DNA of 64,000 bases from Halorussus gelatinilyticus (GTDB lineage: Archaea > Halobacteriota > Halobacteria > Halobacteriales > Haladaptataceae), in assembly GCF_023238445.1 (NCBI RefSeq), contig NZ_CP096658.1, forward strand, positions 1-64,000, written 5' to 3'. Of the stretch, positions 1-64,000 are shown piece after piece. The notes under the pieces are model-generated. The model had not been told where the DNA came from and made no database searches. It saw only the letters and a list, made by a program, of their open reading frames with translations. Positions within the stretch are counted from its first letter, which is position 1, and every line of letters begins with the position of its first letter. A program made the translations under genes and the position numbers.

Positions 1-81
1 GCCGCCTCGCGGCTCCCGCGGCGGGCCGACGGCGCTCTCGGTAGGGGAACCCTCAATACGGACGAGCGACGAGAGGGTGTC

Positions 82-2310
82 ATGAACGCGAAGGGTTCGG
101 CCGCAGTCGAACTCACCGTGCAGGGTGCAGAGAAGCGCGACGCGGGCCGGGGAATCGCGCGCATCCCCGAGTCGGCCCGGTCGGCGCTCGGCGTCCTGAG
201 CGGCGACACCGTGGTCGTAGAGGGCGAGCGCGACACCGTGGTCAAGGTGTGGCCCGCCGGGACCGACGTGCAACGGGGCGTCGTCCAAGTGGACGGCGAG
301 ACCCGAGCCAACGCCGGAATCAGCATCGGCGACACCGTGACCGTCCGCCAGATTACGGTCGCGGACGCCGACGCGGTGACGCTCGCGCCGACCGCCAAAT
401 TCGACGAGGACGACCGCGAGACGCTCGAAGCGGCGCTCAAGCGCACGCTCCGGGACCGGCCGGTCAAGGAGGGCGAGCGCGTCCGCATCGAGCGCCTCGG
501 CGACGCCGGAACGTTCCACGTCGGGGGCACCGACCCCGACGGCGTGGTCCGCGTGACCGACGATACCGACGTCGCGGTGGCGCTGTCGGGCGGTTCCGGT
601 TCGGGAGCGAGCATCGGGGCGGGGTCGAGCGCCGGGTCGGGAGCGGGCGGAGGAGGAAGCGTCTCGATTCCCATCGGCGGCGACGGCGACGACGAGAGTC
701 CCCAGCGACCGACCGGCGCGACCTACGAGGACATCGGGGGCCTCGAAGAGGAACTCGAACGCGTCCGCGAGATGGTCGAGTTGCCCCTCTCGAACCCCGC
801 GCTGTTCCGGCGCTTGGGCATCGACCCGCCGAAAGGCGTCCTGCTCTACGGGCCGCCGGGCACCGGGAAGACGATGATAGCCAAGGCGGTCGCCAACGAG
901 GTGGACGCCCACTTCGTCACGGTCTCCGGCCCCGAAATCATGAGCAAGTACAAGGGCGAGAGCGAGGAGCGCCTGCGCGATGTGTTCGAGCAGGCCCGCG
1001 AGAACGCCCCGACTATCGTGTTCTTCGACGAGATAGACGCCATCGCTGGCGAGCGCGACGAGGACAGCGACGTGGAGAACCGCGTCGTCGCCCAGCTGCT
1101 CTCGATGATGGACGGTCTGGAGTCCCGCGGCGAAGTCGTCGTCATCGGCGCGACCAACCGCGTGGACGCCATCGACCCGGCGCTCCGGCGGGGCGGGCGA
1201 TTCGACCGCGAAATCGAAATCGGCGTGCCCGGCGAGGCCGGCCGCCGCGAGATTCTGGACGTTCACACCCGCGGGATGCCGCTGGCAGAGAGCGTGGACC
1301 TCGACAGGCTCGCGGCCAGTACGCACGGGTTCGTCGGCGCGGACCTCCACACGCTCTCGACGGAGGCCGCGATGGCCGCGCTCCGGCGGGCGCGCGACGC
1401 CGGGGCCAGCGAGGAGGAACTGATGGAGGTCGAGGTCACCCGCGAGGACTTCGAGACGGCGATGGCCTCCGTGGACCCCTCGGCGATGCGGGAGTTCGTC
1501 GCCGAGTCGCCCGAAATCGACTTCTCGGCGGTGGGCGACTTGGAGGAGGCCAAGCAGACGCTGACCGAGGCCGTCGAGTGGCCGCTGGCGTACCGCAACC
1601 TCTTCGAGCAGACCCGGACCGACCCGCCGACGGGCATCCTGCTACACGGCCCGCCCGGCACCGGAAAGACGCTTCTCGCGCGGGCCTTGGCGGGCGAGAG
1701 CGACGTGAATTTCATCTCCGTCGAAGGTCCCGAACTGTTGTCCGCACCGGTGGGAGAGAGCGAAGCCAAAGTCCGGGAACTGTTCGACAAAGCGAGACAG
1801 GCCGCTCCCGCTATCATCTTCTTCGACGAGATAGACGCCATCGTGCAAGAGCGCGGAACCGGTTTCAGCGGCGGTGGACAGGTGAACGACAAAGTCGTCT
1901 CCCAACTCCTCACCGAGATGGACGGACTCACAGAGAATCCGAACATCGTCGTTCTCGGTGCGACGAACCGGTACGACGAAATCGACCGTGCGCTTCTGCG
2001 ACCCGGCCGGTTGGAGGAACACGTAGAGGTACCACCGCCGGACGAGGAGGGACGGAAGGCGATTTTGAACATTCACGCTGCGGACAAGCTACTCGGCGAC
2101 GACGTGGACTTGGACGAACTGGCCGCCGAGTTGGAGGGCTACACCGGCGCGGACCTCGAAGCCGTGGTCCGCGACGCCTCGATGCGGGCGATTCGAGAGG
2201 CCGCCGAAGCGTGGGGCGTCGAACAGGCCAACGAGAACGCCGACGAGATAGAAATCGGAAAGAAGCACTTCGACGCCGCCGTCGAGAAGGTCCGACCGTC
2301 GATAGAGTGA
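82..2310 (+). CDS. cdc48: CDC48/VAT-type AAA ATPase
   Basis: This 742-residue protein has the full CDC48/p97 layout. A double-psi-barrel-like N-domain (about 1-110) is followed by a second N-domain half (about 115-170), then D1 and D2 ATPase modules. Walker A GPPGTGKT occurs at about 257 and 523, and Walker B FFDEID at about 314 and 580. The family uses ATP hydrolysis to unfold or segregate proteins in the cytosol, and in archaea it feeds substrates to the proteasome. The ATG at 82 follows a GAGAGGG ribosome-binding-like stretch. An odd trait is a Gly/Ser-only linker (about 195-222) between the N-domain and D1. A strong hairpin follows the stop. Haloarchaea usually have several paralogues, so this need not be the main copy. 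Confidence 0.95.
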
Positions 2311-2339
2311 GCCGAGCGAAACCGCCGGTTTCGCTCGGC
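2311..2339 (+). terminator. Perfect 13-bp hairpin directly after the CDC48 stop
   Basis: GCCGAGCGAAACC (2311-2323), a 3-nt loop, then its exact reverse complement (2327-2339). It starts on the base after the stop codon. It may act as a 3'-end stabiliser or terminator. No T-rich tract follows immediately, so the terminator role is inferred. Confidence 0.55.
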
Positions 2340-2353
2340 CGCCGGTAGTTTTC

Positions 2354-2383
2354 GCCGACCCTTCGGTTTCGTCGGGGGTCGGC
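2354..2383 (+). terminator. Second hairpin downstream of CDC48
   Basis: GCCGACCC (2354-2361) pairs with GGGTCGGC (2376-2383) across a 14-nt loop. It sits 14 nt after the first hairpin and follows a short GTTTTC stretch. The tandem arrangement suggests a 3'-end processing or termination region between CDC48 and the next gene, which has its own AT-rich promoter. Confidence 0.4.
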
Positions 2384-2447
2384 CGAGTTCGTTGCTCTAC
2401 ATTGACACATTGCGAGCGTCAGGGGGGGACGTCCGCGTACGTATTAG

Positions 2448-2475
2448 AAATATTCTATCAACTTATAGAATATTT
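2448..2475. promoter_or_regulatory. AT-rich 11-bp inverted repeat in promoter of Tat protein gene
   Basis: AAATATTCTAT (2448-2458) and its exact reverse complement ATAGAATATTT (2465-2475) are separated by 6 nt. The repeat lies 34 nt before the ATG at 2509 and includes TATA-like sequence. Symmetry plus position fits an operator for a dimeric regulator that overlaps the core promoter. The regulator is unknown. Confidence 0.5.
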
Positions 2476-2508
2476 TATGTCTTGTCCGTGGAATTAAACG
2501 TCCGAAGC

Positions 2509-3408
2509 ATGACAGACGATTCCCCCGGCCGTCGTTCGAGCGACGGCACTCGTCGGCGGTTCCTGAAAGGTATCGGTGCGGCAAGCGCGGGCGCGTTCGG
2601 TCTCCCCCTGCTCTCGGACGAGGGTCGCGCGGCCTCCGAGTCGCGTGCCCCCGAGAAGTTCCGCGTCACCGGCCGCGAAATCGTCCAGACGAAGATTCGC
2701 CCCGAGGAAGTGACCGTCAGGACGCGAAAGATCAGTCCGGACCTGAAGAAGCGCTACGGTCTCACCCCGCCGGTATTGACGAAGACCGAGACGTTCCGGC
2801 GACCGAAACCCGAGGCCGACGACCTGCCCGAGCGCGATACCCGCACGGACAAGCGCGAGTGGGACACCTACTACGCCAAGCCCGACGAGTGGAAGGACTA
2901 CCACCAGCGGAGCGGCGGCGTCGGTATCCAGTCGAAGGACCCCGACGAAGAGAACCACCCGTACGGCGTCTGGGAGTACGAGGCAGTCGATGGCGGCTAC
3001 GAGACGGCGGCCCCGATGAACGTCATCTCCGAACGGTCCACCGGCGACGTGGCCGGCGTGCTGACGAGCAACGGCTGGACAGACAACGTGGTCCAGTACA
3101 ACCGCCACGCGTACAACAGCGCAACGAACCAGTTCGAGCAACAGGACAAGTCGGTCGCCACGGGCACCTTCGGCTTCCTCGGTCGCAAGCACCTCAAGAT
3201 GTGGGAGTTCGAGGGCTACGTCTCCGGGTCGGCCCACGTCGATAACTCGGTGCCCCACGAGGCCACCTCCTTCGAGGACGCCGAGCAGGCCATCGAGGGC
3301 GTCTTCGACGACGCCTCGGGCTGGTACGGCTCCAAGGACTACTACGACATGAACAACGGCTACCAGCTCGACCACGACAACTACGCGACGAAGCTCGTCG
3401 AGTACTGA
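2509..3408 (+). CDS. Tat-exported protein of unknown function
   Basis: The 299-residue protein starts with a twin-arginine signal (RRRFLKGIG at about 15-23, then an Ala/Gly-rich hydrophobic stretch), so it is predicted to be exported folded. The open frame reaches 2392, but the ATG at 2509 places the Tat motif at the N-terminus and sits correctly behind the palindromic AT-rich promoter. The mature part is rich in Tyr, Trp, Asp and Lys. Its C-terminal third (GRKHLKMWEF, then SGSAHVD) loosely resembles an LssY C-terminal-like domain, but I would not assign it. No metal or protease motif is evident. It is monocistronic, between CDC48 and a membrane protein. Confidence 0.8.
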   Translation: MTDDSPGRRSSDGTRRRFLKGIGAASAGAFGLPLLSDEGRAASESRAPEKFRVTGREIVQTKIRPEEVTVRTRKISPDLKKRYGLTPPVLTKTETFRRPKPEADDLPERDTRTDKREWDTYYAKPDEWKDYHQRSGGVGIQSKDPDEENHPYGVWEYEAVDGGYETAAPMNVISERSTGDVAGVLTSNGWTDNVVQYNRHAYNSATNQFEQQDKSVATGTFGFLGRKHLKMWEFEGYVSGSAHVDNSVPHEATSFEDAEQAIEGVFDDASGWYGSKDYYDMNNGYQLDHDNYATKLVEY

Positions 3409-3481
3409 GCGCCCGATACCGAAGTCGGCGGTCCGGTAGCGAGCGCCCACATTTATTTTTCCACCCTCCGTACGGCCCGGT

Positions 3482-4060
3482 ATGAACCCGAAGACGGCCG
3501 TCAGACCGCACCGGAGTCTCGTCCTTCCGCTTCTCGTCGTCGCCGTCCCGGCGCTGTACTTCGTCTACCGGGACGCCGCCATCGGCTGTCCGCCCGGCCG
3601 AACGTGTCTGGAACTCGCGCACTTCGGGACCGCCGCGGGGGCGCTGGCCGTGACCTACCTCGTCGCCGGCGTCGCGCTCGCGGCCGCGGACGCGAGCGCA
3701 CTCGCGGACCGGTCGGCGCTCGCCCGCGTCGCGTTCCGGCCGACCGACCGCACGCTCGCGGTCCTCGCGGTTCTCGTCGCGGGGCTGGCGGCGTATCTCC
3801 TCGCGTCGGCCGCGACGACGATTCCGGGGTGGCTCGACGCCGCGCTGACGCCGGTCGGACTCCTCGTCGGTCTCCCGCTCCTCGTCGTCACCGTGGTACT
3901 GATAACGCTCGGGAACGCGGTCGGCGAACCCTCGCTGGCGGTCCAGTCGGCCGTCGTCGCCGCCGGTCTCGCGGCGACCGGCGCGTGGCTGTTCGTGCTG
4001 GCGACCGGCACCGCGGGCTTCTTCGGGTCGTGGCTGCCCTCGAAGATTCGGTCGCGGTAG
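3482..4060 (+). CDS. Small polytopic membrane protein
   Basis: 192 residues with about five hydrophobic segments: near 12-27, 44-62, 85-103, 115-140 and 150-175. I do not recognise the family. A CATTTATTTTT box at about 3450-3460 lies 25-30 nt before the ATG at 3482, which supports a leaderless transcript and this start. Cys at about 37 and 42 (CPPGRTC) lie between the first two helices and could form a disulfide on the outer face. No operon partner is evident. Confidence 0.7.
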   Translation: MNPKTAVRPHRSLVLPLLVVAVPALYFVYRDAAIGCPPGRTCLELAHFGTAAGALAVTYLVAGVALAAADASALADRSALARVAFRPTDRTLAVLAVLVAGLAAYLLASAATTIPGWLDAALTPVGLLVGLPLLVVTVVLITLGNAVGEPSLAVQSAVVAAGLAATGAWLFVLATGTAGFFGSWLPSKIRSR

Positions 4061-4330
4061 GAGTGGCGTTTCCGAACGGTCTGGCTTCGAGTTCGGTATC
4101 TACAGACGGGACGAAGTTAGCCGCCGGCGGTCGGCGCGGTCGTCTGAGCCGAGACCCCGACCACACCGAACTCGCCACCGCACTCGACGAGTGGGCACAG
4201 AGACGCCCGGATAGCTCCCGCTCCGTCGAGAACCCTCTCCTTTCGGGAACGCACGCTGTAAACCAACACCTATCTGGTAGCGTAAATTTTCATAGTGGTT
4301 AAATCACTCTGTTCCCCACTGGCGATACGA

Positions 4331-4666
4331 ATGTCAGAGGAGTCTCCCGAATTAGCTTCCGAGACACTCCGGTCGGCACCGTCGGTCGAGGCGCGCCGCC
4401 GCCTCATCGAGAACGACGAGTCCGCGAGCGAGGCGGTCCTTGCGGCAGTGGCGAACGCCGAGGCGACCGAGGTGAACGCGCTCCCGCCGCTCGGCGACGA
4501 GTTAGACGTGGAGGGTCTCGACGCGCTCGTGGACGCCGAAACGACCCCGTCCGCGGGCGGTCTCGTCTTTACGCGCACCGAGGAGTTGAACGCGGACATC
4601 GAAGTTTCGTTTCGCTACGCGGGCTACGACGTGACGGTATCGGAGAACTACGTCCTCCTCGAATAG
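4331..4666 (+). CDS. HalOD1 output-domain protein
   Basis: This 111-residue protein ends in the haloarchaeal HalOD1 pattern: LPPLGDELDVEGLDALV, a linker, then a strand pair around VSFRYAGYDVTV. HalOD1 domains usually occur as stand-alone proteins or as outputs of receiver or kinase proteins in Halobacteria, and their biochemical function is not established. The ATG at 4331 is preferred over an upstream in-frame ATG because the intervening residues are not acidic. The N-terminal half is helical and charged. No kinase or receiver gene lies beside it. Confidence 0.75.
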   Translation: MSEESPELASETLRSAPSVEARRRLIENDESASEAVLAAVANAEATEVNALPPLGDELDVEGLDALVDAETTPSAGGLVFTRTEELNADIEVSFRYAGYDVTVSENYVLLE

Positions 4667-4748
4667 GTTTCCAATCCGTTAGAAAATAAGTCAAAAGCCG
4701 ATTTGAGCTTACGGAAAGTCCTTTGAAGTGGCCCCGGAACCGGGAGGC

Positions 4749-5660
4749 ATGAAGCGACGCGAACTCCTCCGTCGAAGCAGCGGACTCGCCGCCGTCGCCG
4801 GTCTCTCCGGCTGCGTCGGCAGTTCCGGAACCGGGTCGAGTCCCGGCACGACGACCGACGGCACGACCGACGACGGAGCGAACGGCTCCGAGACGACCGA
4901 GGAGAACCGCGAGCGATTCGGGGGCGTCCGGTCCGACGACGACGAGCCGTTCCGGACCATCACGGTCGGCGACCGCGAATCGGTCGTGTTCCCCGACGAC
5001 AACCGACCTCGCGGCGTGCGCGTCTGGAACGCTGCCGACCGGGCCCGCGAAATCGACGTGGAAATCGCGAAGAGCGCCGACGTCCGCGTGGACCGAACCG
5101 TCGAGTTCGCGGCCGACGCTTACCTCGAACTCGCGCTGAACGAACCCGCCAATTACAGCATCTCCGTCGGTCTCGCGGACGCGAGCGAGGCGACGACCTT
5201 CGGAATCGAGCGGAGCCAGTTCGACTGCAATCGGGCCGGGACCGACGTGGGCGTCATGCCCGACGGCCGCGTCGAAACCGTGTCGGAGTCCACGACGATG
5301 GGCTGTCCCGCCCCGGAGGTCGCCGACAGCGCGCTCTCGGTGGGGCGGGGCGAGTGCGGGAAGGCCCACAGCGCGACCGTCGCGTTCGAGGGCGAGGCGG
5401 TCGCGGTGGACGGCGCGGTCAGGACGCCGACACCCCGGTCGGACCTCGAACTCGCGGCCGCGAGCTACGACCGGAACGCCGACGCGCTGACCGTCCGAGT
5501 CGCCGCGAAAGCTCCCGAGGAGTCCGGCGTCGGCACCCAGTGCATCGGCGAAGTCGCCTACGAGGCGACCGTGAACTTCGAACACGCGCTCCCCCAGACC
5601 GTCAGCGTCGTCCACGAGAGCATGGACGAGACGGTCGGGGTGACGACGAAGACGCGGTAG
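4749..5660 (+). CDS. Tat lipoprotein of unknown function, possibly truncated at its C-terminus
   Basis: 303 residues. It begins MKRRELLRRSS, then a hydrophobic core and an LSGC lipobox (Cys about 20), so it is predicted to be Tat-exported and lipid-anchored. A Ser/Thr/Gly linker follows, then a beta-rich domain with scattered cysteines (about 160, 183 and 204, plus one near 265) that could form disulfides. The ATG at 4749 gives the clean signal; the earlier GTG at 4728 does not. The stop TAG (5658-5660) falls inside a 33-nt tandem repeat, and the frame would continue for 21 codons to a TGA at 5724. A Trp-to-stop change is the simple reading. Confidence 0.8.
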   Translation: MKRRELLRRSSGLAAVAGLSGCVGSSGTGSSPGTTTDGTTDDGANGSETTEENRERFGGVRSDDDEPFRTITVGDRESVVFPDDNRPRGVRVWNAADRAREIDVEIAKSADVRVDRTVEFAADAYLELALNEPANYSISVGLADASEATTFGIERSQFDCNRAGTDVGVMPDGRVETVSESTTMGCPAPEVADSALSVGRGECGKAHSATVAFEGEAVAVDGAVRTPTPRSDLELAAASYDRNADALTVRVAAKAPEESGVGTQCIGEVAYEATVNFEHALPQTVSVVHESMDETVGVTTKTR

Positions 5661-5726
5661 GAAACGGTCGAGGTGACGAAGCAGACCCGGTGGGAAACGC
5701 TCGAAGTGACGACGAAGGCGCGGTGA
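5628..5726 (+). repeat. Three 33-nt tandem repeats spanning a stop codon
   Basis: The units are 5628-5660, 5661-5693 and 5694-5726. In the lipoprotein frame they read ETVGVTTKTR-stop, ETVEVTKQTRW and ETLEVTTKAR-stop. All three keep the frame, and the first differs from the second at its last codon by TAG versus TGG. The array is coding in character and was probably the original C-terminus. Confidence 0.85.
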
Positions 5727-5731
5727 GGCAG

Positions 5732-6526
5732 CTACCGCGACAACTGGATGCGCCCGCCGAGCACCGAGTTCACCACCGCGCCGACGAGGACGATTGCGCC
5801 CGCCAGATAGAGCCACGTCAGGAAGAGCAACACCGCGCCGATGACGCCGTAGACGCGATACTGGCCGGCGCGCGCGAGGTAGAACTGGAAGAGCGCGTGG
5901 AGGACGACCCACCCGACTCCCGCGACGACCGCGCCGGGGAGCGCCTCCCGGACGGTCATCTCGACGGGCGGCATGACGTAGTACAGCGGCAGGAACGCGA
6001 CGACCAGCCCCGCGACCAGCGCGAGATTCCCGAGGAGATGCTCGAACGGGACGTTCGCGGCGACCGAGGGCGTCCGCAGCGCGTAGCCGACCGCGGCCAC
6101 GAGACCGACCGCGACGACGACGAGTCCGATAGTGACCGCACCGTCCACCACCTGCTCGACCAGCGAGAGGTCGCGCTCGGTGCCGTACGCCTCCGAGAAC
6201 GCGATGTCCAGTCCGCGGAACAGTTTGAGCGCGCTCCATCCGACCGTCAGGAACCCGACGACGCCGGCGCTCGTCCGGCCGGACGAACTCGTCAGCGCCC
6301 GCTGGAGGATGCGCTCGCCGGAGGTGGACAGCGAACTCGCCACCTGCTGGACCACGAAGTCGGCGAACGCCCGCCCGCCGAGAGCGCTCCCGACGACGAC
6401 CACCAACAGCGCGAGCGGAATCAGCGAGACGAACGCGTAGTACGCGACGCTCGCCGCCAGAAACGTGACGTTCCGGTCGCGCGCGACGTCGAAGACGCGC
6501 TTGACGCTACTTCGAGACGTAGCCAT
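5732..6526 (-). CDS. YihY/BrkB-family membrane protein
   Basis: 264 residues with six predicted transmembrane helices. It carries the N-terminal pattern of the family: a basic start, then FLAASVAYYAFVSLIPLALL at about 24-43. Family members are inner-membrane proteins sometimes called ribonuclease BN by an old misassignment; their true function is unsettled. The ATG at 6526 sits directly before the amphipathic N-terminus. The gene converges on the lipoprotein gene, with the repeat array in the short gap. Confidence 0.85.
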   Translation of the reverse strand: MATSRSSVKRVFDVARDRNVTFLAASVAYYAFVSLIPLALLVVVVGSALGGRAFADFVVQQVASSLSTSGERILQRALTSSSGRTSAGVVGFLTVGWSALKLFRGLDIAFSEAYGTERDLSLVEQVVDGAVTIGLVVVAVGLVAAVGYALRTPSVAANVPFEHLLGNLALVAGLVVAFLPLYYVMPPVEMTVREALPGAVVAGVGWVVLHALFQFYLARAGQYRVYGVIGAVLLFLTWLYLAGAIVLVGAVVNSVLGGRIQLSR

Positions 6527-6659
6527 GTGCGAGCGAGCAGACGCCGGCCACGCCTAAAGCCGACACGGCCGGAGTCGGCGTTTTCTCGGGGGAGGGCGCG
6601 CTTACCGGGTCGCCCGACTCCCCGGCCTCGCGGGCGGCTCGCCCGTCCGACTGTCGGCG

Positions 6660-7280
6660 CTATGACACCGTCGTCTGAGGCGATTCGACCGCCTCGATGG
6701 TGAGTCGGTTCAGGCCGTCGCACGACTCGGACGACGACACCCGGTACCACGCGCCGAGTCGGATTTCCGGGAGTTGCCCCGGTGGGACGGTGGTCTGCTG
6801 TCGCGCCGCGGTCGTGGTCGCCTGCCCGGCCGCAGTCGTGGTCTGGTCCTGCATCGCGGCCGCGGTCGTCGTCTCGCCGTCCGCCTCCGTCGTCTGCCCC
6901 GGCGCGGTGGTCGTTTCGAGCAGGTCCTCCGCGAGCGCCTGCTGGGGTGCCAACAGGCCGCGGAAGCCGATGTTCTCGTCGTTCCGGAACGCCTGGACGA
7001 CGAACAGTTGGTACTCCTGAGACTGGTCGCCGCCGAGACAGGCCGCCGGGACCGTCTCGGTCGCCGGGTCGCCGAAGGGGTCCCGCGGCCGGAACCGGAC
7101 CCGGAAGCGGTCGCCGTCCCGAAGGCTGAAACTGAAGACGCCCGTGCCGCCCTGTGCCTGCGTCGTCGTCTCCTGCGCCGAAACACCGTTTAGCGAGAGG
7201 CCCGCGACGCCGAGTAGGCCCGCGGTCGCTCCGGCTTTGAGCAGGTCGCGTCGTCGTGGTGAGTTGCTGTCGTCCGCCAT
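6660..7280 (-). CDS. Tat-exported protein with Thr-rich repeat segment
   Basis: 206 residues. RRRDLLKAG at about 9-17 plus a hydrophobic core ending at GVSA gives a Tat signal. Residues about 120-165 are low-complexity and Thr/Ala/Gln-rich, with repeated TTTAA and QTT units that could be an O-glycosylated stalk. The flanking segments are beta-rich, with a Cys at about 80 and another near 185. I do not recognise the family. It is divergent from nothing close and convergent with no gene; the Lhr gene lies 126 nt downstream of the opposite end. Confidence 0.75.
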   Translation of the reverse strand: MADDSNSPRRRDLLKAGATAGLLGVAGLSLNGVSAQETTTQAQGGTGVFSFSLRDGDRFRVRFRPRDPFGDPATETVPAACLGGDQSQEYQLFVVQAFRNDENIGFRGLLAPQQALAEDLLETTTAPGQTTEADGETTTAAAMQDQTTTAAGQATTTAARQQTTVPPGQLPEIRLGAWYRVSSSESCDGLNRLTIEAVESPQTTVS

Positions 7281-7406
7281 GGCGGGAGTCTCTACCTCGC
7301 GTCTAATAGAGAATCGGCCGTTTATCGGCGTCAGTGCGCCGATACTCCGGGAAACGATGGTTACGAGGTCGCAATCGGGGTTACGCCGGAGAAAGGGCGA
7401 GTTTCG

Positions 7407-10274
7407 TCAGTCCCAGAACGACTGCGTTCGGGCGTACTGGCGTTCCTGCTCCAGAATGTCCCGGTAGAACTCGTCTTCGTCCTCGCGCAGTTTGGCGATG
7501 ATGCGCGCCGCGTTGCGAGGACCGACCCCGCGGGCCGCGAGCGCTATCACGGCCTGCTTGCCGTGGCTCTGGACGAGATTCGCGGCCTTGTACGCTCGCT
7601 CGGTCATCTTCTCCTGTTCGTCGTCCTTCTCCGGCGCGCGGACCGCTTTGACCACCTCGTCGGCCCACGGGTTGAGCGCGGCGATGCGGGTCGAGTCGCA
7701 CTCGGGACACGCCGGTCGGTCGCGGACGCGCCGGACCGGTTTCCTGCGCTTCCAGTCCTCGCAGTGGAGGCAGAACAGGATGACTTCGTCGTCCCGGATG
7801 CGGTCTTTGACCGTCTGGATGACGCTGGCGTCGGCGTTCTCGGGCGCGAGCAGTTCCCGGCCCGACGAGCGCCCGCCCGAGCCGACGGGGGTCCGTCCGC
7901 CCGTGGTCACGACCTCGATCTCCTCGCTCCGAATCCGCCGGAGGACGTCGCTGGCGGCCTCGACCGCGAGGTCGTCGTGGAAGACCTCACGGACCGCCTC
8001 GTCGTACATCGGCGTGTCTTCGAGCGCGGCCATGAGTCGAGATATCTGCGGGCCGCGAGAACCGCCCTCCCACGTCCGGAGCGCGCCGAACTTCGCGGCG
8101 ACCTGCGAGAGCTTGAACTTGAGGGTGTCCGAGTGCTTGAGGCTCAACTCGATGATGGCCTCGACGTGGCTGGGGTCGGTCTCGTGCAGGACCTCGGCGA
8201 CTTCCTGTCCGTTGACCTTCGCGGGCACGTCCAACTCGATGCGGTAGGGGTCCACCTCCAGCCCCACGGAGGAGCCGGTTCGCTGGCCCACCAGCGACGA
8301 GAGGACCCGCCCGAGCGTCTCGTTGACCTTGTGGCCGAAGCACGCGTTGACGACCACGGTGTTGGCGGCGTGTTCGACCACGATTCGGTCCGCGGTCGGG
8401 AACGGGGCCTCGGTCTCGGCGTGGCGGTCGAGTTGCGAGAGCGCCTCGCTCGCAGTGTGTCGGTCGGTCGGGTAGCGGTTCGTGAACTCACGGGCGACGC
8501 CCTCGCGGGGTGCCCCGCGCTCGAACTGCGGCCCTGCGACGGCGCGCATCTCGCCGACCTCTTGGGCCACGTCGTAGGGAACCGGAATCTCCGCGCCGAC
8601 CCACGAGGGAATCTCGCCGCCGGGGTCCTCGATGGGCGAGACCTTGACCGTCTCCTCGTCGTCGTCCACCTCGGTAATCCGCCACATCTCGCCGCGCTGG
8701 ACGAAGATTTCGCCGGGTTGGGCAAAGTTGACGACGAACCGCTCGTCGAGCGTCCCGACCTGTGACCCCGACGCGATGTCCTCGACGGTGTACTTCTGCT
8801 CGTCGGGAATCATCGAGAGGTTGGCGTAGAAGTACTGCCACGTCTTGCTCGACTTCTCCAACTGGTCGTTTTCTTCGTCGAGCCAGACCAACCGATTGCC
8901 CTTCAGTTCGCGGCAGACTTCTTTGAACTCCGACTTCGTCAGGTCCCGGAAGGGGTAGGCCCGCGTCACGATGTCGTAGGCCCGCATCGCGGACAGTTCG
9001 CCGAAGTCCATCACCAGACCCACTATCTGGTTGGCCACGGTGTCGAGGCTCCCGTCGTGAATCGCGGCGGCCTCCACGTCGCCCCGCTTGGCCCGGCGCG
9101 CGATGGCGAGGGCTTCGAGGGTGTCGTCGGGGTGCTTGGTGACGATAGTGCCGTGGGAAACCTGCTCGCTCCGGTGGCCCGCGCGCCCGACGCGCTGGAG
9201 TAGGCGTGCGACCTCGCGGGGACTCGAATACTGGACTACGTGGTCGATGCGGCCCACGTCGATGCCCAACTCCATCGAGGAGGTGCAGAGCAACGCGTCC
9301 AGTTTCCCGGCCTTGAAGCGGTCCTCCACGTCGATGCGGGCCTCCTTCGACAGCGACCCGTGGTGGACGCCGACGTTCGCGTCCAACTTCTTGAACCGCG
9401 AACCCAGCGCCTCGGCTGTCTGGCGCGTGTTGACGAATATCAGCGTCGAGTCGTGGGCGTCCACGACGTCCAGAATCGCCCGGACGTGGCTAGCGACTGA
9501 CTCGTCGGTGACGAGTTCGCCCGCGAGACGCTCGTCCTCGTCGGTAATCTCGGGTTCTCGGACCTCGAACTCGACCTTGCTCCCCACGTCCACCTCCACG
9601 ATTTCGCAGGTCTCGTCCGCCGACTCGTCGGCTCCGGTCAGGAAGCGTCCGACCTCCGCGGGGTCGCCGACCGTCGCCGAGAGACCGATTCGCTGGAAGT
9701 CGCCGGCCAACTCGCGCAGTCGCTCTAGGCCAATCGTCAACTGCGCGCCGCGCTTCGCGCTGGCGAGTTCGTGGACCTCGTCCACGACGACGTGATGCAC
9801 GTCTTCGAGCGCCTCCCGGAGCTTCGACCCCGTGAGCATCGCTTGCAGGGTCTCGGGCGTCGTCACTAGCACGTCGGGCGGGTCGTTGGCCTGCTTCTGG
9901 CGCTGGTAGTCGGTGGTGTCGCCGTGGCGCACGTCCACCCGGAGGTCCAACTGCTCGCCCCACCACTCCAGTCGCTGGCGCATGTCCCGGTTCAGGGCGC
10001 GAAGCGGCGTCACGTAGAGCGCCGAGATGCCGAACCGCGGACCGTTCTCGGCCTGATTCCGAGCGATGGCGTCGAGGACTGGCAGCATCGCGGTCTCGGT
10101 CTTGCCGGTCCCGGTCGGCGCGACGACCAGCGCGTGGTCGCCCCGCGCCAGCGGTGGAATCGCCCGACGCTGTGGCTCGGTCGGCGTCGAGAACCCGCGC
10201 TCGGAGAGCGCCGCCCGCACCTGCTCGCCGAGTTGTGCGAAGGCCGCAGAACCCGCGGCCCGTTGGTCGCTCAT
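7407..10274 (-). CDS. lhr: Lhr-type DEAD/DEAH-box helicase
   Basis: 955 residues. Two RecA domains carry Walker A APTGTGKTE (about 52-60) and a DEVH motif (about 165). They are followed by the winged-helix and Lhr-core region, then a C-terminal Cys4 element (CLHC and CPEC, about 835-865) and a HhH-like stretch (ARGVGPRNAARI, about 910). Lhr family proteins are ATP-dependent 3'-5' helicases that unwind DNA forks or hybrids in repair. The length and added zinc element fit archaeal Lhr. The ATG at 10274 precedes an N-terminal helix that fits the family. The subtype (Lhr1 or Lhr2) cannot be set by eye. Confidence 0.92.
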   Translation of the reverse strand: MSDQRAAGSAAFAQLGEQVRAALSERGFSTPTEPQRRAIPPLARGDHALVVAPTGTGKTETAMLPVLDAIARNQAENGPRFGISALYVTPLRALNRDMRQRLEWWGEQLDLRVDVRHGDTTDYQRQKQANDPPDVLVTTPETLQAMLTGSKLREALEDVHHVVVDEVHELASAKRGAQLTIGLERLRELAGDFQRIGLSATVGDPAEVGRFLTGADESADETCEIVEVDVGSKVEFEVREPEITDEDERLAGELVTDESVASHVRAILDVVDAHDSTLIFVNTRQTAEALGSRFKKLDANVGVHHGSLSKEARIDVEDRFKAGKLDALLCTSSMELGIDVGRIDHVVQYSSPREVARLLQRVGRAGHRSEQVSHGTIVTKHPDDTLEALAIARRAKRGDVEAAAIHDGSLDTVANQIVGLVMDFGELSAMRAYDIVTRAYPFRDLTKSEFKEVCRELKGNRLVWLDEENDQLEKSSKTWQYFYANLSMIPDEQKYTVEDIASGSQVGTLDERFVVNFAQPGEIFVQRGEMWRITEVDDDEETVKVSPIEDPGGEIPSWVGAEIPVPYDVAQEVGEMRAVAGPQFERGAPREGVAREFTNRYPTDRHTASEALSQLDRHAETEAPFPTADRIVVEHAANTVVVNACFGHKVNETLGRVLSSLVGQRTGSSVGLEVDPYRIELDVPAKVNGQEVAEVLHETDPSHVEAIIELSLKHSDTLKFKLSQVAAKFGALRTWEGGSRGPQISRLMAALEDTPMYDEAVREVFHDDLAVEAASDVLRRIRSEEIEVVTTGGRTPVGSGGRSSGRELLAPENADASVIQTVKDRIRDDEVILFCLHCEDWKRRKPVRRVRDRPACPECDSTRIAALNPWADEVVKAVRAPEKDDEQEKMTERAYKAANLVQSHGKQAVIALAARGVGPRNAARIIAKLREDEDEFYRDILEQERQYARTQSFWD

Positions 10275-10389
10275 TGGTCGTTTTTAGCTGTTAGAGGATG
10301 ATAAGCGCGTCGCCTCCGAATATCGAGAGGTCGTGGATTCGGGGGTTTACGGCCGCCGGGGTTATGCCGACCGACGGTGTCGTCGCGCC

Positions 10390-11142
10390 GTGGAAGAGAC
10401 CAACCAATCGGAGCCGAGTACCGACGGGAGCGCGGGGACCGACGGCGTGTTCACGACCGACGACGCCGTCGAACTCTACACCGAGCGAGTTCGGAATCCG
10501 ACGCTGTTCCCCCAAGAGCGAAAGATAGTCGAGCGGTACTTCGCCGACACGGAGGGGTCCGTGCTGGACGTGGGCTGTGGCGTCGGCCGCGTCTCGTCGC
10601 TGCTCCACGACCGGGGCTTCGACGTGACCGGCATCGACGTGAGCGAACCGCTGGTCGAGAAGGCCCGGTCGCTGTTCCCGGACGTGGAGTTTCGCGTCGG
10701 CGACGTGCGGGACACCGACTTCGAGCCGGCGTCGTTCGACTACGCGGTCTTCTCCTACTACGGTCTCGACTACCTCCTGCCGAAATCCGAGCGCGTGGCC
10801 GCGCTTCGGGAACTCTACCGGGTGCTGAAGCCGTCGGGCATCGTCGCGTTCTCGTCGCACAACAACTGGTCGCCGCTGGTGCCGCTATCGTCCCGCGACC
10901 TCCGGCGCGCTATCGGCGATGTGGGCGACTTCTACAAGAAGCCAAAGAATCACGCCCGCCTGTTCTCCAGATACAAGTTCGAGACGGTGCCGCTGGGCGA
11001 ACTGGAGGTCTACCTGTCGAACCCGCTCCACCAGTGGCTCCAACTCCGGAAGTGCGGGTTCACGCTCCTCGACGTGGTCGGGGAGCGGGAGGGTGTCGGG
11101 CGGTTCTTCGAGCGCGACACCCATTACGTCGCCAAGAAGTAG
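10390..11142 (+). CDS. Class I SAM-dependent methyltransferase
   Basis: 250 residues from a GTG start. Motif I VLDVGCGVGR (about 57-66) is followed by an acidic residue after the second strand (GIDVS), typical of class I methyltransferases. The substrate is unknown; the fold resembles small-molecule or lipid methylases. The frame opens upstream at 10333, but those residues are Arg/Cys-rich and not haloarchaeal in character. From the GTG at 10390 the protein is acidic, and a TTATGCC box lies about 25 nt before it, so I chose that start. It is divergent from the Lhr gene. Confidence 0.8.
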   Translation: MEETNQSEPSTDGSAGTDGVFTTDDAVELYTERVRNPTLFPQERKIVERYFADTEGSVLDVGCGVGRVSSLLHDRGFDVTGIDVSEPLVEKARSLFPDVEFRVGDVRDTDFEPASFDYAVFSYYGLDYLLPKSERVAALRELYRVLKPSGIVAFSSHNNWSPLVPLSSRDLRRAIGDVGDFYKKPKNHARLFSRYKFETVPLGELEVYLSNPLHQWLQLRKCGFTLLDVVGEREGVGRFFERDTHYVAKK

Positions 11143-11302
11143 TCGAACCGCGGGGCGGGAATCGGTTCGCCGAACGTGTTCGGGAGAAGAGCTTCGTTTC
11201 TGACGCGTCCACGTTCGCCCGTCGCCGGTCGGTCGCCGACCGGGAATCGAGTTACGACTACCGCAGGGTCGCCCGTCGAGGCGGCCACGACGCAATACGC
11301 TG

Positions 11303-11668
11303 ATGTCTTCAGGAAATACCCTCTACCATCGGTTAGGCGGCGAAGAGCAGATTTCGAGCATCGTAGACGAGTTCTACCAGCGCGTGCTGTCCGACGAGTC
11401 GGTCGCGCACTTCTTCGACGACGTGGACATGGCGGCCCAACGCGCCCACCAGACGCAGTTCCTGAGCGCGGTCGCGGGCGGGCCGGTCGAGTACGACGGC
11501 GAGGAGATGCGCGAGGCCCATGCGGGACTGGGACTCGAAAGCAAACACTTCCGAGCCATCGCCACGCACCTCGACGCCACGCTCCGGGAGTTCGACGTGT
11601 CCGACGGCGCGAGAGACGAGATCATGTCGGAGGTCGCGGCGCTGGAAGACGACGTACTGGTCAGATAA
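11303..11668 (+). CDS. Group I truncated haemoglobin
   Basis: 121 residues, the usual length for a group I 2-on-2 globin. It has LYHRLGGEEQI at the N-terminus, a Tyr in the B-helix (DEFYQRVL), and a proximal-His candidate in the segment before HFRAIATHL. The family binds haem and handles O2 or NO in the cytosol. The ATG at 11303 is the only sensible start. No redox partner gene is adjacent. The following membrane gene lies 44 nt downstream on the same strand and might be co-transcribed. Confidence 0.88.
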   Translation: MSSGNTLYHRLGGEEQISSIVDEFYQRVLSDESVAHFFDDVDMAAQRAHQTQFLSAVAGGPVEYDGEEMREAHAGLGLESKHFRAIATHLDATLREFDVSDGARDEIMSEVAALEDDVLVR

Positions 11669-11712
11669 CGCGTCCGGCGAAGGCTTTTCTCCGCGAGCGT
11701 CGAAGTCGCCGC

Positions 11713-12186
11713 ATGGAGACCGAAGTCCACTTTCGGGAGACCCAGCAGTTCGACCAGCCGTGGCTCTGGGGCCTGCTGGCCCTGCGCGCGCTCGCCGACC
11801 TCCTCGCCCTCGCGCGCCGGAAGCGAACGCTCGGCGAGACCGCCCGCCGACTCGCCGCGCTCGGCGCTGCCGCGCTCTTCCTCCGAGTCGCGCGCCTCGA
11901 CACCGAGGTCCGTGACGACGGACTCTACGTGAAGTTCGCGCCGCTCCACCGGTCGGCCAAACGGGTTGCCTTCGCGGACCTCGCGGACGTGCAGGAGACG
12001 GGCTACAGCCCCATGCGCTACGGCGGGTGGGGCCTGCGCTGGACGCCGAGCGGGACGGCCTACACCGTCCGCGGGACCGGCGGCGTCCGGTTCGAGCGCG
12101 CCGGCGGCCGGTCGCTGGTCGTCGGCTCGGAGCGCCCGGACGAACTCGTCGCCGCGGTGCAGGAGGCGACCGACCGAACCGTCTGA
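11713..12186 (+). CDS. Small membrane protein with PH-like C-terminus
   Basis: 157 residues. One or two hydrophobic segments (about 15-30 and 45-62) are followed by a soluble beta-rich region (about 65-150) whose strand pattern (DDGLYVKFAP, RVAFADLADV, RSLVVGSERPDEL) resembles bacterial PH-like domains. I would guess a DUF6141-like family, without certainty. The ATG at 11713 starts a clear METEVHF segment; the longer open frame to 11176 overlaps the globin gene and is not haloarchaeal in composition. Function is unknown. Confidence 0.7.
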   Translation: METEVHFRETQQFDQPWLWGLLALRALADLLALARRKRTLGETARRLAALGAAALFLRVARLDTEVRDDGLYVKFAPLHRSAKRVAFADLADVQETGYSPMRYGGWGLRWTPSGTAYTVRGTGGVRFERAGGRSLVVGSERPDELVAAVQEATDRTV

Positions 12187-12248
12187 GTGGGGAAAAGAGT
12201 GTCGCGCCGGCCGAAAGAATATTTTCCCCCAGCCAGTATCGAAATATA

Positions 12249-12659
12249 GTGAGCGAGAGCCACCGCCCGCCGGGGTCCGGACCCGGCGAGTCCCGCCGCT
12301 CCGCGGCCCGACGCCGGCAGTCGGTCGATTCGGGGAGCGACCAGCGACTCGCCCCCGAGGAGAAGCTCCTGGCCCTCTACGAGAACCTGCGCGCGGAGAT
12401 TCGCGTCCGGATTCGGGTGGCGAACGTGCGGGCGACACGCGGCATCGCGGTGGTCGGCGGCGTCGTCGGGTCGGCGATGGTCCAGTCGAGTTTCCACCTG
12501 CTGGCGCTCGTCCCCGTCGTCTTCGGCGTGCGGATAGACGCCGGTCTCCTCTCGGTGGTCACGGTCGCGCTCTCGGCGTTCCTGCTGGCGGTCGGCCTCT
12601 CGCATCTGGCCTACCGGCGGCGGCTCTCGCGGGAGATACGGGCGGGCGAGCGGCCCTGA
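12249..12659 (+). CDS. Small two-helix membrane protein
   Basis: 136 residues from GTG. About 35 polar, disordered residues are followed by a charged helix (EEKLLALYENLRAEIRVRI) and two hydrophobic helices separated by a short turn (about 62-85 and 92-116), then a basic tail. A GAATATTTT box at about 12219-12227 lies 25 nt before the GTG, supporting a leaderless start there. The upstream in-frame extension overlaps the previous gene. Function is unknown. The gene is convergent with rpe, only 4 nt apart. Confidence 0.65.
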   Translation: MSESHRPPGSGPGESRRSAARRRQSVDSGSDQRLAPEEKLLALYENLRAEIRVRIRVANVRATRGIAVVGGVVGSAMVQSSFHLLALVPVVFGVRIDAGLLSVVTVALSAFLLAVGLSHLAYRRRLSREIRAGERP

Positions 12660-12663
12660 AAAC

Positions 12664-13425
12664 TCACACGTCGCGGTACGGCCCGAGTCGCGTCCCGTCG
12701 AGGAGGTACGCCTGTCCGTCGCCGAGTCCCGCGGGCAGGAACGGGGCCAGAAACTCCTGTCCGGGGACGTTGACCCACGTCTTGCCCACGAGTCGGTTGA
12801 ACGCCGGGAAGACGACCAGTTCCGCGCCGGGCCGGACCGCCCCGTCGCGGTCGGCGAAGGCGTCCGGGGCGAGCGACCCCCGGAGCCAGACGCGCTCGAC
12901 GCGGCTCCCGCCGACTTCGTCCTCCAGTCGCACCGCGGGGTGTTCGTGGCCGACGCAGACGACTTCGCTGTCCAGCACCTCGGGCGCGGGCCACGTGTGA
13001 CCGTGCGCGAACCCCACGTCGCCGAGTCGGGTCCCCGCGCCGTCGGTCACGTCGAGGTCGGCCCACGACTCTATCGCGCCGTCGTGGTTGCCCTTGACGA
13101 GCGTCGCGGCGACGCCGCGGTCGGCGAGTCGCTCCAGCAGGACCTCGATTTCGCCGCGCTCGGCTCCGCCGGGGTCGCCGATGGCGTGCATCAGGTCGCC
13201 CAGAAAGACGACGCGGTCGGCGTCGGTCTGCGAGACGAGCGAGAGGAGGCGTTCGCGGCGCTCGCTGGCGCGGCTGTCGAGCGAGACGCCGTCGGCCCGG
13301 AGCGCCTGCTCGATGCCGGCGTGGAAGTCGGCGACCACCAGCGCGCGCTCCGGGCGGTGGCCGACGCCGGTGTCGAGGTCGGCGACCGCGGCCGGTTCGC
13401 CCGGAACCGGCTCCACGAGGCTCAT
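12664..13425 (-). CDS. rpe: RPA-associated calcineurin-like phosphoesterase
   Basis: 253 residues with metallophosphoesterase motifs in order: VVADFHAG (D-x-H, about 30-37), FLGDLMH (GD, about 76-82), KGNHDG (GNHD, about 109-114), GHTW and GHEH. These form the two-metal site of the SbcD-related archaeal phosphoesterase group. Its start overlaps the rpap1 stop as TGATG, so it is translationally coupled as the third gene of the rpa1 operon. In Haloferax volcanii the equivalent rpe gene is co-transcribed with rpa1 and rpap1; a role in DNA metabolism is inferred. The ATG at 13425 is chosen over upstream in-frame codons inside rpap1. Confidence 0.88.
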   Translation of the reverse strand: MSLVEPVPGEPAAVADLDTGVGHRPERALVVADFHAGIEQALRADGVSLDSRASERRERLLSLVSQTDADRVVFLGDLMHAIGDPGGAERGEIEVLLERLADRGVAATLVKGNHDGAIESWADLDVTDGAGTRLGDVGFAHGHTWPAPEVLDSEVVCVGHEHPAVRLEDEVGGSRVERVWLRGSLAPDAFADRDGAVRPGAELVVFPAFNRLVGKTWVNVPGQEFLAPFLPAGLGDGQAYLLDGTRLGPYRDV

Positions 13426-15419
13426 CAGATGGGCTTGAGCGTGTCCTCGCCGGACTCGTAACACCGGCCCGCCATCAGCGCGGCTTCGAGCGCGTCCTCC
13501 ACGTCGGCGGGCGTCACGTCGTAGTCCTGCACGACGGACGCCATCAGAGTCTCGCGCTCGACGCCGTCGCCCTCGTTCAACTCGCGCATCTCGGTCATCA
13601 CGGTGTCTTCGAGGTTGTCGGGCGCTTCCGCCGCCGAGTCGTCGGTCTCGTCGGCGGGTTCGCCGTCCGCGGCCTCCGCGGTCTCGTCCTCGCCGTCCGC
13701 GGCCTCGGCCGCGCTGTCCTCGCCGATGGACGCGCCGGGCGCTTCCGCGGCGGCCGACTCGCCGCCCGCGGGAGCCTCGTCGTCGGTGTTCACGACTTCC
13801 TCGGTGCCGCCCGACGCGGACTCCACGTCCTGTAGTTCGTCGGTATCGACTTCCTCGGCGGTCGGTTCGGCGGGTTCGCCCGCGTTGGGTTCGTCGTCGT
13901 CCAGTTCGGTCTCGCGCTCGGTCGTCGGTTCGTCGGGACCCCGGTCGGTCTCGTCGAGTCCGGCCTCCGGGTCGGGCGCGTCGAGGTCAGACTCCTCGGG
14001 GCTCTCGACTTCCGACCCCGACGAGAATTCGAGACCGTACTCCTCTTCGACCTGCTCGCGCTCCTCGTCGTCGAACTCGTACATCTCGTCGCCGGCGCCC
14101 GCGGTGCCGATGTCAGGTCCGTCACTCTCGTCGCCGGTCTCGGGCGCGAACGACTCGTCGGTCGAGGTCTCCTGCTCGTCCTCGACGGTCGGCGGTTCGT
14201 CGGTGCCGATTTCGTCCTGTAGGTCCGCGGCGTCCTCCGCGTCCTCGACCGCGTGGTCTTCGGCTTCGGTCTCCGATTCCTCGACCGTGCTGGTCGGCGC
14301 GTCGCCGAGTCCGGCGTCGGCGGTCGATTCCGCGTCCGCGGTCGTCTCTGACTCCGGAGTCGTCTCTGACTCCGCGGTCGGTTCGGTCTCGGGGGCGTCG
14401 CCGAGGTCCTCGCCGTCGGCCGCGGTCGATTCCGGCGCGTCGCCGAGGTCGGTCTCGGTCTCGGTCGATTCGGCGGCGGCCGCGGATTCGGTCGATTCGG
14501 TCGTTTCCGCAGTTTCGGTCGTCTCCGCCGTTTCCGTGGTCTCGGTCACGTCGGCGGTGTCAGCCGATTCGGGGGACTCGGTCGCGGCGCCAGCGTCTCC
14601 GGTCGCGCTCGCTCCGGTGTCGAGGTCGGAGAGGTCGCTCGCCTCGGCGTCGGAAAGCGCGTAGTCGAGGGCCACGCTCGCTTCGTCGCCGCCCTCGCCG
14701 GGCGCGAGTTCGAGCGGTCCCACGTCGTCGGCGTTTATCTCGCCAGCGACGACGCGGGCCGAATCGACCGCGAGGTCCCAGACCTCCGCGAGGTAGCCCT
14801 TCGTCGTGCCGTAGTGGTCGAGCGCGAGCGGGACGCCCGCGGCCAGTCCCGCGTCCACGCCGTTTCGCTCCAAGGCCATCCGGAGCGCGTCGCCGCGCTC
14901 GCCCGAGTCGATGGCGTCGGCGACCGTCGAGACCCGCGAGAGGGTCTGCTCGGCGGTCTGGACCACCCAGCGGTCGCGGGTGTCGGCGTCCACGCGGTTG
15001 ATGGACTCGGGGCGAATCGAAGTGAACACGCGGTCCGAGTCCTCGGGCTGGAAGGTCCGGGCCTTGCCCGTCACCGCGACGAACGCGGGCGGGGAGGCGT
15101 TTTCGAGGAAGGCCATCTCGTCTGGCTGGTACTGCCCGGCGTAGAGGACGAACGCGCCGGTCGGGTCCACGACTCGGCCCCGAAGTACGTCGTCGCTGAC
15201 CGCCTCGACTTCCGTCAGGACGCCGACCACGAACAGGCGGTTGACGCGGGCACCGGTCGGCGTGACCACGTAGTTGGGCGCGCGCTCCTCGTCGCTTTCG
15301 GAGTAGTCGAAGTCCGAATCGTCGTACTCCGCGGCGAAGACGCGCCACGCGACTTCGCGGCGGCCCGCGCCGCCTTGGTTGTCGTCGCCGTCGCCGTTTC
15401 CGTCGCCGTTGGAACTCAT
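13425..15419 (-). CDS. rpap1: RPA-associated protein Rpap1
   Basis: 664 residues. An N-terminal OB-fold-like region (about 18-130) with typical RPA-associated patterns (REVAWRVFAAEY, GARVNRLFVVG) is followed by a helical segment to about 240. Then comes a very long acidic, Thr/Ser/Glu-rich disordered linker (about 250-600), and a C-terminal winged-helix-like domain of about 65 residues resembling the RPA32 tail. Haloferax Rpap1 forms a complex with RPA1 on single-stranded DNA. The ATG at 15419 overlaps the rpa1 stop (ATGA), which fixes it; the open frame further upstream lies inside rpa1. The linker repeats LGDAP three times. Confidence 0.9.
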   Translation of the reverse strand: MSSNGDGNGDGDDNQGGAGRREVAWRVFAAEYDDSDFDYSESDEERAPNYVVTPTGARVNRLFVVGVLTEVEAVSDDVLRGRVVDPTGAFVLYAGQYQPDEMAFLENASPPAFVAVTGKARTFQPEDSDRVFTSIRPESINRVDADTRDRWVVQTAEQTLSRVSTVADAIDSGERGDALRMALERNGVDAGLAAGVPLALDHYGTTKGYLAEVWDLAVDSARVVAGEINADDVGPLELAPGEGGDEASVALDYALSDAEASDLSDLDTGASATGDAGAATESPESADTADVTETTETAETTETAETTESTESAAAAESTETETDLGDAPESTAADGEDLGDAPETEPTAESETTPESETTADAESTADAGLGDAPTSTVEESETEAEDHAVEDAEDAADLQDEIGTDEPPTVEDEQETSTDESFAPETGDESDGPDIGTAGAGDEMYEFDDEEREQVEEEYGLEFSSGSEVESPEESDLDAPDPEAGLDETDRGPDEPTTERETELDDDEPNAGEPAEPTAEEVDTDELQDVESASGGTEEVVNTDDEAPAGGESAAAEAPGASIGEDSAAEAADGEDETAEAADGEPADETDDSAAEAPDNLEDTVMTEMRELNEGDGVERETLMASVVQDYDVTPADVEDALEAALMAGRCYESGEDTLKPI

Positions 15420-16681
15420 TCCGCCACCTCCGCGAGCAGCGCGTCGGCGCGGTCGGCGGGCGGGTCCTCCGAGCGCTCGAACTCGGTCACTTCGAGGTTC
15501 GCGCCGTAGTCGTCCACCGAGAGGTTCCCGCGGACGCGGTACTCGTGGCCGACGACGCGTTCGCGGATGCTGTCGGCGACGACCTCCTTGTCCATCGCGT
15601 CGCGGGCCTGCGCTTTGGCGTCCTCCACGTCGCCGCCGTAGACCTCCTCGGTGCGCTCGGCGTCGAGGACCGCCGTGACGGTGCCCGTGCCGTCGTCCAC
15701 GATGGCCTTCACGCGCAGGTCGTCCTGCCCGTCCACGTCGCCGTGGCTCCGGCACTGGCCGTTCTGGATGACCCGGCCGCACTCGGGACACCGCTCGATG
15801 AGGCCCGAACCGTCGCGGACCGCCACGATGCTCCCGACGACCTCCACGTCGTAGGCACCGCCGGTCTCGACGGCGTCGCGGACCGTCATCCGCGTGCCGG
15901 TGTCGCTGATGGCCAACTCGCGGTCGAGGGGCGCGACCGCGGTGAACTCCGAGAGGTTGACCGACGGGACGCCGCGGAACTCCCGGACGTACACGTCTTC
16001 GAGGCGCATCGTCGCGCCTTCCGCGACCTCGGGGCGGGCCTCCCAGTCGGTGAACGGGAGCCGAGCGCTCTCGTCGGCGAGGACGCCGCTCTTGATTTCG
16101 GTTTCGCCGTCGCGGCCGTCGATGGTCTTGGTCTCGACCTCGACCACCTGCACGTCGAGGTTGATGCCCCGGTCGCCGGGTTCGAGGTCCGCGAGGTCCG
16201 CGTCGCCGCCGACGGGGTAGGGCACGTCGATGTCGTCCTCGAAGGCGACGTTCGTACTCTCGCCGAGGTTCAGCTCGGGGTCGCCCTCCCACTCGCGGAC
16301 GCCGGCGTTGCCCGCGGTAATCGTGTCGCCCGCCGAGAGACCGAAGTCCTCCCACGCCGTGTAGGATATCTTCCCGGTCTCGTCGGCGAGTTCGCCCTCG
16401 TGGATGGTCTGCTCGTTGCCCTGATACCGAATCGAGCGCTTGCCGACCGTCAGCACCTTCGCGGTGACGGTGACGTTGCTGTCTTCGGTCGAGACGTCGG
16501 CGAGGTCCACCTGCGAGGGTTCCGACGAGCTACTGCCGTCGCCGTACTTCCGCCGGAGGCTCTGTTTCGCTTCGTCCACCGGGACGCTGTACTCCACCAA
16601 ATTTTCGAGGTCCGCCTTGACCTCCTCCTTGTCGACGCCGAGGTCGGAGGCGAGGTCCTCGGCATGGTCGTCCAAACTCAT
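15416..16681 (-). CDS. rpa1: Replication protein A, RPA1 type
   Basis: 421 residues. A short N-terminal helical region is followed by three OB-folds (about 58-145, 165-250 and 275-405). The third is interrupted by a zinc-binding element CPEC-x8-C-x3-H at about 305-320. This matches haloarchaeal RPA1, a single-stranded DNA-binding protein for replication and repair. The first of two consecutive Met codons (16684) is possible, but MSLDD at 16681 is the usual form. It leads the operon rpa1-rpap1-rpe, with 4-nt and 1-nt overlaps. The divergent upstream region holds a GGATTAAAAG promoter-like box. Confidence 0.93.
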   Translation of the reverse strand: MSLDDHAEDLASDLGVDKEEVKADLENLVEYSVPVDEAKQSLRRKYGDGSSSSEPSQVDLADVSTEDSNVTVTAKVLTVGKRSIRYQGNEQTIHEGELADETGKISYTAWEDFGLSAGDTITAGNAGVREWEGDPELNLGESTNVAFEDDIDVPYPVGGDADLADLEPGDRGINLDVQVVEVETKTIDGRDGETEIKSGVLADESARLPFTDWEARPEVAEGATMRLEDVYVREFRGVPSVNLSEFTAVAPLDRELAISDTGTRMTVRDAVETGGAYDVEVVGSIVAVRDGSGLIERCPECGRVIQNGQCRSHGDVDGQDDLRVKAIVDDGTGTVTAVLDAERTEEVYGGDVEDAKAQARDAMDKEVVADSIRERVVGHEYRVRGNLSVDDYGANLEVTEFERSEDPPADRADALLAEVAE

Positions 16682-16815
16682 CACTCGGACTTGGCCCGGA
16701 CGGATTAAAAGTGTTCGTCACGGGAACCGAACCGGGACGGCTATCGCGGAGTCGTGGGCGGAATCGGTCGGTGACGATTCGGACTCGTCGTAACTACGAA
16801 GACTTAGTGTGACCG

Positions 16816-16945
16816 TCTCGAAAGCCCCCGCCCGCTCGCGGGCGCTCAGCGACATCTCCTCCGTTCACTGCGTTCACTCCGGAGAGGGGTCGCTGAGACG
16901 ACCACAGGTCTCCGACCCGCGAGCGGTCGGCCCCTTTCAGTCCAC
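16816..16945. repeat. Palindromic GC-rich intergenic element
   Basis: Nested hairpins are visible. CGCCCGC/GCGGGCG lies at 16829-16844. CTCAGCGAC (16845-16853) pairs with GTCGCTGAG (16889-16897), and inside it CTCCG (16859-16863) pairs with CGGAG (16880-16884). The edges carry GAAAGCCCCCG and CCCCTTTCAGTCC. From memory, this edge pair recurs between genes in haloarchaeal genomes; I cannot check that here. No second copy is in the window. Confidence 0.5.
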
Positions 16946-16951
16946 CCAAAC

Positions 16952-17059
16952 CGTGGTTTGTGTCACCCGGTATCTGCTGGTAGTTTGTGTCCTCGAGCGT
17001 TTGCCGGTGGTCTGTAGAGTCGAGCGCATCCCGGTGGTCTGCGTCACCGAGCGTCTGCG
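16952..17059. repeat. Four degenerate 27-nt tandem repeats
   Basis: Units start at 16952, 16979, 17006 and 17033, and a fifth partial unit follows. The consensus is near GGTGGTCTGTGTC followed by CGAGCG and TTTGCC-like ends. The 27-nt period is a multiple of three, so one frame reads nine-residue repeats, but no real gene uses it. The core is shared with the 25-nt array at 33035-33109. Confidence 0.7.
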
Positions 17060-17108
17060 CGTGGATTGGTCGGTCGGCGGAAATCGAAAGATCGGCGAGC
17101 GAACCGGC

Positions 17109-18437
17109 TCACTCCCGGCGGACCGGCCACCGGAACGACAGCGAGAACGAGACGTGCCGGTACTCCAGAACCGCCCACGCGAGCACCGTCAGCGCGAGCA
17201 GGACCGCGACCGCGGCGTCGCTCAGGCCCATCCAGACCGGGAGGACGAACGAGATGCTGTTGGTGACCTTCCGGGGCGTGTACCCCGCGACGGAGGTCGT
17301 GTTCTCGTCCATGTCGGCCGATTCGGTGCCGCGGGAGTCGAGGTCCGCGGCGGCGGCGCTCGGTCCGCCCGCACTCTCGTCGCCCGTGCCGAGGCGTTCG
17401 AGTTCGTAGGGCGCGTAGAACTCCGCGCTCCAGACCACCGCGCCGGTCTCGTTCACTTCCAGCACGCGGTGGGCGTTGGTGTCCGCGACGAGGGTGTTGC
17501 CGTTCGGCAGGCGGTCGGCGTCGCGGGGCCACTTCATCTCGGCGTCGGTCCAGACCCACGTCCGATTCCAACTCCCGTCCTCGCGCTGGTACTCCACGAT
17601 GCGGTCGTTGAGCGAGTCGGCGACGACGACCGCCGGGCCGCCCTCGGATTCGGGAATGTAGTCGGGGTTGTGCTGTTCGTAGAGGACGTCGTGGGCACCG
17701 TCGGAGCCGAGCGTCCAGTTCTCCTGCACGCCGGTCTGCGGGTCCACGAAGGCCACCGCGTCCTGATTCCGGAGGCTGGTCATGTACCGACCGTCGGGGA
17801 GTCGCTCCACGTCGTTGAGATGCGCCCAGTCGGCAGGGTACGGTCCGCCGCCGGAGATGGGGTAGGCCTGTTTGGTAGACCACTCCCACGTCGTCATCCC
17901 GGTGGTCGTGTTGACGACGTACATCTCGTCGGTGTTGATAGCCCCGACCAGCAGTCGGTTCTCGCCGAGTCGGTCCACGTCGTGCCAGTTGGCTCCCCGG
18001 TCGGCCGGGATGACCCGCGAGTAGATGCGCTCTATCTCGCCGGTCGTGAGGTTGAGTCGCTCGACCACCGAGAGGGTACACGACCCCTTGCAGGCGTCGC
18101 CCTCGTAGTTGCGCTCGGCGACGTACTCGACGGTCGTCTCGGTCCCCTTCACGGGGTCCACGTCGAAGTAGCCGTGGAACGTGTCGTTGTAGTACGCGAC
18201 CCTCCCCTCGGGACCGAACGCCACGAGCGCGGCCGATTCGCCTTTCATGCCGTGGCCGGCGACGACGGTGACGTTCCCGGTGGCGGGGACGACTTGCGTC
18301 CGCTCGTCGGCCGGGAGTTCGGCCTGTCGCTCGTAGGTCGCCACCGCGGCGCTGGCTGGCGAGGAGACGTAACTGTACCCGAGCGTGCTGGCACAGACGA
18401 GGACGACGAGTGCGAAGAGGACACGGTAACGGCGCAC
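17109..18437 (-). CDS. Membrane-anchored arylsulfotransferase (ASST)-like protein
   Basis: 442 residues from GTG. An N-terminal signal anchor (RRYRVLFALVVLVCAS, about 2-17) is followed by a large beta-propeller-like region with ASST-family features: GHGMKGE, NWHDVDRLGENR, WAHLNDVERLPDG and RDADRLPNGNTLVAD. A C-terminal hydrophobic helix (about 405-430) and a basic tail end the protein. The propeller is therefore outside and tethered at both ends. The GTG at 18437 is chosen because a TTTATG box lies about 25 nt upstream (leaderless); longer versions would overlap the divergent arfC start. Catalytic sulfotransfer is not assured, since ASST-like propellers are diverse. Confidence 0.8.
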   Translation of the reverse strand: MRRYRVLFALVVLVCASTLGYSYVSSPASAAVATYERQAELPADERTQVVPATGNVTVVAGHGMKGESAALVAFGPEGRVAYYNDTFHGYFDVDPVKGTETTVEYVAERNYEGDACKGSCTLSVVERLNLTTGEIERIYSRVIPADRGANWHDVDRLGENRLLVGAINTDEMYVVNTTTGMTTWEWSTKQAYPISGGGPYPADWAHLNDVERLPDGRYMTSLRNQDAVAFVDPQTGVQENWTLGSDGAHDVLYEQHNPDYIPESEGGPAVVVADSLNDRIVEYQREDGSWNRTWVWTDAEMKWPRDADRLPNGNTLVADTNAHRVLEVNETGAVVWSAEFYAPYELERLGTGDESAGGPSAAAADLDSRGTESADMDENTTSVAGYTPRKVTNSISFVLPVWMGLSDAAVAVLLALTVLAWAVLEYRHVSFSLSFRWPVRRE

Positions 18438-18507
18438 ACGTCGAAGTACACGCTCCGAGACATAAATCGACCGAAAGCGGTTTTCCGGCCGACCATTTAG
18501 GAGGGGT

Positions 18508-19170
18508 ATGCGCGTGGTCGTCAACGCCGCGACGAGCGCCGACGGGAAACTCTCCTCGAAGCGCCGCGAGCAGATAGCCATCAGCGGTCCCGACGACTTC
18601 GACCGGGTGGACGCCCTCCGGGCCGGGAGCGACGCGGTGATGGTCGGCGTCGGGACGGTGCTGGCCGACGACCCGCACCTGACGCTGGACGACCCCGACC
18701 GACAGGTCGCCCGGCGCGAGCGTGACGTGACCGCCCACCCGGCGCGCGTCGTCGCCGACTCCCGAGCGCGGACACCGACCGACGCCCGAATTCTGGACGA
18801 CGAGGCGACGACCTACGTCTTCGTCGCCGAGGCCGCGCCGACCGAGCGAATCGAGTCGCTGGAGGCCGCGGGCGCGCGACTCGTCACCGCCGGCGAGGAG
18901 CGCGTGGACCTGTCGAGCGCGCTCTCGTCGCTGGAGCGGGAGGGCGTCGAGCAACTGATGGTCGAGGGTGGCGGCGAACTCATCTTCTCGCTGTTCGACT
19001 CCGGACTCGTGGACGAACTCCGACTGTTCGTCGGGTCGAAACTCATCGGCGGCCGCGACGCCCCCACGCTGGCCGACGGCGAGGGGTTCGTCGCGGACTT
19101 CCCGGAGTTGGAACTGGAGGACGTAGAGCGCGTGGACGACGGCGTCCTCCTCCGGTACGCCGTCGAATAG
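18508..19170 (+). CDS. arfC: 2,5-diamino-6-(ribosylamino)pyrimidinone 5'-phosphate reductase
   Basis: 220 residues with the RibD C-terminal reductase fold. It has VVVNAATSADGKLSS at the N-terminus, GSDAVMVGVGTVLADDP at about 46-62, VEGGGELI at about 152-159 and SKLIGGRDAPT near 180. In archaea this enzyme reduces the ribosyl chain in the riboflavin and F420 precursor pathway using NAD(P)H. The length equals the stand-alone archaeal form, with no deaminase domain. GGAGGGGT lies just before the ATG at 18508. It is divergent from the ASST-like gene, 70 nt apart. No other riboflavin gene is adjacent. Confidence 0.92.
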   Translation: MRVVVNAATSADGKLSSKRREQIAISGPDDFDRVDALRAGSDAVMVGVGTVLADDPHLTLDDPDRQVARRERDVTAHPARVVADSRARTPTDARILDDEATTYVFVAEAAPTERIESLEAAGARLVTAGEERVDLSSALSSLEREGVEQLMVEGGGELIFSLFDSGLVDELRLFVGSKLIGGRDAPTLADGEGFVADFPELELEDVERVDDGVLLRYAVE

Positions 19171-19188
19171 CGGGAGAGCGGACGCCGC

Positions 19189-19344
19189 TCACTCCTCTAA
19201 CCGGTCGATGGCGAGCGTGTGGCCGGTTCGCTGGCCGTGGTCGATGAGGACCTCCGCGGGTTTCTCGTCGGCGCCGCTCGCCACGGTCTTCTCGAACGAA
19301 CAGTTTCGACAGCGGACCCGAATCCGGATTCCTTCCTCGCCCAT
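19189..19344 (-). CDS. Small putative zinc-binding protein
   Basis: 51 residues, beginning MGEEGIRIRVRCRNCSF with one CxxC pair at about 12-15 and a His at about 36 and 42 that might complete a metal site. It is compact and acidic with haloarchaeal codon use. The ATG at 19344 is taken because the upstream extension is Arg/Pro-rich and overlaps no conserved sequence. It is convergent with arfC, 18 nt apart. Function is unknown. Confidence 0.6.
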   Translation of the reverse strand: MGEEGIRIRVRCRNCSFEKTVASGADEKPAEVLIDHGQRTGHTLAIDRLEE

Positions 19345-19562
19345 TTGTGTCGTCTGAAAGGGATTCGACGGCCTCGGTGGAGTGGTTGTTCCCTGCCATA
19401 CAAACGGGTTTTTAATCGCCGGGTGAAAGAGAAGCGGTCTCGGCGAAATGGGCGCGACGAGACGGGCGGAGTGGGCGAGATGGCCGAGGCGAGGTCGCGT
19501 CACATCGTGCCGAAGCAGTCGCTGGAGGCGATAGTCACGAAAGAGAGTAGGTCGGCGGCGAT

Positions 19563-19862
19563 TCAGTGGGAGTGGCCGGTCATCTCGCCGAACGTCTGGC
19601 CGAAGCGCTCCTCGAACAGTTCCATCGTCTTCTCCTCGTTGGCGAGGACCTCCTCGTCGGGTTCTTCGGGCGCGTGGTGGACGAGCGCGTGGGCCTGCTG
19701 TGCGAACGAGAGCATCGTCAGGTCGCCCAGCACCGCGGTGTCGGTCTCGGAGTCGTCCTCGCGGAGGAGATCTACGACGCGCGTCGGGAGCGTCAGTTCC
19801 TCGGAGTCGCCGTCCGGCGATTCGATGGTGTACGTCACCGTCTCGACTTCGGTGTCCGTCAT
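19563..19862 (-). CDS. Small haloarchaeal protein (DUF7545-like)
   Basis: 99 residues. An N-terminal beta hairpin (VTYTIESPDG, then SEELTLPTRVVDLLRED) is followed by a helix with FAQQAHALVHHAPEE and an acidic C-terminal half. It looks like a haloarchaea-specific small family that I associate with DUF7545, from memory. It is cytosolic with no membrane segment or cysteine. It is divergent from the tetR-MATE operon. Confidence 0.65.
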   Translation of the reverse strand: MTDTEVETVTYTIESPDGDSEELTLPTRVVDLLREDDSETDTAVLGDLTMLSFAQQAHALVHHAPEEPDEEVLANEEKTMELFEERFGQTFGEMTGHSH

Positions 19863-19965
19863 ACCCTCTCATTCCGCGGGCGAACGTAAAGATGTGCGGG
19901 TATCGAGACAGGAAACCGAGCGAAGGCCGCGGGACCGACCGGTATTTCGATTCAAAACTCTTTTG

Positions 19966-19979
19966 ACTGACTAGTCAGT
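19966..19979. promoter_or_regulatory. Palindromic TetR-type operator
   Basis: ACTGACTAGTCAGT is a perfect 14-bp palindrome that ends 15 nt before the tetR ATG at 19995. The flanks (TTG and AAG) extend partial symmetry. Its form and location at the likely transcription start fit an autoregulatory site for the downstream TetR-family repressor. Confidence 0.7.
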
Positions 19980-19994
19980 AAGTTCCGGTAGTAA

Positions 19995-20570
19995 ATGGAC
20001 GCAGAGACAGCCGAGCAGATGATGGAGGCGACGTACCGTGCCCTCCGCGAACACGGCTACGCCGACCTGACCATGCAGCGAATCGCGGACGAATCGTCGG
20101 TATCGAAGGCGACTTTTCACTACCACTTCGACACGAAAGAGGAGTTGCTGAAGGCGTTTCTCGACCACCTCGTCGAGCAGTTCGAGGGGCGACTCGCCAG
20201 CGAGGCCGGCGACCCGCGCGAGCGACTCGACGCGTTTCTCGACGCCATCTTCGCGCCCGCCGAGGACGTCTCTCCCATCCCGCTGATGGAACTCAAGTCG
20301 CAGGCCCCCTACCACGAGGCCTACCGCGAGCGCTTCGTGGAGATGGACGAACGACTGCGCGAGGTCGTCGCCGAGGCCGTCCGCGACGGCATCGAGTCGG
20401 GCCAGTTCGACGACGCGAACCCGGAGGCGGTCGCCCGGTTCGTCGTCACCGCGATAAACGGCGCGCACGTCCGGGAGGTCGCGCTCGGTGAGACCCCCAG
20501 CGAGACCCGGCGGATGGTCGAGCGGTACCTCGAACGAGAACTGGGTCACACGACGGGGGTGGTGGCGTGA
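19995..20570 (+). CDS. TetR/AcrR-family transcriptional regulator
   Basis: 191 residues. The N-terminal TetR HTH is clear: ALREHGYADLTMQRIADESSVSKATFHYHFDT-like segments at about 13-45, followed by KEELLKAFLDHL. The C-terminal helical ligand-binding domain is longer and variable. It overlaps the MATE transporter gene by 4 nt (GTGA), so it probably controls the operon it leads and responds to a transported compound. A perfect palindrome sits just upstream. The ligand is unknown. Confidence 0.9.
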   Translation: MDAETAEQMMEATYRALREHGYADLTMQRIADESSVSKATFHYHFDTKEELLKAFLDHLVEQFEGRLASEAGDPRERLDAFLDAIFAPAEDVSPIPLMELKSQAPYHEAYRERFVEMDERLREVVAEAVRDGIESGQFDDANPEAVARFVVTAINGAHVREVALGETPSETRRMVERYLERELGHTTGVVA

Positions 20571-22036
20571 GCCTCTTCAAAGGGCAGGAGGAACTCGACC
20601 TCACCGAGGGCGGCATCCTCAAACCCCTCGTCTACCTCTCACTCCCCATCGTCCTCACGAACCTGATGCAGACCGCCTACAACCTCGCCGACACGTTCTG
20701 GCTCGGCCAGTACTCGACGGAGGCGCTGGCGGCCATCAGCTTCGCGTTCCCGATGGTGTTCCTCCTCATCTCGCTCGGGATGGGGCTGTCGGTCGCCGGA
20801 AGCGTCCTCGTCGCCCAGCACACCGGGGCCGACGAGACCGAACAGGCCGAGTACGCCGCGTCCCAGACCGTCTCGTTCGCGTTCATCGCGTCGGTGATTT
20901 TGGGCGCGATCGGCTACCCGTTCGTCCGGCCGTTCCTCGACTTCCTCGGGGCCTCGCCGGACGTACTCCCCGGCGCGACCGCCTACATGCAGGTCGTCGC
21001 GCTCGGCCTGCCGTTCATGTTCGGGTTCTTCGTGTTCATCTCGCTCATGCGGGGTGCGGGCGACACGCTCACGCCGATGTTCGTGATGCTCGGGACCGTG
21101 ATCCTCAACGTCGTCATCGACCCGTTCCTCATCAACGGCTGGAACCTCGGCCCGCTCGCGTTCCCCGAACTCGGTATCGAGGGCGCGGCCTACGCGACGG
21201 TGTTCTCCCGGAGCGTGGCGATGCTCGTCGGGATTGCCATCATGCTCTCGGGGAGCCGAGGCATCCAGATCAATCTACGGGACATGCGACCCGACTTCCA
21301 GTACCTACGCAAGATTCTCCAGATCGGCGTCCCCGCGAGCATCGAGGGGACCGGACGCGCGCTCTCTATCAACGCGCTTCTCATCATCGTCGGCCTGTTC
21401 CCGACGACCGTCGTCGCGGCCTACGGCATCGGCACGCGCGTCTTCTCGGTCATCTTCCTCCCGGCCATCGCTGTCGCGCGCGGCGTCGAGACGATGACCG
21501 GCCAGAACATCGGTGCAGGCAAGTACGACCGCGCGGCGAAGGCGAACTACCTCGCCGCCAAGGGACTGTTCGCCATCCTCGCGGCCGTGGGCGTCCTCAT
21601 CTTCCTCGTCCCGAGACCCATCGTCGCGGTGTTCACCGACGACCCCGAGGTGCTGGCGTCCGGCGCGACGTTCCTCCGGTACGTGTCGCTGTCGTTCGGG
21701 TTCATCGGCATCATGCGGGCGTTCACAGGCGGATTCCGCGGTGCAGGTAAGACGATGGTCGCCGCAGCCATCGCCATCACGACGCTGGCGGGGATTCGAC
21801 TGCCGGTCTCCTACGTCGCCTCGCAGTTCCGGCTCTCGATTCCGTTCGTTCCCACCGAGGCCATCTTCGGCGTCGAGGGAATCTGGGTCGGGTTCTTCGT
21901 CTCGAACGTCGCCGGCGCGGTCATCGCGTACCTGTGGTTCTCGCGAGATACGTGGCGCGAGGGCGACGTTCGCGGGACGCCCGGTCCGGGTCCCGTCGAT
22001 GCCGACGACGGCGAGCCGGCGGTCTCCGACGACTGA
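20567..22036 (+). CDS. MATE-family multidrug efflux transporter
   Basis: 489 residues with about twelve transmembrane helices in two halves of six, the MATE layout. The N-terminus (KPLVYLSLPIVLTNLMQTAY) and GIGTRVFSV in the second half fit the family. MATE carriers export organic cations or drugs using Na+ or H+ gradients. The GTG start at 20567 overlaps the tetR stop as GTGA, so translation is coupled. The C-terminal tail after about 465 is acidic and polar, likely cytoplasmic. The substrate cannot be inferred. Confidence 0.92.
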   Translation: MSLFKGQEELDLTEGGILKPLVYLSLPIVLTNLMQTAYNLADTFWLGQYSTEALAAISFAFPMVFLLISLGMGLSVAGSVLVAQHTGADETEQAEYAASQTVSFAFIASVILGAIGYPFVRPFLDFLGASPDVLPGATAYMQVVALGLPFMFGFFVFISLMRGAGDTLTPMFVMLGTVILNVVIDPFLINGWNLGPLAFPELGIEGAAYATVFSRSVAMLVGIAIMLSGSRGIQINLRDMRPDFQYLRKILQIGVPASIEGTGRALSINALLIIVGLFPTTVVAAYGIGTRVFSVIFLPAIAVARGVETMTGQNIGAGKYDRAAKANYLAAKGLFAILAAVGVLIFLVPRPIVAVFTDDPEVLASGATFLRYVSLSFGFIGIMRAFTGGFRGAGKTMVAAAIAITTLAGIRLPVSYVASQFRLSIPFVPTEAIFGVEGIWVGFFVSNVAGAVIAYLWFSRDTWREGDVRGTPGPGPVDADDGEPAVSDD

Positions 22037-22057
22037 CCGAGAGGGAAAAAGAGCGTC

Positions 22058-23374
22058 TCAGTCGTCGCTCGCGGCGACCTCGGTCGCGCCTTCTTCGACT
22101 TCGAGTTCGGCGGTTTCGAGGTAGTCGTCTGCGTCGAGCGCGGCCTTACAGCCCATCCCCGCGGCGGTCACGGCCTGCTGGTAGTGGTAGTCCACCACGT
22201 CGCCCGCGCCGAAGATGCCGGGGACGCCGGTCTTCGTCTGGCCGCCGCCCTTGCCGCCCTCCGTCTGGATGTAGCCCGCCTCGTCCATCTCGACGGCGGT
22301 GTCTTCGAGGTAGTCGGTGTTGGGCGTGTGGCCGATGGCGAGGAACACCGCGCCCACGTCCATCTCGAGCGTCTCGGTCTCGGGGTCGTCGAGTTTGTCG
22401 CTCGGGTAGCCCTCGGGGTGGCGGACCAACTCGGCGTAATCGACGCCCTCCTCGACCGAGCCGTGAATCTCGCGGAGTTCGGCGTTCCGGACGATCTCTA
22501 TCTCGCCCTCCTCGACCTTCTCTTGGGTGCGGTCTATCCAGTAGTCCTCGGCGCGGAACTCCTCGCGCCGGTGGACCAGATACACCTTCGAGGCGAACTT
22601 CGTGAGGAAGTTGGCCTCCTCCATCGCGGCGTCGCCGCCGCCGACGACGATCATCTCCTCGTCGCGGAAGAACGCGCCGTCGCAGGTCGCGCAGGTCGAG
22701 ACGCCGTATCCCATCAGGTCGTCCTCGCCGGGGACGCCCAGCGTCCGGGCGCTCGCGCCCGAGGCGGCGATGAACGCGTCGGCGGTGTACACGTCGCCGT
22801 TCGAGAGTTCGACGCGGTAGGGCCGTGAGGAGTCGTCAACCGACTCGATGACGCCGTTCTTGACCTCCGCGCCGAAGCGCGTGGCCTGCTCTTTCATGTT
22901 GTTGATGAGGTCCGGGCCGCTGATGCCCTCGGGGAAGCCGGGGTAGTTCTCCACGTCGGTCGTCAGCGTCAACTGGCCGCCGGGTTCGTCGCCCTCCAGC
23001 ACGAGCGGGTCGTTGTTCGACCGCGCGGCGTAGATAGCCGCGGTCAGGCCCGCGATACCGCTCCCCGAGATGATGAGTTTGCGGTGTTCGACCTCGCCAT
23101 CGGCGGTGGCGATGCCTAACTTCTCGTCCAACTCGCCGGACTCGTCCAGTGCTTGCGTGTCGTCCCACCCACCGATGAGTTCGTCGTCGATGAACACCTC
23201 CGGGGCGGTCTGGCGACCGTCGGCGCGCTCGACCATCTCGTCGAACAGTTCCTCGTCGCCGGTCACGTTGTAGGTCTCGTATTCGACGCCCTTCGAGTCG
23301 AAGAGGTCCTTGGCTTTCTCGCAGTAGGGGCAGTCCTCCTTCGTATAAATCTCGACGTGCGGGTGTTCGCTCAT
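22058..23374 (-). CDS. Glutaredoxin-thioredoxin reductase fusion
   Basis: 438 residues. The N-terminal 85 form a glutaredoxin-like domain with CPYC (about 16-19) and TAPEVFIDDELIGG. The rest is a thioredoxin-reductase-type flavoprotein: FAD motif GSGIAGLTAA (about 105), redox motif CATC (about 235), NADPH motif GGGDAAMEEA (about 252) and HRREEFR, which suits NADPH. The fusion suggests that electrons pass from NADPH through FAD and CATC to the attached CPYC domain. The TATA-like TAAATACC lies about 25 nt before the ATG at 23374, so the transcript is probably leaderless, with a palindrome at its start. Confidence 0.92.
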   Translation of the reverse strand: MSEHPHVEIYTKEDCPYCEKAKDLFDSKGVEYETYNVTGDEELFDEMVERADGRQTAPEVFIDDELIGGWDDTQALDESGELDEKLGIATADGEVEHRKLIISGSGIAGLTAAIYAARSNNDPLVLEGDEPGGQLTLTTDVENYPGFPEGISGPDLINNMKEQATRFGAEVKNGVIESVDDSSRPYRVELSNGDVYTADAFIAASGASARTLGVPGEDDLMGYGVSTCATCDGAFFRDEEMIVVGGGDAAMEEANFLTKFASKVYLVHRREEFRAEDYWIDRTQEKVEEGEIEIVRNAELREIHGSVEEGVDYAELVRHPEGYPSDKLDDPETETLEMDVGAVFLAIGHTPNTDYLEDTAVEMDEAGYIQTEGGKGGGQTKTGVPGIFGAGDVVDYHYQQAVTAAGMGCKAALDADDYLETAELEVEEGATEVAASDD

Positions 23375-23377
23375 GAT

Positions 23378-23387
23378 GCAATATTGC
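23378..23387. promoter_or_regulatory. 10-bp palindrome at reductase-fusion start
   Basis: GCAATATTGC is a perfect palindrome ending 4 nt before the ATG at 23374, between the TATA-like box and the start codon. A repressor bound here would block initiation. No regulator is known from sequence. Confidence 0.4.
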
Positions 23388-23592
23388 TATCGGGAGGGTA
23401 TTTAGCTTGTGTTGTCTCCTCGATTTTCCGGTTTCCGGGTCGGTGGAGCGTCGAGCAGAGACGGAAACTCGCGAGCGAGGACGAGACGAGGAACGGTCCG
23501 GAGTGAACGAACCGACGATGACCGGTAGAGCGACGCGCGGCGACCGATACCGTCTCGAAGCCCTTACCTCGCTCTCCGTCCTCTCTGCGGAC

Positions 23593-23877
23593 ATGCCCGC
23601 CGACCTCGAAGAGAAGACCGACCGCTACGAGGGCCTGCTCGCCGACGCCCTCGACGCCGCCGACGTCGCGCCGCCCGAGGACACCCCGATGGGCGAGGCC
23701 GCGGCCGAGTGTCTGGAGATGGCGAGTTCGTACCTCGAAGACGGCCGTCACTTCCGGAAGAACGACGACCTCGTGAACGCGCTCGCCTCGTTCTCGTACG
23801 GTCACGCGTGGCTGGACGCTGGCGCTCGCGTGGGTCTGTTCGACGTGCCGCGCGAGGGCCACCTCTTTACCGTCTGA
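23593..23877 (+). CDS. DUF357-family protein
   Basis: 94 residues, all-helical and acidic: ADLEEKTDRYEGLLADAL, AAAECLEMASSYLEDGRHF, then DLVNALASFSYGHAWLDAG. The last pattern is diagnostic of the archaeal DUF357 family, whose function is unknown. The ATG at 23593 follows GCCCTTACC upstream sequence. The longer open frame has a non-haloarchaeal N-terminus. It is divergent from the reductase fusion gene, and no partner is evident. Confidence 0.85.
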   Translation: MPADLEEKTDRYEGLLADALDAADVAPPEDTPMGEAAAECLEMASSYLEDGRHFRKNDDLVNALASFSYGHAWLDAGARVGLFDVPREGHLFTV

Positions 23878-24030
23878 CCCGGCCTCCTCGATGCGAGCGA
23901 CGAGAGCTTCGAGCGTGAGGGTGAGCGCCAGTTCCGAGGCTAACTCTCGGGGACCGAACCGGTGAATTTGGTCGAGACCTGACGCAAAGTTTCGGAAATC
24001 GATTTGCCGCAGTTCGTGCTAGATATTAGC

Positions 24031-24540
24031 ATGGCACTCAAGAGGAGGGAGCTCCTCGGAGCCTCGGCGCTCGGCCTCGCGGGGTCGATTGTCGGGTTCT
24101 CGGGGGCCAGAGAGAATCGGCAGGAGACCGAGACGACGACGACCACACAGGAACCGGACGAGACCGTCGTCCTCGGCGGGCAGGTCGAGTACTGGTACGG
24201 CGTCGCGCCGTCGGCCATCCAAGGGCGAGAGAACCCGACGCTGAGCATGGAACCGGGAACTGTCTACGAAATCGTCTGGACGAACCTCGACGGCGTAGAA
24301 CACGAACTCCGCATCTTCGACGCGGACGACGAGGTGGTCGCCGCGACCGAATCGACCGGCGACGCCGGGGCGACCCGGTCGGTCGTCCTCGAAGCGACCG
24401 AGCGACTGGCGCGGTACGACTGCGAGTATCACCCCCAGAGCATGCGCGGGCAGGTCGAAACAGCGACGGGTGGTGAAACGGCGACAGGTGGTGAAACAAC
24501 CACCGAAACGACCACCGAGAGCGGCGGCGGTCCGTACTGA
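24031..24540 (+). CDS. Tat-exported cupredoxin (plastocyanin-like)
   Basis: 169 residues. KRRELLG plus a hydrophobic core (about 4-25) is a Tat signal. A cupredoxin domain follows (about 40-145). Candidate type 1 copper ligands are the His of GVEHEL (about 91), then Cys, His and Met in CEYHPQSM (about 132-139). The family shuttles electrons outside the cell. The tail is a Thr/Gly repeat (ATGGET twice, then TTET). The ATG at 24031 gives the clean signal. No oxidase gene is nearby. Confidence 0.85.
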   Translation: MALKRRELLGASALGLAGSIVGFSGARENRQETETTTTTQEPDETVVLGGQVEYWYGVAPSAIQGRENPTLSMEPGTVYEIVWTNLDGVEHELRIFDADDEVVAATESTGDAGATRSVVLEATERLARYDCEYHPQSMRGQVETATGGETATGGETTTETTTESGGGPY

Positions 24541-24622
24541 CGACCATCGGACCGAGCCGACCGTAAATCTCTATACGGTGGCTCGCCGTCCGAAGAAATG
24601 AGTGGCGGTTCGAGAGGCGGCG

Positions 24623-25348
24623 TCAGTGCGACGACTGCCGGCGCTCGGTCTCGCGCTCGCTGCCGTGGCCGTGGCGACTGCCGTAGCGGCGGTCGCGCTC
24701 GCTGGTGCCGCGGTCGCCGCCGTGGCGGTGTTCGCGCTCGCCGCGAGTCTGGTCGCGGAACTCCGAGTCGCTCGGGTCGCTGTGGCGGTCGGAACTGCCG
24801 CGTTGGCCGGTCATCCGGCCCGAGATTCCTTCTTCGCGGTGGCTCCCGCGCTGGCTTCCGGTGCGCGAGGAACCGGTGTCGTGACTCTCGCGGCCGCTCC
24901 GTCGGCGGTTCTCCTTCCCGTAGTGTTCGCTGTCGGGCCGGTTCGACCGGTCGCTACCGGTCGGGTCGCGCTGGCCGTGGGTCTGGTCGCTCTCGCCGTG
25001 GGTCCGATTGCTCTCGCCGTGGGTTCGGTTGCTTCCCCACCGGTTCGCGTGCCCGTGGCCGGTCTCGTCGTGGTTCTTCTGACGCTCGCTCCGCGACTGT
25101 CGTCGCTCGTCGTGGGACGACCCGTGACCGGTCTCGCGTCCGGTGCGACGCTCGTGGTCCCGGTCGGCGGCGTTCCCGTAGTCGTTCGAGTGTCGCTCGT
25201 CGGCGGGATGGTCGCCGCTTCGTCGCTGTTGGTCGTCTCGGTCCCCCTCCAACTCCGTCCAACTCTCGTGACGAGTCTCTCGGCTCTCGTGCAGTCCGTC
25301 CTCGTTCGATGCTTCGCGCCGTCGCTGTTCTTTGTGCGGATTAGCCAT
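24623..25348 (-). CDS. Arg/His/Asp/Ser-rich disordered protein
   Basis: 241 residues with almost no hydrophobic residues. It is made of Arg, Glu, Asp, Ser, His, Gly and Asn. A short tandem repeat (NRTHGES, NRTHGES, DQTHGQ) spans about 107-126. Codon third positions are overwhelmingly C/G, which argues for real coding rather than an accident. The opposite strand is also open, but its product is an Ala/Val-only string, expected from antisense of Arg/Ser/Glu codons. No domain is recognised. The near-neutral, Arg-heavy make-up is unusual for a haloarchaeal cytosol. It may bind RNA or form condensates; that is a guess. Confidence 0.6.
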   Translation of the reverse strand: MANPHKEQRRREASNEDGLHESRETRHESWTELEGDRDDQQRRSGDHPADERHSNDYGNAADRDHERRTGRETGHGSSHDERRQSRSERQKNHDETGHGHANRWGSNRTHGESNRTHGESDQTHGQRDPTGSDRSNRPDSEHYGKENRRRSGRESHDTGSSRTGSQRGSHREEGISGRMTGQRGSSDRHSDPSDSEFRDQTRGEREHRHGGDRGTSERDRRYGSRHGHGSERETERRQSSH

Positions 25349-25545
25349 TGCGAAACCCCCGCGAGGAGGTTGGCCGAGAGTACCCTTAGCCGTGCTGGCT
25401 GACTATCAAAGGACGGCGACGTCGAACGACCGTCCGGCGGTTCGGTCGGGCGCGACTCCCCGACGACGGGATTGACGCCGGGCGTTCCCACCGGTTGGAA
25501 CTCCGCGACAAGTTTTTTCTATCAGCCACGCGCATGGTTCTATGT

Positions 25546-25725
25546 ATGAACGAAACGTACGTGCGGTTGCTCTGTCCGGAATGTGGCAAGGACTGGGAAG
25601 AATCGCCGGACGACCTGCCGGTCCCCACCGACACGTTTCACTGTCCGAACTGCCACGCGTCGCGTCCGACCTCGGAGTTCACGCGGACGGAGCGGGACTT
25701 GGAGACGTTGAAACAGTTCAAGTAG
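25546..25725 (+). CDS. Small two-knuckle zinc-finger protein
   Basis: 59 residues with CPECG (about 9-13) and CPNCH (about 32-36), giving one Cys4 zinc site of the CPxCG type common among tiny haloarchaeal proteins. The C-terminus is a charged helix. The ATG at 25546 is preceded by an AGTTTTTTCTAT box about 25-35 nt upstream. It is convergent with the aIF2-beta gene, with stops abutting. Function is unknown; related small zinc proteins affect growth and biofilm in Haloferax. Confidence 0.75.
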   Translation: MNETYVRLLCPECGKDWEESPDDLPVPTDTFHCPNCHASRPTSEFTRTERDLETLKQFK

Positions 25726-26133
25726 TCAACTGCTGGTCGCGGAGCGTGCGCCGCACGCTTCGCACCGCAACAGCAACGCACCCTGTTCTTGTTCGAGTTT
25801 CGTGTCCGGGAGCCCACACTCCGAACAGCGGACGAACTCGTCGGTGTACTCTTCGATAGCGTCCTCGATGCGTCGCTGGCTGAACTCGCCGGTCAGCCGG
25901 GCACGCCCGCTCTCGTCGATGTGCGCGCTGGTCCCCAACTCGTCTTGGAGGAACTTCAACACGTGGTCCTCCTCCCGGCCGAGCACGTCGAGCGTGTCCT
26001 GGAAGTTCTCGTAGACGGTGACGTTCCCCTCCTGGCGCACGTCCGGGTCGGGCACGTCGAAGCGGTCGCCGCTCCTCTCGATGTCGGGAGTCTCCTCCAT
26101 CGCCCGTTCGAGGTGGTGGTCGTAACCCTCCAT
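25726..26133 (-). CDS. eif2b: Translation initiation factor aIF2 subunit beta
   Basis: 135 residues, the usual archaeal length. The core has RFDVPDPDVRQEGNVT, FQDTLDVLGREEDHVLKFLQDELGTSAHID and the C-terminal zinc ribbon CSECG followed by CEACG. aIF2-beta joins alpha and gamma to bring initiator tRNA to the ribosome. The ATG at 26133 is chosen because a TTTTTATCGG box lies about 25 nt upstream (leaderless); the frame further upstream has no conserved residues. The gamma and alpha subunit genes are elsewhere. Confidence 0.93.
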   Translation of the reverse strand: MEGYDHHLERAMEETPDIERSGDRFDVPDPDVRQEGNVTVYENFQDTLDVLGREEDHVLKFLQDELGTSAHIDESGRARLTGEFSQRRIEDAIEEYTDEFVRCSECGLPDTKLEQEQGALLLRCEACGARSATSS

Positions 26134-26383
26134 AGATGCTCCAACGAGCGCGATCCGATAAAAACTTTTCAGACTCGCGGCGAATCCACTCGGAACCCGC
26201 GTTACGACCGACCAAGCTTGCATTTCCGCGTGAAACGAATACAACTGTGCGGAACAATACGGCAATACCGTGTTACTCCCTCTCACCGGCGATTACGGCA
26301 GTATCGGGAGGAGTAATCCGTACTCCGTGTTAACGGGACTCAAGATAATACTATAACCCTGCAACTGTTAGCCTCGTTTGGTT

Positions 26384-26623
26384 ATGAAGAAGCAGGAACT
26401 CATCCACCTTCACGGTCTGCTCGCGGAGGTCGGAAACTACTTCGAGGCGGAGAACAGTACGGAAATTGACTTCGACGAGTACGAGTCTCTCGGCGTACGA
26501 CCGACGTCCATTCATAAGTCAAAAACAGATCATAAAGCAGCAGTCTTTGCGATGGCAAACGCGATTACATCCGAGATGACCGAAGCCGAGGCGGACGACA
26601 AAGTCGCCGCCAAGGCCGACTGA
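26384..26623 (+). CDS. UPF0058 family protein
   Basis: 79 residues. MKKQELIHLHGLLAEV, then HKSKTDHKAAVFAMANAI, matches UPF0058, a small helical archaeal family with conserved His that may bind metal. The ATG at 26384 is chosen over GTG two codons earlier because the family starts MKKQE. An ATACTATAACC box lies about 30 nt upstream. Function is not established. Its region is AT-richer than its neighbours. Confidence 0.85.
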   Translation: MKKQELIHLHGLLAEVGNYFEAENSTEIDFDEYESLGVRPTSIHKSKTDHKAAVFAMANAITSEMTEAEADDKVAAKAD

Positions 26624-26851
26624 ACTGCGGCGCGACGCTTCCTCACGAAATCGACCGACTCGACAGCGGCGGCACCGTCCTACGAGCGACGTTCTACCGA
26701 GCCTACTCGCAGCACGTCCAGTTTCAGTTTCCGAGAATCGGACACTCACCGCTCTCGAATCGTGGGAAAACAGAGGAGTCGTTACCGCAGAACAACGCGA
26801 GACGGACGCGCCGGTCGCGCCGCGGAACCGGCGGCGAGCAGGCGTCGGACG

Positions 26852-27313
26852 TTACTCGATGAGGTCTTCGAACTCGGGCAGGACCTCGTCGTCTTCGTCG
26901 CGGTCGCTCGTCTCGACCTCCACGTCGTCGGTGTCCTCGGTCTCGGTCTCGGCCTGGGAGTCGTCCTCGTCGTCTTCCTCGATGACTTCGACTTCGAGGA
27001 CGGTCAGCGGGATGTTTTCGAGGCGCTGGCCGATCTCCTTCCGGGCGATGCGCGAGGCGTGTTCCTCGCGTTCGACGTTGAACACAGTCATCTCCAGTTC
27101 CAGCGCCACGAGGCTCTCGTCGGCCGCGATGAACGCCGGTTCGAGTTCCTCCCCGCAGTGTGGACAGGAACGCTCGCCCATGTTGATCTCGACGTAGTTG
27201 AGGTCGGGATTGAGCAACTCTCCGGTCTTGGAGATGGCGATCCGAACTGCTTCGTCCGGCGTCTCCACGTCGTAGACCGGGACTGCGGCTTCCACGACAA
27301 CTCTGCAGTTCAT
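26852..27313 (-). CDS. UPF0212 (DUF555) family protein
   Basis: 153 residues. MNCRVVVEAAVPVYDVETPD, GELLNPDLNYVEIN, CPHCGEELEPAF and ARKEIGQRLENIPL are hallmarks of UPF0212. A CPHC pair (about 50-53) may bind zinc. The last 40 residues are an acidic tail, much longer than in non-halophiles. The ATG at 27313 is the family start. It is divergent from the DNA glycosylase gene (86 nt), so the two may share a regulatory region. Function is unknown. Confidence 0.88.
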   Translation of the reverse strand: MNCRVVVEAAVPVYDVETPDEAVRIAISKTGELLNPDLNYVEINMGERSCPHCGEELEPAFIAADESLVALELEMTVFNVEREEHASRIARKEIGQRLENIPLTVLEVEVIEEDDEDDSQAETETEDTDDVEVETSDRDEDDEVLPEFEDLIE

Positions 27314-27398
27314 AGCACCAAGAGATAGGAGCGCCAACAGTATCAAGTTTGGCCCTAAAGCGAAAGGCTTCAACGTGTCCGGCCCTTCGGGTCCCGCG

Positions 27399-28304
27399 AT
27401 GGAGTCGGGTTCGATACCTGTCGGGGACTGCTCCGGGGGCGTAGACGTACAGGCGACGCTCGAGAGCGGCCAGACGTTCTGCTGGCGACGCGAGGACGAC
27501 CGGATGTACGAGACCGTCGGTCCGAGCGGCGGGTCGGCGTGGTACTCGACCGTCGTCGGCGGTCACACGGGCGACGACCCCGAAGTCGTCCGTGTCCGCC
27601 AACGCGACGGGATGGTCGAGTGGGAAGCGACGACCGACGCCGACCCGATACTCGTCGAGCGACTCCGACTCGACGACGACCTCCCGGCCATCTTCGAGGC
27701 GATTCCCGACGACGAACTGCTCTCGGCGGCGACCGACGCCTACCGAGGGCTTCGCGTCGTGAACGACCCGTTCTTCCCCTGCCTGATATCCTTCATCTGC
27801 TCGGCCCAGATGCGCGTCGAGCGCATCCACGGGATGCAGACCGCCCTCGCCCGCGAGTTCGGCGAGGAGGTCGTCTTCGACGGCGAGACCTACCACGGCT
27901 TCCCGACGCCAGACCGACTCGCGCGAGCGACCGAGGACGAACTCCGCGAGTTAGGCTTGGGCTACCGCGCACCCTACGTCCAACGCTCGGCCGAGTTGGT
28001 CGCCTCGGGCGAGGCCACGGCCGACGACGTGCGGGGTCTCGACTACCGCGACGCCCGCGAGGCGATGCAGGCGTTCGTCGGCGTCGGCGACAAGGTGGCC
28101 GATTGCGTGTTGATGTTCTCGCTGGGGTATCTGGAGGCGGTGCCGCTCGACACGTGGATTCAGACCGCCATCGCCGAGTACTACCCACACTGCGAGCGGG
28201 GGTCGTACGCCGACACCTCCGACGCCATCCGCGAGGAGTTCGGCGGCGAGTACGCCGGTTACGCCCAGACCTACGTGTTCCACTACCTGCGGAATCGGGA
28301 GTGA
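27399..28304 (+). CDS. ogg: 8-oxoguanine DNA glycosylase, OGG1-like
   Basis: 301 residues. An N-terminal OGG domain (ATLESGQTFCWRRE, about 19-32) is followed by the HhH-GPD module. Catalytic Lys lies in FVGVGDKVADCVLMF (about 226-240) and catalytic Asp in VPLDTWIQ (about 249). Such enzymes remove oxidised guanine and cleave the abasic site. The family start is taken at the ATG 27399; a GTG at 27375 is possible. RMYETVG and FICSAQMRVERI fit OGG1-type recognition of the substrate. It lies alone on its strand. Confidence 0.88.
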   Translation: MESGSIPVGDCSGGVDVQATLESGQTFCWRREDDRMYETVGPSGGSAWYSTVVGGHTGDDPEVVRVRQRDGMVEWEATTDADPILVERLRLDDDLPAIFEAIPDDELLSAATDAYRGLRVVNDPFFPCLISFICSAQMRVERIHGMQTALAREFGEEVVFDGETYHGFPTPDRLARATEDELRELGLGYRAPYVQRSAELVASGEATADDVRGLDYRDAREAMQAFVGVGDKVADCVLMFSLGYLEAVPLDTWIQTAIAEYYPHCERGSYADTSDAIREEFGGEYAGYAQTYVFHYLRNRE

Positions 28305-28331
28305 GAAATCGGAAGGACGGAAGCGCCCCGC

Positions 28332-29501
28332 TCAGGGCCGGAAGACGGCTCTGACACAGCCGTCTTCCTTCTCCTTGAACATCTCGTAGCCGCGGGGCGA
28401 CTCTTCGAGCGAGAACTCGTGGGTCGCCAGATACGAGGGGTCCATCCGGCCCTCGGCGACGTGGTCGAGCAGTTCGGGGACGTACCGCTGGCCGTGCTGT
28501 TGGGCGGTCCGGATGGTCAGTCCCTTGTTCATGGCGATACCGAGCGGGAACTTGTCCATCACGCCGTAGACGCCCAGAATCGAGAGCGTGCCGCCCTTCC
28601 GACAGGCGACCATCGCCTGCCGGAGCGCCTCGCCGCGGTCGGTCTGGAGTCGCAGTCGCTGCTTCGCCTCGTCGTAGGCGTGCATCGCGCCGGTGCCGTG
28701 GGCCTCCATCCCCACCGCGTCGATGCAGGCGTCGGGGCCGCGTCCGCCGGTCATCGCCTTGAGTTCGTCCACGACGCTCTCGACTTCGGTGTAGTCGATG
28801 GTCTCGGACCCGGCCTCGTTTCGGGCCATCCGAAGTCGCTCGGGGAAGCGGTCGATGCCGACGACCTGCTCGGCACCCATCAGGGCGGCGCTCTGCTGGG
28901 CCATGAGTCCGACGCCGCCACAGCCCCAGACCGCCACGGTGTCGCCCTCCTCGATGTCGCAGAAGTCCGCGCCCATGTAGCCGGTCGGCCACGCGTCGGA
29001 AGCGAACAGCGCCTGCTCGTCGCTGAGTTCGTCGGGCACGGAGAAGCAGTTGGCGTCGGCGTGGGGCACCCGGACGTACTCGGCGTGGGACCCGGCGTAG
29101 CCGCCGAACGCGTGGGTGTAGCCGTAGATGCCCGCGGTCGGGTAGCCGAGAATCGGCTCCTGTAGTTCCGGGTTCGGGTTCGTGTTGTCGCACAGCGACC
29201 AGAGGTCGTCCATGCAGTAGCCGCAGTTGCCACAGCCGACGAACGACGGGACGACCACGCGGTCGCCGACCTCGACCGACTCGACCTTCCGGCCGACCTC
29301 CCTCACCTCGCCCATGAACTCGTGGCCGATGACGTCGCCCTCGCGCATCGTCGGGAGGTAGCCGTCGATGAAGTGGAGGTCCGACCCGCAGGTCGTCGTC
29401 AGGCCGACCTCCAGCACTACGTCGCGCGGATTGACGAGTTCGGGGTCGGGCACGTCCTCGACGCGCAGGTCCTCGACGCCCTCCCAGCAGAGCGCCCTCA
29501 T
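28332..29501 (-). CDS. Zinc-dependent alcohol/formaldehyde dehydrogenase
   Basis: 389 residues of the medium-chain dehydrogenase family. Catalytic zinc ligands occur in TTCGSDLHF (about 38-46) and GHEFMGE (about 62). The structural zinc lobe is CGNCGYCMDDLWSLC (about 93-107). The NAD(P) site is WGCGGVGLMA (about 192). Length and order resemble glutathione-independent formaldehyde dehydrogenase. The ATG at 29501 overlaps the upstream SRPBCC stop as ATGA, which fixes the start and couples the two. The substrate is not certain. Confidence 0.88.
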   Translation of the reverse strand: MRALCWEGVEDLRVEDVPDPELVNPRDVVLEVGLTTTCGSDLHFIDGYLPTMREGDVIGHEFMGEVREVGRKVESVEVGDRVVVPSFVGCGNCGYCMDDLWSLCDNTNPNPELQEPILGYPTAGIYGYTHAFGGYAGSHAEYVRVPHADANCFSVPDELSDEQALFASDAWPTGYMGADFCDIEEGDTVAVWGCGGVGLMAQQSAALMGAEQVVGIDRFPERLRMARNEAGSETIDYTEVESVVDELKAMTGGRGPDACIDAVGMEAHGTGAMHAYDEAKQRLRLQTDRGEALRQAMVACRKGGTLSILGVYGVMDKFPLGIAMNKGLTIRTAQQHGQRYVPELLDHVAEGRMDPSYLATHEFSLEESPRGYEMFKEKEDGCVRAVFRP

Positions 29502-30178
29502 ACCCAATCACCTCGCCCGCGGGCAGACGAGTTGCGTTCGAGCGTGGGAATCTCGCCGGTCTCCGCGAGGCTCTTGAACCGGTAGAGCGCCTTACTCGCC
29601 AGCGTCTCGGGAACGACGCCCAGCAGGTTCAACGCCTTCGCGCCGACCGACCCGCCCGGCGGTTCGAGGCGTAGTTCGAGCGTCACCTCGGTCCCCCGGT
29701 CGGCCGGTGCCGGACGGAAGTGCACCATCGCCTCGTGCGGAACCAGCGCGCCCTCCGCGGACTGCCAGTGGATTCCCTCCCCGGGGCGGTCCGCCAGTAG
29801 TTCGGTCTCCCACTCGACGGTCCGACCGAGCGGTGCGGCCAGCGTCCAATGGTGACGCTCGTCGCCCGCGGCGGTGACCTCCGCGAACGGTCCCGCGACC
29901 CGCGACAGTCGCTCCGGGTCGCGCCAGAACTCGTACAAATCGTCCGCGGACCCGGCGACGGTGGTGGCGCGTCGAATCTCGATGCTCCCCGGCACGCTCG
30001 ACTCGTCGTCCGACCGCGAGCGCTCGCTGTCCCGGTTCAGTCGCCGGTACAGCAGCCACCCCGTGGCGAGCGCGAGCGCGGCCCCGACCAGCGCCGTCGC
30101 CGTAGTTCGCGCGTTCGGACCGCCGGTCGGTCGCCCGGTCGTGCTGTCGGTCCGTCTCCCGATCGTGTACTCTCTCAC
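29498..30178 (-). CDS. SRPBCC-family (cyclase/START-like) membrane-anchored protein
   Basis: 226 residues from GTG. A transmembrane helix (ALVGAALALATGWLLY, about 29-44) anchors an SRPBCC hydrophobic-cavity domain (about 68-205) with EIRRATTVAGSADDLYEFWRD-like and PPGGSVGAKALNLL segments. Such domains bind small hydrophobic ligands or act as cyclases. It is the first gene of a two-gene operon with the zinc dehydrogenase (4-nt overlap), so a joint role is possible. The GTG at 30178 is chosen because the frame upstream enters the neighbouring acylphosphatase region. Confidence 0.8.
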   Translation of the reverse strand: MREYTIGRRTDSTTGRPTGGPNARTTATALVGAALALATGWLLYRRLNRDSERSRSDDESSVPGSIEIRRATTVAGSADDLYEFWRDPERLSRVAGPFAEVTAAGDERHHWTLAAPLGRTVEWETELLADRPGEGIHWQSAEGALVPHEAMVHFRPAPADRGTEVTLELRLEPPGGSVGAKALNLLGVVPETLASKALYRFKSLAETGEIPTLERNSSARGRGDWV

Positions 30179-30283
30179 GTAATCTCCCCCACAGTCCCCT
30201 CGGCAGAACTCCCGTTGTATCTTGTGCCCGATTCCTCGCCACCCAAATCGGCTTCCGTCAGCGCGACGAACCACCGACCGGCC

Positions 30284-30586
30284 ATGTCGAACGACTCCGG
30301 AAGTAGCGACGCGGAGCGAACCCGCGCACACGTCTACGTCTCCGGGACGGTACAGGGCGTCTACTACCGAGCGAACACGCGGGACACCGCCCGCGAGAAG
30401 GGCATCGACGGCTGGGTCCGGAACCTCTCGGACGGCCGGGTTGAGGCCGTCTTCGAGGGTCCCGAGGAGACCGTCGCGGCGATGGTCGAGTGGTGTCACA
30501 CCGGCAGTCCCGCCGCCGACGTGGACGACGTGGACGTCGAGTACGAGGACCCCGAGGGCGAGGACGGCTTCCGCGTCCGTCGGTAG
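30284..30586 (+). CDS. acyP: Acylphosphatase
   Basis: 100 residues. VYVSGTVQGVYYRANTRDTA (about 18-37) carries the phosphate-binding Arg, and GWVRNLSDGRVEAVFEGPEE (about 43-62) the catalytic Asn. The enzyme hydrolyses acyl phosphates such as 1,3-bisphosphoglycerate in the cytosol. Length fits, with about ten extra polar N-terminal residues. The ATG at 30284 is the best start. Confidence 0.93.
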   Translation: MSNDSGSSDAERTRAHVYVSGTVQGVYYRANTRDTAREKGIDGWVRNLSDGRVEAVFEGPEETVAAMVEWCHTGSPAADVDDVDVEYEDPEGEDGFRVRR

Positions 30587-30636
30587 TCGGGCCAGCACGA
30601 CTTTCCACGCGAGTCCCGTAGCGCCCACGACCGACC

Positions 30637-31047
30637 ATGCGCGAAAACACGCCCGACATCGGCGTCGAGGTACGGAACGTCGAACGAAAGCGCGGTCCCG
30701 ACGACGAGCAGTACGAGGAAGTCGAGGTCGCGGTCCCGGTGACGAACCCGCAGTCGGACTCGCGGGACTCCTACGTGGCCGACGGCGCGCTCGTCGGACA
30801 GATTCCGGTGACGAACGCCGACACGCCCTGCGCCGACGAGCGACTCGACGCGGCGGTCGTCACCGTCCTCGAAGAGCGCGTGACCGCCTATTACCCCCGC
30901 GATGGCGAGCGAGCGGTCCCGGCGCTGGTCTGGGAGGCCGCGACCGACGACTGGCGGTGCGAGTCGGTGGAGACGGACGGCGAATTCGACGTCGAGTCCG
31001 ACACGCGCGACGACGGCGAAGCGGTCCTCTGGGAGCGCGAAGAATAG
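30637..31047 (+). CDS. Conserved-looking haloarchaeal protein of unknown function
   Basis: 136 residues, strongly acidic and beta-rich, with no membrane segment. Two cysteines (about 67 and 108) are present but no motif. It sits 50 nt after acylphosphatase on the same strand and may share its transcript. I do not recognise the family. Codon usage is normal for the window. Confidence 0.7.
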   Translation: MRENTPDIGVEVRNVERKRGPDDEQYEEVEVAVPVTNPQSDSRDSYVADGALVGQIPVTNADTPCADERLDAAVVTVLEERVTAYYPRDGERAVPALVWEAATDDWRCESVETDGEFDVESDTRDDGEAVLWEREE

Positions 31048-31075
31048 AGCTGATTCGAAGCGGCGAGCGCGGTCC

Positions 31076-32641
31076 TCAGTACCGGCCGTCCTGCCGGTCT
31101 CCGGGACGATACTGCCCCTCGTCGGCGCGCGACCGGTCCGCCTCGCTGTTCTCGACCTGTTGGCTGTAGGTCTCGCCCTGCGACAGGTCGGACCGTTCGT
31201 CCCGACCGCCGCGGTTCTGCCGACTACCGTACCGGCGGCCCGTCGGCTGGCGTTCCCCGCGCTCCGGTTCCCCGCGCTCTCGCTCCTCTCGCTGTTGGGG
31301 CGTCCCGGCCGGGCCGGTCGGAATCCGACTCGACCGACGCTCGGTGCGCTGGCGGGTCACTTCGAGTCGCTGGGAGTAGGACGGCCCGCCGCTCGGTTGC
31401 TGGTGGGGTTGCTTCGACTCCGTCCCCTGCGAAAGCTCGTGCCCGGTGAACTGTCGTGAGGTTCGCCCTTGCGACGGCTGCTCCCGAGATTGGTTCTGTG
31501 ACGACTGGTGTCGAGACTGGTGCTGCGGCGACTGGCGCGACTGCCCCCGAGACGTTCCCTGCTGGTGGGACTGCTGTGGCGACGGCCGTCGCTGTGGTGA
31601 CTCGGCGGGCGCGTCGCGTCGAGACTGCTGGTCCCGCTCGGATTGGGACTGCCGACCGGTTCGCCGGTCGCCCTGCGAGAACTGTCCGCCCTGTCGTTCC
31701 GACTGCGAGAACTGCTCGCCGCCGTGAGGCCCTCCAGCGTGGTTGGGCTGGTGGCGCGACTCGCCGCCGAACGAGAGCGTGTGACGACTCGTCCGCTGGC
31801 GCTCGGAATGGCGCGGGCGCTCGGTCCGGCGACCGCCAGTCTGTCCCTCTCCTGTCTGGGACCGACCGCCGGTCTCTCCGCGGCCCTGCGCCGGTTGCCG
31901 ACCGCTGGTCCGTCGCTGGTCGTCCGTCTGCCCTCGGTTCTCTGCGTACTGGTTGCTCTGTCCGTACTGGTGGCCTCGTTCGTACTGCTGGCCCTGTCCG
32001 TACTGCTGGCGGTCCTGCGTGCCCCGGTACTCCTGCGACGACTGCTGGCCCTGCGTCCGTCGCTGATTCCCAGTCGGTCGCTGGGACTGCCCCCGAGACG
32101 GCTGTCGAGGTTCAGGCCGGCGGTCGCTCGCGCTCCGTCTGCCGAACTGTCGGTGCGGACTGCCGGACTGTCGGTGCGAACTACCGGACTGCTGTCGCGG
32201 CCCGCCGTACTGCTCCGGCGACGACTGCTGGCCGGACGACTGCCGACTCCGGGACTGTTGAACGTCGGACTGCCCACCCGAGGGCTGCCGACGCCCGGTC
32301 TCGTCGCTCGTCTGCGAGAACTGCGTGGCGTCCCGCTCGCGAGGGATGTGGTTGCCCTGTTGGCGCGAGTCGCCGCCGAAGCGGATGCTGACCTGCCGCC
32401 CGCGAACGGACTGCTGTGGCTGGCCGTCCCGGCCCTCGGCGCTGTTGGCGGGGACGATGTTCTCGCCGCCCTGCATTCGGCGCTTCACGTCCTGTTCGAC
32501 CTGTTCGGGGCTTCGGTCGTCCCCTCGTCGGTCCTCCCCTCGCGGGTCGCCCTGTCGGGCGTCTCGTCGCTGGTCGCCGCGACCGCGCTCCTCGGTGTGT
32601 CGATACTCCCGGCCTCCCCGACGGTATGGATCGTACGACAT
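31076..32641 (-). CDS. Long Gln/Arg/Ser/Gly-rich prion-like disordered protein
   Basis: 521 residues, almost entirely low-complexity. The first 85 are Arg/Asp/Glu-rich with one possibly ordered helix (SPEQVEQDVKRRM, about 44-56). The rest is Gln, Arg, Ser and Gly with Tyr/Phe spaced through it. QYGQGQQY and HQYGQSNQY occur at about 213-232. A module FGG(D/E)SRxQxNH followed by QFSQ appears at about 88-110 and 291-313, with a third QFSQ at about 320. Third-position C/G is strong and CAG dominates Gln. A net basic or neutral disordered protein is rare in a salt-in archaeon. It resembles phase-separating RNA-binding tails, but that is inference. Confidence 0.65.
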   Translation of the reverse strand: MSYDPYRRGGREYRHTEERGRGDQRRDARQGDPRGEDRRGDDRSPEQVEQDVKRRMQGGENIVPANSAEGRDGQPQQSVRGRQVSIRFGGDSRQQGNHIPRERDATQFSQTSDETGRRQPSGGQSDVQQSRSRQSSGQQSSPEQYGGPRQQSGSSHRQSGSPHRQFGRRSASDRRPEPRQPSRGQSQRPTGNQRRTQGQQSSQEYRGTQDRQQYGQGQQYERGHQYGQSNQYAENRGQTDDQRRTSGRQPAQGRGETGGRSQTGEGQTGGRRTERPRHSERQRTSRHTLSFGGESRHQPNHAGGPHGGEQFSQSERQGGQFSQGDRRTGRQSQSERDQQSRRDAPAESPQRRPSPQQSHQQGTSRGQSRQSPQHQSRHQSSQNQSREQPSQGRTSRQFTGHELSQGTESKQPHQQPSGGPSYSQRLEVTRQRTERRSSRIPTGPAGTPQQREERERGEPERGERQPTGRRYGSRQNRGGRDERSDLSQGETYSQQVENSEADRSRADEGQYRPGDRQDGRY

Positions 32642-32957
32642 CAGTAAATCTCCCCGGCGATATCTGGGGCCGCGAGCGTCTTATCGGTGCTGGCTAGCCG
32701 CGCTCGAAACGGTCGGTGAAGACATCTCCGTACCCTCTTAAAGTGTACTTAGACACGTTTTAGAAGTGTATATATTTCTCTGGCGGCGGTCGTGTCACTT
32801 CGTGCAACCCCGAGTTCGGACCGCGAGCGAGTGCCGATTTCCGTCCGACCGCTCGGCTCTGCACTGCAACCGCCCGGCACCGCACTGCGACCGCGCCGCA
32901 CCGCAACCGCGCCCCGTTCCTCCCCGCGTCTCGCTGAGCGTCGCGAAGCGACGGCTC

Positions 32958-33021
32958 GGAAGACGTGGTTTGTCTTCCGGTGTGCGTCTGCGCTCGCGCG
33001 GTTCCGCGCGAGCGCAGACGC
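32958..33021. repeat. Two adjacent hairpins, one with an 18-bp perfect stem
   Basis: GGAAGAC (32958-32964) pairs with GTCTTCC (32972-32978). Then an 18-nt arm (32984-33001, beginning GCGTCTGCGC) pairs perfectly with 33004-33021 around two central T residues. This long GC-rich cruciform-capable structure immediately precedes the 25-nt array. Confidence 0.75.
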
Positions 33022-33034
33022 GGCGCATCCGGGA

Positions 33035-33109
33035 GGTCCGTGTCGTCGGTCGTTCCGGTGGTCCGTGTCAGCGGTCGTTCCGGTGGTCCGTGTCAGCGGT
33101 CGCTCGTCG
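33035..33109. repeat. Three 25-nt tandem repeats
   Basis: Units start at 33035, 33060 and 33085. Units one and two differ at two positions; the third diverges in its last 7 nt. The core GGTGGTCCGTGTCAGCG is close to GGTGGTCTGCGTCACCG in the 27-nt array at 16952-17059, suggesting one repeat family. Confidence 0.75.
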
Positions 33110-33176
33110 GTCGCCGGCGACGCCCGCCCGGACCACAGCGACAGGACTTAACGCCGTCGCCGACCAACGCTCGGAC

Positions 33177-34619
33177 ATGATAACTTCCGAGCGGATGGCA
33201 CAGGTGGACGCTAACGCGGCCGCCCTCGGCGTGCCACGGAAGCAGTTGATGGAGTCGAGCGGTAACGCGGTCGCCCGCGAGGTCCGGGCGGTCGCCGACC
33301 CCGGCGCGCGAGTCGCGGTCGTTGCGGGCCGCGGAAACAACGGCGGCGACGGCTTCGTCGCGGTCCGGTTCTTGGACGACTACGACACCTCCGTCCACCT
33401 GCTCGGCCGCGAGGAGACCATCGCTACGGACATCGCCCGCGAGAACTGGGCCGCGCTCCGGCAGGGCGACTATCGGACCGAGACCGTCACCGACTCGCGG
33501 GATTTCGAGTTGCCGGACTGCGACGTCATCGTGGACGCGATGCTCGGCACCGGCGTCACGGGCGCGCTCCGGGAACCCGAGGCCACCGTCGCCGAGCGAA
33601 TCAACGAGAGCGAGGCGACCGTCGTCGCGGTGGACGTGCCCTCGGGCGTGAACGCCGATACGGGAGAGGCAGAAGGAACTGCGGTCTCGGCCGACCGCGT
33701 GGTCACGTTCCACGACCGGAAACCCGGTCTCGACTCGCTCGACGCCGAGGTCACGGTCGCGGACATCGGCATCCCGGCCGCCGCCGAGGAGTTCGTCGGG
33801 CCGGGCGACATGCGACCGGTCCGACGGGGAAGCGGAGCCGAGGACGCCCGCGCCTACGTCGTCGGCGGCGGCCCGTACACCGGTGCCCCGGCGCTGGCCG
33901 CGCAGGCCGCGCTCCGTGCCGGCGCGAACCTCTCGTTCGTCGCCGCGCCCGGCCCGGTCGCGCCCCAGATACAGGGCTACGCCGAGGACCTCATCGTCCA
34001 GGCCTACGAGGGCGACCACCTCGCGCCCGAGCAGGTCCCCGACCTTGTGGAGACCGCCGAGAGCTACGACGACGTGGTGGTCCTCGGGCCGGGACTCGGC
34101 AACGCCGACGAGACCCTCGACGCGGCCGCGCAGTTCCTCGAATCGTTCTCCGGCCCGGCGGTCGTGGACGCCGACGCGCTCCCGGTCGTCCCCGAGGTCG
34201 AGACCGACGCGACGCTGGTCTGCACTCCCAACCGCAAGGAGTTGGCGAAGATGGGCGGTCCCGACGTCGAGTCGGCCGACGCGCTCCGCGAACACGCCGA
34301 TGAAATCGAGAGCTTCGCCGCCGACCTCGGCCACGTCGTGCTGGCGAAGGCGAAAGACGACGTGATTACCGACGGCGAGCGGACCCGCGTCTCGCGGGCC
34401 GGAACCTCGGGCATGACCGTCGGCGGCACCGGCGACACGCTCGCGGGCACGACCGCCGGTCTACTGGCGGCCCACGACCCCTTCGAGTCGGCGTGCATGG
34501 CCGCGTACGCCAACGGCCGGGCCGCGGAACTGCTGGACGACGACCGCCGCGACGGCCTGCTCGCGTCGGACCTGCTCGATGCGCTCCCGCGCGCCATCTG
34601 GGGTGACGACGATGAGTGA
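33177..34619 (+). CDS. nnr: Bifunctional NAD(P)H-hydrate epimerase/dehydratase
   Basis: 480 residues. The N-terminal YjeF_N epimerase domain (about 1-205; NNGGDGF at about 55-61) is fused to an ADP-dependent dehydratase domain of the ribokinase fold (about 220-475; SGMTVGGTGDTLAGT near 410). The enzyme repairs hydrated NAD(P)H. The ATG at 33177 gives MITSERMAQVD, the family start; the frame upstream runs through repeat DNA. It overlaps moaC by 8 nt, so the two are co-transcribed, a pairing often seen in haloarchaea. Confidence 0.95.
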   Translation: MITSERMAQVDANAAALGVPRKQLMESSGNAVAREVRAVADPGARVAVVAGRGNNGGDGFVAVRFLDDYDTSVHLLGREETIATDIARENWAALRQGDYRTETVTDSRDFELPDCDVIVDAMLGTGVTGALREPEATVAERINESEATVVAVDVPSGVNADTGEAEGTAVSADRVVTFHDRKPGLDSLDAEVTVADIGIPAAAEEFVGPGDMRPVRRGSGAEDARAYVVGGGPYTGAPALAAQAALRAGANLSFVAAPGPVAPQIQGYAEDLIVQAYEGDHLAPEQVPDLVETAESYDDVVVLGPGLGNADETLDAAAQFLESFSGPAVVDADALPVVPEVETDATLVCTPNRKELAKMGGPDVESADALREHADEIESFAADLGHVVLAKAKDDVITDGERTRVSRAGTSGMTVGGTGDTLAGTTAGLLAAHDPFESACMAAYANGRAAELLDDDRRDGLLASDLLDALPRAIWGDDDE

Positions 34620-35097
34620 CGACGAGACCGAACTGACCCACACCGACGAGGAGGGCGAGGTCCAGATGGTGGACGTAGGCGACAAGCCCGACACCGCCCG
34701 CCGAGCGGTCGCGCGCGGCGCGATTCGCCTCCGGCCCGAGACCGTCGCGGCCGTCCGCGACGACGAGGTGAGCAAGGGCGACGTGCTGGCGACCGCCCGC
34801 GTCGGCGCGGTCCAAGCGGTCAAGCACACGTGGGAGACCATCCCGATGTGCCACCAGATTCCCATCACGAACGTCGAGACCGACTTCGAACTCGGCGACG
34901 AGCGCGTCACCCTCGACGTCGCGGTCAAGACCACGGGCAAGACCGGGTGCGAGATGGAGGCCTTGGAGGGCGTCACGACCGGCCTGAACGTGGTTTGGGA
35001 CATGGTGAAGGCCGCCGAAAAGGACGCGGACGGCCAGTACCCCGACACCGGAATCGAGGACGTGCGCGTCGTCGAGAAGACGAAACGCGAACTGTAG
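34612..35097 (+). CDS. moaC: Cyclic pyranopterin monophosphate synthase MoaC
   Basis: 161 residues. The family sequence is complete: MVDVGDKPDTARRAVA, KGDVLATARVGAVQA, IPMCHQIPITN and KTTGKTGCEMEALEGVT. MoaC forms the pyranopterin ring in molybdenum cofactor synthesis, downstream of MoaA. The ATG at 34612 overlaps the nnr stop. Its stop abuts the convergent DUF7344 gene with no gap. Other moa genes are not in the window. Confidence 0.96.
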   Translation: MSDDETELTHTDEEGEVQMVDVGDKPDTARRAVARGAIRLRPETVAAVRDDEVSKGDVLATARVGAVQAVKHTWETIPMCHQIPITNVETDFELGDERVTLDVAVKTTGKTGCEMEALEGVTTGLNVVWDMVKAAEKDADGQYPDTGIEDVRVVEKTKREL

Positions 35098-35703
35098 TCA
35101 GGGCCCTCGGTCGTCGTCCCCGTTCACGTCGTCGCTGGTCTCGTCGTCCGCATTTTCTCGGCTCTCGTCGCTCGCGTCTTCTCGGCTTTCGTCGCGTACC
35201 GACGCGTCGGTCTCGAATTCGTCCTCGGACGTCTCGCGTTCGAGGTCGTCCAGCGTCTCTCGATACGTGACCTCCTCGTCGAGCGTGACGGCGAAGTCCG
35301 GCGGCGTGTCTTCGGTCGCGCGCCGCCAGCGATACACGTCGTACCAGTGAGCGAGACTCGTCGCCGCGAACAGGGCGACGACCAGCGCGGCCGCGGCGGT
35401 GGGTCCGATTACGTCGAAGGGGGCCACGTCGAACCGTATCAGCGCGAGGAGACCCGTCGAGACCGCCGTGACGAGGAGGTACACTTTGTACCACGGCAGT
35501 CGCGTCCGTGGGTTGTTGGCCAACAGGACGCCGACCGTCGGACCGCTCACGGTTCCCACCGCCCCGTCGGCCGCGCCGTCGTAAGTGACGAGGCCGTAGT
35601 CGGCCTGCACCGGAGCGTGACGCTCTCGGAGCGACGACGCCACTCGCTCGGCGAGTTCCGGCGTGACTTCGCCGGGCGTCGCGGCCCGCTCCAACGCCGC
35701 CAC
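35098..35703 (-). CDS. DUF7344-like DNA-binding/membrane protein, start unclear
   Basis: 201 residues from the only normal start, GTG 35703. The frame stays open upstream and encodes RNRRRRYALYYLHQRSGPVA just before it (about 35784-35725), which is the N-terminal helix pattern of the haloarchaeal DUF7344 winged-helix-like domain. The true protein must start earlier, but no ATG, GTG or TTG exists in frame for over 350 nt; CTG at 35802 is the nearest candidate. After the domain come two transmembrane helices (about 69-86 and 92-112) and an acidic Asp/Glu/Ser tail. It could be a membrane-bound regulator. A start-codon mutation, unusual start or sequence error is possible. Confidence 0.65.
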   Translation of the reverse strand: MAALERAATPGEVTPELAERVASSLRERHAPVQADYGLVTYDGAADGAVGTVSGPTVGVLLANNPRTRLPWYKVYLLVTAVSTGLLALIRFDVAPFDVIGPTAAAALVVALFAATSLAHWYDVYRWRRATEDTPPDFAVTLDEEVTYRETLDDLERETSEDEFETDASVRDESREDASDESRENADDETSDDVNGDDDRGP

Positions 35704-36055
35704 CTGTCGTGCGACCGCTTCGACGGCGACGGGACCGGACCGCTGGTGCAGGTAGTAGAGTGCATATCTGCGACGGCGATTGCGGACTTCCGCGGCGACC
35801 AGCCGTTCCCGAGGACGAGCGACGTCCGTCTGGAACCCCTCCGATTTCGGTCGCGAACCGTCGTCCGGAGGCGGGGCGTTCGACTCGCCGAGCGTAGTCC
35901 TCCTCTCGTGCCTGACTGACGGAGCGGCCCACTTTGTTATTGGCTCTGGTCGAACGCAGGCGATGAGACAATCGGAGATACGACGGGTGACATGGCCGTT
36001 ACCGTCGACTACTGCCAGCGTAACGAGCGTTGCGCGAGCGGAAGGTGAACCGAAC

Positions 36056-37351
36056 TCACGCCGAGAGCGCGCTCGCCAACTCCCCGGCCTTCGCTCTGGA
36101 CTGCTCGACGATGGCGGGCCGGGCCTCGAAGTCCACGACCACCTCGTCGTCGGCGTAGGTCACGTCGTTGACCCGCGCGTGGTCGTGGACCCACGAGACG
36201 ACGCTCATCGTGTCCTCGGTCATCGGCAGGACCAACTTCTCGCGCTCCCAGTCGGGGAGTTCGTCGTCGATGCGCTCGCGTAACCCGTTCAGATTGAGTT
36301 GCTCCTTGCCGGAGACCGCGATGGGGTCGGGCGCGAGCGCCGACAGCGCCTCGACCTTCTCGGCGAGTTCGTCGTCGCTCACGGCGTCTATCTTGTTCAG
36401 CACCGTCACGATGGGTGCCTCGTTGCGCTCGTAGAGCGTGTCGTGGCTGGTGACGAGTTTCTCGCGTATCTCCTCGACGGGTTCGCTCACGTCCACGACG
36501 AGCAACACGAGGTCGGCGTAGTACACCGCGTCGAGCGTGGACTTGAACGACTCGACCAGCCAGTGGGGCAGGTCGCTGATGAACCCGACCGTGTCGGTCA
36601 GGAGCACGTCGCGCCGGTCCATGTCCATCTTCCGAGTCGTCGTGCCGAGCGTCGTGAACAGGCGGTCTTGGGCCTCCGCCGTCGTGTCGAGGTCCGGGTG
36701 CAACTCCTCGTTCTCGCCCAACTCGATGTCGGCCGCGAGGCTCTGCATCAGCGTGGACTTCCCGGCGTTCGTGTAGCCGGCCATCGCCACGAGGTCGAAC
36801 CCGGACTCGCGCCTGCGGTCCCGGCGGTCGGCCTCGGTCCGGGCGATGGAGTCGAGTTCGTCCTTGATGTTCGAAATCTGGTCTTTGATGTCCTGCTCGC
36901 GGCTCTCGTCGTACTCCCCCAGTCCCATGAACCCCGGCCGCTCGTCGCGCTTGGCGAGGCTGGTCTTGGCCTCCGCGCGGGGCAGTTCGTACCGGAGTTC
37001 GGCCAACTCGACCTGCAACTGTGCCTTCCGGGTCTGGGCACGCTGGCCGAAGATTTCGAGGATGAGCCTGAATCGGTCGATGACCTTCGTCTCCTCGGGG
37101 AACTGCTGGCCGAGGTTGTACGTCTGATACGGACCCAACTCGTTGTCGAAGATGACCACGTCCGCGCCGGTCTCGGCGACCGCGGCCCCGATTTCAGCGG
37201 CCTTCCCTTCGCCGACCTGTAGCGCCGGGTCCTCCTTTCGTGACTGGGTGAACTCCCCGGTTACCTCGTAGCCCGCGGCGCGGGCGAGGTCGCGTATCTC
37301 TTCGGTGTCTGGCGTGCCGGAATCGACTCGCTTGACGATTATCGCTTTCAT
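36056..37351 (-). CDS. hflX: GTPase HflX
   Basis: 431 residues. The N-terminal HflX domain (VVIFDNELGPYQTYNL, about 79-94) and helical coiled region (about 130-185) are followed by the G domain: G1 GYTNAGKSTL (about 192), G3 DTVGFISDLP (about 250) and G4 NKID (about 310). HflX binds the large ribosomal subunit and is linked to ribosome rescue under stress. The ATG at 37351 overlaps the stop of the upstream gene by 4 nt (ATGA), so the two are one operon. Confidence 0.95.
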   Translation of the reverse strand: MKAIIVKRVDSGTPDTEEIRDLARAAGYEVTGEFTQSRKEDPALQVGEGKAAEIGAAVAETGADVVIFDNELGPYQTYNLGQQFPEETKVIDRFRLILEIFGQRAQTRKAQLQVELAELRYELPRAEAKTSLAKRDERPGFMGLGEYDESREQDIKDQISNIKDELDSIARTEADRRDRRRESGFDLVAMAGYTNAGKSTLMQSLAADIELGENEELHPDLDTTAEAQDRLFTTLGTTTRKMDMDRRDVLLTDTVGFISDLPHWLVESFKSTLDAVYYADLVLLVVDVSEPVEEIREKLVTSHDTLYERNEAPIVTVLNKIDAVSDDELAEKVEALSALAPDPIAVSGKEQLNLNGLRERIDDELPDWEREKLVLPMTEDTMSVVSWVHDHARVNDVTYADDEVVVDFEARPAIVEQSRAKAGELASALSA

Positions 37352-37662
37352 AAGAACAGTTTTCGGGCGGCGTACGCGGCGTGGTGTGCGGCTTGCACGG
37401 TCTCGCGTTCGGCTATACTCTCGACGTACTTGAAACTCGGGCCGAGGAACTGTTCGACTTTCACTTCGGGTTCCTCGTAGAACTCGCCGCGCTCGGCGAC
37501 GACGGGACCGTCGGGCGGTTCGGGCAGTTCCTCGACCGCGCTCGCGACGACGCGGGCGGCGTTCTCGAACGTGGGCGGGTTCTCGCTCGTGGCGAACCCC
37601 ATCCCCTCGACGGACCGAAGTCGGTTCGTGCCGACGGCGGCGTACACCGCCGCCGCGACCAT
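37348..37662 (-). CDS. DUF2209-like protein, N-terminus lacks a normal start codon
   Basis: 104 residues from ATG 37662. The frame extends upstream without stop to 37746 and encodes VVGVDISGRHEESGEYL, which joins MVAAAV to complete a strand-turn-strand typical of an RNase H-like fold and matches my recollection of DUF2209. No ATG, GTG or TTG lies in that extension, and TGA closes it at 37749-37747. An ATG at 37777 lies in another frame. A frameshift, unusual start or sequence error is possible. It is the first gene of a pair with hflX (4-nt overlap). Confidence 0.65.
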   Translation of the reverse strand: MVAAAVYAAVGTNRLRSVEGMGFATSENPPTFENAARVVASAVEELPEPPDGPVVAERGEFYEEPEVKVEQFLGPSFKYVESIAERETVQAAHHAAYAARKLFL

Positions 37663-37952
37663 CAGGTACTCGCCGGACTCCTCGTGGCGACCGCTGATGT
37701 CGACGCCGACGACGGCGGCCTGGCGGGCGTTAGCCTCGCCGGGCCTTCACCTCGGTTCGCAGAGCCGCGTTGCCCATGTTCGGACGCTACGGTCCCCTTC
37801 CATTTCAATCATACGTCGGTCGGTGGTGTCCGCGGCGAACGGTCGACCCGACGGTCCGGGAGAACGAGTCGTTCTACGCGTCTCGGTCGTGGTTTAACGC
37901 GTTACCCGGCTTACCACAAGAGCCTTAAGCTATCAATGAGCCAGTCCCGACT

Positions 37953-38267
37953 ATGCAACTCGACCCCCAGCAACTCGGACTCGAATTCGGGTCCGGAGCC
38001 GTCGTGGGCGGCGTCATCGGCTTCGCTGCGAAGAAGATAGCGAAGCTACTCGCCGTCATCGTCGGTCTCGAACTCGCCCTGTTCAAGTTCCTCGAGTCGC
38101 GCGGCATCCTCACCGTCGATTGGAACAAGCTCACCGCGGGCGTCCTGAAGGCGAGCGAGAGCGCCCAGAGCGGCGCGCCGCCGTCGTGGGTGACGACCAT
38201 CCTCTCAACGCTCTCGGTCGGTGCCGGCTTCACCGGCGGCTTCATGCTCGGCTTCCGGAAGGGATAA
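37953..38267 (+). CDS. FUN14-domain membrane protein
   Basis: 104 residues. GSGAVVGGVIGFAAKKIAKLLAVIVG-like N-terminal helices (about 14-42) and a C-terminal GAGFTGGFMLGFRKG match the FUN14 family. Archaeal members are small membrane proteins of unknown role. A CTTAAG/AGCTATC region precedes it. It is convergent with the next gene, 1 nt apart. Confidence 0.88.
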   Translation: MQLDPQQLGLEFGSGAVVGGVIGFAAKKIAKLLAVIVGLELALFKFLESRGILTVDWNKLTAGVLKASESAQSGAPPSWVTTILSTLSVGAGFTGGFMLGFRKG

Positions 38268-38268
38268 T

Positions 38269-38601
38269 CTAGACGTCGTACCGCTCGGCCGCGTCGCGCC
38301 GTCGGACGCCCTCCGCGGCGACGCTCGGCACGAACCGCTTCATCTTCGTCGTTCGATATTTCGCCAGTGCGAACGCGCCAACCGTCGCTACGACACCGAA
38401 CAGCGGTCGCTGGGCTATCAGGAGCGTGTACCCGACCGCCACGGCGGACGCTATCGCCGCGAACCCCCAGAGGATAATTCGACGCTTCCGATACTCGTCT
38501 TCGTGGGCCGCGACGACTTCGGCGGCGCGTCCGGCCTCGACCGCTCTATACGCCGTCTCGCCGTCCGGTTGGTCGTACGCCAACACGTCTACGAGCGCCA
38601 T
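38269..38601 (-). CDS. Small membrane protein linked to SDO1
   Basis: 110 residues. An acidic soluble N-terminus with AAEVVAAHEDEYRKRR (about 27-42) is followed by two hydrophobic helices (about 43-60 and 65-82) and a basic tail. It begins 1 nt after the SDO1 stop on the same strand, so it is almost surely co-transcribed. I do not recognise a named family with certainty. Function is unknown. Confidence 0.8.
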   Translation of the reverse strand: MALVDVLAYDQPDGETAYRAVEAGRAAEVVAAHEDEYRKRRIILWGFAAIASAVAVGYTLLIAQRPLFGVVATVGAFALAKYRTTKMKRFVPSVAAEGVRRRDAAERYDV

Positions 38602-38602
38602 C

Positions 38603-39328
38603 TTAGCGCGTGCTGAGTTCGTCCTCGTCCTTGATGATTCGGGTCTCGGCCTCGCCGCTGGTGTGTTCGTTCACGAGGTCGTAGAACTCGTTTTGCATCC
38701 CGGCGGGGAACGTGAGGACGCCGACCCAGCCGCCGTCGTTCTGCCACTCCTCGCGTTCGAGTTCGCCGAACTGGCGAATCTTCGCCTGCGCGCTCCCGGC
38801 GTAGTCGGCGGGCACCTGCACCGCGACGGTCACCTCGTCGAACCGGATGGGGATGACCGGCCGGAGCGCGTCGAGCGCCTCGTCTACCTGCGTCTCGACC
38901 GGTTCCATCGGGTCCACGCGGAAATCGGTCTCTTCCAGCGCGGACTCGATGCGCTCGGGCGGGTGGGGCGCGTTGTCCATCTGGGGGTTGACCGCGTTGC
39001 GCGTGATGCGGTTGACCAGATTCTTGTGCTTCTGCTCCTGCATCTCGCGGCGCTGCTCGGCCGTAATCTGAATCTCCCCGTCCTTGATGACCTCCGGGAT
39101 GATTTCGAGCGGGTCGGTCGTCCCGAACACCTCTTCGAGCGCCGACTCGGCGGGTCGGTCGCCGCGACTCGCGTTCTCGAACACGTCCTCGGCGGCGATG
39201 ACGTCCTCCAGTTCGCCGTCGAACTCGCCGCGCTTGATTTCGAGCGCCGCGTCGGGGTCTACCAGTACCTCGAACCGCTCACCGTGAGATTCGAGGCGAG
39301 CGGTCACCGCCTCTTCGAGTGGTATCAT
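38603..39328 (-). CDS. sdo1: Ribosome maturation protein SDO1 (SBDS homologue)
   Basis: 241 residues in three domains. The N-terminal FYSH domain has RFEVLVDPDAALEIKRGE and LEEVFGTTDPLEII. The middle has ITAEQRREMQEQKHKNLVNRI-like residues and PHPPERIE. The C-terminal ferredoxin-like domain ends near 235. SDO1/SBDS helps release the anti-association factor aIF6 from the large subunit. The ATG at 39328 gives MIPLEEAV, the family start; the frame upstream is not conserved. It leads a pair with the small membrane protein. Confidence 0.95.
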   Translation of the reverse strand: MIPLEEAVTARLESHGERFEVLVDPDAALEIKRGEFDGELEDVIAAEDVFENASRGDRPAESALEEVFGTTDPLEIIPEVIKDGEIQITAEQRREMQEQKHKNLVNRITRNAVNPQMDNAPHPPERIESALEETDFRVDPMEPVETQVDEALDALRPVIPIRFDEVTVAVQVPADYAGSAQAKIRQFGELEREEWQNDGGWVGVLTFPAGMQNEFYDLVNEHTSGEAETRIIKDEDELSTR

Positions 39329-39579
39329 ACCGAACGGTAGTCCCCGCCGGTTAAAAGAAGTATTGGACAGCGACGCGTCTCGCGGTCGAAACTGGCGGAG
39401 GATGGGGTCGCTCACTTCCCGAGAACGAGTGGCACGGCGGCAGTAGAGTTAACACGGCGGCGTGACACGTATCGCCAACGGTAGGCGACCGATGACCCGC
39501 TAACTTCTCCCGACCGGCGCTCGCCCCCGGTCAGTCGTCAGTATCGCTTCCCAACCCACCCGACAGCCACACCACAGCC

Positions 39580-41361
39580 ATGAGTCTACCAGCCAGAGAC
39601 GACGTGAACCCCGAGTACCGATTCGACCTGACCCGCATCTTCGAGACACCCGCCGAGTGGGAGGCGGCCGCGACGGCGCTCCGTGAGGACCTCGATGCGC
39701 TCGAATCCCGCACCGAGGAGTCGCTCGAAACCCCGGCCGACCTCCGGGTGCTCCTCGAACGCGTCGAGGACTGCTACCGCCGGAAACAGCGCCTCGACCT
39801 CTACGCCACGCTCTACGAGAACGTCAACACCGGGGCGGAGACGGCCGGGAACCTTCAGCGGCGCTTCCGTGACCTCGAATCCGAGTTCGAACCGGTCGTC
39901 GCGGCCGTCAAGCGCCGCCTCCGCGAGACCGACGACCAACTCCTCGACTCGCTCCTTGCCGAGTTGGACGACTATCGCCGGTACGCCGAGAGCCTGCGCG
40001 AGCAGGCGGGCCGAGTTCGGTCGTCCGACGCCGAGGACGCCATCGCGGCCGATAGCGAAGTCCGCTCGGCCCCGACCAGAATCATCGAGGCCGTCACGAC
40101 CGAGGACTTCGACCCGCCGAGCGTCGAGCGCCCCGATGGAGAACAGGTTGCGCTTCGATACGGCAACTTCCGCGACGAGCTTTCGCACCCGAACCGTGAG
40201 TACCGCAAGCGGGTGTACGAGGCGTATCGGGGCGAGATGGACCGCTTCGAGCACGTCCTCTCGCGGGCGTACGCCGAGAAGTTGGCGGCCGCCAGCGCCG
40301 AAGTCGAGGTCCGGGGCTACGACTCCGTCCGAGACCGGGACTTCCGCGGGACCTACCCCGAGACCGGACTAGAGCCGCGCCTGCCCGGCGAGGTCCACGA
40401 CGCGATGCTCGACGCGGTCCGAGACAACCTCGGGCCGTTCCACCGGTCGCAGGAGATTCGCCGCGAGCGGTTGGGCGTCGAAACCCTCCGGCCGTGGGAC
40501 CTGTCGGTGTCGATTGCGGACGCGCCGGAACCGGAGATTCCCTACGAGAAGGCCACCGAGTACATTCTGTCCGCGCTCGCGCCCCTCGGCGACGACTACG
40601 TGGCCCGCACCCGGTCGTTCTTCGAGGACCGGCGCATCGACGTGTACCCGACGCAGGACAAGCGCACGGACATCCCAGCCTACTGCCCGTCGTCGGCGGC
40701 GGACGGCGCGTTCGTGCTGGCGAACTACCGCGAGGACGTGTGGTCGATGTCGGTGGTCGCCCACGAACTCGGTCACGCGCTCAACGTCTCTTACCATCGC
40801 GAGGGACCGACCCGGTACGCGACCTGTCCGACCGCAATCTGCGAGATTCCGTCGATTCTCCACGAGATTCTGCTGGCCGAACACTGGTTCGACCGGGGCG
40901 GCGCGCTCGCCGACCACGCGAAGAACCGACTGCTGGAGGTGCTTGGCGGCAACTTCTACGGGTCGGCGATGGGTTCGGCGTTCGACCACCGCCTCGCCAC
41001 TGCGGTCGAAGACGGCGAGGACTTGTCGGCCGAACGCATCCGCGAGGTCTACGCCGACCTCCTCGCGGAGTTCCGGCCCGCCGTCGAGTATGCCGACCGC
41101 GCCGGGAGAGACTGGCTCGGCAGGGGGATGCGCGACCCCTACAGCAGTTTCCAGTACGTCCTCGGCGCGACGGGCGCGCTAGTGGTCCGCAACCGACTTC
41201 GCGAGGGGAGTCTGACTCCGGCGGAGTACCGCGATTTCCTCCGGCAGACGGGGCGGCGCGACCTGCCGGACCAGTTCGACGCGCTCGGCATCGACGTGAC
41301 GAGCGCCGAACCGTACGAGCGGGCCGCTGAGACGTTCGCGGGGTATCTGGACGAGTTCTGA
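39580..41361 (+). CDS. pepF: Oligoendopeptidase F (M3 family)
   Basis: 593 residues, the normal M3B length. The zinc protease motif HELGH is at about 396-400 (VVAHELGHALNVSYH), with a downstream Glu ligand in the segment SILHEILLAEHWF. The enzyme cleaves short peptides in the cytosol. The ATG at 39580 starts MSLPARDDVNPEYRFDL, fitting family members. It is monocistronic and convergent with the UPF0179 gene. Confidence 0.93.
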   Translation: MSLPARDDVNPEYRFDLTRIFETPAEWEAAATALREDLDALESRTEESLETPADLRVLLERVEDCYRRKQRLDLYATLYENVNTGAETAGNLQRRFRDLESEFEPVVAAVKRRLRETDDQLLDSLLAELDDYRRYAESLREQAGRVRSSDAEDAIAADSEVRSAPTRIIEAVTTEDFDPPSVERPDGEQVALRYGNFRDELSHPNREYRKRVYEAYRGEMDRFEHVLSRAYAEKLAAASAEVEVRGYDSVRDRDFRGTYPETGLEPRLPGEVHDAMLDAVRDNLGPFHRSQEIRRERLGVETLRPWDLSVSIADAPEPEIPYEKATEYILSALAPLGDDYVARTRSFFEDRRIDVYPTQDKRTDIPAYCPSSAADGAFVLANYREDVWSMSVVAHELGHALNVSYHREGPTRYATCPTAICEIPSILHEILLAEHWFDRGGALADHAKNRLLEVLGGNFYGSAMGSAFDHRLATAVEDGEDLSAERIREVYADLLAEFRPAVEYADRAGRDWLGRGMRDPYSSFQYVLGATGALVVRNRLREGSLTPAEYRDFLRQTGRRDLPDQFDALGIDVTSAEPYERAAETFAGYLDEF

Positions 41362-41573
41362 CGGTCGTTACTGGACGCGCCGCGATTCGACTTCTGGCCC
41401 GGCTCTCGCTGGCGTCTTGCCGAACGGAGTGGGGCGAGGCTCGTGGGAGCGTGCCTCCCACGGCGGACTCTCGCGGTCTGCCATCGTCACGCGAGGTCTA
41501 CGGTCGCGGTGCTGTACGGTTTCCGTGTCTCGTCTTGAACCACTAAGATCGGCTAAAGGAAATATATAATTAT

Positions 41574-41611
41574 CCCTAGAGTGGGTAAATATTTCTAAAA
41601 GACCACTAGGG
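41574..41611 (-). terminator. AT-looped inverted repeat between convergent genes
   Basis: CCCTAGAGTGG (41574-41584) pairs with CCACTAGGG (41603-41611) with one bulged base. The 18-nt loop is AT-rich, and runs such as CTAAAAG lie in it. The repeat begins about 10 nt after the UPF0179 stop on the - strand. It probably forms the shared 3' end of the two convergent transcripts. Confidence 0.45.
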
Positions 41612-41620
41612 CGTATTTCA

Positions 41621-42070
41621 TTACTCCTCCTGTGCGGCGAACTCGACCAGCGTCAGGTCCCGGTCGAGCATGCAGTAGTCGTGGGGCGGGTCGCCCAGAA
41701 TCTCCGTAATCTGGTAGTCCTCGTCGAACTCCGCGCCGTTGGGTTCGCAGAACTCGTGGCTCGGACACTCCGTGTGCGGACACGGGCCGGCGAGACTGGC
41801 CTTGCTGCCGGCGTAGGCGTTCTTCGCCGGGACGTTGGCCTTGACGCCGACCGGTTCGACTTCGACGGCCGTGACGCCGGTGTCGTGGACGGCGCACTCT
41901 AGCGTCTGGGCACCCTCGCGCACGTCGTTGACGCGGTAGCGCACGCCCTCCGAGAGGTTGAGACACTGGTCGCGGTACGGACACCCCTCGCAGGCCGAGG
42001 AGGCCCCCTGATAGACGAACTCCTGTCCGGGGTCGGCGAGGCGGGTTCCGATGAGGCTGATGGTAGACAT
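41621..42070 (-). CDS. UPF0179 family protein
   Basis: 149 residues. Cysteine pattern: CEGCPYRDQC (about 28-37), a single Cys at about 59, then CPHTECPSHEFC (about 97-108) and a further Cys near 133. This fits UPF0179, a small archaeal family whose conserved cysteines may bind zinc or iron-sulfur. The ATG at 42070 gives MSTISLIGTRLADPG, the usual start. Function is unknown. The next gene lies 25 nt upstream on the same strand. Confidence 0.9.
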   Translation of the reverse strand: MSTISLIGTRLADPGQEFVYQGASSACEGCPYRDQCLNLSEGVRYRVNDVREGAQTLECAVHDTGVTAVEVEPVGVKANVPAKNAYAGSKASLAGPCPHTECPSHEFCEPNGAEFDEDYQITEILGDPPHDYCMLDRDLTLVEFAAQEE

Positions 42071-42095
42071 ATGAACCGATATGGGAGCCTCGCGG

Positions 42096-42584
42096 TTAAG
42101 CGTCTCGTCCTCTTTCCGGGTCGGAGCGGTCCGTCAGGTCGTCCAGTTCGTCCAGATACTCCTCGCGCGGCATCTGATACGCGCCGCGGTAGTCCAGTTC
42201 GCCACGGACGAACTCGGCCGCGAGTTCGCGGGCACCCTCGACGGCCGCCGCTCGCGTGTCGTACGTGCGTGCGGGGACGAGTTCGACTTCCGGTTCGAGG
42301 AAGAACTCGACGCGCCAGACGTTCGTGCGGCCGTACTCGGCTTCCGCGGCCGGACGGTTGGCCTGCCCCGCCGCGACGTACAGCGTCGGCATGCACGCCG
42401 GGGGGAACTGGTCGGCGTCGAACACGTCCGGGCGGTAGGCGAAGATCGCCCGCCCGCCGGGTTCGTCGTTCCAGACCGTCCACCCCTCGGGCAGGTCGGG
42501 GTCCGAGTCGCTGGACGCAGGAGAGTCGGCGTCGGCGGGCGAATCGTCGCCGGTGTCGCTCGGCGAGTCCGGTGGGTCGCTCAT
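42096..42584 (-). CDS. DUF5820-like haloarchaeal protein
   Basis: 162 residues. About 30 polar acidic residues are followed by LPEGWTVWNDEPGGRAIFAYR and FPPACMPTLYVAAG, a pattern I associate with DUF5820. The C-terminus is helical. The ATG at 42584 is chosen because the longer frame enters non-coding AT-rich DNA. It probably shares a transcript with UPF0179. Confidence 0.7.
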   Translation of the reverse strand: MSDPPDSPSDTGDDSPADADSPASSDSDPDLPEGWTVWNDEPGGRAIFAYRPDVFDADQFPPACMPTLYVAAGQANRPAAEAEYGRTNVWRVEFFLEPEVELVPARTYDTRAAAVEGARELAAEFVRGELDYRGAYQMPREEYLDELDDLTDRSDPERGRDA

Positions 42585-43408
42585 AATCGACGGTTCGGTC
42601 CTGAGGAGTAAGGGACTGCCGGTTACGACCGGGTGACGGCCCTCTCCCGCGACGGTACTCGAAAGACGGACGTGCAATCGAGCGTCGTGAGCGGGGCAGT
42701 AGCGGTCGCCCGCGTCGGGTATCCTCTCCGAGCGGACCACGCCGACCGCGTTCCGGGCCGGCGTCGAGACGGTGCCGGCCGTACTCCGGTTACTGTTCGA
42801 AATCCGGACCGACGTTCTCGGGTCGACGCCGTGCTTTTTGGCCGTGACGACGGCGAACGCGACCGTCCGGGAGAGACGTGTCGAGAATCCGGGAGTCGGA
42901 GCGGTCGAATCCGACTTAAAGCTGAAATCTGTTACCACATCCCAAGAGAGGGAGGACGGCGCTCTCTCGCGTCAGTCGTCGCCTTCAATGTCGTTAATTC
43001 AGCTTAAGTCATAGTTGGAACGAGCCAACAATTATATATCGCTTCATCCCATCTATTAAATAGTATCGGTGGTACCGACCCACGCGGTACTCGATAACAC
43101 CTACCAATACCCATTCACGTCCGCCCGAACCCTGTCGCCCTCCGACGTAGCGTCGCAGTGAATGTGGTGTGAGGATAGCACGCACATGAACGGCCAGCAC
43201 GCGAGCGTCCCGCGCGAGAGCGGGACCGAAGGGGTTGGAAGGGGCATCTGGCATCGGGAGTGCCGGGGTTGCCGAAAACTGTCAGTCGTCAGACTGGCCG
43301 ATACCTCTTTGTGCGTGTACAACTACCACATATTTCGACCGCGGACCGCCCAACCACCGGTCAGCCGTTCGCGCTCCCGCGATCTCTCCCAACGAAACAC
43401 GTGATACG
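42585..43408. other. 824-nt divergent intergenic region before the prkA operon
   Basis: I see no convincing gene; the short open frames here are not acidic and match nothing I recognise. It has an AT-rich tract at 43028-43060 (TTATATATCG, ATTAAATAG), an inverted repeat GTTGG/CCAAC at 43014-43029, a 7-bp hairpin GTCCCGC/GCGGGAC at 43207-43226, and a CACATATTTCG box near 43326-43336, about 80 nt before prkA. The size suggests complex control, an upstream promoter, or an unseen RNA. Confidence 0.6.
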
Positions 43409-45472
43409 ATGACAGAATCACTGGAAGAACTCAGCCAGCGGTACCAGGAATCGATGCCCGAAGACCTCCGCGAGACCAAGTCCTTCGACTGGTATCTCGA
43501 CGAGGTGTACGAGGACCCCAAGATAGCCAGAAACGCCCACCAGCGGGTCGCCGACATGTTCGACTACTACGGCACCGAGTACGACGAGGAGGCCGGCGTG
43601 GTCGAGTACCTGCTCGCCTCGGAGGACCCGCTCCACGACGGGGAGAACACCTTCTACGGGCACGAGATTCACCGCGCCATCCACGAGTTCGTCAACAAGG
43701 TCAAGTCCGGTGCGCGGGGTCTCGGCCCGGAGAAGCGCATCAAGTTGCTCCTCGGCCCGGTCGGATCCGGCAAGTCCGACTTCGACCGACAGGTCCGGAC
43801 ATACTTCGAGGACTACACCCTCAGCGACGAGGGCCGGATGTACACCTACCGGTGGACGAACCTCTGCGACGTCATCCACGACCAAGACCCCGCCGACGAC
43901 ACGGTCCGGTCGCCGATGAATCAGGACCCCCTCGTCCTGCTCCCGGTGGACCAGCGCCAGCGCGTCATCGACGACCTGAACGAGAACTTAGACGCGCCCT
44001 ACACCATCCAGAACGAGCAGAGCCTCGACCCCGCGTCGGCGTTCTACATGGACGAGCTGCTGGCGTACTACGACGACGACATCAAGCTGGTGCTGGACAA
44101 CCACGTCGAAGTCGTCCGCCTGACCGCCGACGAGAACAAGCGCCAGGCCGTCGAGACCTTCGAACCGAAGGACAAGAAGAACCAGGACGAGACCGAGTTG
44201 ACGGGCGACGTCAACTACTCGAAAATCGCCATCTACGGCGAGTCCGACCCCAGAGCCTTCGACTACTCGGGGGCGTTCTGTAACGCAAACCGGGGTATCT
44301 TCAGTGGCGAGGAGCTACTCAAACTCCAGCGGGAGTTCCTCTACGACTTCCTGCACGCTACGCAGGAACAGACCATCAAACCGAAGAACAATCCGCGAAT
44401 CGACATCGACCAGGTCATCGTCGGCCGGACGAACATGCCCGAGTACCGGGACAAGAAGGGCGACGAGAAGATGGAAGCGTTCAACGACCGGACCAAGCGC
44501 ATCGACTTCCCGTACGTCCTCGAATACGACGAGGAGTCCCAGATTTACCGGAAGATGCTGTTCAACGCCGACGTGCCCGACGTCCACATCGAGCCACACA
44601 CGCTCGAAATGGCCGGACTCTTCGGCGTCCTGACCCGCATCGAGGAGCCCGACAGCGAGACCGTGGACCTGATGCAGAAGGTCAAGGCCTACAACGGCGA
44701 AATCAAGGACGGCGAGGACGTGGACGTGAAGAAGCTCCGCGAGGAGGGCGAGGAGTCCGCCGACATCGGCGAGGGCATGGAAGGCGTCTCCGCCCGGTTC
44801 ATCGGCGACGAAATCGCGGAGGCCATCATGAACTCGACCCACCGCGACAGGGGCTTCCTGAGTCCCCTCTCGGTGTTCAACCACTTCGAGGAGAACCTCG
44901 AAAATCACGGCTCCATCCCGGAGGAGAACTTCGAGACCTACTACCGCTACCTCGAAATGGTCCGCGAGGAGTACAAGGACCGCGCCATCGAGGACGTGCG
45001 CCACGCGCTCGCCTACGACATCGAGGAGATTCAGCGACAGGGCGAGAAGTACATGGACCACGTCATGGCGTACATCGACGACGACACGGTCGAGGACGAA
45101 CTCACGGGCCGCGAGCAGGAACCCGACGAGAGCTTCCTCCGGGCCGTCGAGGAGAAACTCGACATCCCGCGCGACCGGAAGGACGACTTCCGGCAGGAAG
45201 TGAGCAACTGGGTCTCCCGACGCGCCCGCGAGGGGTCGCCGTTCGACCCGCAGGACAACGACCGCCTGCGCCGCGCGCTGGAACGCAAGCTCTGGGAGGA
45301 CAAGAAACACAACATCAACTTCTCGGCGCTGGTCTCGTCCAACGAGATGGACGACGACGAGCAGAACGCGTGGATAGAGGCGCTCGTCGATCAGGGCTAC
45401 TCCCGCGAGGGCGCGAAGGAGGTGCTGGAGTTCGCCGGCGCAGAGGTCGCCCGCGCGGAGATGGAGGACTAA
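43409..45472 (+). CDS. prkA1: PrkA-family serine protein kinase, first copy
   Basis: 687 residues. An AAA-like PrkA N-domain carries Walker A GPVGSGKS (about 116-123), an NRG motif (294-296) before GIFSGEELLKL, TQEQ, and a NMPE sensor segment near 345. The C-terminal kinase-like domain follows from about 400. PrkA/YeaG kinases link with YeaH and YcgB in bacterial starvation and stress responses. The ATG at 43409 gives MTESLEELSQRYQ; the upstream frame is not conserved. It is the first gene of an operon with a second PrkA, DUF444 and SpoVR. Confidence 0.95.
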   Translation: MTESLEELSQRYQESMPEDLRETKSFDWYLDEVYEDPKIARNAHQRVADMFDYYGTEYDEEAGVVEYLLASEDPLHDGENTFYGHEIHRAIHEFVNKVKSGARGLGPEKRIKLLLGPVGSGKSDFDRQVRTYFEDYTLSDEGRMYTYRWTNLCDVIHDQDPADDTVRSPMNQDPLVLLPVDQRQRVIDDLNENLDAPYTIQNEQSLDPASAFYMDELLAYYDDDIKLVLDNHVEVVRLTADENKRQAVETFEPKDKKNQDETELTGDVNYSKIAIYGESDPRAFDYSGAFCNANRGIFSGEELLKLQREFLYDFLHATQEQTIKPKNNPRIDIDQVIVGRTNMPEYRDKKGDEKMEAFNDRTKRIDFPYVLEYDEESQIYRKMLFNADVPDVHIEPHTLEMAGLFGVLTRIEEPDSETVDLMQKVKAYNGEIKDGEDVDVKKLREEGEESADIGEGMEGVSARFIGDEIAEAIMNSTHRDRGFLSPLSVFNHFEENLENHGSIPEENFETYYRYLEMVREEYKDRAIEDVRHALAYDIEEIQRQGEKYMDHVMAYIDDDTVEDELTGREQEPDESFLRAVEEKLDIPRDRKDDFRQEVSNWVSRRAREGSPFDPQDNDRLRRALERKLWEDKKHNINFSALVSSNEMDDDEQNAWIEALVDQGYSREGAKEVLEFAGAEVARAEMED

Positions 45473-45474
45473 CC

Positions 45475-47832
45475 GTGGCGACCGGCCACGACGACCGGCG
45501 TCTCGCGGACCCCGAGGAGTCCTCCCGCCCCGAGGACGCGCCCGACGGCGGCGAGTTCATCGAGGCGGCCGACCGCGAACTCCGGGAGACCTACGAGGAA
45601 CCCAAGAGCCTCGCCGACTTCGTGGACGAGGCGTTCGAGAACCCGACCGTCGCGGCCCACGCCAGCAAGTACCTGCTCGAAGCCATCGAGTCGATGGGCA
45701 CCCGGACCGTCGTCGAGGAGGGCGACGAGAAGGAGCGGTACGTCTTCTTCGACGACCCGCACAACGACGGCGAACACGCCATATTGGGCAACACCGAGGT
45801 GCTCAACGCCTTCGTGGACGACCTGCGGTCCATCGCGGCCGAGCGCGGCAAGGCCGAGAAGATAATCTGGTTCGACGGCCCGACCGCGACCGGCAAATCG
45901 GAGTTGAAGCGGTGTCTCGTCAACGGGCTTCGGGAGTTCTCGAAGACCGAGGCGGGACGGCGGTACACCGTCGAGTGGAACATCGCCAGCGCGAGCGAGG
46001 CACGGAGCCTGAGCTACGGCGACGAGCGCGCGGTCGCCGACGAGGAGAACTGGTTCCCGAGTCCGGTGCAGGCCAATCCGCTGACGGTGTTCCCCGAGGA
46101 GGTCCGCGAGGACATCCTCGCGCGAATCAACGAGGGAGTCGAGGACCACATCGACCTGAAGGTCGATAGCGCGCTCGACCCCTTCAGCCGCGAGGCGTAC
46201 GACTACCTCGAAGAGCAGTACCGTCGGAACGGCGAGGACGACCTGTTCTCGGCCATCACCGACCCGAACCACCTCCGGGTGAAGAACTACGTCGTGGACG
46301 TCGGGAAGGGCATCGGCGTCCTCCACTCGGAGGACTCGGGGCCGCCGAAGGAGCGACTCGTCGGGTCGTGGATGCGCGGGATGTTGCAGGAGTTGGACTC
46401 GCGGGGCCGCAAGAATCCCCAAGCGTTCAGCTTCGACGGCGTCCTCTCGCAGGGCAACGGCCTGCTGACCATCGTGGAGGACGCCGCCCAGCACGCCGAT
46501 TTGCTCCAGAAGTTGCTCAACGTCCCCGACGAGAAGACGGTCAAGTTGGACAAGGGCATCCAGATGGACATCGACACGCAACTGCTCATCATCTCCAATC
46601 CCGACTTGGAGGCCCAATTGAACCAGCACGCCGACGCCGGCGGGGCCGACCCGCTGAAGGCGCTCAAGCGCAGGCTGGACCGGCGGCGGTTCAAGTACCT
46701 CACCAACCTGAGTCTGGAGGCCGAACTCATCCGCCGGGAGCTGACCAACGAGACCGACGTGTGGAAGGCCGAGAGCTACGACGAACTCGAGAACCTGATT
46801 CGGGAACCACTCTCGGTGCAGGTCCGGAACGACGAGAGCGGCGCGGGCGTCGGCGAGCGCGAACTCGCTCCGCACGCCATCGAGGCCGCCGCGCTCTACA
46901 GCGTCGTGACCCGACTCGACGGCGAGGACGTGCCCGCCGGACTCGACCTGGTGGACAAGGCGAAGCTGTTCGACAGGGGCTACCTGCTCGACGGCGACGA
47001 CCGCCTCGACGCGGAGGACTTCGACTTCGACGACGACGCAGACGACGGCGAGCAGGGGATTCCCGTGACCTACACCCGCGACGTCATCGCGGACCTGCTC
47101 AACGACGAGAGCGAGCGCGCCCACGCCGACTACCCGGTCGAGGAGGTCATCATGCCCCGCGACATCCTGAACGCGATGGCCGAGGACCTGACCGGCGCGC
47201 CAGTCTTCTCGACCGCCGAGCGCACCGAGTACGAGAACAGGCTGGTGCCGGTCAAGAACCACGTCTTCCAGAAGCAGGAGGAGGACGTGCTAGACGCCAT
47301 GATGGCCGACAAGCGCGTGGACGAGGAGACCGTCGAGGAGTACATCGAACACGTCTACGCGTGGGCGACCGACGAGCAGGTCGAGAACGACCGCGGCGAA
47401 CGCGTCGAACCCGACCCGCTGAAGATGAAGGTGTTCGAGACCGAGCATCTGGGTCGGTTCTCGCCCGAGAGCTACGACGGCGACCACTCGCCGACCCCGG
47501 CGGTCGAGGAGTTCCGGCGCAACAAGGTCATCACCGCGCTGAACCGCCACGCGTGGGAGAACCGCGACGAGGGCTTCGAGGCGGCCGACATCGACCCCAA
47601 GGAGATTCCCATCATCAAGACGGTGCTGGCGAACTACGACTGGGACGACGTGCGCCGGGTGTACGAGGACTTCGACCCGAACCAGTGGGCCGACCCGCCG
47701 GGCAACACCGAGACGGCCGCGGTGAAGGCCGAGACCATCGACAATCTGGTCGAGATGTTCGGCTACAGCGAGGCGTCGGCCGAGTTGACCAGCCAACACG
47801 TCATGAGTCAGGTGAGCTACAAATGGGACTGA
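45475..47832 (+). CDS. prkA2: PrkA-family protein, second and diverged copy
   Basis: 785 residues from GTG, 2 nt after the first prkA stop. Walker A GPTATGKS is at 135-142. The segment equivalent to NRG reads NG without Arg (328-329; [12 protein letters not shown]), and the downstream TQE is changed to VPDEKT. The sensor ISNPDLEAQ remains. The central region carries an acidic insert (DDDADDGE near 520). It may therefore work as a regulatory or partner subunit of the first copy, or as a kinase with different control. Haloarchaeal genomes often carry this two-kinase arrangement, as far as I recall. Confidence 0.92.
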
Positions 47833-49133
47833 GAGAGGACTTAGAACGGTATCGAGAGGTCGGCGAGGCCAAGCGGGAGGACCTCGCGGACTTCATCCAG
47901 TACGGCGACCTCGGCCAGAGCCTGCCCGACGAGATAAACATCCCCATCAAGATCGTGGACCTGCCGGAGTTCGCCTACGACCGGCGGGACAAGGGCGGCA
48001 TCGGGCAGGGCGAACCCGACGTGGGCGACCCGGTGGGCGAGCCACAGCCCCAACCCGGCGACGGCGACGAGGAGGGCGACCCCGGCGACGAGTCGGGCGA
48101 CCACGACTACTACGAGATGGACCCCGAGGAGTTCGCCGAGGAGTTGGACGACGAGTTGGGTCTCGACTTAGAGCCGAAGGGCAAGGAGGTCATCGAGGAG
48201 AAGGAGGGCGACTTCACCGACATGACCCGGACGGGTCCCGACAGCACCCTCGACTTCGAGCGGATGTTCAAGGAGGGGTTGAAGCGCAAACTGGCGATGG
48301 ACTTCGACCCCGACTTCCTCGAAGAGGTGCTGAAGATAGACGGCTGGGGTCCCGACCGGACGTTCTCGTGGGCGCGCGAGAACGCCATCAACGTCTCGAA
48401 ACACTGGCTCGAAGAGGCCTACCGCCGGATTCCGGACGACGAGAGGACGACCTACGACTCCATCGAGGAGGTCGAGGAGTCGGTCACTCGCCGGAGTACC
48501 GCCCAGAAGATAAAGGAAGAGGGCATCACGCACGTCCCCTTCCGGAAGGAGGACGAGCGCTACCGCTACCCCGAGATAATCGAGGAGCGCGAGAAGAACG
48601 TGGTCGTCGTCAACATCCGGGACGTCTCCGGGTCGATGCGCGAGAAGAAGCGCGAGTTGGTCGAGCGTACGTTCACGCCGCTGGACTGGTACCTGACCGG
48701 CAAGTACGACAACGCCGAGTTCGTCTACATCGCCCACGACGCCGAGGCGTGGGAGGTCGAGCGCGACGAGTTCTTCGGCATCCGGTCGGGCGGCGGGACG
48801 AAGATCTCGTCTGCGTACGAACTCGCCGCCGCGATTCTCGACGAGCGCTACCCGTGGAGCGACTGGAACCGCTACGTGTTCGCCGCCGGGGACAGCGAGA
48901 ACTCCCGGAACGACACCAGCGAGAACGTCATCCCGCTGATGGACGAGATTCCCGCGAACCTCCACGCCTACGTCGAGACCCAACCCGACGGGAAGGCCAT
49001 CAACGCGACCCACGCCGAGGAGGTAGACGACCACTTCGGCGAGTCGAACGAGGTGGCGGTCAGCTACGTCAACAGCCCCGAGGACGTGACCGACGCCATC
49101 TACGAAATCCTCAGCACGGAGGCCGAATCGTGA
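47823..49133 (+). CDS. yeaH: DUF444 (YeaH/YhbH-like) VWA-domain protein
   Basis: 436 residues. An acidic N-terminal region with Gly/Asp/Pro-rich linker (about 55-95) precedes a DUF444 core and a VWA-like fold with MIDAS DVSGS (267-271) in [28 protein letters not shown] at about 327 gives the second metal-loop Thr. YeaH partners the kinase YeaG in bacteria. The ATG at 47823 overlaps the prkA2 end by 10 nt, showing coupling. It has the correct family length. Confidence 0.93.
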
Positions 49134-49173
49134 GACGAGCGACCACGCCGACGCGCACCGCGGAGGCCAAACC

Positions 49174-51162
49174 ATGAGAGAGCGACCCCGAACGAAGAAG
49201 GCGGCGGAACCGTTACAGGAACCGGCCGAGGAGGCCCGCAATCTGGCCCACAAACTCGGCCTCGACCCCTACGACGTGAACTACTGGGTGGTCGATTACG
49301 ACGAGATGAACGAACTCATCGCGTACAACGGGTTCCAAGAGCGCTACCCCCACTGGCGGTGGGGCATGCAGTACGACCGCCAGCAGAAGCAGGGCCAGTA
49401 CACCGGCGGGAAGGCCTTCGAGATAGTCATCAACGACGACCCGTCTCACGCCTTCCTGCAGGAGTCGAACGCCGTCGCCGACCAGAAGGCGGTCATCACC
49501 CACGTCGAGGCCCACTCGGACTTCTTCGCCAAGAACCGGTGGTACCGGATGTTCGCCGACCAACTCGACGCCGCGGCGATGCTCGAACGCCACGCCCGGC
49601 GCATCGAGGAGTACATGTCCGACCCCGACATCGAGCGCGAGGCGGTCGAGCAGTGGATAGACAGCGTGCTGTGTCTCGAAGACAACATCGACCAGCACGA
49701 ACCGTTCAAGCGTCAGTTCGAGCGCCGAGACGACGCCGAGGACGACGACATCCCCGACGACGAGTTGGCCGAGAAACTGGACGAGATGGACCTCTCGGAC
49801 GAGGTGAAACGCCAGGTCTTCGACGAGGAGTGGATGGACGAGCAGGCCGACGCCGGCGAGTTGGACGAACCCGAGATGGACGTGCTGGCGTTCCTCCGGG
49901 ACCACGGCAAGGCCTACGACGAGGAGTCGCAGAAGGCCGAGGAGATGACCGAGTGGCAGAAGGAAATTCTGGAGATGCTCCGGGCCGAATCGTACTACTT
50001 CGCGGCCCAGAAGCTCACTAAAGTCATGAACGAGGGGTGGGCCGCCTACTGGGAGTCGATGATGATGGGCGAGGAGGCGTTCGCCGGGGACGACGAGTTC
50101 CTGAGCTACGCCGACCATCAGGCCCGCGTCCTCAACTCGCCGGGACTCAACCCCTACCAACTCGGCAAGGAGCTGTGGGAGTACATCGAGAACACCGAGA
50201 ACCGCCGGGAGGTCTGCCGGAAGCTCCTCCGGACCGAGGGCGTGACGTGGCGCAACTTCCACGACACCGTGGACTTCGAGGAGGTGCAGGACCTGCTCGC
50301 GCCCGACCCTCGAATCGATAGCATCGACCCCGAGAATCTGGACGAACTCGACGACCTCGCGCCCGAGAAGGTGGACGAGGAGATGCTGGAAGCCGCGAAG
50401 AACGGCGAGATAGACCTCGAAAAATACCCGTGGAAGGTCCTGACCTACCGGGGCCTCGCCGAGCGTCACTTCTCGCTGTGCAAGCGCCAGCACCGCGGGT
50501 TCCTCCGGTCGGTCTCCCAGCAGGACTTGGAGCAGTACGCGCGCTACATCGTGGACGACGCGCGCTACGGGTCGGTCGAGGAGGCCGTCGCGGACGTGGA
50601 CTACACCACCGGCTGGGAGAAGATGCGCGAGGTCCGGGCGAGCAACAACGACGTGACGTTCCTCGACAGCTTCCTGACTCAGGAGTTCGTCACGGACAAC
50701 CAGTACTTCACCTACGAGTTCAGCCAGACCACCGGCGACTACCGGGTCGCCAGCACCGACTACGAGGACGTGAAGAAGAAGCTGATGCTCCAGTTCACCA
50801 ACTTCGGCAAGCCGACCATCGCGGTGTACGACGGCAACTACAACAACCGCAACGAGTTGCTGCTCGGCCACCACTACAACGGCGTGATGCTGGACGTCGA
50901 ACAGGCCAAGCGGACCTTGGAACGCGTGTTCGACCTCTGGGGCCGGCCGGTGAACCTCAAGACCATCGTGAAGGAGGTGGACGACCGCGACGCCGAGATC
51001 GCTCGGCGGCGCGACCGCGAACCCGAACCCGAGGAGGTCGGCAAACTCCTGCGCTACGACGGCGAGCAGTTCACGATGGAGGACTTGGACTGGACCGAAG
51101 TCGAAGACATCGCGGCGACCGAAGTGGACTACGACACCAAGCCCGAGGACTGGCTGGCCTGA
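49174..51162 (+). CDS. spoVR: SpoVR family protein
   Basis: 662 residues, longer than the usual 450-520, with a charged insert near 170-265 (EDDDIPDDELAEKLDEM and DEQADAGELDEPEMD). Family hallmarks are NYWVVDYDEMNELIAYNGFQ, YPHWRWGMQYDRQQKQ, then ESYYFAAQKLTKVMNEGWAAYW, HYNGVMLD and a C-terminal nucleic-acid-like domain. SpoVR/YcgB function is not known; in E. coli ycgB responds to starvation with yeaGH. The ATG at 49174 lies 40 nt after the DUF444 stop. It ends the operon. Confidence 0.93.
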   Translation: MRERPRTKKAAEPLQEPAEEARNLAHKLGLDPYDVNYWVVDYDEMNELIAYNGFQERYPHWRWGMQYDRQQKQGQYTGGKAFEIVINDDPSHAFLQESNAVADQKAVITHVEAHSDFFAKNRWYRMFADQLDAAAMLERHARRIEEYMSDPDIEREAVEQWIDSVLCLEDNIDQHEPFKRQFERRDDAEDDDIPDDELAEKLDEMDLSDEVKRQVFDEEWMDEQADAGELDEPEMDVLAFLRDHGKAYDEESQKAEEMTEWQKEILEMLRAESYYFAAQKLTKVMNEGWAAYWESMMMGEEAFAGDDEFLSYADHQARVLNSPGLNPYQLGKELWEYIENTENRREVCRKLLRTEGVTWRNFHDTVDFEEVQDLLAPDPRIDSIDPENLDELDDLAPEKVDEEMLEAAKNGEIDLEKYPWKVLTYRGLAERHFSLCKRQHRGFLRSVSQQDLEQYARYIVDDARYGSVEEAVADVDYTTGWEKMREVRASNNDVTFLDSFLTQEFVTDNQYFTYEFSQTTGDYRVASTDYEDVKKKLMLQFTNFGKPTIAVYDGNYNNRNELLLGHHYNGVMLDVEQAKRTLERVFDLWGRPVNLKTIVKEVDDRDAEIARRRDREPEPEEVGKLLRYDGEQFTMEDLDWTEVEDIAATEVDYDTKPEDWLA

Positions 51163-51287
51163 CGGCGTCCACTCCGGGCGTCTCTTTCGGTGTGTCGGGA
51201 CGCGCCCCGGTGGGAACGTTTCGTCGCGTCGGCGAACGTCTACCGCGGCGAGGCGTGTCACCTGGATGTTCGTTAAAGCTAATATTC

Positions 51288-51305
51288 CGGAAAGCGGCGT
51301 TTCCG
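51288..51305. promoter_or_regulatory. Inverted repeat before small ORF
   Basis: CGGAAA (51288-51293) pairs with TTTCCG (51300-51305) across 6 nt. It ends 1 nt before the ATG at 51307 and follows a TAATATT box about 24 nt upstream of the start. It may be an operator on a leaderless gene. Confidence 0.4.
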
Positions 51306-51306
51306 T

Positions 51307-51459
51307 ATGGACGAGAGTGAGGAGCAAGAAACGGCGATAGGACAGCTACGGACCGCGCTCGATTCCAGCGACGAACACGAGCAGGATTTTCACATACGAC
51401 AGGCCCTCCAACTGCTGAAACTCGAACGAGAGAACGACCGCGAGATGAACGCCGAGTAG
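51307..51459 (+). CDS. 50-residue acidic helical protein
   Basis: The frame starts ATG at 51307 and ends TAG at 51457-51459. The product is acidic and likely helical (AIGQLRTALDSSDEHEQD, then IRQALQLLKLERENDRE). A TAATATT box about 24 nt upstream supports a leaderless start. I do not recognise a family. It lies downstream of spoVR but has its own promoter. Its size makes it easy to miss. Confidence 0.6.
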   Translation: MDESEEQETAIGQLRTALDSSDEHEQDFHIRQALQLLKLERENDREMNAE

Positions 51460-51547
51460 ACCGCCGGGCACGTCGCTCCCCCTCTCGTTATCGTTATCTG
51501 AACTGCACCGCCAGACGAGAAGTCGGCCGCTCGCCCCGACGAGAGCG

Positions 51548-52735
51548 TCAGGAGAGCGTCGTCGGCACTTTGATTTCGTTCTTGATGATGGCTCGCCGCG
51601 AGGCGTCGAGTTTCGCGGTCACGTCGTCGGGAATCGCCGACCCGAGGTCGGTTCCGTACACCGCCCGGACCCCGCCTTCGAGCAGGCCGAGCGTGTTGAC
51701 CGTCCCGACCCGGAATCGGAACTTCCGGTCCACGAGGCTGGCTATCGACCGGAACACCGCCTTATCGACGTGTTTGACCATGCTGGCGAGGATGACGTCG
51801 CTGTACTCGGGAACGCTGCGCGACTGGTCGTTGTCCACGCCGATGGCGAAGCGTCCGGCCTTCTGGGCCGCCCGGAACACCCCGATACCGCTGCCGCCGG
51901 CGGCGTGGTAGACGATGTCCGCGCCGTCGGCGTACATCTCGCTGGCGAGTCGCTCGCCGGCGTCGGGGTCGGCGAAGGACCCAGCGTACGCCGACGTGAC
52001 CTCAATGTCGTCGCCGGCGCGGGCCACGCCCGCCCGGTATCCGGCCTCGAACTTGCGGATGAGCGGCACGTCCACGCCGCCGACGAACCCGACCGTGCGG
52101 TCGCCGGTCGTCCGGCCGGCCCCGGCGGCGAACTCCCGCCGAGTGACGAGTCCGGCGAGGAGACCGACCTGGAACGACCCCTGATGCTCCGCGAACGTGT
52201 AGTTGGCCACGTTCGGGAGGAGCGCCCCGCTCTCGTCGGTGGCGACGCCGTCCACGAGGAGGAACTGCTGGTCGGGGAACTCCGTCGCGTTCGAGACGAT
52301 GCCGGCGGCCTGCGCGAAGCCGATACCGCAGACGAGGTCCTTCGGCGGGTCCGTCGCCGACGCGAACTCCCGCTGGAGCTTCGGAATCTGCTCCGACGAG
52401 GAGGGTTCGGCGTTCTCGAAGCTGATGCCGAACTCCTTGCGGGCCTTCTTCGCCCCCGCGTGGGCCATGTCGTTGAACGAGTTGTCGCCGAGACCGCCGA
52501 GCGCGTAGACCATCCCGATGCGGGCGTCCCCGTTCTCGGCGCGTTGGGTCGTCGTCCACCGCGTCGTCGTCTCGGCCGGCGCGCCGGTCGCCGCGTCGGA
52601 GGGAGTCGTCCGTTCGTCGGAGTTCCCGCCGGAACAGCCCGCGAGTCCGGCGGTGGCGAGCGCGCTCGCCATCCCGCCGAGGAGTCGCCGCCGCGAGACC
52701 GACCCGGTCGGCCGCGTCGCGTCGCCCTCGCTCAT
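51548..52735 (-). CDS. BMP-family substrate-binding lipoprotein
   Basis: 395 residues. RRRLLGG (about 15-21) is a Tat motif and LAGC (about 32-35) a lipobox, so the protein is lipid-anchored outside. The body is a periplasmic-binding fold of the BMP (basic membrane protein, PnrA-like) family: [36 protein letters not shown] and [16 protein letters not shown] proteins often bind nucleosides. No ABC permease is adjacent. Instead the gene follows a chemotaxis transducer with a 4-nt overlap, like the BasB/BasT and CosB/CosT pairs of Halobacterium. It is therefore probably a chemoreceptor binding protein. Confidence 0.9.
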
Positions 52736-55104
52736 TTCGGCGTCACCTTCCGGCCGGCGTCGCTTTCGGGGGCGGTCCGCCCGCCGTCCTCGAAGTCGAA
52801 CTGTTCGAGCAGGTCGCTGAGTCGCTCGGCGCGGTCCGCGAGGTCTTTAACGCCGTTCGAAACCTCGGTCAGCGAGGCGGTCTGCTCCTCGGCGGCCGCC
52901 GAGACCGTCTCGGCCTGCGCGGTCGTCTCCTCGCTCACGCTGGAGACGTCCTCGACCGTCGTGACGACCTGCTGGACCGAGTCGGCCTGACTCTCGGTCG
53001 CTCGGCTTATCTCGTGGATGCTGTCGTTGGTCTCGGACACGTCCTCCACGAGTTGTTCGAGCGCTTCGAGCGCCGTCTCGACGGTCTCGGTGCCGTCCGA
53101 GACGCTGGTCCGGGTCTCGTGCATCTCCTCGACCGTCGTCTCGGTCTGGTCGCGGACCCGCTCGATGGAATCGCCGATTTCGTCGGTGGCCGACTGGGTC
53201 TGCTCGGCGAGGTTCTTGACCTCCTCGGCGACGACCGCGAAGCCCTGCCCGGCCTCCCCGGCGCGGGCCGCCTCGATGGAGGCGTTGAGCGCGAGGACGT
53301 GGGTCTGCTCGGCGATGTCGGTCACGAAGCCGACGACCTCTTCGATGTCGCCGACCTCCTCGCGGAGGCGCTCGACCGACTCGGCCGTCCGCTCGGTCCG
53401 TTCCTCGATGCTGTCGAGTTCCTCGATGGCGTCTTCGGCGGCGTGCTGGCCCTCCTGGCCCTCTTCGGCGGCCTGCTCGACGCGTTGGGCGACGGTCTCG
53501 GTCGAGGAAGCGACCTCCTCGACGGTCGCCGAGAGGTCGCTCATCTCCTCGCTGGCCCGCTGGAGGCTACGGTTCTGCTCGACCGCGCCGTCCGATATCT
53601 CTTGGACGGACTCGCTGACCTCCTCGCTCGCGCGCTCGACCTCCGCGAGGCTGTCGGTCGCCTGCTCGCTCTCGCCCGCGACTTCGCGGCTGAACGATCT
53701 GACTTCCAGCATCGCGTCGGTCAACTCGTCCATCATGCGGTTGTACGCCGAGGCGATGCGCGCCATCGCGTCGCTCTCGGCGTCGGCGTCCATCCGCCGC
53801 GAGAGGTCGCCGTCGGCGGCCTCCTGCATCACGTCGCTGTAACTGTCGGCCTTCCGTTCGAGGTGGCCGTTGAGCGTCTCGGCCCGCTCCTTGGCTTCTT
53901 GGGCCTCGCGGCGCTCCCGCTCGGCGACCTGCTGGGCCTCTTGGGCCTCCTCGCGGGCGGACTCGGCCGCCCGAATCTTCTCGGCGAGCGAATCGCGCAT
54001 GCTCGCGAACGCCTCGTAGAGTTGGCCGAGTTCGTCGATGCGACCGCTCCGGAGTTCGGTGTCGAGGTCGCCGCGCTCTATCTCCTCGGCCTTCGAGGTG
54101 AGTTCGTTCAGCGTCGCGGTCGTCCGGCGCTCGAAGACGACCGAGACCACGCCGAGCGCGAGGAGCGCCGCCAGAATCGTCGTCAGGAGACTGGTCCCGA
54201 CTCGGTCGCGCATCGCGAACGCGCTCGCCTTCGGGGCGTACGAGACGACGACCCAGTTCGCGCCCGCGACCGACTTGTGATTGGCGACGAAGTCGCTGGT
54301 GGTCACGAGACCGTCGTTCGCGCCCGACCCGACGATGGCGTCCCCGGCGAGTTTGCCGTCCAGTTGGGCGTCGCCGGTGTTGAACACCTCGTCGCCGTTG
54401 GCGTTGTACACCACCGTTTCGCCGTCCTTGACCGGCTGGTGGAGGCCGTTGACCTGCGCGGAGATGTTCACCGTCAGGACGACCGCGCGGTCGGGCTTGT
54501 CCGGGACGGGACTCACGAACGCGACCACGCGAGCGTCGCTCCCGGACGCGTCGTAGGGCCGACTCGAAACGAACACGTCGCGCGGTCGTTCGAGGGCCGC
54601 CGCACGGTCGTCGGTCGCCCACGGCACGCCGCTCTCCCGGAGGTCGGTGCCCGCGGCGTCTTCGTTCGAACTGACGACGACGTTCCACGACGTGCTGTTG
54701 ACGAAGTGAACCGCCTCAACGTCGTCGGGGAGCGACGGTTCTTGGGCTTCGAGGTAGTAGCTCACGCCGCGCCGGTTGTAGGTGCGAAACGCTTGGGCCT
54801 GCGAGAGCGTGCGGGTCAGCGTCCGCTTGCTCTGGACCCACTCGCCGAGGCTACCGGCTTGCAGTTCGGCCGTCGACGTGACGCGGTTCTTCACGTCCGA
54901 TTCCAGCGCGTCCTGCGTGGAGGCGTAGTTGTACGCGCCCACGCTGCTCGTGACGAGCATCACGACGAGGACGACGCCGAAGAACTTCGCCGCGAACGTC
55001 CGTCGGAGGACGTTCGGTATCGCTCCGGTCGGGAGACGGTCGTCGAACCGGGAGAACAGACCTTTCGACGACTCCCCCGTCGAGTCGGGTGGTTGTTTAG
55101 ACAT
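52732..55104 (-). CDS. Methyl-accepting chemotaxis transducer (Htr)
   Basis: 790 residues. An N-terminal transmembrane helix ([20 protein letters not shown], about 40-59) leads into a Cache-like extracellular sensor (about 60-295). A second helix (about 303-325) is followed by HAMP and a long MA coiled coil with the conserved tip [19 protein letters not shown]. It signals to CheA/CheW. The BMP lipoprotein gene follows, overlapping by 4 nt (ATGA), so the lipoprotein is likely the ligand sensor for this transducer. The ATG at 55104 gives MSKQPPDS; the frame upstream is not conserved. Confidence 0.93.
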
Positions 55105-55197
55105 ATTCGTTGGGGAACGCGACGTACCCTTAATAACTTCGACCAAAATCAGATTTGATATTTGTGCGTTAGGGATCTGACCTTCAGGGGATAAAAT

Positions 55198-55782
55198 TTA
55201 TCCGTCACGTGGCTCCGCGTCGGGCGCGAAGTTCCCGAGCAACCTATCGCCGAACACCAGCACCAGCGTCGCCCCCAGCACGTCGAACACGAGGTCCAAC
55301 AGCGTGTCCTGCGCGCTATAGGACACCAGAATCGGCTCGATACCGAGGCGACGCGACACCGCGTGGATGACGTACTCCAGTAGTTCCCAGAACAGTCCGG
55401 CCACCACGACGACGGCGAAGACGCGCGGCGCGGGGTCGCGCCCCCGGCGGTCCGCTGCGGCGTGGACGAACCCGGCCAGAATCGTGGTCGAGAGCGTGTG
55501 CGTCACGTGGTCCCACCACCACGTATCGTCGTAGGGGCCGAGCATCCCGACCGCGTGGGCCAGCATCGCTCCTCCGGCGTAGACGCGCTGCCACGCCCGG
55601 AACTCCACGTCGAAGAGGCGTTCGACCGCGTCGGGGAGGTAGGTCCCCGTGAACGCGAAGACCGCGTTGACGACGGCTCCGGGGTTCCGACGCCGGACTC
55701 CCTCGCCGAACACCGTGACGATGCCGCATCTGATGGCGCTCTCGACGACACTGCCGAGGGTCGTCCCTGAACTCCGACTCAT
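55198..55782 (-). CDS. Polytopic membrane protein
   Basis: 194 residues with about five hydrophobic helices. Polar residues sit in or near the membrane: WWWDHVTHTLSTTILAGFVHA and LFWELLEYVIHAVS, then SYSAQDTLLDLVFDVLGA. The D-H-H and E-E spacing resembles YjdF/DUF2238-type membrane proteins, which I offer only as a possibility. The ATG at 55782 is the first sensible start. It lies 93 nt downstream of the Htr start in the opposite direction of reading, on the same strand. Confidence 0.65.
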   Translation of the reverse strand: MSRSSGTTLGSVVESAIRCGIVTVFGEGVRRRNPGAVVNAVFAFTGTYLPDAVERLFDVEFRAWQRVYAGGAMLAHAVGMLGPYDDTWWWDHVTHTLSTTILAGFVHAAADRRGRDPAPRVFAVVVVAGLFWELLEYVIHAVSRRLGIEPILVSYSAQDTLLDLVFDVLGATLVLVFGDRLLGNFAPDAEPRDG

Positions 55783-56117
55783 GCGTGTTGGTGGAGTATA
55801 GGTCGCGGAACCCGGAAATACTGTTCGTCTCTCCGGAAGAGTGATTTCGAGATGGTACGTTCGGAGACTGCGAACCGGAAGTCGACATCGCGAATCGCAC
55901 GGCAGCACCGCGACAGCGACGCGAACCGCTCCGATGCCGACAAAAAGGAGTCCCCCGCACCGCCCCGCACCGCGACCGCGCCTCGTCCACCCCGACCGCC
56001 CGCGTTGTCTGCGAACCGCGTTCGCAGACTACTCGTCCCTCGCGCGTTCGACGGCGGACCCCTGCTGGCCCGCTGTCCCGGACAGCAGACGAGAAACGAG
56101 AGCGGCGCGCGAGAGTA
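55783..56117. other. 335-nt gene-free region with hairpin
   Basis: It holds a perfect 10-bp hairpin GTCTGCGAAC (56007-56016) / GTTCGCAGAC (56020-56029) and a GC-rich run of CCGCACCGC and GCGACCGCGCC units near 55965-55995 that resembles one near 32880-32915. I see no coding gene here. Confidence 0.6.
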
Positions 56118-58340
56118 CTACCGCTTCCCGACGGCGTGCCGGAGACAGACCACCGCCAACAGGGCGAGGACCGACGATAGCGGAGTGAATCCCGGAACCG
56201 ACCCGCCGGTCTCCGGGGCATCGTCCGCCGAGCGAGTTTCGTCCGCCATCGCTTGCTCGGTCTCCCGACCGCAGTTCGTGACGACCGTGTCGCCGTCTCG
56301 GACGGAGTTGTCACCGGAAGCCGTGAGGTCCAACTGGACGGGGTCCCCGCTGGTCGTCGTGACTGCGAAGGTGTACTCTCCGTCGCCGGATAGCTCGATA
56401 GTCCGCGACTCGTCGGCCCCCAGCGTCACCTCGTCGGTACCGCCGACCGAATACACGAGCGGAATCGACGTGGGGTTCGTCAGTACTGCTCGCGGTCCCC
56501 CGTCGTGACACGTGACCTCGACGCTTCCGGTCACGTTCTCCGGGGACACGTCCCCGATCACGAACCGAAGCACCTTCCGCTCGTCTCCGTCGATTCCGTA
56601 CGGTTCGATGTACAGCACTTCACCCGTCGGCCCGTTGGCGGCCATCTCGACCTGATACTTATCACGAGTTAGCTTCTCGTTGTACTGATTTTCCAGCGAC
56701 CGCCCCGGTATCTCCTTGCTCTCGCTCATCGGTTTGCCGAGATCCGTCCGGTAGAAGGTCGCCTGCCCGAGGTACGTCCCGTTCAGGTCTCTGACGTGGA
56801 CGGACTCGCTTCGGTTCACGCCGTCCACATCCACTTTCTGTCCGCCTGCTGAATACAGGAGTACCCCGTCCGTCTGGACGATCGGCGTCTTGATGTTTAA
56901 CTTCTGATTGGAGGGGGCGGCTTCGATCTCGAACCACTCGTGGCCGGTCGGACGAATGAAGACGCTCTCCTTGTGGAGATCGCGGGTACCCGTCTCTCCC
57001 CGAATTCCGACCTTCATGTAGAAGCTTCCCGGTGGCCCCATCGTCCCGGCGGTGTAAGTAAGGTAGCTCACCTCGTTGGGCATCTCCTTGGCCTTCTCGT
57101 AGGCCGCCGCGATTCGCTTCGGCGGGTCGAACGTCGCCACGGTCTCGCCGGTCGTCGTGTTGACGAACACGCGGGTCGGTGCCGGGTCCACCGTGAACGA
57201 GAGATACGCTCCACCGCCCATCGTCGCGACGTGGTTCCACTTCGACTTCCCCGCCGGTCCGGAATGGCGGGCGAGGACTTCGCCCGTCGAGTAGTTCCTG
57301 AGGACGTACTCGCCGTCGACGTACTGGAGCAATCGGGTACTGCTCTCGTACCTGACGTTGTCGCTGTGGTAGCTCCATCGTTCTTTGCCGGTGTCGGAAT
57401 CGACGACGAACGCTCGACTGTGGCTCGACCAGAACTCTACGTCGCCATGCATTCGCTCGGCGAAATAGTCGTTGTTCGGTGCCTCCCACGTCCACGCCGG
57501 TTCCCCGGTCGCCACGTCGCGGGCGTAGAACGTGGACTCGTTTCCGGCTCGCGTGAGCAGTAAATCACCGACTTGCTCGGTAGTGACGGAGTCGTCCGCG
57601 ACGAACTTCGTCCACCGCTCGTTCAAGTCCGTGTCCAAGGCCCCGTATCGAGACCCGTCACCGATTCCCCCGAAACAACCGCTCGCCCCCTCGGCTTGAC
57701 ATTCGGTATCGTCTAGCGTCTCGAACGTTATCGTCCCATCGGTGTAGCTTGCGCTCCTCAGTTCGTACTCGGTGTCGTACCGCGCCAGTTCCGTCGGTTT
57801 CGTCCCGACGCCGTATTTCCGGATACCCGCCCTACTGACGACGAACACCGCGGAGTCCGTGGCGAACATCTTCTCGAACTGGCCGTCGAGCGTGCCGAGG
57901 TCGAACTCCTTCCACGTCCCGCCTCGCTTCGCCACGGCCGAAATCGTCCGTCCGTACCGGACGACCAGCGTGTCGCCGACGGCCCGCCCGTCGAACCGCT
58001 TGGGACTCTTCTCGGTCCACTCGGCGTCCGCGACGACTTTACTCGCCGCGAGGTTCGTGGTGTTGTTCCCGACGAGGACGTGAACGGCGGGCGAGATAGT
58101 CGGACCCGAAGACGGGAAGCTCGCCCCACCGACGAACACGAAACCGTTCGATGAGTCGAGCCGGTTGGGTATCGACTCCGTCTCGTTCACCGTCACGTTC
58201 CACTCGGTCTGCGTCGGTTCTCGAACGTCGTCGACGGTCCCCGCCCGGACGCGATGGTCTGCTGGCTGACCCGCGCTGGTACCGACGGGAACAGCCATCG
58301 ACGACAGGAGGACGACCGCCAAGAAGACCGATTTTTTCAC
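56118..58340 (-). CDS. Secreted PQQ-like repeat protein with PGF-CTERM-like tail
   Basis: 740 residues. A Sec signal (VFLAVVLLSSMAVPVGTSA, about 5-23) is followed by beta-propeller-like repeats of the PQQ type (GEPAWTWEAP and GKERWSYHS near 288-350). The C-terminus has GGSVPGFTPLSSVLALLAVV and a basic end, matching a PGF-CTERM sorting tail: PGF, hydrophobic helix, basic residues. It is therefore predicted to be processed and lipid-anchored at the cell surface by an archaeosortase. Enzyme activity is not indicated. Both ends are complete and the start ATG at 58340 fits the signal. Confidence 0.8.
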   Translation of the reverse strand: MKKSVFLAVVLLSSMAVPVGTSAGQPADHRVRAGTVDDVREPTQTEWNVTVNETESIPNRLDSSNGFVFVGGASFPSSGPTISPAVHVLVGNNTTNLAASKVVADAEWTEKSPKRFDGRAVGDTLVVRYGRTISAVAKRGGTWKEFDLGTLDGQFEKMFATDSAVFVVSRAGIRKYGVGTKPTELARYDTEYELRSASYTDGTITFETLDDTECQAEGASGCFGGIGDGSRYGALDTDLNERWTKFVADDSVTTEQVGDLLLTRAGNESTFYARDVATGEPAWTWEAPNNDYFAERMHGDVEFWSSHSRAFVVDSDTGKERWSYHSDNVRYESSTRLLQYVDGEYVLRNYSTGEVLARHSGPAGKSKWNHVATMGGGAYLSFTVDPAPTRVFVNTTTGETVATFDPPKRIAAAYEKAKEMPNEVSYLTYTAGTMGPPGSFYMKVGIRGETGTRDLHKESVFIRPTGHEWFEIEAAPSNQKLNIKTPIVQTDGVLLYSAGGQKVDVDGVNRSESVHVRDLNGTYLGQATFYRTDLGKPMSESKEIPGRSLENQYNEKLTRDKYQVEMAANGPTGEVLYIEPYGIDGDERKVLRFVIGDVSPENVTGSVEVTCHDGGPRAVLTNPTSIPLVYSVGGTDEVTLGADESRTIELSGDGEYTFAVTTTSGDPVQLDLTASGDNSVRDGDTVVTNCGRETEQAMADETRSADDAPETGGSVPGFTPLSSVLALLAVVCLRHAVGKR

Positions 58341-58464
58341 GTCCCGCTGTTACTGTGTTCGTCATATATTACTTTCGGAGAAATGGTACTTCCGGATATC
58401 TCGAAATCGTCGGGTATTCAGAACCGCTCTACAAAATCTCGACAACGAAGCTCTTCGCTACTGC

Positions 58465-59667
58465 TCACCACGCGTACTCCTCGCGCGGGTCCACGTCGTC
58501 GCGCTCGGCGTCGTAGATGCGCTCGCCCTCCACGAACACCTGCCGGGCGTCCGAGTCCAGTTCGAACATTGGGCCGTCCCAGACCACGAGGTCGGCGTCG
58601 GTGCCTTCCTCCAGCGTGCCCACCCGGTCCTCGATGCTCAGAATCTCGGCGGGGTTGCGCGTCACCGTTCGCAGGGCGACGTCCTCGGGCAGACCCTCGC
58701 GCACCGCGAGACCGACGCAGACGTCCAGATGCTCCTGTGGGAGAATCGGCGCGTCGGTCTGGATGGCGACCTTGACGCCCGCCTCGTGGAGGATGCCCGG
58801 CGTCTCGAAGGTGATGTTGCGGAGTTCGTACTTGCTCGCCGACGAGATGGTCGGGCCGACGACGGCGGGTACGTCGCGCTCGACGAACTCGTCGGCGAGG
58901 ACGTGACCCTCCGTCGCGTGTTCGATGGAGAGTTTCTCGATGCCGAACTCGTCGGCGATGCGGAACACCGTGGCGATGTCGTCGGCGCGGTGGGCGTGGA
59001 CTCGCAGGGGCAACTCGCCCTCCACGACGCGGGCCAGATTCTCCATCCCGAGGTCGCGCTCGAACGGCTCGCCCTCCTCGCGCGACTTCTCGCGGCGGTC
59101 CACGTAGTCCTCGGCCTCCATCAGCGCCTGACGGAGCGTCGCCGCGACGCCCGGCCGCGTCGAGGGCTGGCGGTCCTTCTGGTCGCCGTGGAATCGCTTG
59201 GGGTTCTCGCCGAACGCCGCCTTCATGCCGTCCTCCCGAATCAACATCCGGTCGGCCACGTCGCCGTAGGTCTTCATCGAGCAGATGATACCTCCGACGA
59301 CGTTCGCGCTCCCCATCCGGGCCGAGACGGTCGTCACGCCGCCCTGGAACGCGTGTTGGAGTTCCTCGTCGCGCGGGTGAAACCCGTCGAGGGCGTTGAC
59401 GTGCGGCGTCACGGGGTCCGAGACCTCGTTGAAGTCGCCGTCCTCGGGTTCGCCCCACTCGGCCATCCCGGCGTGGCTGTGGGCGTCCACCAGTCCGGGC
59501 GTCACGTGCGCGCCGTCCGCGTCGAAGACCTCGGCGTCGTCCGGGACCTCGACCTCACCGTCCGGCCCGACCGCAGAAATCTCGCCGTCCTCGACTAGCA
59601 CCGTACCGCCGTCGATACTCCCGCGCTCCGCCACCGTGTGAACCGTACCATTGACGATTGCTCTCAC
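58465..59667 (-). CDS. Amidohydrolase-family metal-dependent hydrolase
   Basis: 400 residues. VDAHSHAGM (about 62-70) supplies the first two His ligands, then HAHRADD (about 225) and SIEHATEG (about 247), and the Asp candidate in IQTDAPILP (about 305). The N- and C-terminal beta parts form the composite sandwich (GTVHTVAERGSIDGGTVLVEDG and DADLVVWDG). It resembles imidazolonepropionase-like or deaminase amidohydrolases; the substrate is unknown. The ATG at 59667 begins MRAIVNGTVHT, the family start. It is divergent from the S9 peptidase. Confidence 0.9.
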   Translation of the reverse strand: MRAIVNGTVHTVAERGSIDGGTVLVEDGEISAVGPDGEVEVPDDAEVFDADGAHVTPGLVDAHSHAGMAEWGEPEDGDFNEVSDPVTPHVNALDGFHPRDEELQHAFQGGVTTVSARMGSANVVGGIICSMKTYGDVADRMLIREDGMKAAFGENPKRFHGDQKDRQPSTRPGVAATLRQALMEAEDYVDRREKSREEGEPFERDLGMENLARVVEGELPLRVHAHRADDIATVFRIADEFGIEKLSIEHATEGHVLADEFVERDVPAVVGPTISSASKYELRNITFETPGILHEAGVKVAIQTDAPILPQEHLDVCVGLAVREGLPEDVALRTVTRNPAEILSIEDRVGTLEEGTDADLVVWDGPMFELDSDARQVFVEGERIYDAERDDVDPREEYAW

Positions 59668-59770
59668 ACCACGACGATTCGAAAGCGCGGGTTTCAGTAT
59701 TTCGGTTCGAAGTATCCCTCCCGCTCGCCGCTACCCCGATGCATAAACCCTCGTCACTTGATACCACGCT

Positions 59771-61633
59771 ATGTACCGACGCGACCTGCGCGAGACCCGA
59801 CACGACGACCTGCTGGCCGACGCCGCCACCGCCGAGATGGCCGAGCAGGTCGTCCCGGAACCCGACGGCGACCGCCTCGCCTACGCCGTCAGCCGCGAGC
59901 ATCGCACCGACCTCTACCTGCGAGACGGCGAGGAGACCCGCAAACTGACGAGTCGGGGCCTCCTCGCCCAACGCTACACCCACCTCGACCCGCGGTGGTT
60001 CGACTGGCACCCCGAGGGCGAGTCCGTCGCCTACGCCGGCGAGGACGACGACGGCCTCTCCGTCTGGACCGTCGACGTCGAGACCGGCGCGAAGACTCGC
60101 ATCACGGCCCACGGAGCCATCGACTCGAACCCGCGGTTCTCGCCCGACGGCGACGAAATCGCGTTCGTGACCGACTACCGCTCGCCGAGCGCGCTCGCGG
60201 TCGCCTCGGCGGACGGCCGCCGCGTCGAGGTCCTGCGCGACGACGAGTACCTCTATCAGGACCCCCGGTGGGCCGGCGACGCGCTCTACGCGGTCCGGAC
60301 GCGCCACAGGGACCTCTCGGACCGCGCGAGTCAGGTCGTCCGCGTGGACCGCGACGGCACCGTCGAACCCGTCTTCGGCGGCGACTCGGTGAACGCCTAC
60401 GCGCCTCGGCCGCGCCCCGGAAGCGAGGGCGACGAACTCGCGTTCGTCCACGACGCCAGCGGCTACGACGCCCTCTATCTCACCGGTCCGGACCGCGCGG
60501 AACCCGAGCGACTGCTCGCCGAGTCGGGCACCGACTTCGGCGCGCCGGCGTGGGACGCCGACGGCGACCGCCTCGCACTCACGGCGACTCGGCGGGGCGA
60601 GGTCCACGTCCGGACGCTCGCTGTCGAGTCCGGCGAGACCGCGACCCTGACCGACGAACCGGGCGACCGCTACTTCCCGGAGTGGCACGACGGCGACGTG
60701 CTTGGCGTCGAAGCGACCCCGACCAGACCTCCGGAGGTCCGCAACCTCACGACCGACGAGCGAATCGCGGGCCGACCCCCGGCGGGTCTCGAAGACAGGT
60801 TCGTCCGCCCCGAGAGCATCACCTACGACTCGACGGACGGCGTCGAGATTCACGCGATGGTCTACCTCCCGGAGGGCCACGACGCCGCCGACCCCGACTC
60901 GATTCCCCTGCTCGTCCACCCCCACGGCGGGCCGACCGCCTTCGACGGCTACGAATTCAACCACCGCGCGCAGTACTTCGCCGCACAGGGGTTCGCCGTC
61001 ATCGAGCCGAACTACCGCGGGTCGTCGGGCTTCGGGCGGGAGTTCCGGAACCGCAACGACTTCGCGTGGGGCGAGGGCGACCTGGACGACGTGGTGAACG
61101 CGGCCGACGCGCTGGCCGACGCCTACCCCGCGGTCGACGGCAACCGCGCGGGCATCTACGGCGGTTCGGGCGGCGGCCTGATGACCGTCAACGCCTTGGG
61201 CCGGACCGACCGCTTCGACGCCGGCGCGGCCTTCTACGGCGTCTACGACTACGAGACGTTCGCGGACGACACCGACGACGTGGGCTGGCGACTCATGAAA
61301 CGCGAGTTGGGCTATCCCGCGACCGACATCGACAACTACCGCGAGGCGAGTCCCGTCCGGAGCGTGCCGGACATCGACGCGCCGCTGTTGGTCCTCCACG
61401 GCGAACAGGACGTTCGCGTCCCGCTCAGCCAGTCCGAGCAGTTAGTCGAGGAACTGGAGAAGCACGGCAAGACCTACGAACTCCAGACCTACGACGACGA
61501 ACCCCACGGGTTCCTGAAGCGGGAGAACGTCCTCGACGCCTACTCGCGGGTCGCCGACCTGTTCGCCAAGTACCTCGAAATCGACCCCGACGACGGGAGC
61601 AGTCGGCCCCACAGCCCCGACGACGGCGAGTAG
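59771..61633 (+). CDS. S9-family peptidase (acylaminoacyl-peptidase-like)
   Basis: 620 residues. An N-terminal beta-propeller with repeated W-S-P-D-like units (HLDPRWFDWHPEG, NPRFSPDGDEIAF) is followed by an alpha/beta-hydrolase domain from about 365. Candidate triad: Ser in IYGGSGGGLMT (about 466), Asp in HGEQDVRVP (about 550) and His in DDEPHGFLK (about 581). GG(P)T in HPHGGPTAF supplies the oxyanion hole. Cytosolic peptide hydrolysis is likely. The ATG at 59771 fits and lies 103 nt from the divergent amidohydrolase. Confidence 0.92.
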   Translation: MYRRDLRETRHDDLLADAATAEMAEQVVPEPDGDRLAYAVSREHRTDLYLRDGEETRKLTSRGLLAQRYTHLDPRWFDWHPEGESVAYAGEDDDGLSVWTVDVETGAKTRITAHGAIDSNPRFSPDGDEIAFVTDYRSPSALAVASADGRRVEVLRDDEYLYQDPRWAGDALYAVRTRHRDLSDRASQVVRVDRDGTVEPVFGGDSVNAYAPRPRPGSEGDELAFVHDASGYDALYLTGPDRAEPERLLAESGTDFGAPAWDADGDRLALTATRRGEVHVRTLAVESGETATLTDEPGDRYFPEWHDGDVLGVEATPTRPPEVRNLTTDERIAGRPPAGLEDRFVRPESITYDSTDGVEIHAMVYLPEGHDAADPDSIPLLVHPHGGPTAFDGYEFNHRAQYFAAQGFAVIEPNYRGSSGFGREFRNRNDFAWGEGDLDDVVNAADALADAYPAVDGNRAGIYGGSGGGLMTVNALGRTDRFDAGAAFYGVYDYETFADDTDDVGWRLMKRELGYPATDIDNYREASPVRSVPDIDAPLLVLHGEQDVRVPLSQSEQLVEELEKHGKTYELQTYDDEPHGFLKRENVLDAYSRVADLFAKYLEIDPDDGSSRPHSPDDGE

Positions 61634-61760
61634 AGAACCGGACGAGTACGGGAGCGCACCCGACGACACCTTCTTCCGGAGTACGCCCGACGACCTGATT
61701 CGCTACCGAAACGACTGTTTCGAGGACACATCAGCGTTCGAGGCGTTACTTTCGTTCCGT

Positions 61761-61779
61761 CTCACAGCGTCGCTGTGAG
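61761..61779 (+). terminator. 9-bp palindromic hairpin in the gap
   Basis: CTCACAGCG and CGCTGTGAG flank one T. It is 128 nt after the S9 peptidase stop. The loop is too small as written, so a slightly shorter stem would form. It may be a 3'-end element or a protein-binding site. Confidence 0.35.
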
Positions 61780-61871
61780 GAGGTTTCCGGCAGTTGAGCG
61801 CCGAGACCTCCTGTCCTTCTGACGTCACATCGGGAAAACTGCGCGGTCTCGTCACAGAATCGGAACGTCAA

Positions 61872-61896
61872 GGGTTTAATACCCAGCGGGAAACCC
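61872..61896. promoter_or_regulatory. Promoter with inverted repeat over TATA box
   Basis: GGGTTT (61872-61877) and AAACCC (61891-61896) surround a TTTAATAC box (61875-61882) about 25 nt before the ATG at 61904. This supports a leaderless transcript and possible control by a dimeric regulator. Confidence 0.5.
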
Positions 61897-61903
61897 TAAC
61901 CGT

Positions 61904-63274
61904 ATGAAGCGAGTGGACGTTGCCATCGTCGGCGGCGGTCCCGCCGGGACCTCCGCCGCACGTGCGGCCGCCGAGCAGGGGGCCGACGCGCTCCTCGTCG
62001 AGAAAGGCGTCCCGCGCGCCGACCGCGAGGAGTTGGGACCGGACTCGACCGACGCCGCCGGAATGCTCGACTACTGGGTGGACATCATGGACGTGTCGTT
62101 CGAGGAGATTCCCGACCGCGTCGTCCTCCAGACGCTAGAGCGGACCGAGTTCTTCGGGCCGACCGAGACCGCCGTCATGGAGAGTACCGGCATCGAATCC
62201 TCGTACGACGGGTTCGGCTTCACCTTCCACCGCGCCCGGATGGACGACTGGCTCCGCGACCGCGCGGAGCGGGCGGGTGCGGAGTACCGCGTCGGTCTCG
62301 GCGTGACCGACGTGACCACCGACCTGTCGGGGTCGCCGACCCACACCTTGCAGCTCTCGGACGGGGAGGAGGTCGTCGCCGACTACCTGGTGCTGGCCGA
62401 CGGGCCGCAGCGACAGGTCACGATGCGGGCGCTCGACCGGTTCTCGCCCGACGACCGCCCGATTTCCGAGGTCATGGCTCCCAACGAGGCCAACCACATC
62501 GCGTATCAGGAGTACCGCGAGTTCCCCGAGGAACTGTTCGACCCGAGTTCGCTCAAGTTCTGGTGGGGCGTGATGCCCGGCGAGACCGCCTATCCGTGGA
62601 TATTCCCGAACGACGGGACGGTCGCGCGCGTGGGCCTGACGATGCCCATCGGGATGGACTTGGACGACGTGGCGAACCCCGGCGAGTACGACCTCCTGCG
62701 CGAGGACGACGACGCCATCCCCCGGCCCGCCGAGTACATCGAGCGCCTGCTGGACCGCCAGTTCGGCGACGAGTACGACGTGGAGGACTTCCCGCTGGTC
62801 ACGGACCGCGGCAAGAGCGAGGGGACCGAGACGTATCCCATCTCCTCGACCCGACCCATCGAGTCGCCGACCGCGGCCAACATCGCCGTCGCGGGCGGCG
62901 CGATGGGTACCACCTCGGCGTTCCACGAGGGCGGCTACCACGTCGCCGCCCGGACCGGCCAAATCGCGGGCGAACTCGCGGGCAAGGGTCGCCTCGGCGG
63001 CTACAACGACCGCTGGAAAGACGCCATCGGCGACGAAATCGTACGGAACGTCACCTTCGCCGACATCGTGGGCGACTACGGCCCCCGCGACTGGGACAAG
63101 GCGTTCTCGGCCGCCAGCGACATTCTGGCCGGGAAAGACGAGGGCGGCCTGCTGAAGTACAAGCTCCGGTCCGGACTCACCGGCGCGAAAATCGTCACGA
63201 AGTACAAGACAGCCAAGCGCAAGTTCAAGAACGGTAAGTACGTCCAGTTCGCGGAGTCGGAGTACACCGTCTGA
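61904..63274 (+). CDS. Geranylgeranyl-reductase-family flavoprotein
   Basis: 456 residues. The FAD-binding motif DVAIVGGGPAGTSAAR (about 5-20) starts the protein. GGAMGTTSAFHEGGYHVAART (about 335-355) is the typical second FAD motif of the geranylgeranyl reductase group, with the intervening substrate domain. Members reduce isoprenoid chains, for example in archaeal lipid synthesis, or act as electron-transfer flavoprotein dehydrogenases. No reductase-specific residue lets me choose. The ATG at 61904 has the leaderless promoter upstream. The C-terminus (about 405-456) is basic, which is unusual here. Confidence 0.85.
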   Translation: MKRVDVAIVGGGPAGTSAARAAAEQGADALLVEKGVPRADREELGPDSTDAAGMLDYWVDIMDVSFEEIPDRVVLQTLERTEFFGPTETAVMESTGIESSYDGFGFTFHRARMDDWLRDRAERAGAEYRVGLGVTDVTTDLSGSPTHTLQLSDGEEVVADYLVLADGPQRQVTMRALDRFSPDDRPISEVMAPNEANHIAYQEYREFPEELFDPSSLKFWWGVMPGETAYPWIFPNDGTVARVGLTMPIGMDLDDVANPGEYDLLREDDDAIPRPAEYIERLLDRQFGDEYDVEDFPLVTDRGKSEGTETYPISSTRPIESPTAANIAVAGGAMGTTSAFHEGGYHVAARTGQIAGELAGKGRLGGYNDRWKDAIGDEIVRNVTFADIVGDYGPRDWDKAFSAASDILAGKDEGGLLKYKLRSGLTGAKIVTKYKTAKRKFKNGKYVQFAESEYTV

Positions 63275-63352
63275 GGAGTCGGTTCAGTCGCTTTCTCGTT
63301 CTTCCGGCCGCCTCCGATAATTTGACACTTGCTCGCGTCCCTCTCTCGGTCG

Positions 63353-64000
63353 ATGACCGACGCCGACCTGCGACTCTTCGACGGGCACAACGACACCCTG
63401 CTGGACCTCCACATCGACGAGACCGGAACCGGCCGGTCGTTCTTCGAGCGGGGCGAGGCGGGCCACCTCGACCTCCCGCGGGCTCACGAGGCGAACCTCG
63501 GGGCCGGCCTGTTCGCCGTCTTCGTCCCGAACGAGGACTACGAGTACGAGCGACGCGAGACCGACGAGGGCTACGAGATGGACCTCCCGCCAGCGGTGGA
63601 CCACGAGCGCGCCAAGTCGTTCACCTACGACGCGCTGGCGCGCCTCCACCGCATCGCGGCCGAGTCGGACGGCGCGGTCCGGGTCGTCGGCGAGTACGCC
63701 GACTTGGAGGCCTGTCTCGTTCCCGACGACGGCGACGAGCGGGCCGGGACCGCCGCCGGCGACGGTCCCGGTCCGCTCGCCGCGGTTCCGCACCTCGAAG
63801 GTGCCGAGGCGGTCGCGCCGGACCTGTCGAACCTCGACTTCCTCTACGCGGCGGGGGTGCGCTCGGTCGGCCCGGTCTGGAGTCGCCCCAACGCGTTCGG
63901 CCACGGCGTCCGGTCGGAGTACCCCGGCACGCCCGACACCGGGCCGGGACTCACCGCGGCGGGGAGGGACCTCGTCCGCGCATGTAACGACCGCGGGATT
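63353..64000 (+). CDS. Membrane dipeptidase (M19 family), 5' part only
   Basis: The first 216 codons are present; the window ends inside the gene. FDGHNDTLLDL (about 9-19) carries the first His and Asp metal ligands of the M19 renal dipeptidase family. GAGLFAVFVP (about 51-60) and the downstream VPHLEGAEAV with Glu (about 147), then VRSVGPVWSRPNAFGHG, follow the family order. It hydrolyses dipeptides using two zincs. The ATG at 63353 is a good start. Confidence 0.88.
   Translation, partial: MTDADLRLFDGHNDTLLDLHIDETGTGRSFFERGEAGHLDLPRAHEANLGAGLFAVFVPNEDYEYERRETDEGYEMDLPPAVDHERAKSFTYDALARLHRIAAESDGAVRVVGEYADLEACLVPDDGDERAGTAAGDGPGPLAAVPHLEGAEAVAPDLSNLDFLYAAGVRSVGPVWSRPNAFGHGVRSEYPGTPDTGPGLTAAGRDLVRACNDRGI

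Follow-up and report, generated by a model that had tools for sequence, protein, structure and literature searches.

Why should a haloarchaeon encode, and keep, a long protein that has hardly any folded segment, is rich in arginine and glutamine, and holds few acidic residues? Salt-in archaea are expected to have acidic proteins. The open reading frame that raises this question, here called gene A, was picked out by a sequence-only reading of the window, i.e., the 64,000 nucleotides of Halorussus gelatinilyticus DNA analysed here, and both the frame itself and its description as disordered, Arg/Gln-rich and non-acidic were borne out. The predicted protein contains 17.7% R, 17.1% Q, 13.6% G and 12.5% S, with 12.7% E + D, 4.8% hydrophobic residues (LIVMFWC) and a calculated pI of 11.2, against medians of 6.7% R, 2.1% Q, 18% D + E and 27% hydrophobic residues for the 299 called genes in a 464-kb sample of the same chromosome, made up of the window and twenty pieces of 20 kb. 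Within that sample, a low-hydrophobic make-up of this type was shared by just one other convincing gene, gene B, which lies 6 kb away in the same window (Table 1). A single-sequence AlphaFold2 run, which has little power here and is uninformative beyond one helix at residues 45-57, returned a mean pLDDT of 40 for gene A. No signal peptide was evident in gene A, and neither gene A nor gene B matched any Pfam family, even at E values up to 10, or any NCBIfam family.

Gene A is a real protein-coding gene. Loss of the frame in close relatives had been named as grounds for rejecting the observation; in whole-genome searches the gene was intact, with its conserved motifs, in 10 of the 18 Halorussus genomes examined, always divergent from an Nnr/YjeF gene, and in the other eight tblastn turned up no remnant of it at the syntenic position. 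A profile search of 392 genomes of the class found no gene A in other genera. Variation within the frame is highest at third codon positions. In the N-terminal block, dN was 0.11-0.23 and dS 0.46-0.70 among the H. gelatinilyticus genome (G000) and three congeners (G008, G013 and G007), and dN falls far short of dS in most blocks; the linkers between them are fast-evolving. The antisense registers have dN equal to or above dS, or many stops, and a spurious frame or antisense gene at this place was rejected on the basis of this comparison and of the conservation. Codon bias had also been offered as a sign of coding: the frame is indeed genuine, as its conservation in 10 genomes with dN < dS attests, but the bias is weaker than was stated, with a GC3 of 0.79 against about 0.9 in ordinary genes.

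Two other sources of information were tried and set aside. Scanning of viral contigs with the A and B alignments gave no match, and a viral origin of either gene was discarded. The neighbours of gene A (Nnr/YjeF, MoaC-like, alcohol dehydrogenase and DNA glycosylase genes) are housekeeping-like and are present also where gene A is absent, and a function read from them was rejected. Tail to tail with gene A lies a gene for an acidic 136-aa protein without a Pfam match (30637-31047 (+)), which is found in six of the 10 genomes with gene A, in none of the eight congeners without it, and also in a genome of another genus (G022).

The ten orthologues, of 279-523 aa, consist of short aligned blocks (Table 1) separated by variable Q/S/G/R linkers, and in most of them the Q + N content of the linkers reaches 35-53% per 60 residues. 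The predicted helix, the sole secondary structure predicted, falls inside the conserved SPEQVEQDVKRRM block, and residues 43-66 are likely to be a docking motif. A variant of the block at residues 285-320 is repeated at residues 84-110. The sequence-only reading had likened the protein to the phase-separating RNA-binding tails of eukaryotes, and the likeness to prion-like domains of the FUS type holds insofar as gene A is disordered and rich in Q, G, S, R and Y. It does not extend further: gene A has no attached RNA-binding domain (no Pfam match, one short predicted helix), belongs to a salt-in archaeon, and is conserved mainly as short motifs. Aromatic residues, which had been seen as spaced Tyr/Phe in a Q/G/S context (QYGQGQQY), proved sparse, with 21 Y/F in 521 aa and 9-22 per orthologue, and neither their number nor their place is conserved, so that conserved, regularly spaced aromatics in such a context are lacking. 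Q-Y/F-G motifs number four in gene A of this species and zero to three in the orthologues, and the QYGQGQQY stretch is largely private to H. gelatinilyticus, which corrects the earlier description.

Table 1. Positions of genes A and B and of their conserved parts in the window.
Feature	Position	Strand	Basis
Gene A, disordered Arg/Gln/Gly/Ser-rich protein, 521 aa	31076..32641, stop codon included	(-)	Open reading frame; 10 Halorussus orthologues with conserved motifs; dN < dS
Conserved blocks of gene A: MSNDxYRxGGRE; SPEQVExxVKxRMQGxExxIP; RHSLxFGGESRHxxSHAGPPHGGEQFSxxER; RRPSPQQSHQQ; SKQPHQQP; SYSRRLExSRxxTE; RYGS			
Helix block of gene A, residues 43-66, RSPEQVEQDVKRRMQGGENIVPAN	32444..32515	(-)	Near-invariant columns; AlphaFold2 helix 45-57
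Conserved block of gene A, residues 285-320, SRHTLSFGGESRHQPNHAGGPHGGEQFSQSER	31682..31789	(-)	Alignment; dN < dS in most pairs
Shine-Dalgarno-like GGGGAG of gene A	32650..32655	(-)	Sequence; conserved in orthologues
Probable promoter element of gene A, TAGCCAGCACCGATAAG	32680..32696	(-)	38 bp before ATG; conserved in 10 orthologues
Gene B, disordered Arg/His/Ser/Gly/Glu-rich protein, 241 aa	24626..25348 (stop 24623-24625)	(-)	Orthologues
Shine-Dalgarno-like GGGGG of gene B	25356..25360	(-)	Sequence; conserved in orthologues
Probable promoter element of gene B, CAGCCAGCACGGCTAAG	25385..25401	(-)	36 bp before ATG

When the regions upstream of gene A were aligned, TAGCCAGCACSRATAAG stood out as conserved, some 37 bp ahead of the ATG. 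The window holds one other near match to the element of gene A, with three mismatches and at the same distance before gene B, where 0.03 would be expected by chance; the sequence common to the two, GCCAGCACNNNTAAG, lies 36-38 bp before the ATG in this genome. With at most one mismatch allowed, AGCCAGCACNNNTAAG has exactly two sites in the 3.67-Mb genome, one in front of A and one in front of B, and again exactly two in each of G008 and G013, each time at A and B, whereas a reversed control pattern gave 10-13 matches in each of these three genomes. A full match to the element was restricted to A and B among 3311 ATG-started ORFs of the 464-kb sample. Throughout Halorussus, A and B genes carry the element 35-38 bp before the ATG, two B copies (G016, G002) matching at 9 of 12 positions, and its consensus before A, B and the further gene C is [GC]CCAG[CT]AC-N3-TAAG(GAAA). 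The folds of the A and B leaders are weak, with at most one covarying pair, and a hairpin or thermometer in the leader was rejected on these grounds. The presence of one shared upstream element in front of unrelated disordered genes is strongly supported. Elsewhere in the window (43409-51159 (+)), a set of large genes resembles, by eye only, a PrkA kinase/YeaH/SpoVR cluster; it has no copy of the element in front.

At least 15 of the 18 Halorussus genomes have an orthologue of gene B, among them all 10 with gene A and several without it, and the C-terminal signature of gene B is strongly conserved. Beyond Halorussus, a second genus of the family has gene B (G022, with a frameshifted copy in G026), and its C-terminal motifs were traced in a more distant genus (G097, G356, G358, G169). 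In G005 (L208), which has no gene A, gene B has shrunk to 32 codons (MANSHKEQRRREAANEQGLHESHETDRRHSSH), its first residues being joined to the last RRHSSH, and this stub is still preceded by the element. Profile-profile comparison gave no significant homology of gene A to B or to C; only 12-residue motifs align, RRYGSR being the sole one that lines up between A and B. In several species, B and C contain runs of 9-11 histidines (L164/L108 in G013, L110 in G016, L111 in G014, L112 in G007, L290-L292 in G004 and G014), which occupy the place where gene B of other species has a HPADERHxNxYGDAADRD module, an apparent module exchange.

A sequence-only DNA model of 25 A and B leaders (R1) was run on the 392 genomes, and a second model (R2) was built by adding the newly found genes to the R1 members. 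Both match their training members by construction; the evidence lies in the genes outside the training set. Fifteen R1 sites reached E 0.05, across nine genomes of Halorussus and the related genus g3, against a chance expectation of about 0.5, and all 15 lie upstream of the start codon of A, B or a newly found family; in other genera many of the remaining sites are chance-like. R1 predicted orthologues of gene B in two genomes where protein searches had overlooked them, G006 and G009, and it found three new families, namely C (disordered and Q/G/H/R-rich) in G006 and G012, and D (small, acidic and probably folded) and E (small, acidic and disordered) in G012. With R2, gene C was found in the H. 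gelatinilyticus genome itself (G000:C1:3202656 (+); L270:3155-4297 (+)), where it encodes 380 aa with 26.6% Gln, 17.9% Gly and 9.7% His, is more Q/H/G-rich than gene A, and has the element 36 bp before its ATG. It is also the more prion-like of the two. Gene C is present in all but one of the 18 Halorussus genomes, as well as in the relatives G018, G019 and G026, with no match on plasmids. R2 gave three high-scoring sites in the H. gelatinilyticus genome, all before disordered proteins (A, B and C). The more important result is not gene A alone: it looks like one output of an apparent small dedicated regulon of disordered proteins in Halorussus.

In relatives, the element also precedes genes of other kinds. 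R2 marked further E genes, several D genes carry the element in relatives of H. gelatinilyticus, and a D paralogue in G012 was found by a simple pattern search; the D and E genes of the H. gelatinilyticus genome have weak or 10/12 matches only. Weak R2 sites (E 0.04-0.36) stand before genes for Dps, Mn-catalase and a PEBP protein, their identities confirmed with Pfam, in one species only (G010), and two Haladaptatus Mn-catalase genes have a degenerate element at 34 bp that falls below the model threshold. A hydrophilic protein of the H. gelatinilyticus genome (MADYDPDAGDEQQHARERQHERTESVEDIL.., L133:7769 (-)), with a 10/12 match 24 bp before its ATG, is a possible further member. In genus g3, a conserved, very basic peptide of 32 aa (MGKFRKAMFTWRRLPRRFRRRIVSKLRRVF..; G019, G020; L216, L223, L284, L301, L308), also picked up with R1, lies behind a similar element with a longer leader, and two Q-rich proteins (L299, L302) with a central, cysteine-poor, helical-looking domain (..LPNDMRTALHDFSRLKKSCEWAAEQIHGQ..) have a weak element in front.

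The model did not recover the element in front of Mn-catalase or D genes on plasmids of other haloarchaeal genera. The D family is also frequent on rhizobial plasmids. A Mn-catalase gene lies near TBP and TFB genes on a plasmid of Halostagnicola larsenii (L316), and on a plasmid of Halocatena salina (L312) a D gene sits beside a TFIIB-type gene and genes for trehalose-6-phosphate synthase, Mn-catalase and DUF892. Both appear to be stress islands equipped with general transcription factors of their own, but their Mn-catalase and D genes have no recognisable element, so the proximity of TBP and TFB is only a lead.

The distance between element and start codon bears on what kind of element it is. 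Genes with a GGGG Shine-Dalgarno sequence have it 33-38 bp before the ATG, while in genes without one it lies closer, at 24 or 27 bp in E genes and at 27 bp in the Mn-catalase gene. That the spacing falls into two classes, according to whether a Shine-Dalgarno sequence is present, fits a core promoter, the extra distance being what a short leader would add, and from this spacing the element is probably a non-canonical BRE/TATA core promoter rather than an operator. Transcription would then start about 24-27 bp after the TAAG, where the archaeal TATA box distance would put it, with GCCAGCAC taking the place of the BRE upstream of the TAAG. The E proteins (L293, L294, L305, L300, L281, L242, L135:2998) have the element 24-27 bp before the ATG and no Shine-Dalgarno sequence, as in leaderless transcripts; the E copy of the H. 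gelatinilyticus genome (L135) has a 10/12 match at 24 bp.

Haloarchaea possess multiple TBPs and TFBs, and it has been suggested that special pairs of them serve particular promoter classes (PMC2121645). An alternative TBP/TFB pair possibly reads the element. The nearest precedent compared here is TbpD/TfbA of Halobacterium, for which the idea is that distinct promoter classes are read by different TBP-TFB pairs (PMC2121645); non-canonical TATA boxes are known there (bop). However, TbpD and TfbA affect more than 10% of genes, whereas the A/B/C element marks very few.

Taken together, we put at roughly 60% the probability that gene A belongs to a small regulon whose disordered, very hydrophilic and non-acidic proteins share one rare promoter element and most likely act as stress or stationary-phase protectants. 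One type of element precedes several unlinked genes, A, B and C in the H. gelatinilyticus genome and A to E in relatives. The regulon in this genome would comprise A, B and C, all starting from the same rare element; their flexible Arg/Gln/His/Gly-rich chains would stay soluble in molar KCl, their short conserved motifs could contact clients or nucleic acid, and under drying, starvation or oxidation the proteins may co-assemble. We infer the stress induction and the protective function, to which the company of Dps, Mn-catalase and D points, at weak sites and in few genomes.

The closest protein class is that of the hydrophilins and LEA-like stress proteins such as yeast Hsp12 and Stf2; hydrophilins are stress-induced protectants (PMC4190154, PMC6054528). 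Gene A is likewise disordered and Gln-rich. Hydrophilins are defined by more than 6% Gly, a GRAVY below -1 and a mean hydrophilicity above 1 (PMC4190154). Glycine makes up 13.6% of A, 12.4% of B and 17.9% of C, and their GRAVY values are -2.12, -2.36 and -2.22, respectively. The Hopp-Woods mean exceeds 1 in B (1.09), but is 0.80 in A and 0.53 in C, and gene A is therefore not classed as a hydrophilin, although known hydrophilins themselves range from -0.3 to 1 on this measure and the definition has been called insufficient (PMC4190154). Gene A further differs in being Arg-rich instead of Lys/Glu-rich, in its basic pI, in lacking similarity to any Pfam family, and in having one dedicated promoter element. 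The products behind this promoter type also recall those of bacterial general-stress regulons (RpoS, SigB, EcfG), which include Dps, Mn-catalase and hydrophilic proteins. Here the geometry fits an archaeal core promoter, without a sigma factor, and the three strong sites in the H. gelatinilyticus genome all precede disordered proteins.

The foremost alternative concerns function, namely that A, B and C are scaffolds of RNA- or DNA-binding condensates, their Arg/Gln/Gly-rich chains phase-separating with nucleic acid in molar KCl, e.g., for nucleoid compaction or mRNA storage in resting cells, alongside Dps. The high Arg content and the RGG-like and RYGSR motifs would suit this role, as would the prion-like, Q-rich linkers of most orthologues and the still more Q/G-rich gene C. 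Against it, Pfam finds no nucleic-acid-binding domain in A or B, the aromatic residues are few and unconserved, and conservation resides in motifs rather than in composition. We consider a scaffold role unlikely; it is, however, compatible with a stress regulon and does not exclude one.

More doubtful still is a reading in which the element serves a dedicated repressor or activator as its operator, or acts as RNA within the leader, and in which A, B and C serve one specific structure, such as a surface layer, a pilus or a spore-coat-like shell, instead of general stress protection. Mn-catalases and Q/H/R-rich proteins also occur in bacterial spore coats, and the restriction of high-scoring sites in the H. 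gelatinilyticus genome to three would be in keeping with such a dedicated system. Against this, the two spacing classes fit a core promoter, the leader folds show little covariation, A, B and C lack signal peptides and membrane segments, and D, E and Dps genes carry the element in relatives. Finally, that gene A is a chance open frame in GC-rich DNA is hardly credible, because the overlapping ORFs of 306-334 aa in other frames and the lower GC3 than in ordinary genes are outweighed by a frame and motifs kept in 10 genomes, by purifying selection, and by a promoter element and Shine-Dalgarno sequence of its own.

A fuller version of the regulon reading is more tentative. It holds that haloarchaea of the Halorussus/Haladaptatus group have a stress regulon driven by a non-canonical core promoter specific to it and by an alternative TBP/TFB. 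The main products would be several unrelated, prion-like disordered proteins working at the molar KCl of the cytosol, with Dps and Mn-catalase beside them. If true, this would be the archaeal equivalent both of stress responses under sigma control and of anhydrobiosis proteins. This short element also renders both the regulon and its transcription factor findable, and the recovery of disordered orthologues that protein searches had overlooked shows that promoter-DNA matching can be used for disordered proteins that evolve fast.

In published surveys, most low-complexity regions of haloarchaea are acidic, at 34% on average (PMC6821194), and high occupancy by Q-rich regions is confined to eukaryotes (PMC11132505), which makes the A/B/C group unusual. 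Nature offers in these genes a test of which disordered sequences remain soluble and which condense in molar KCl: whole Arg/Gln/His-rich unfolded proteins are maintained by one lineage, apparently under one dedicated element.
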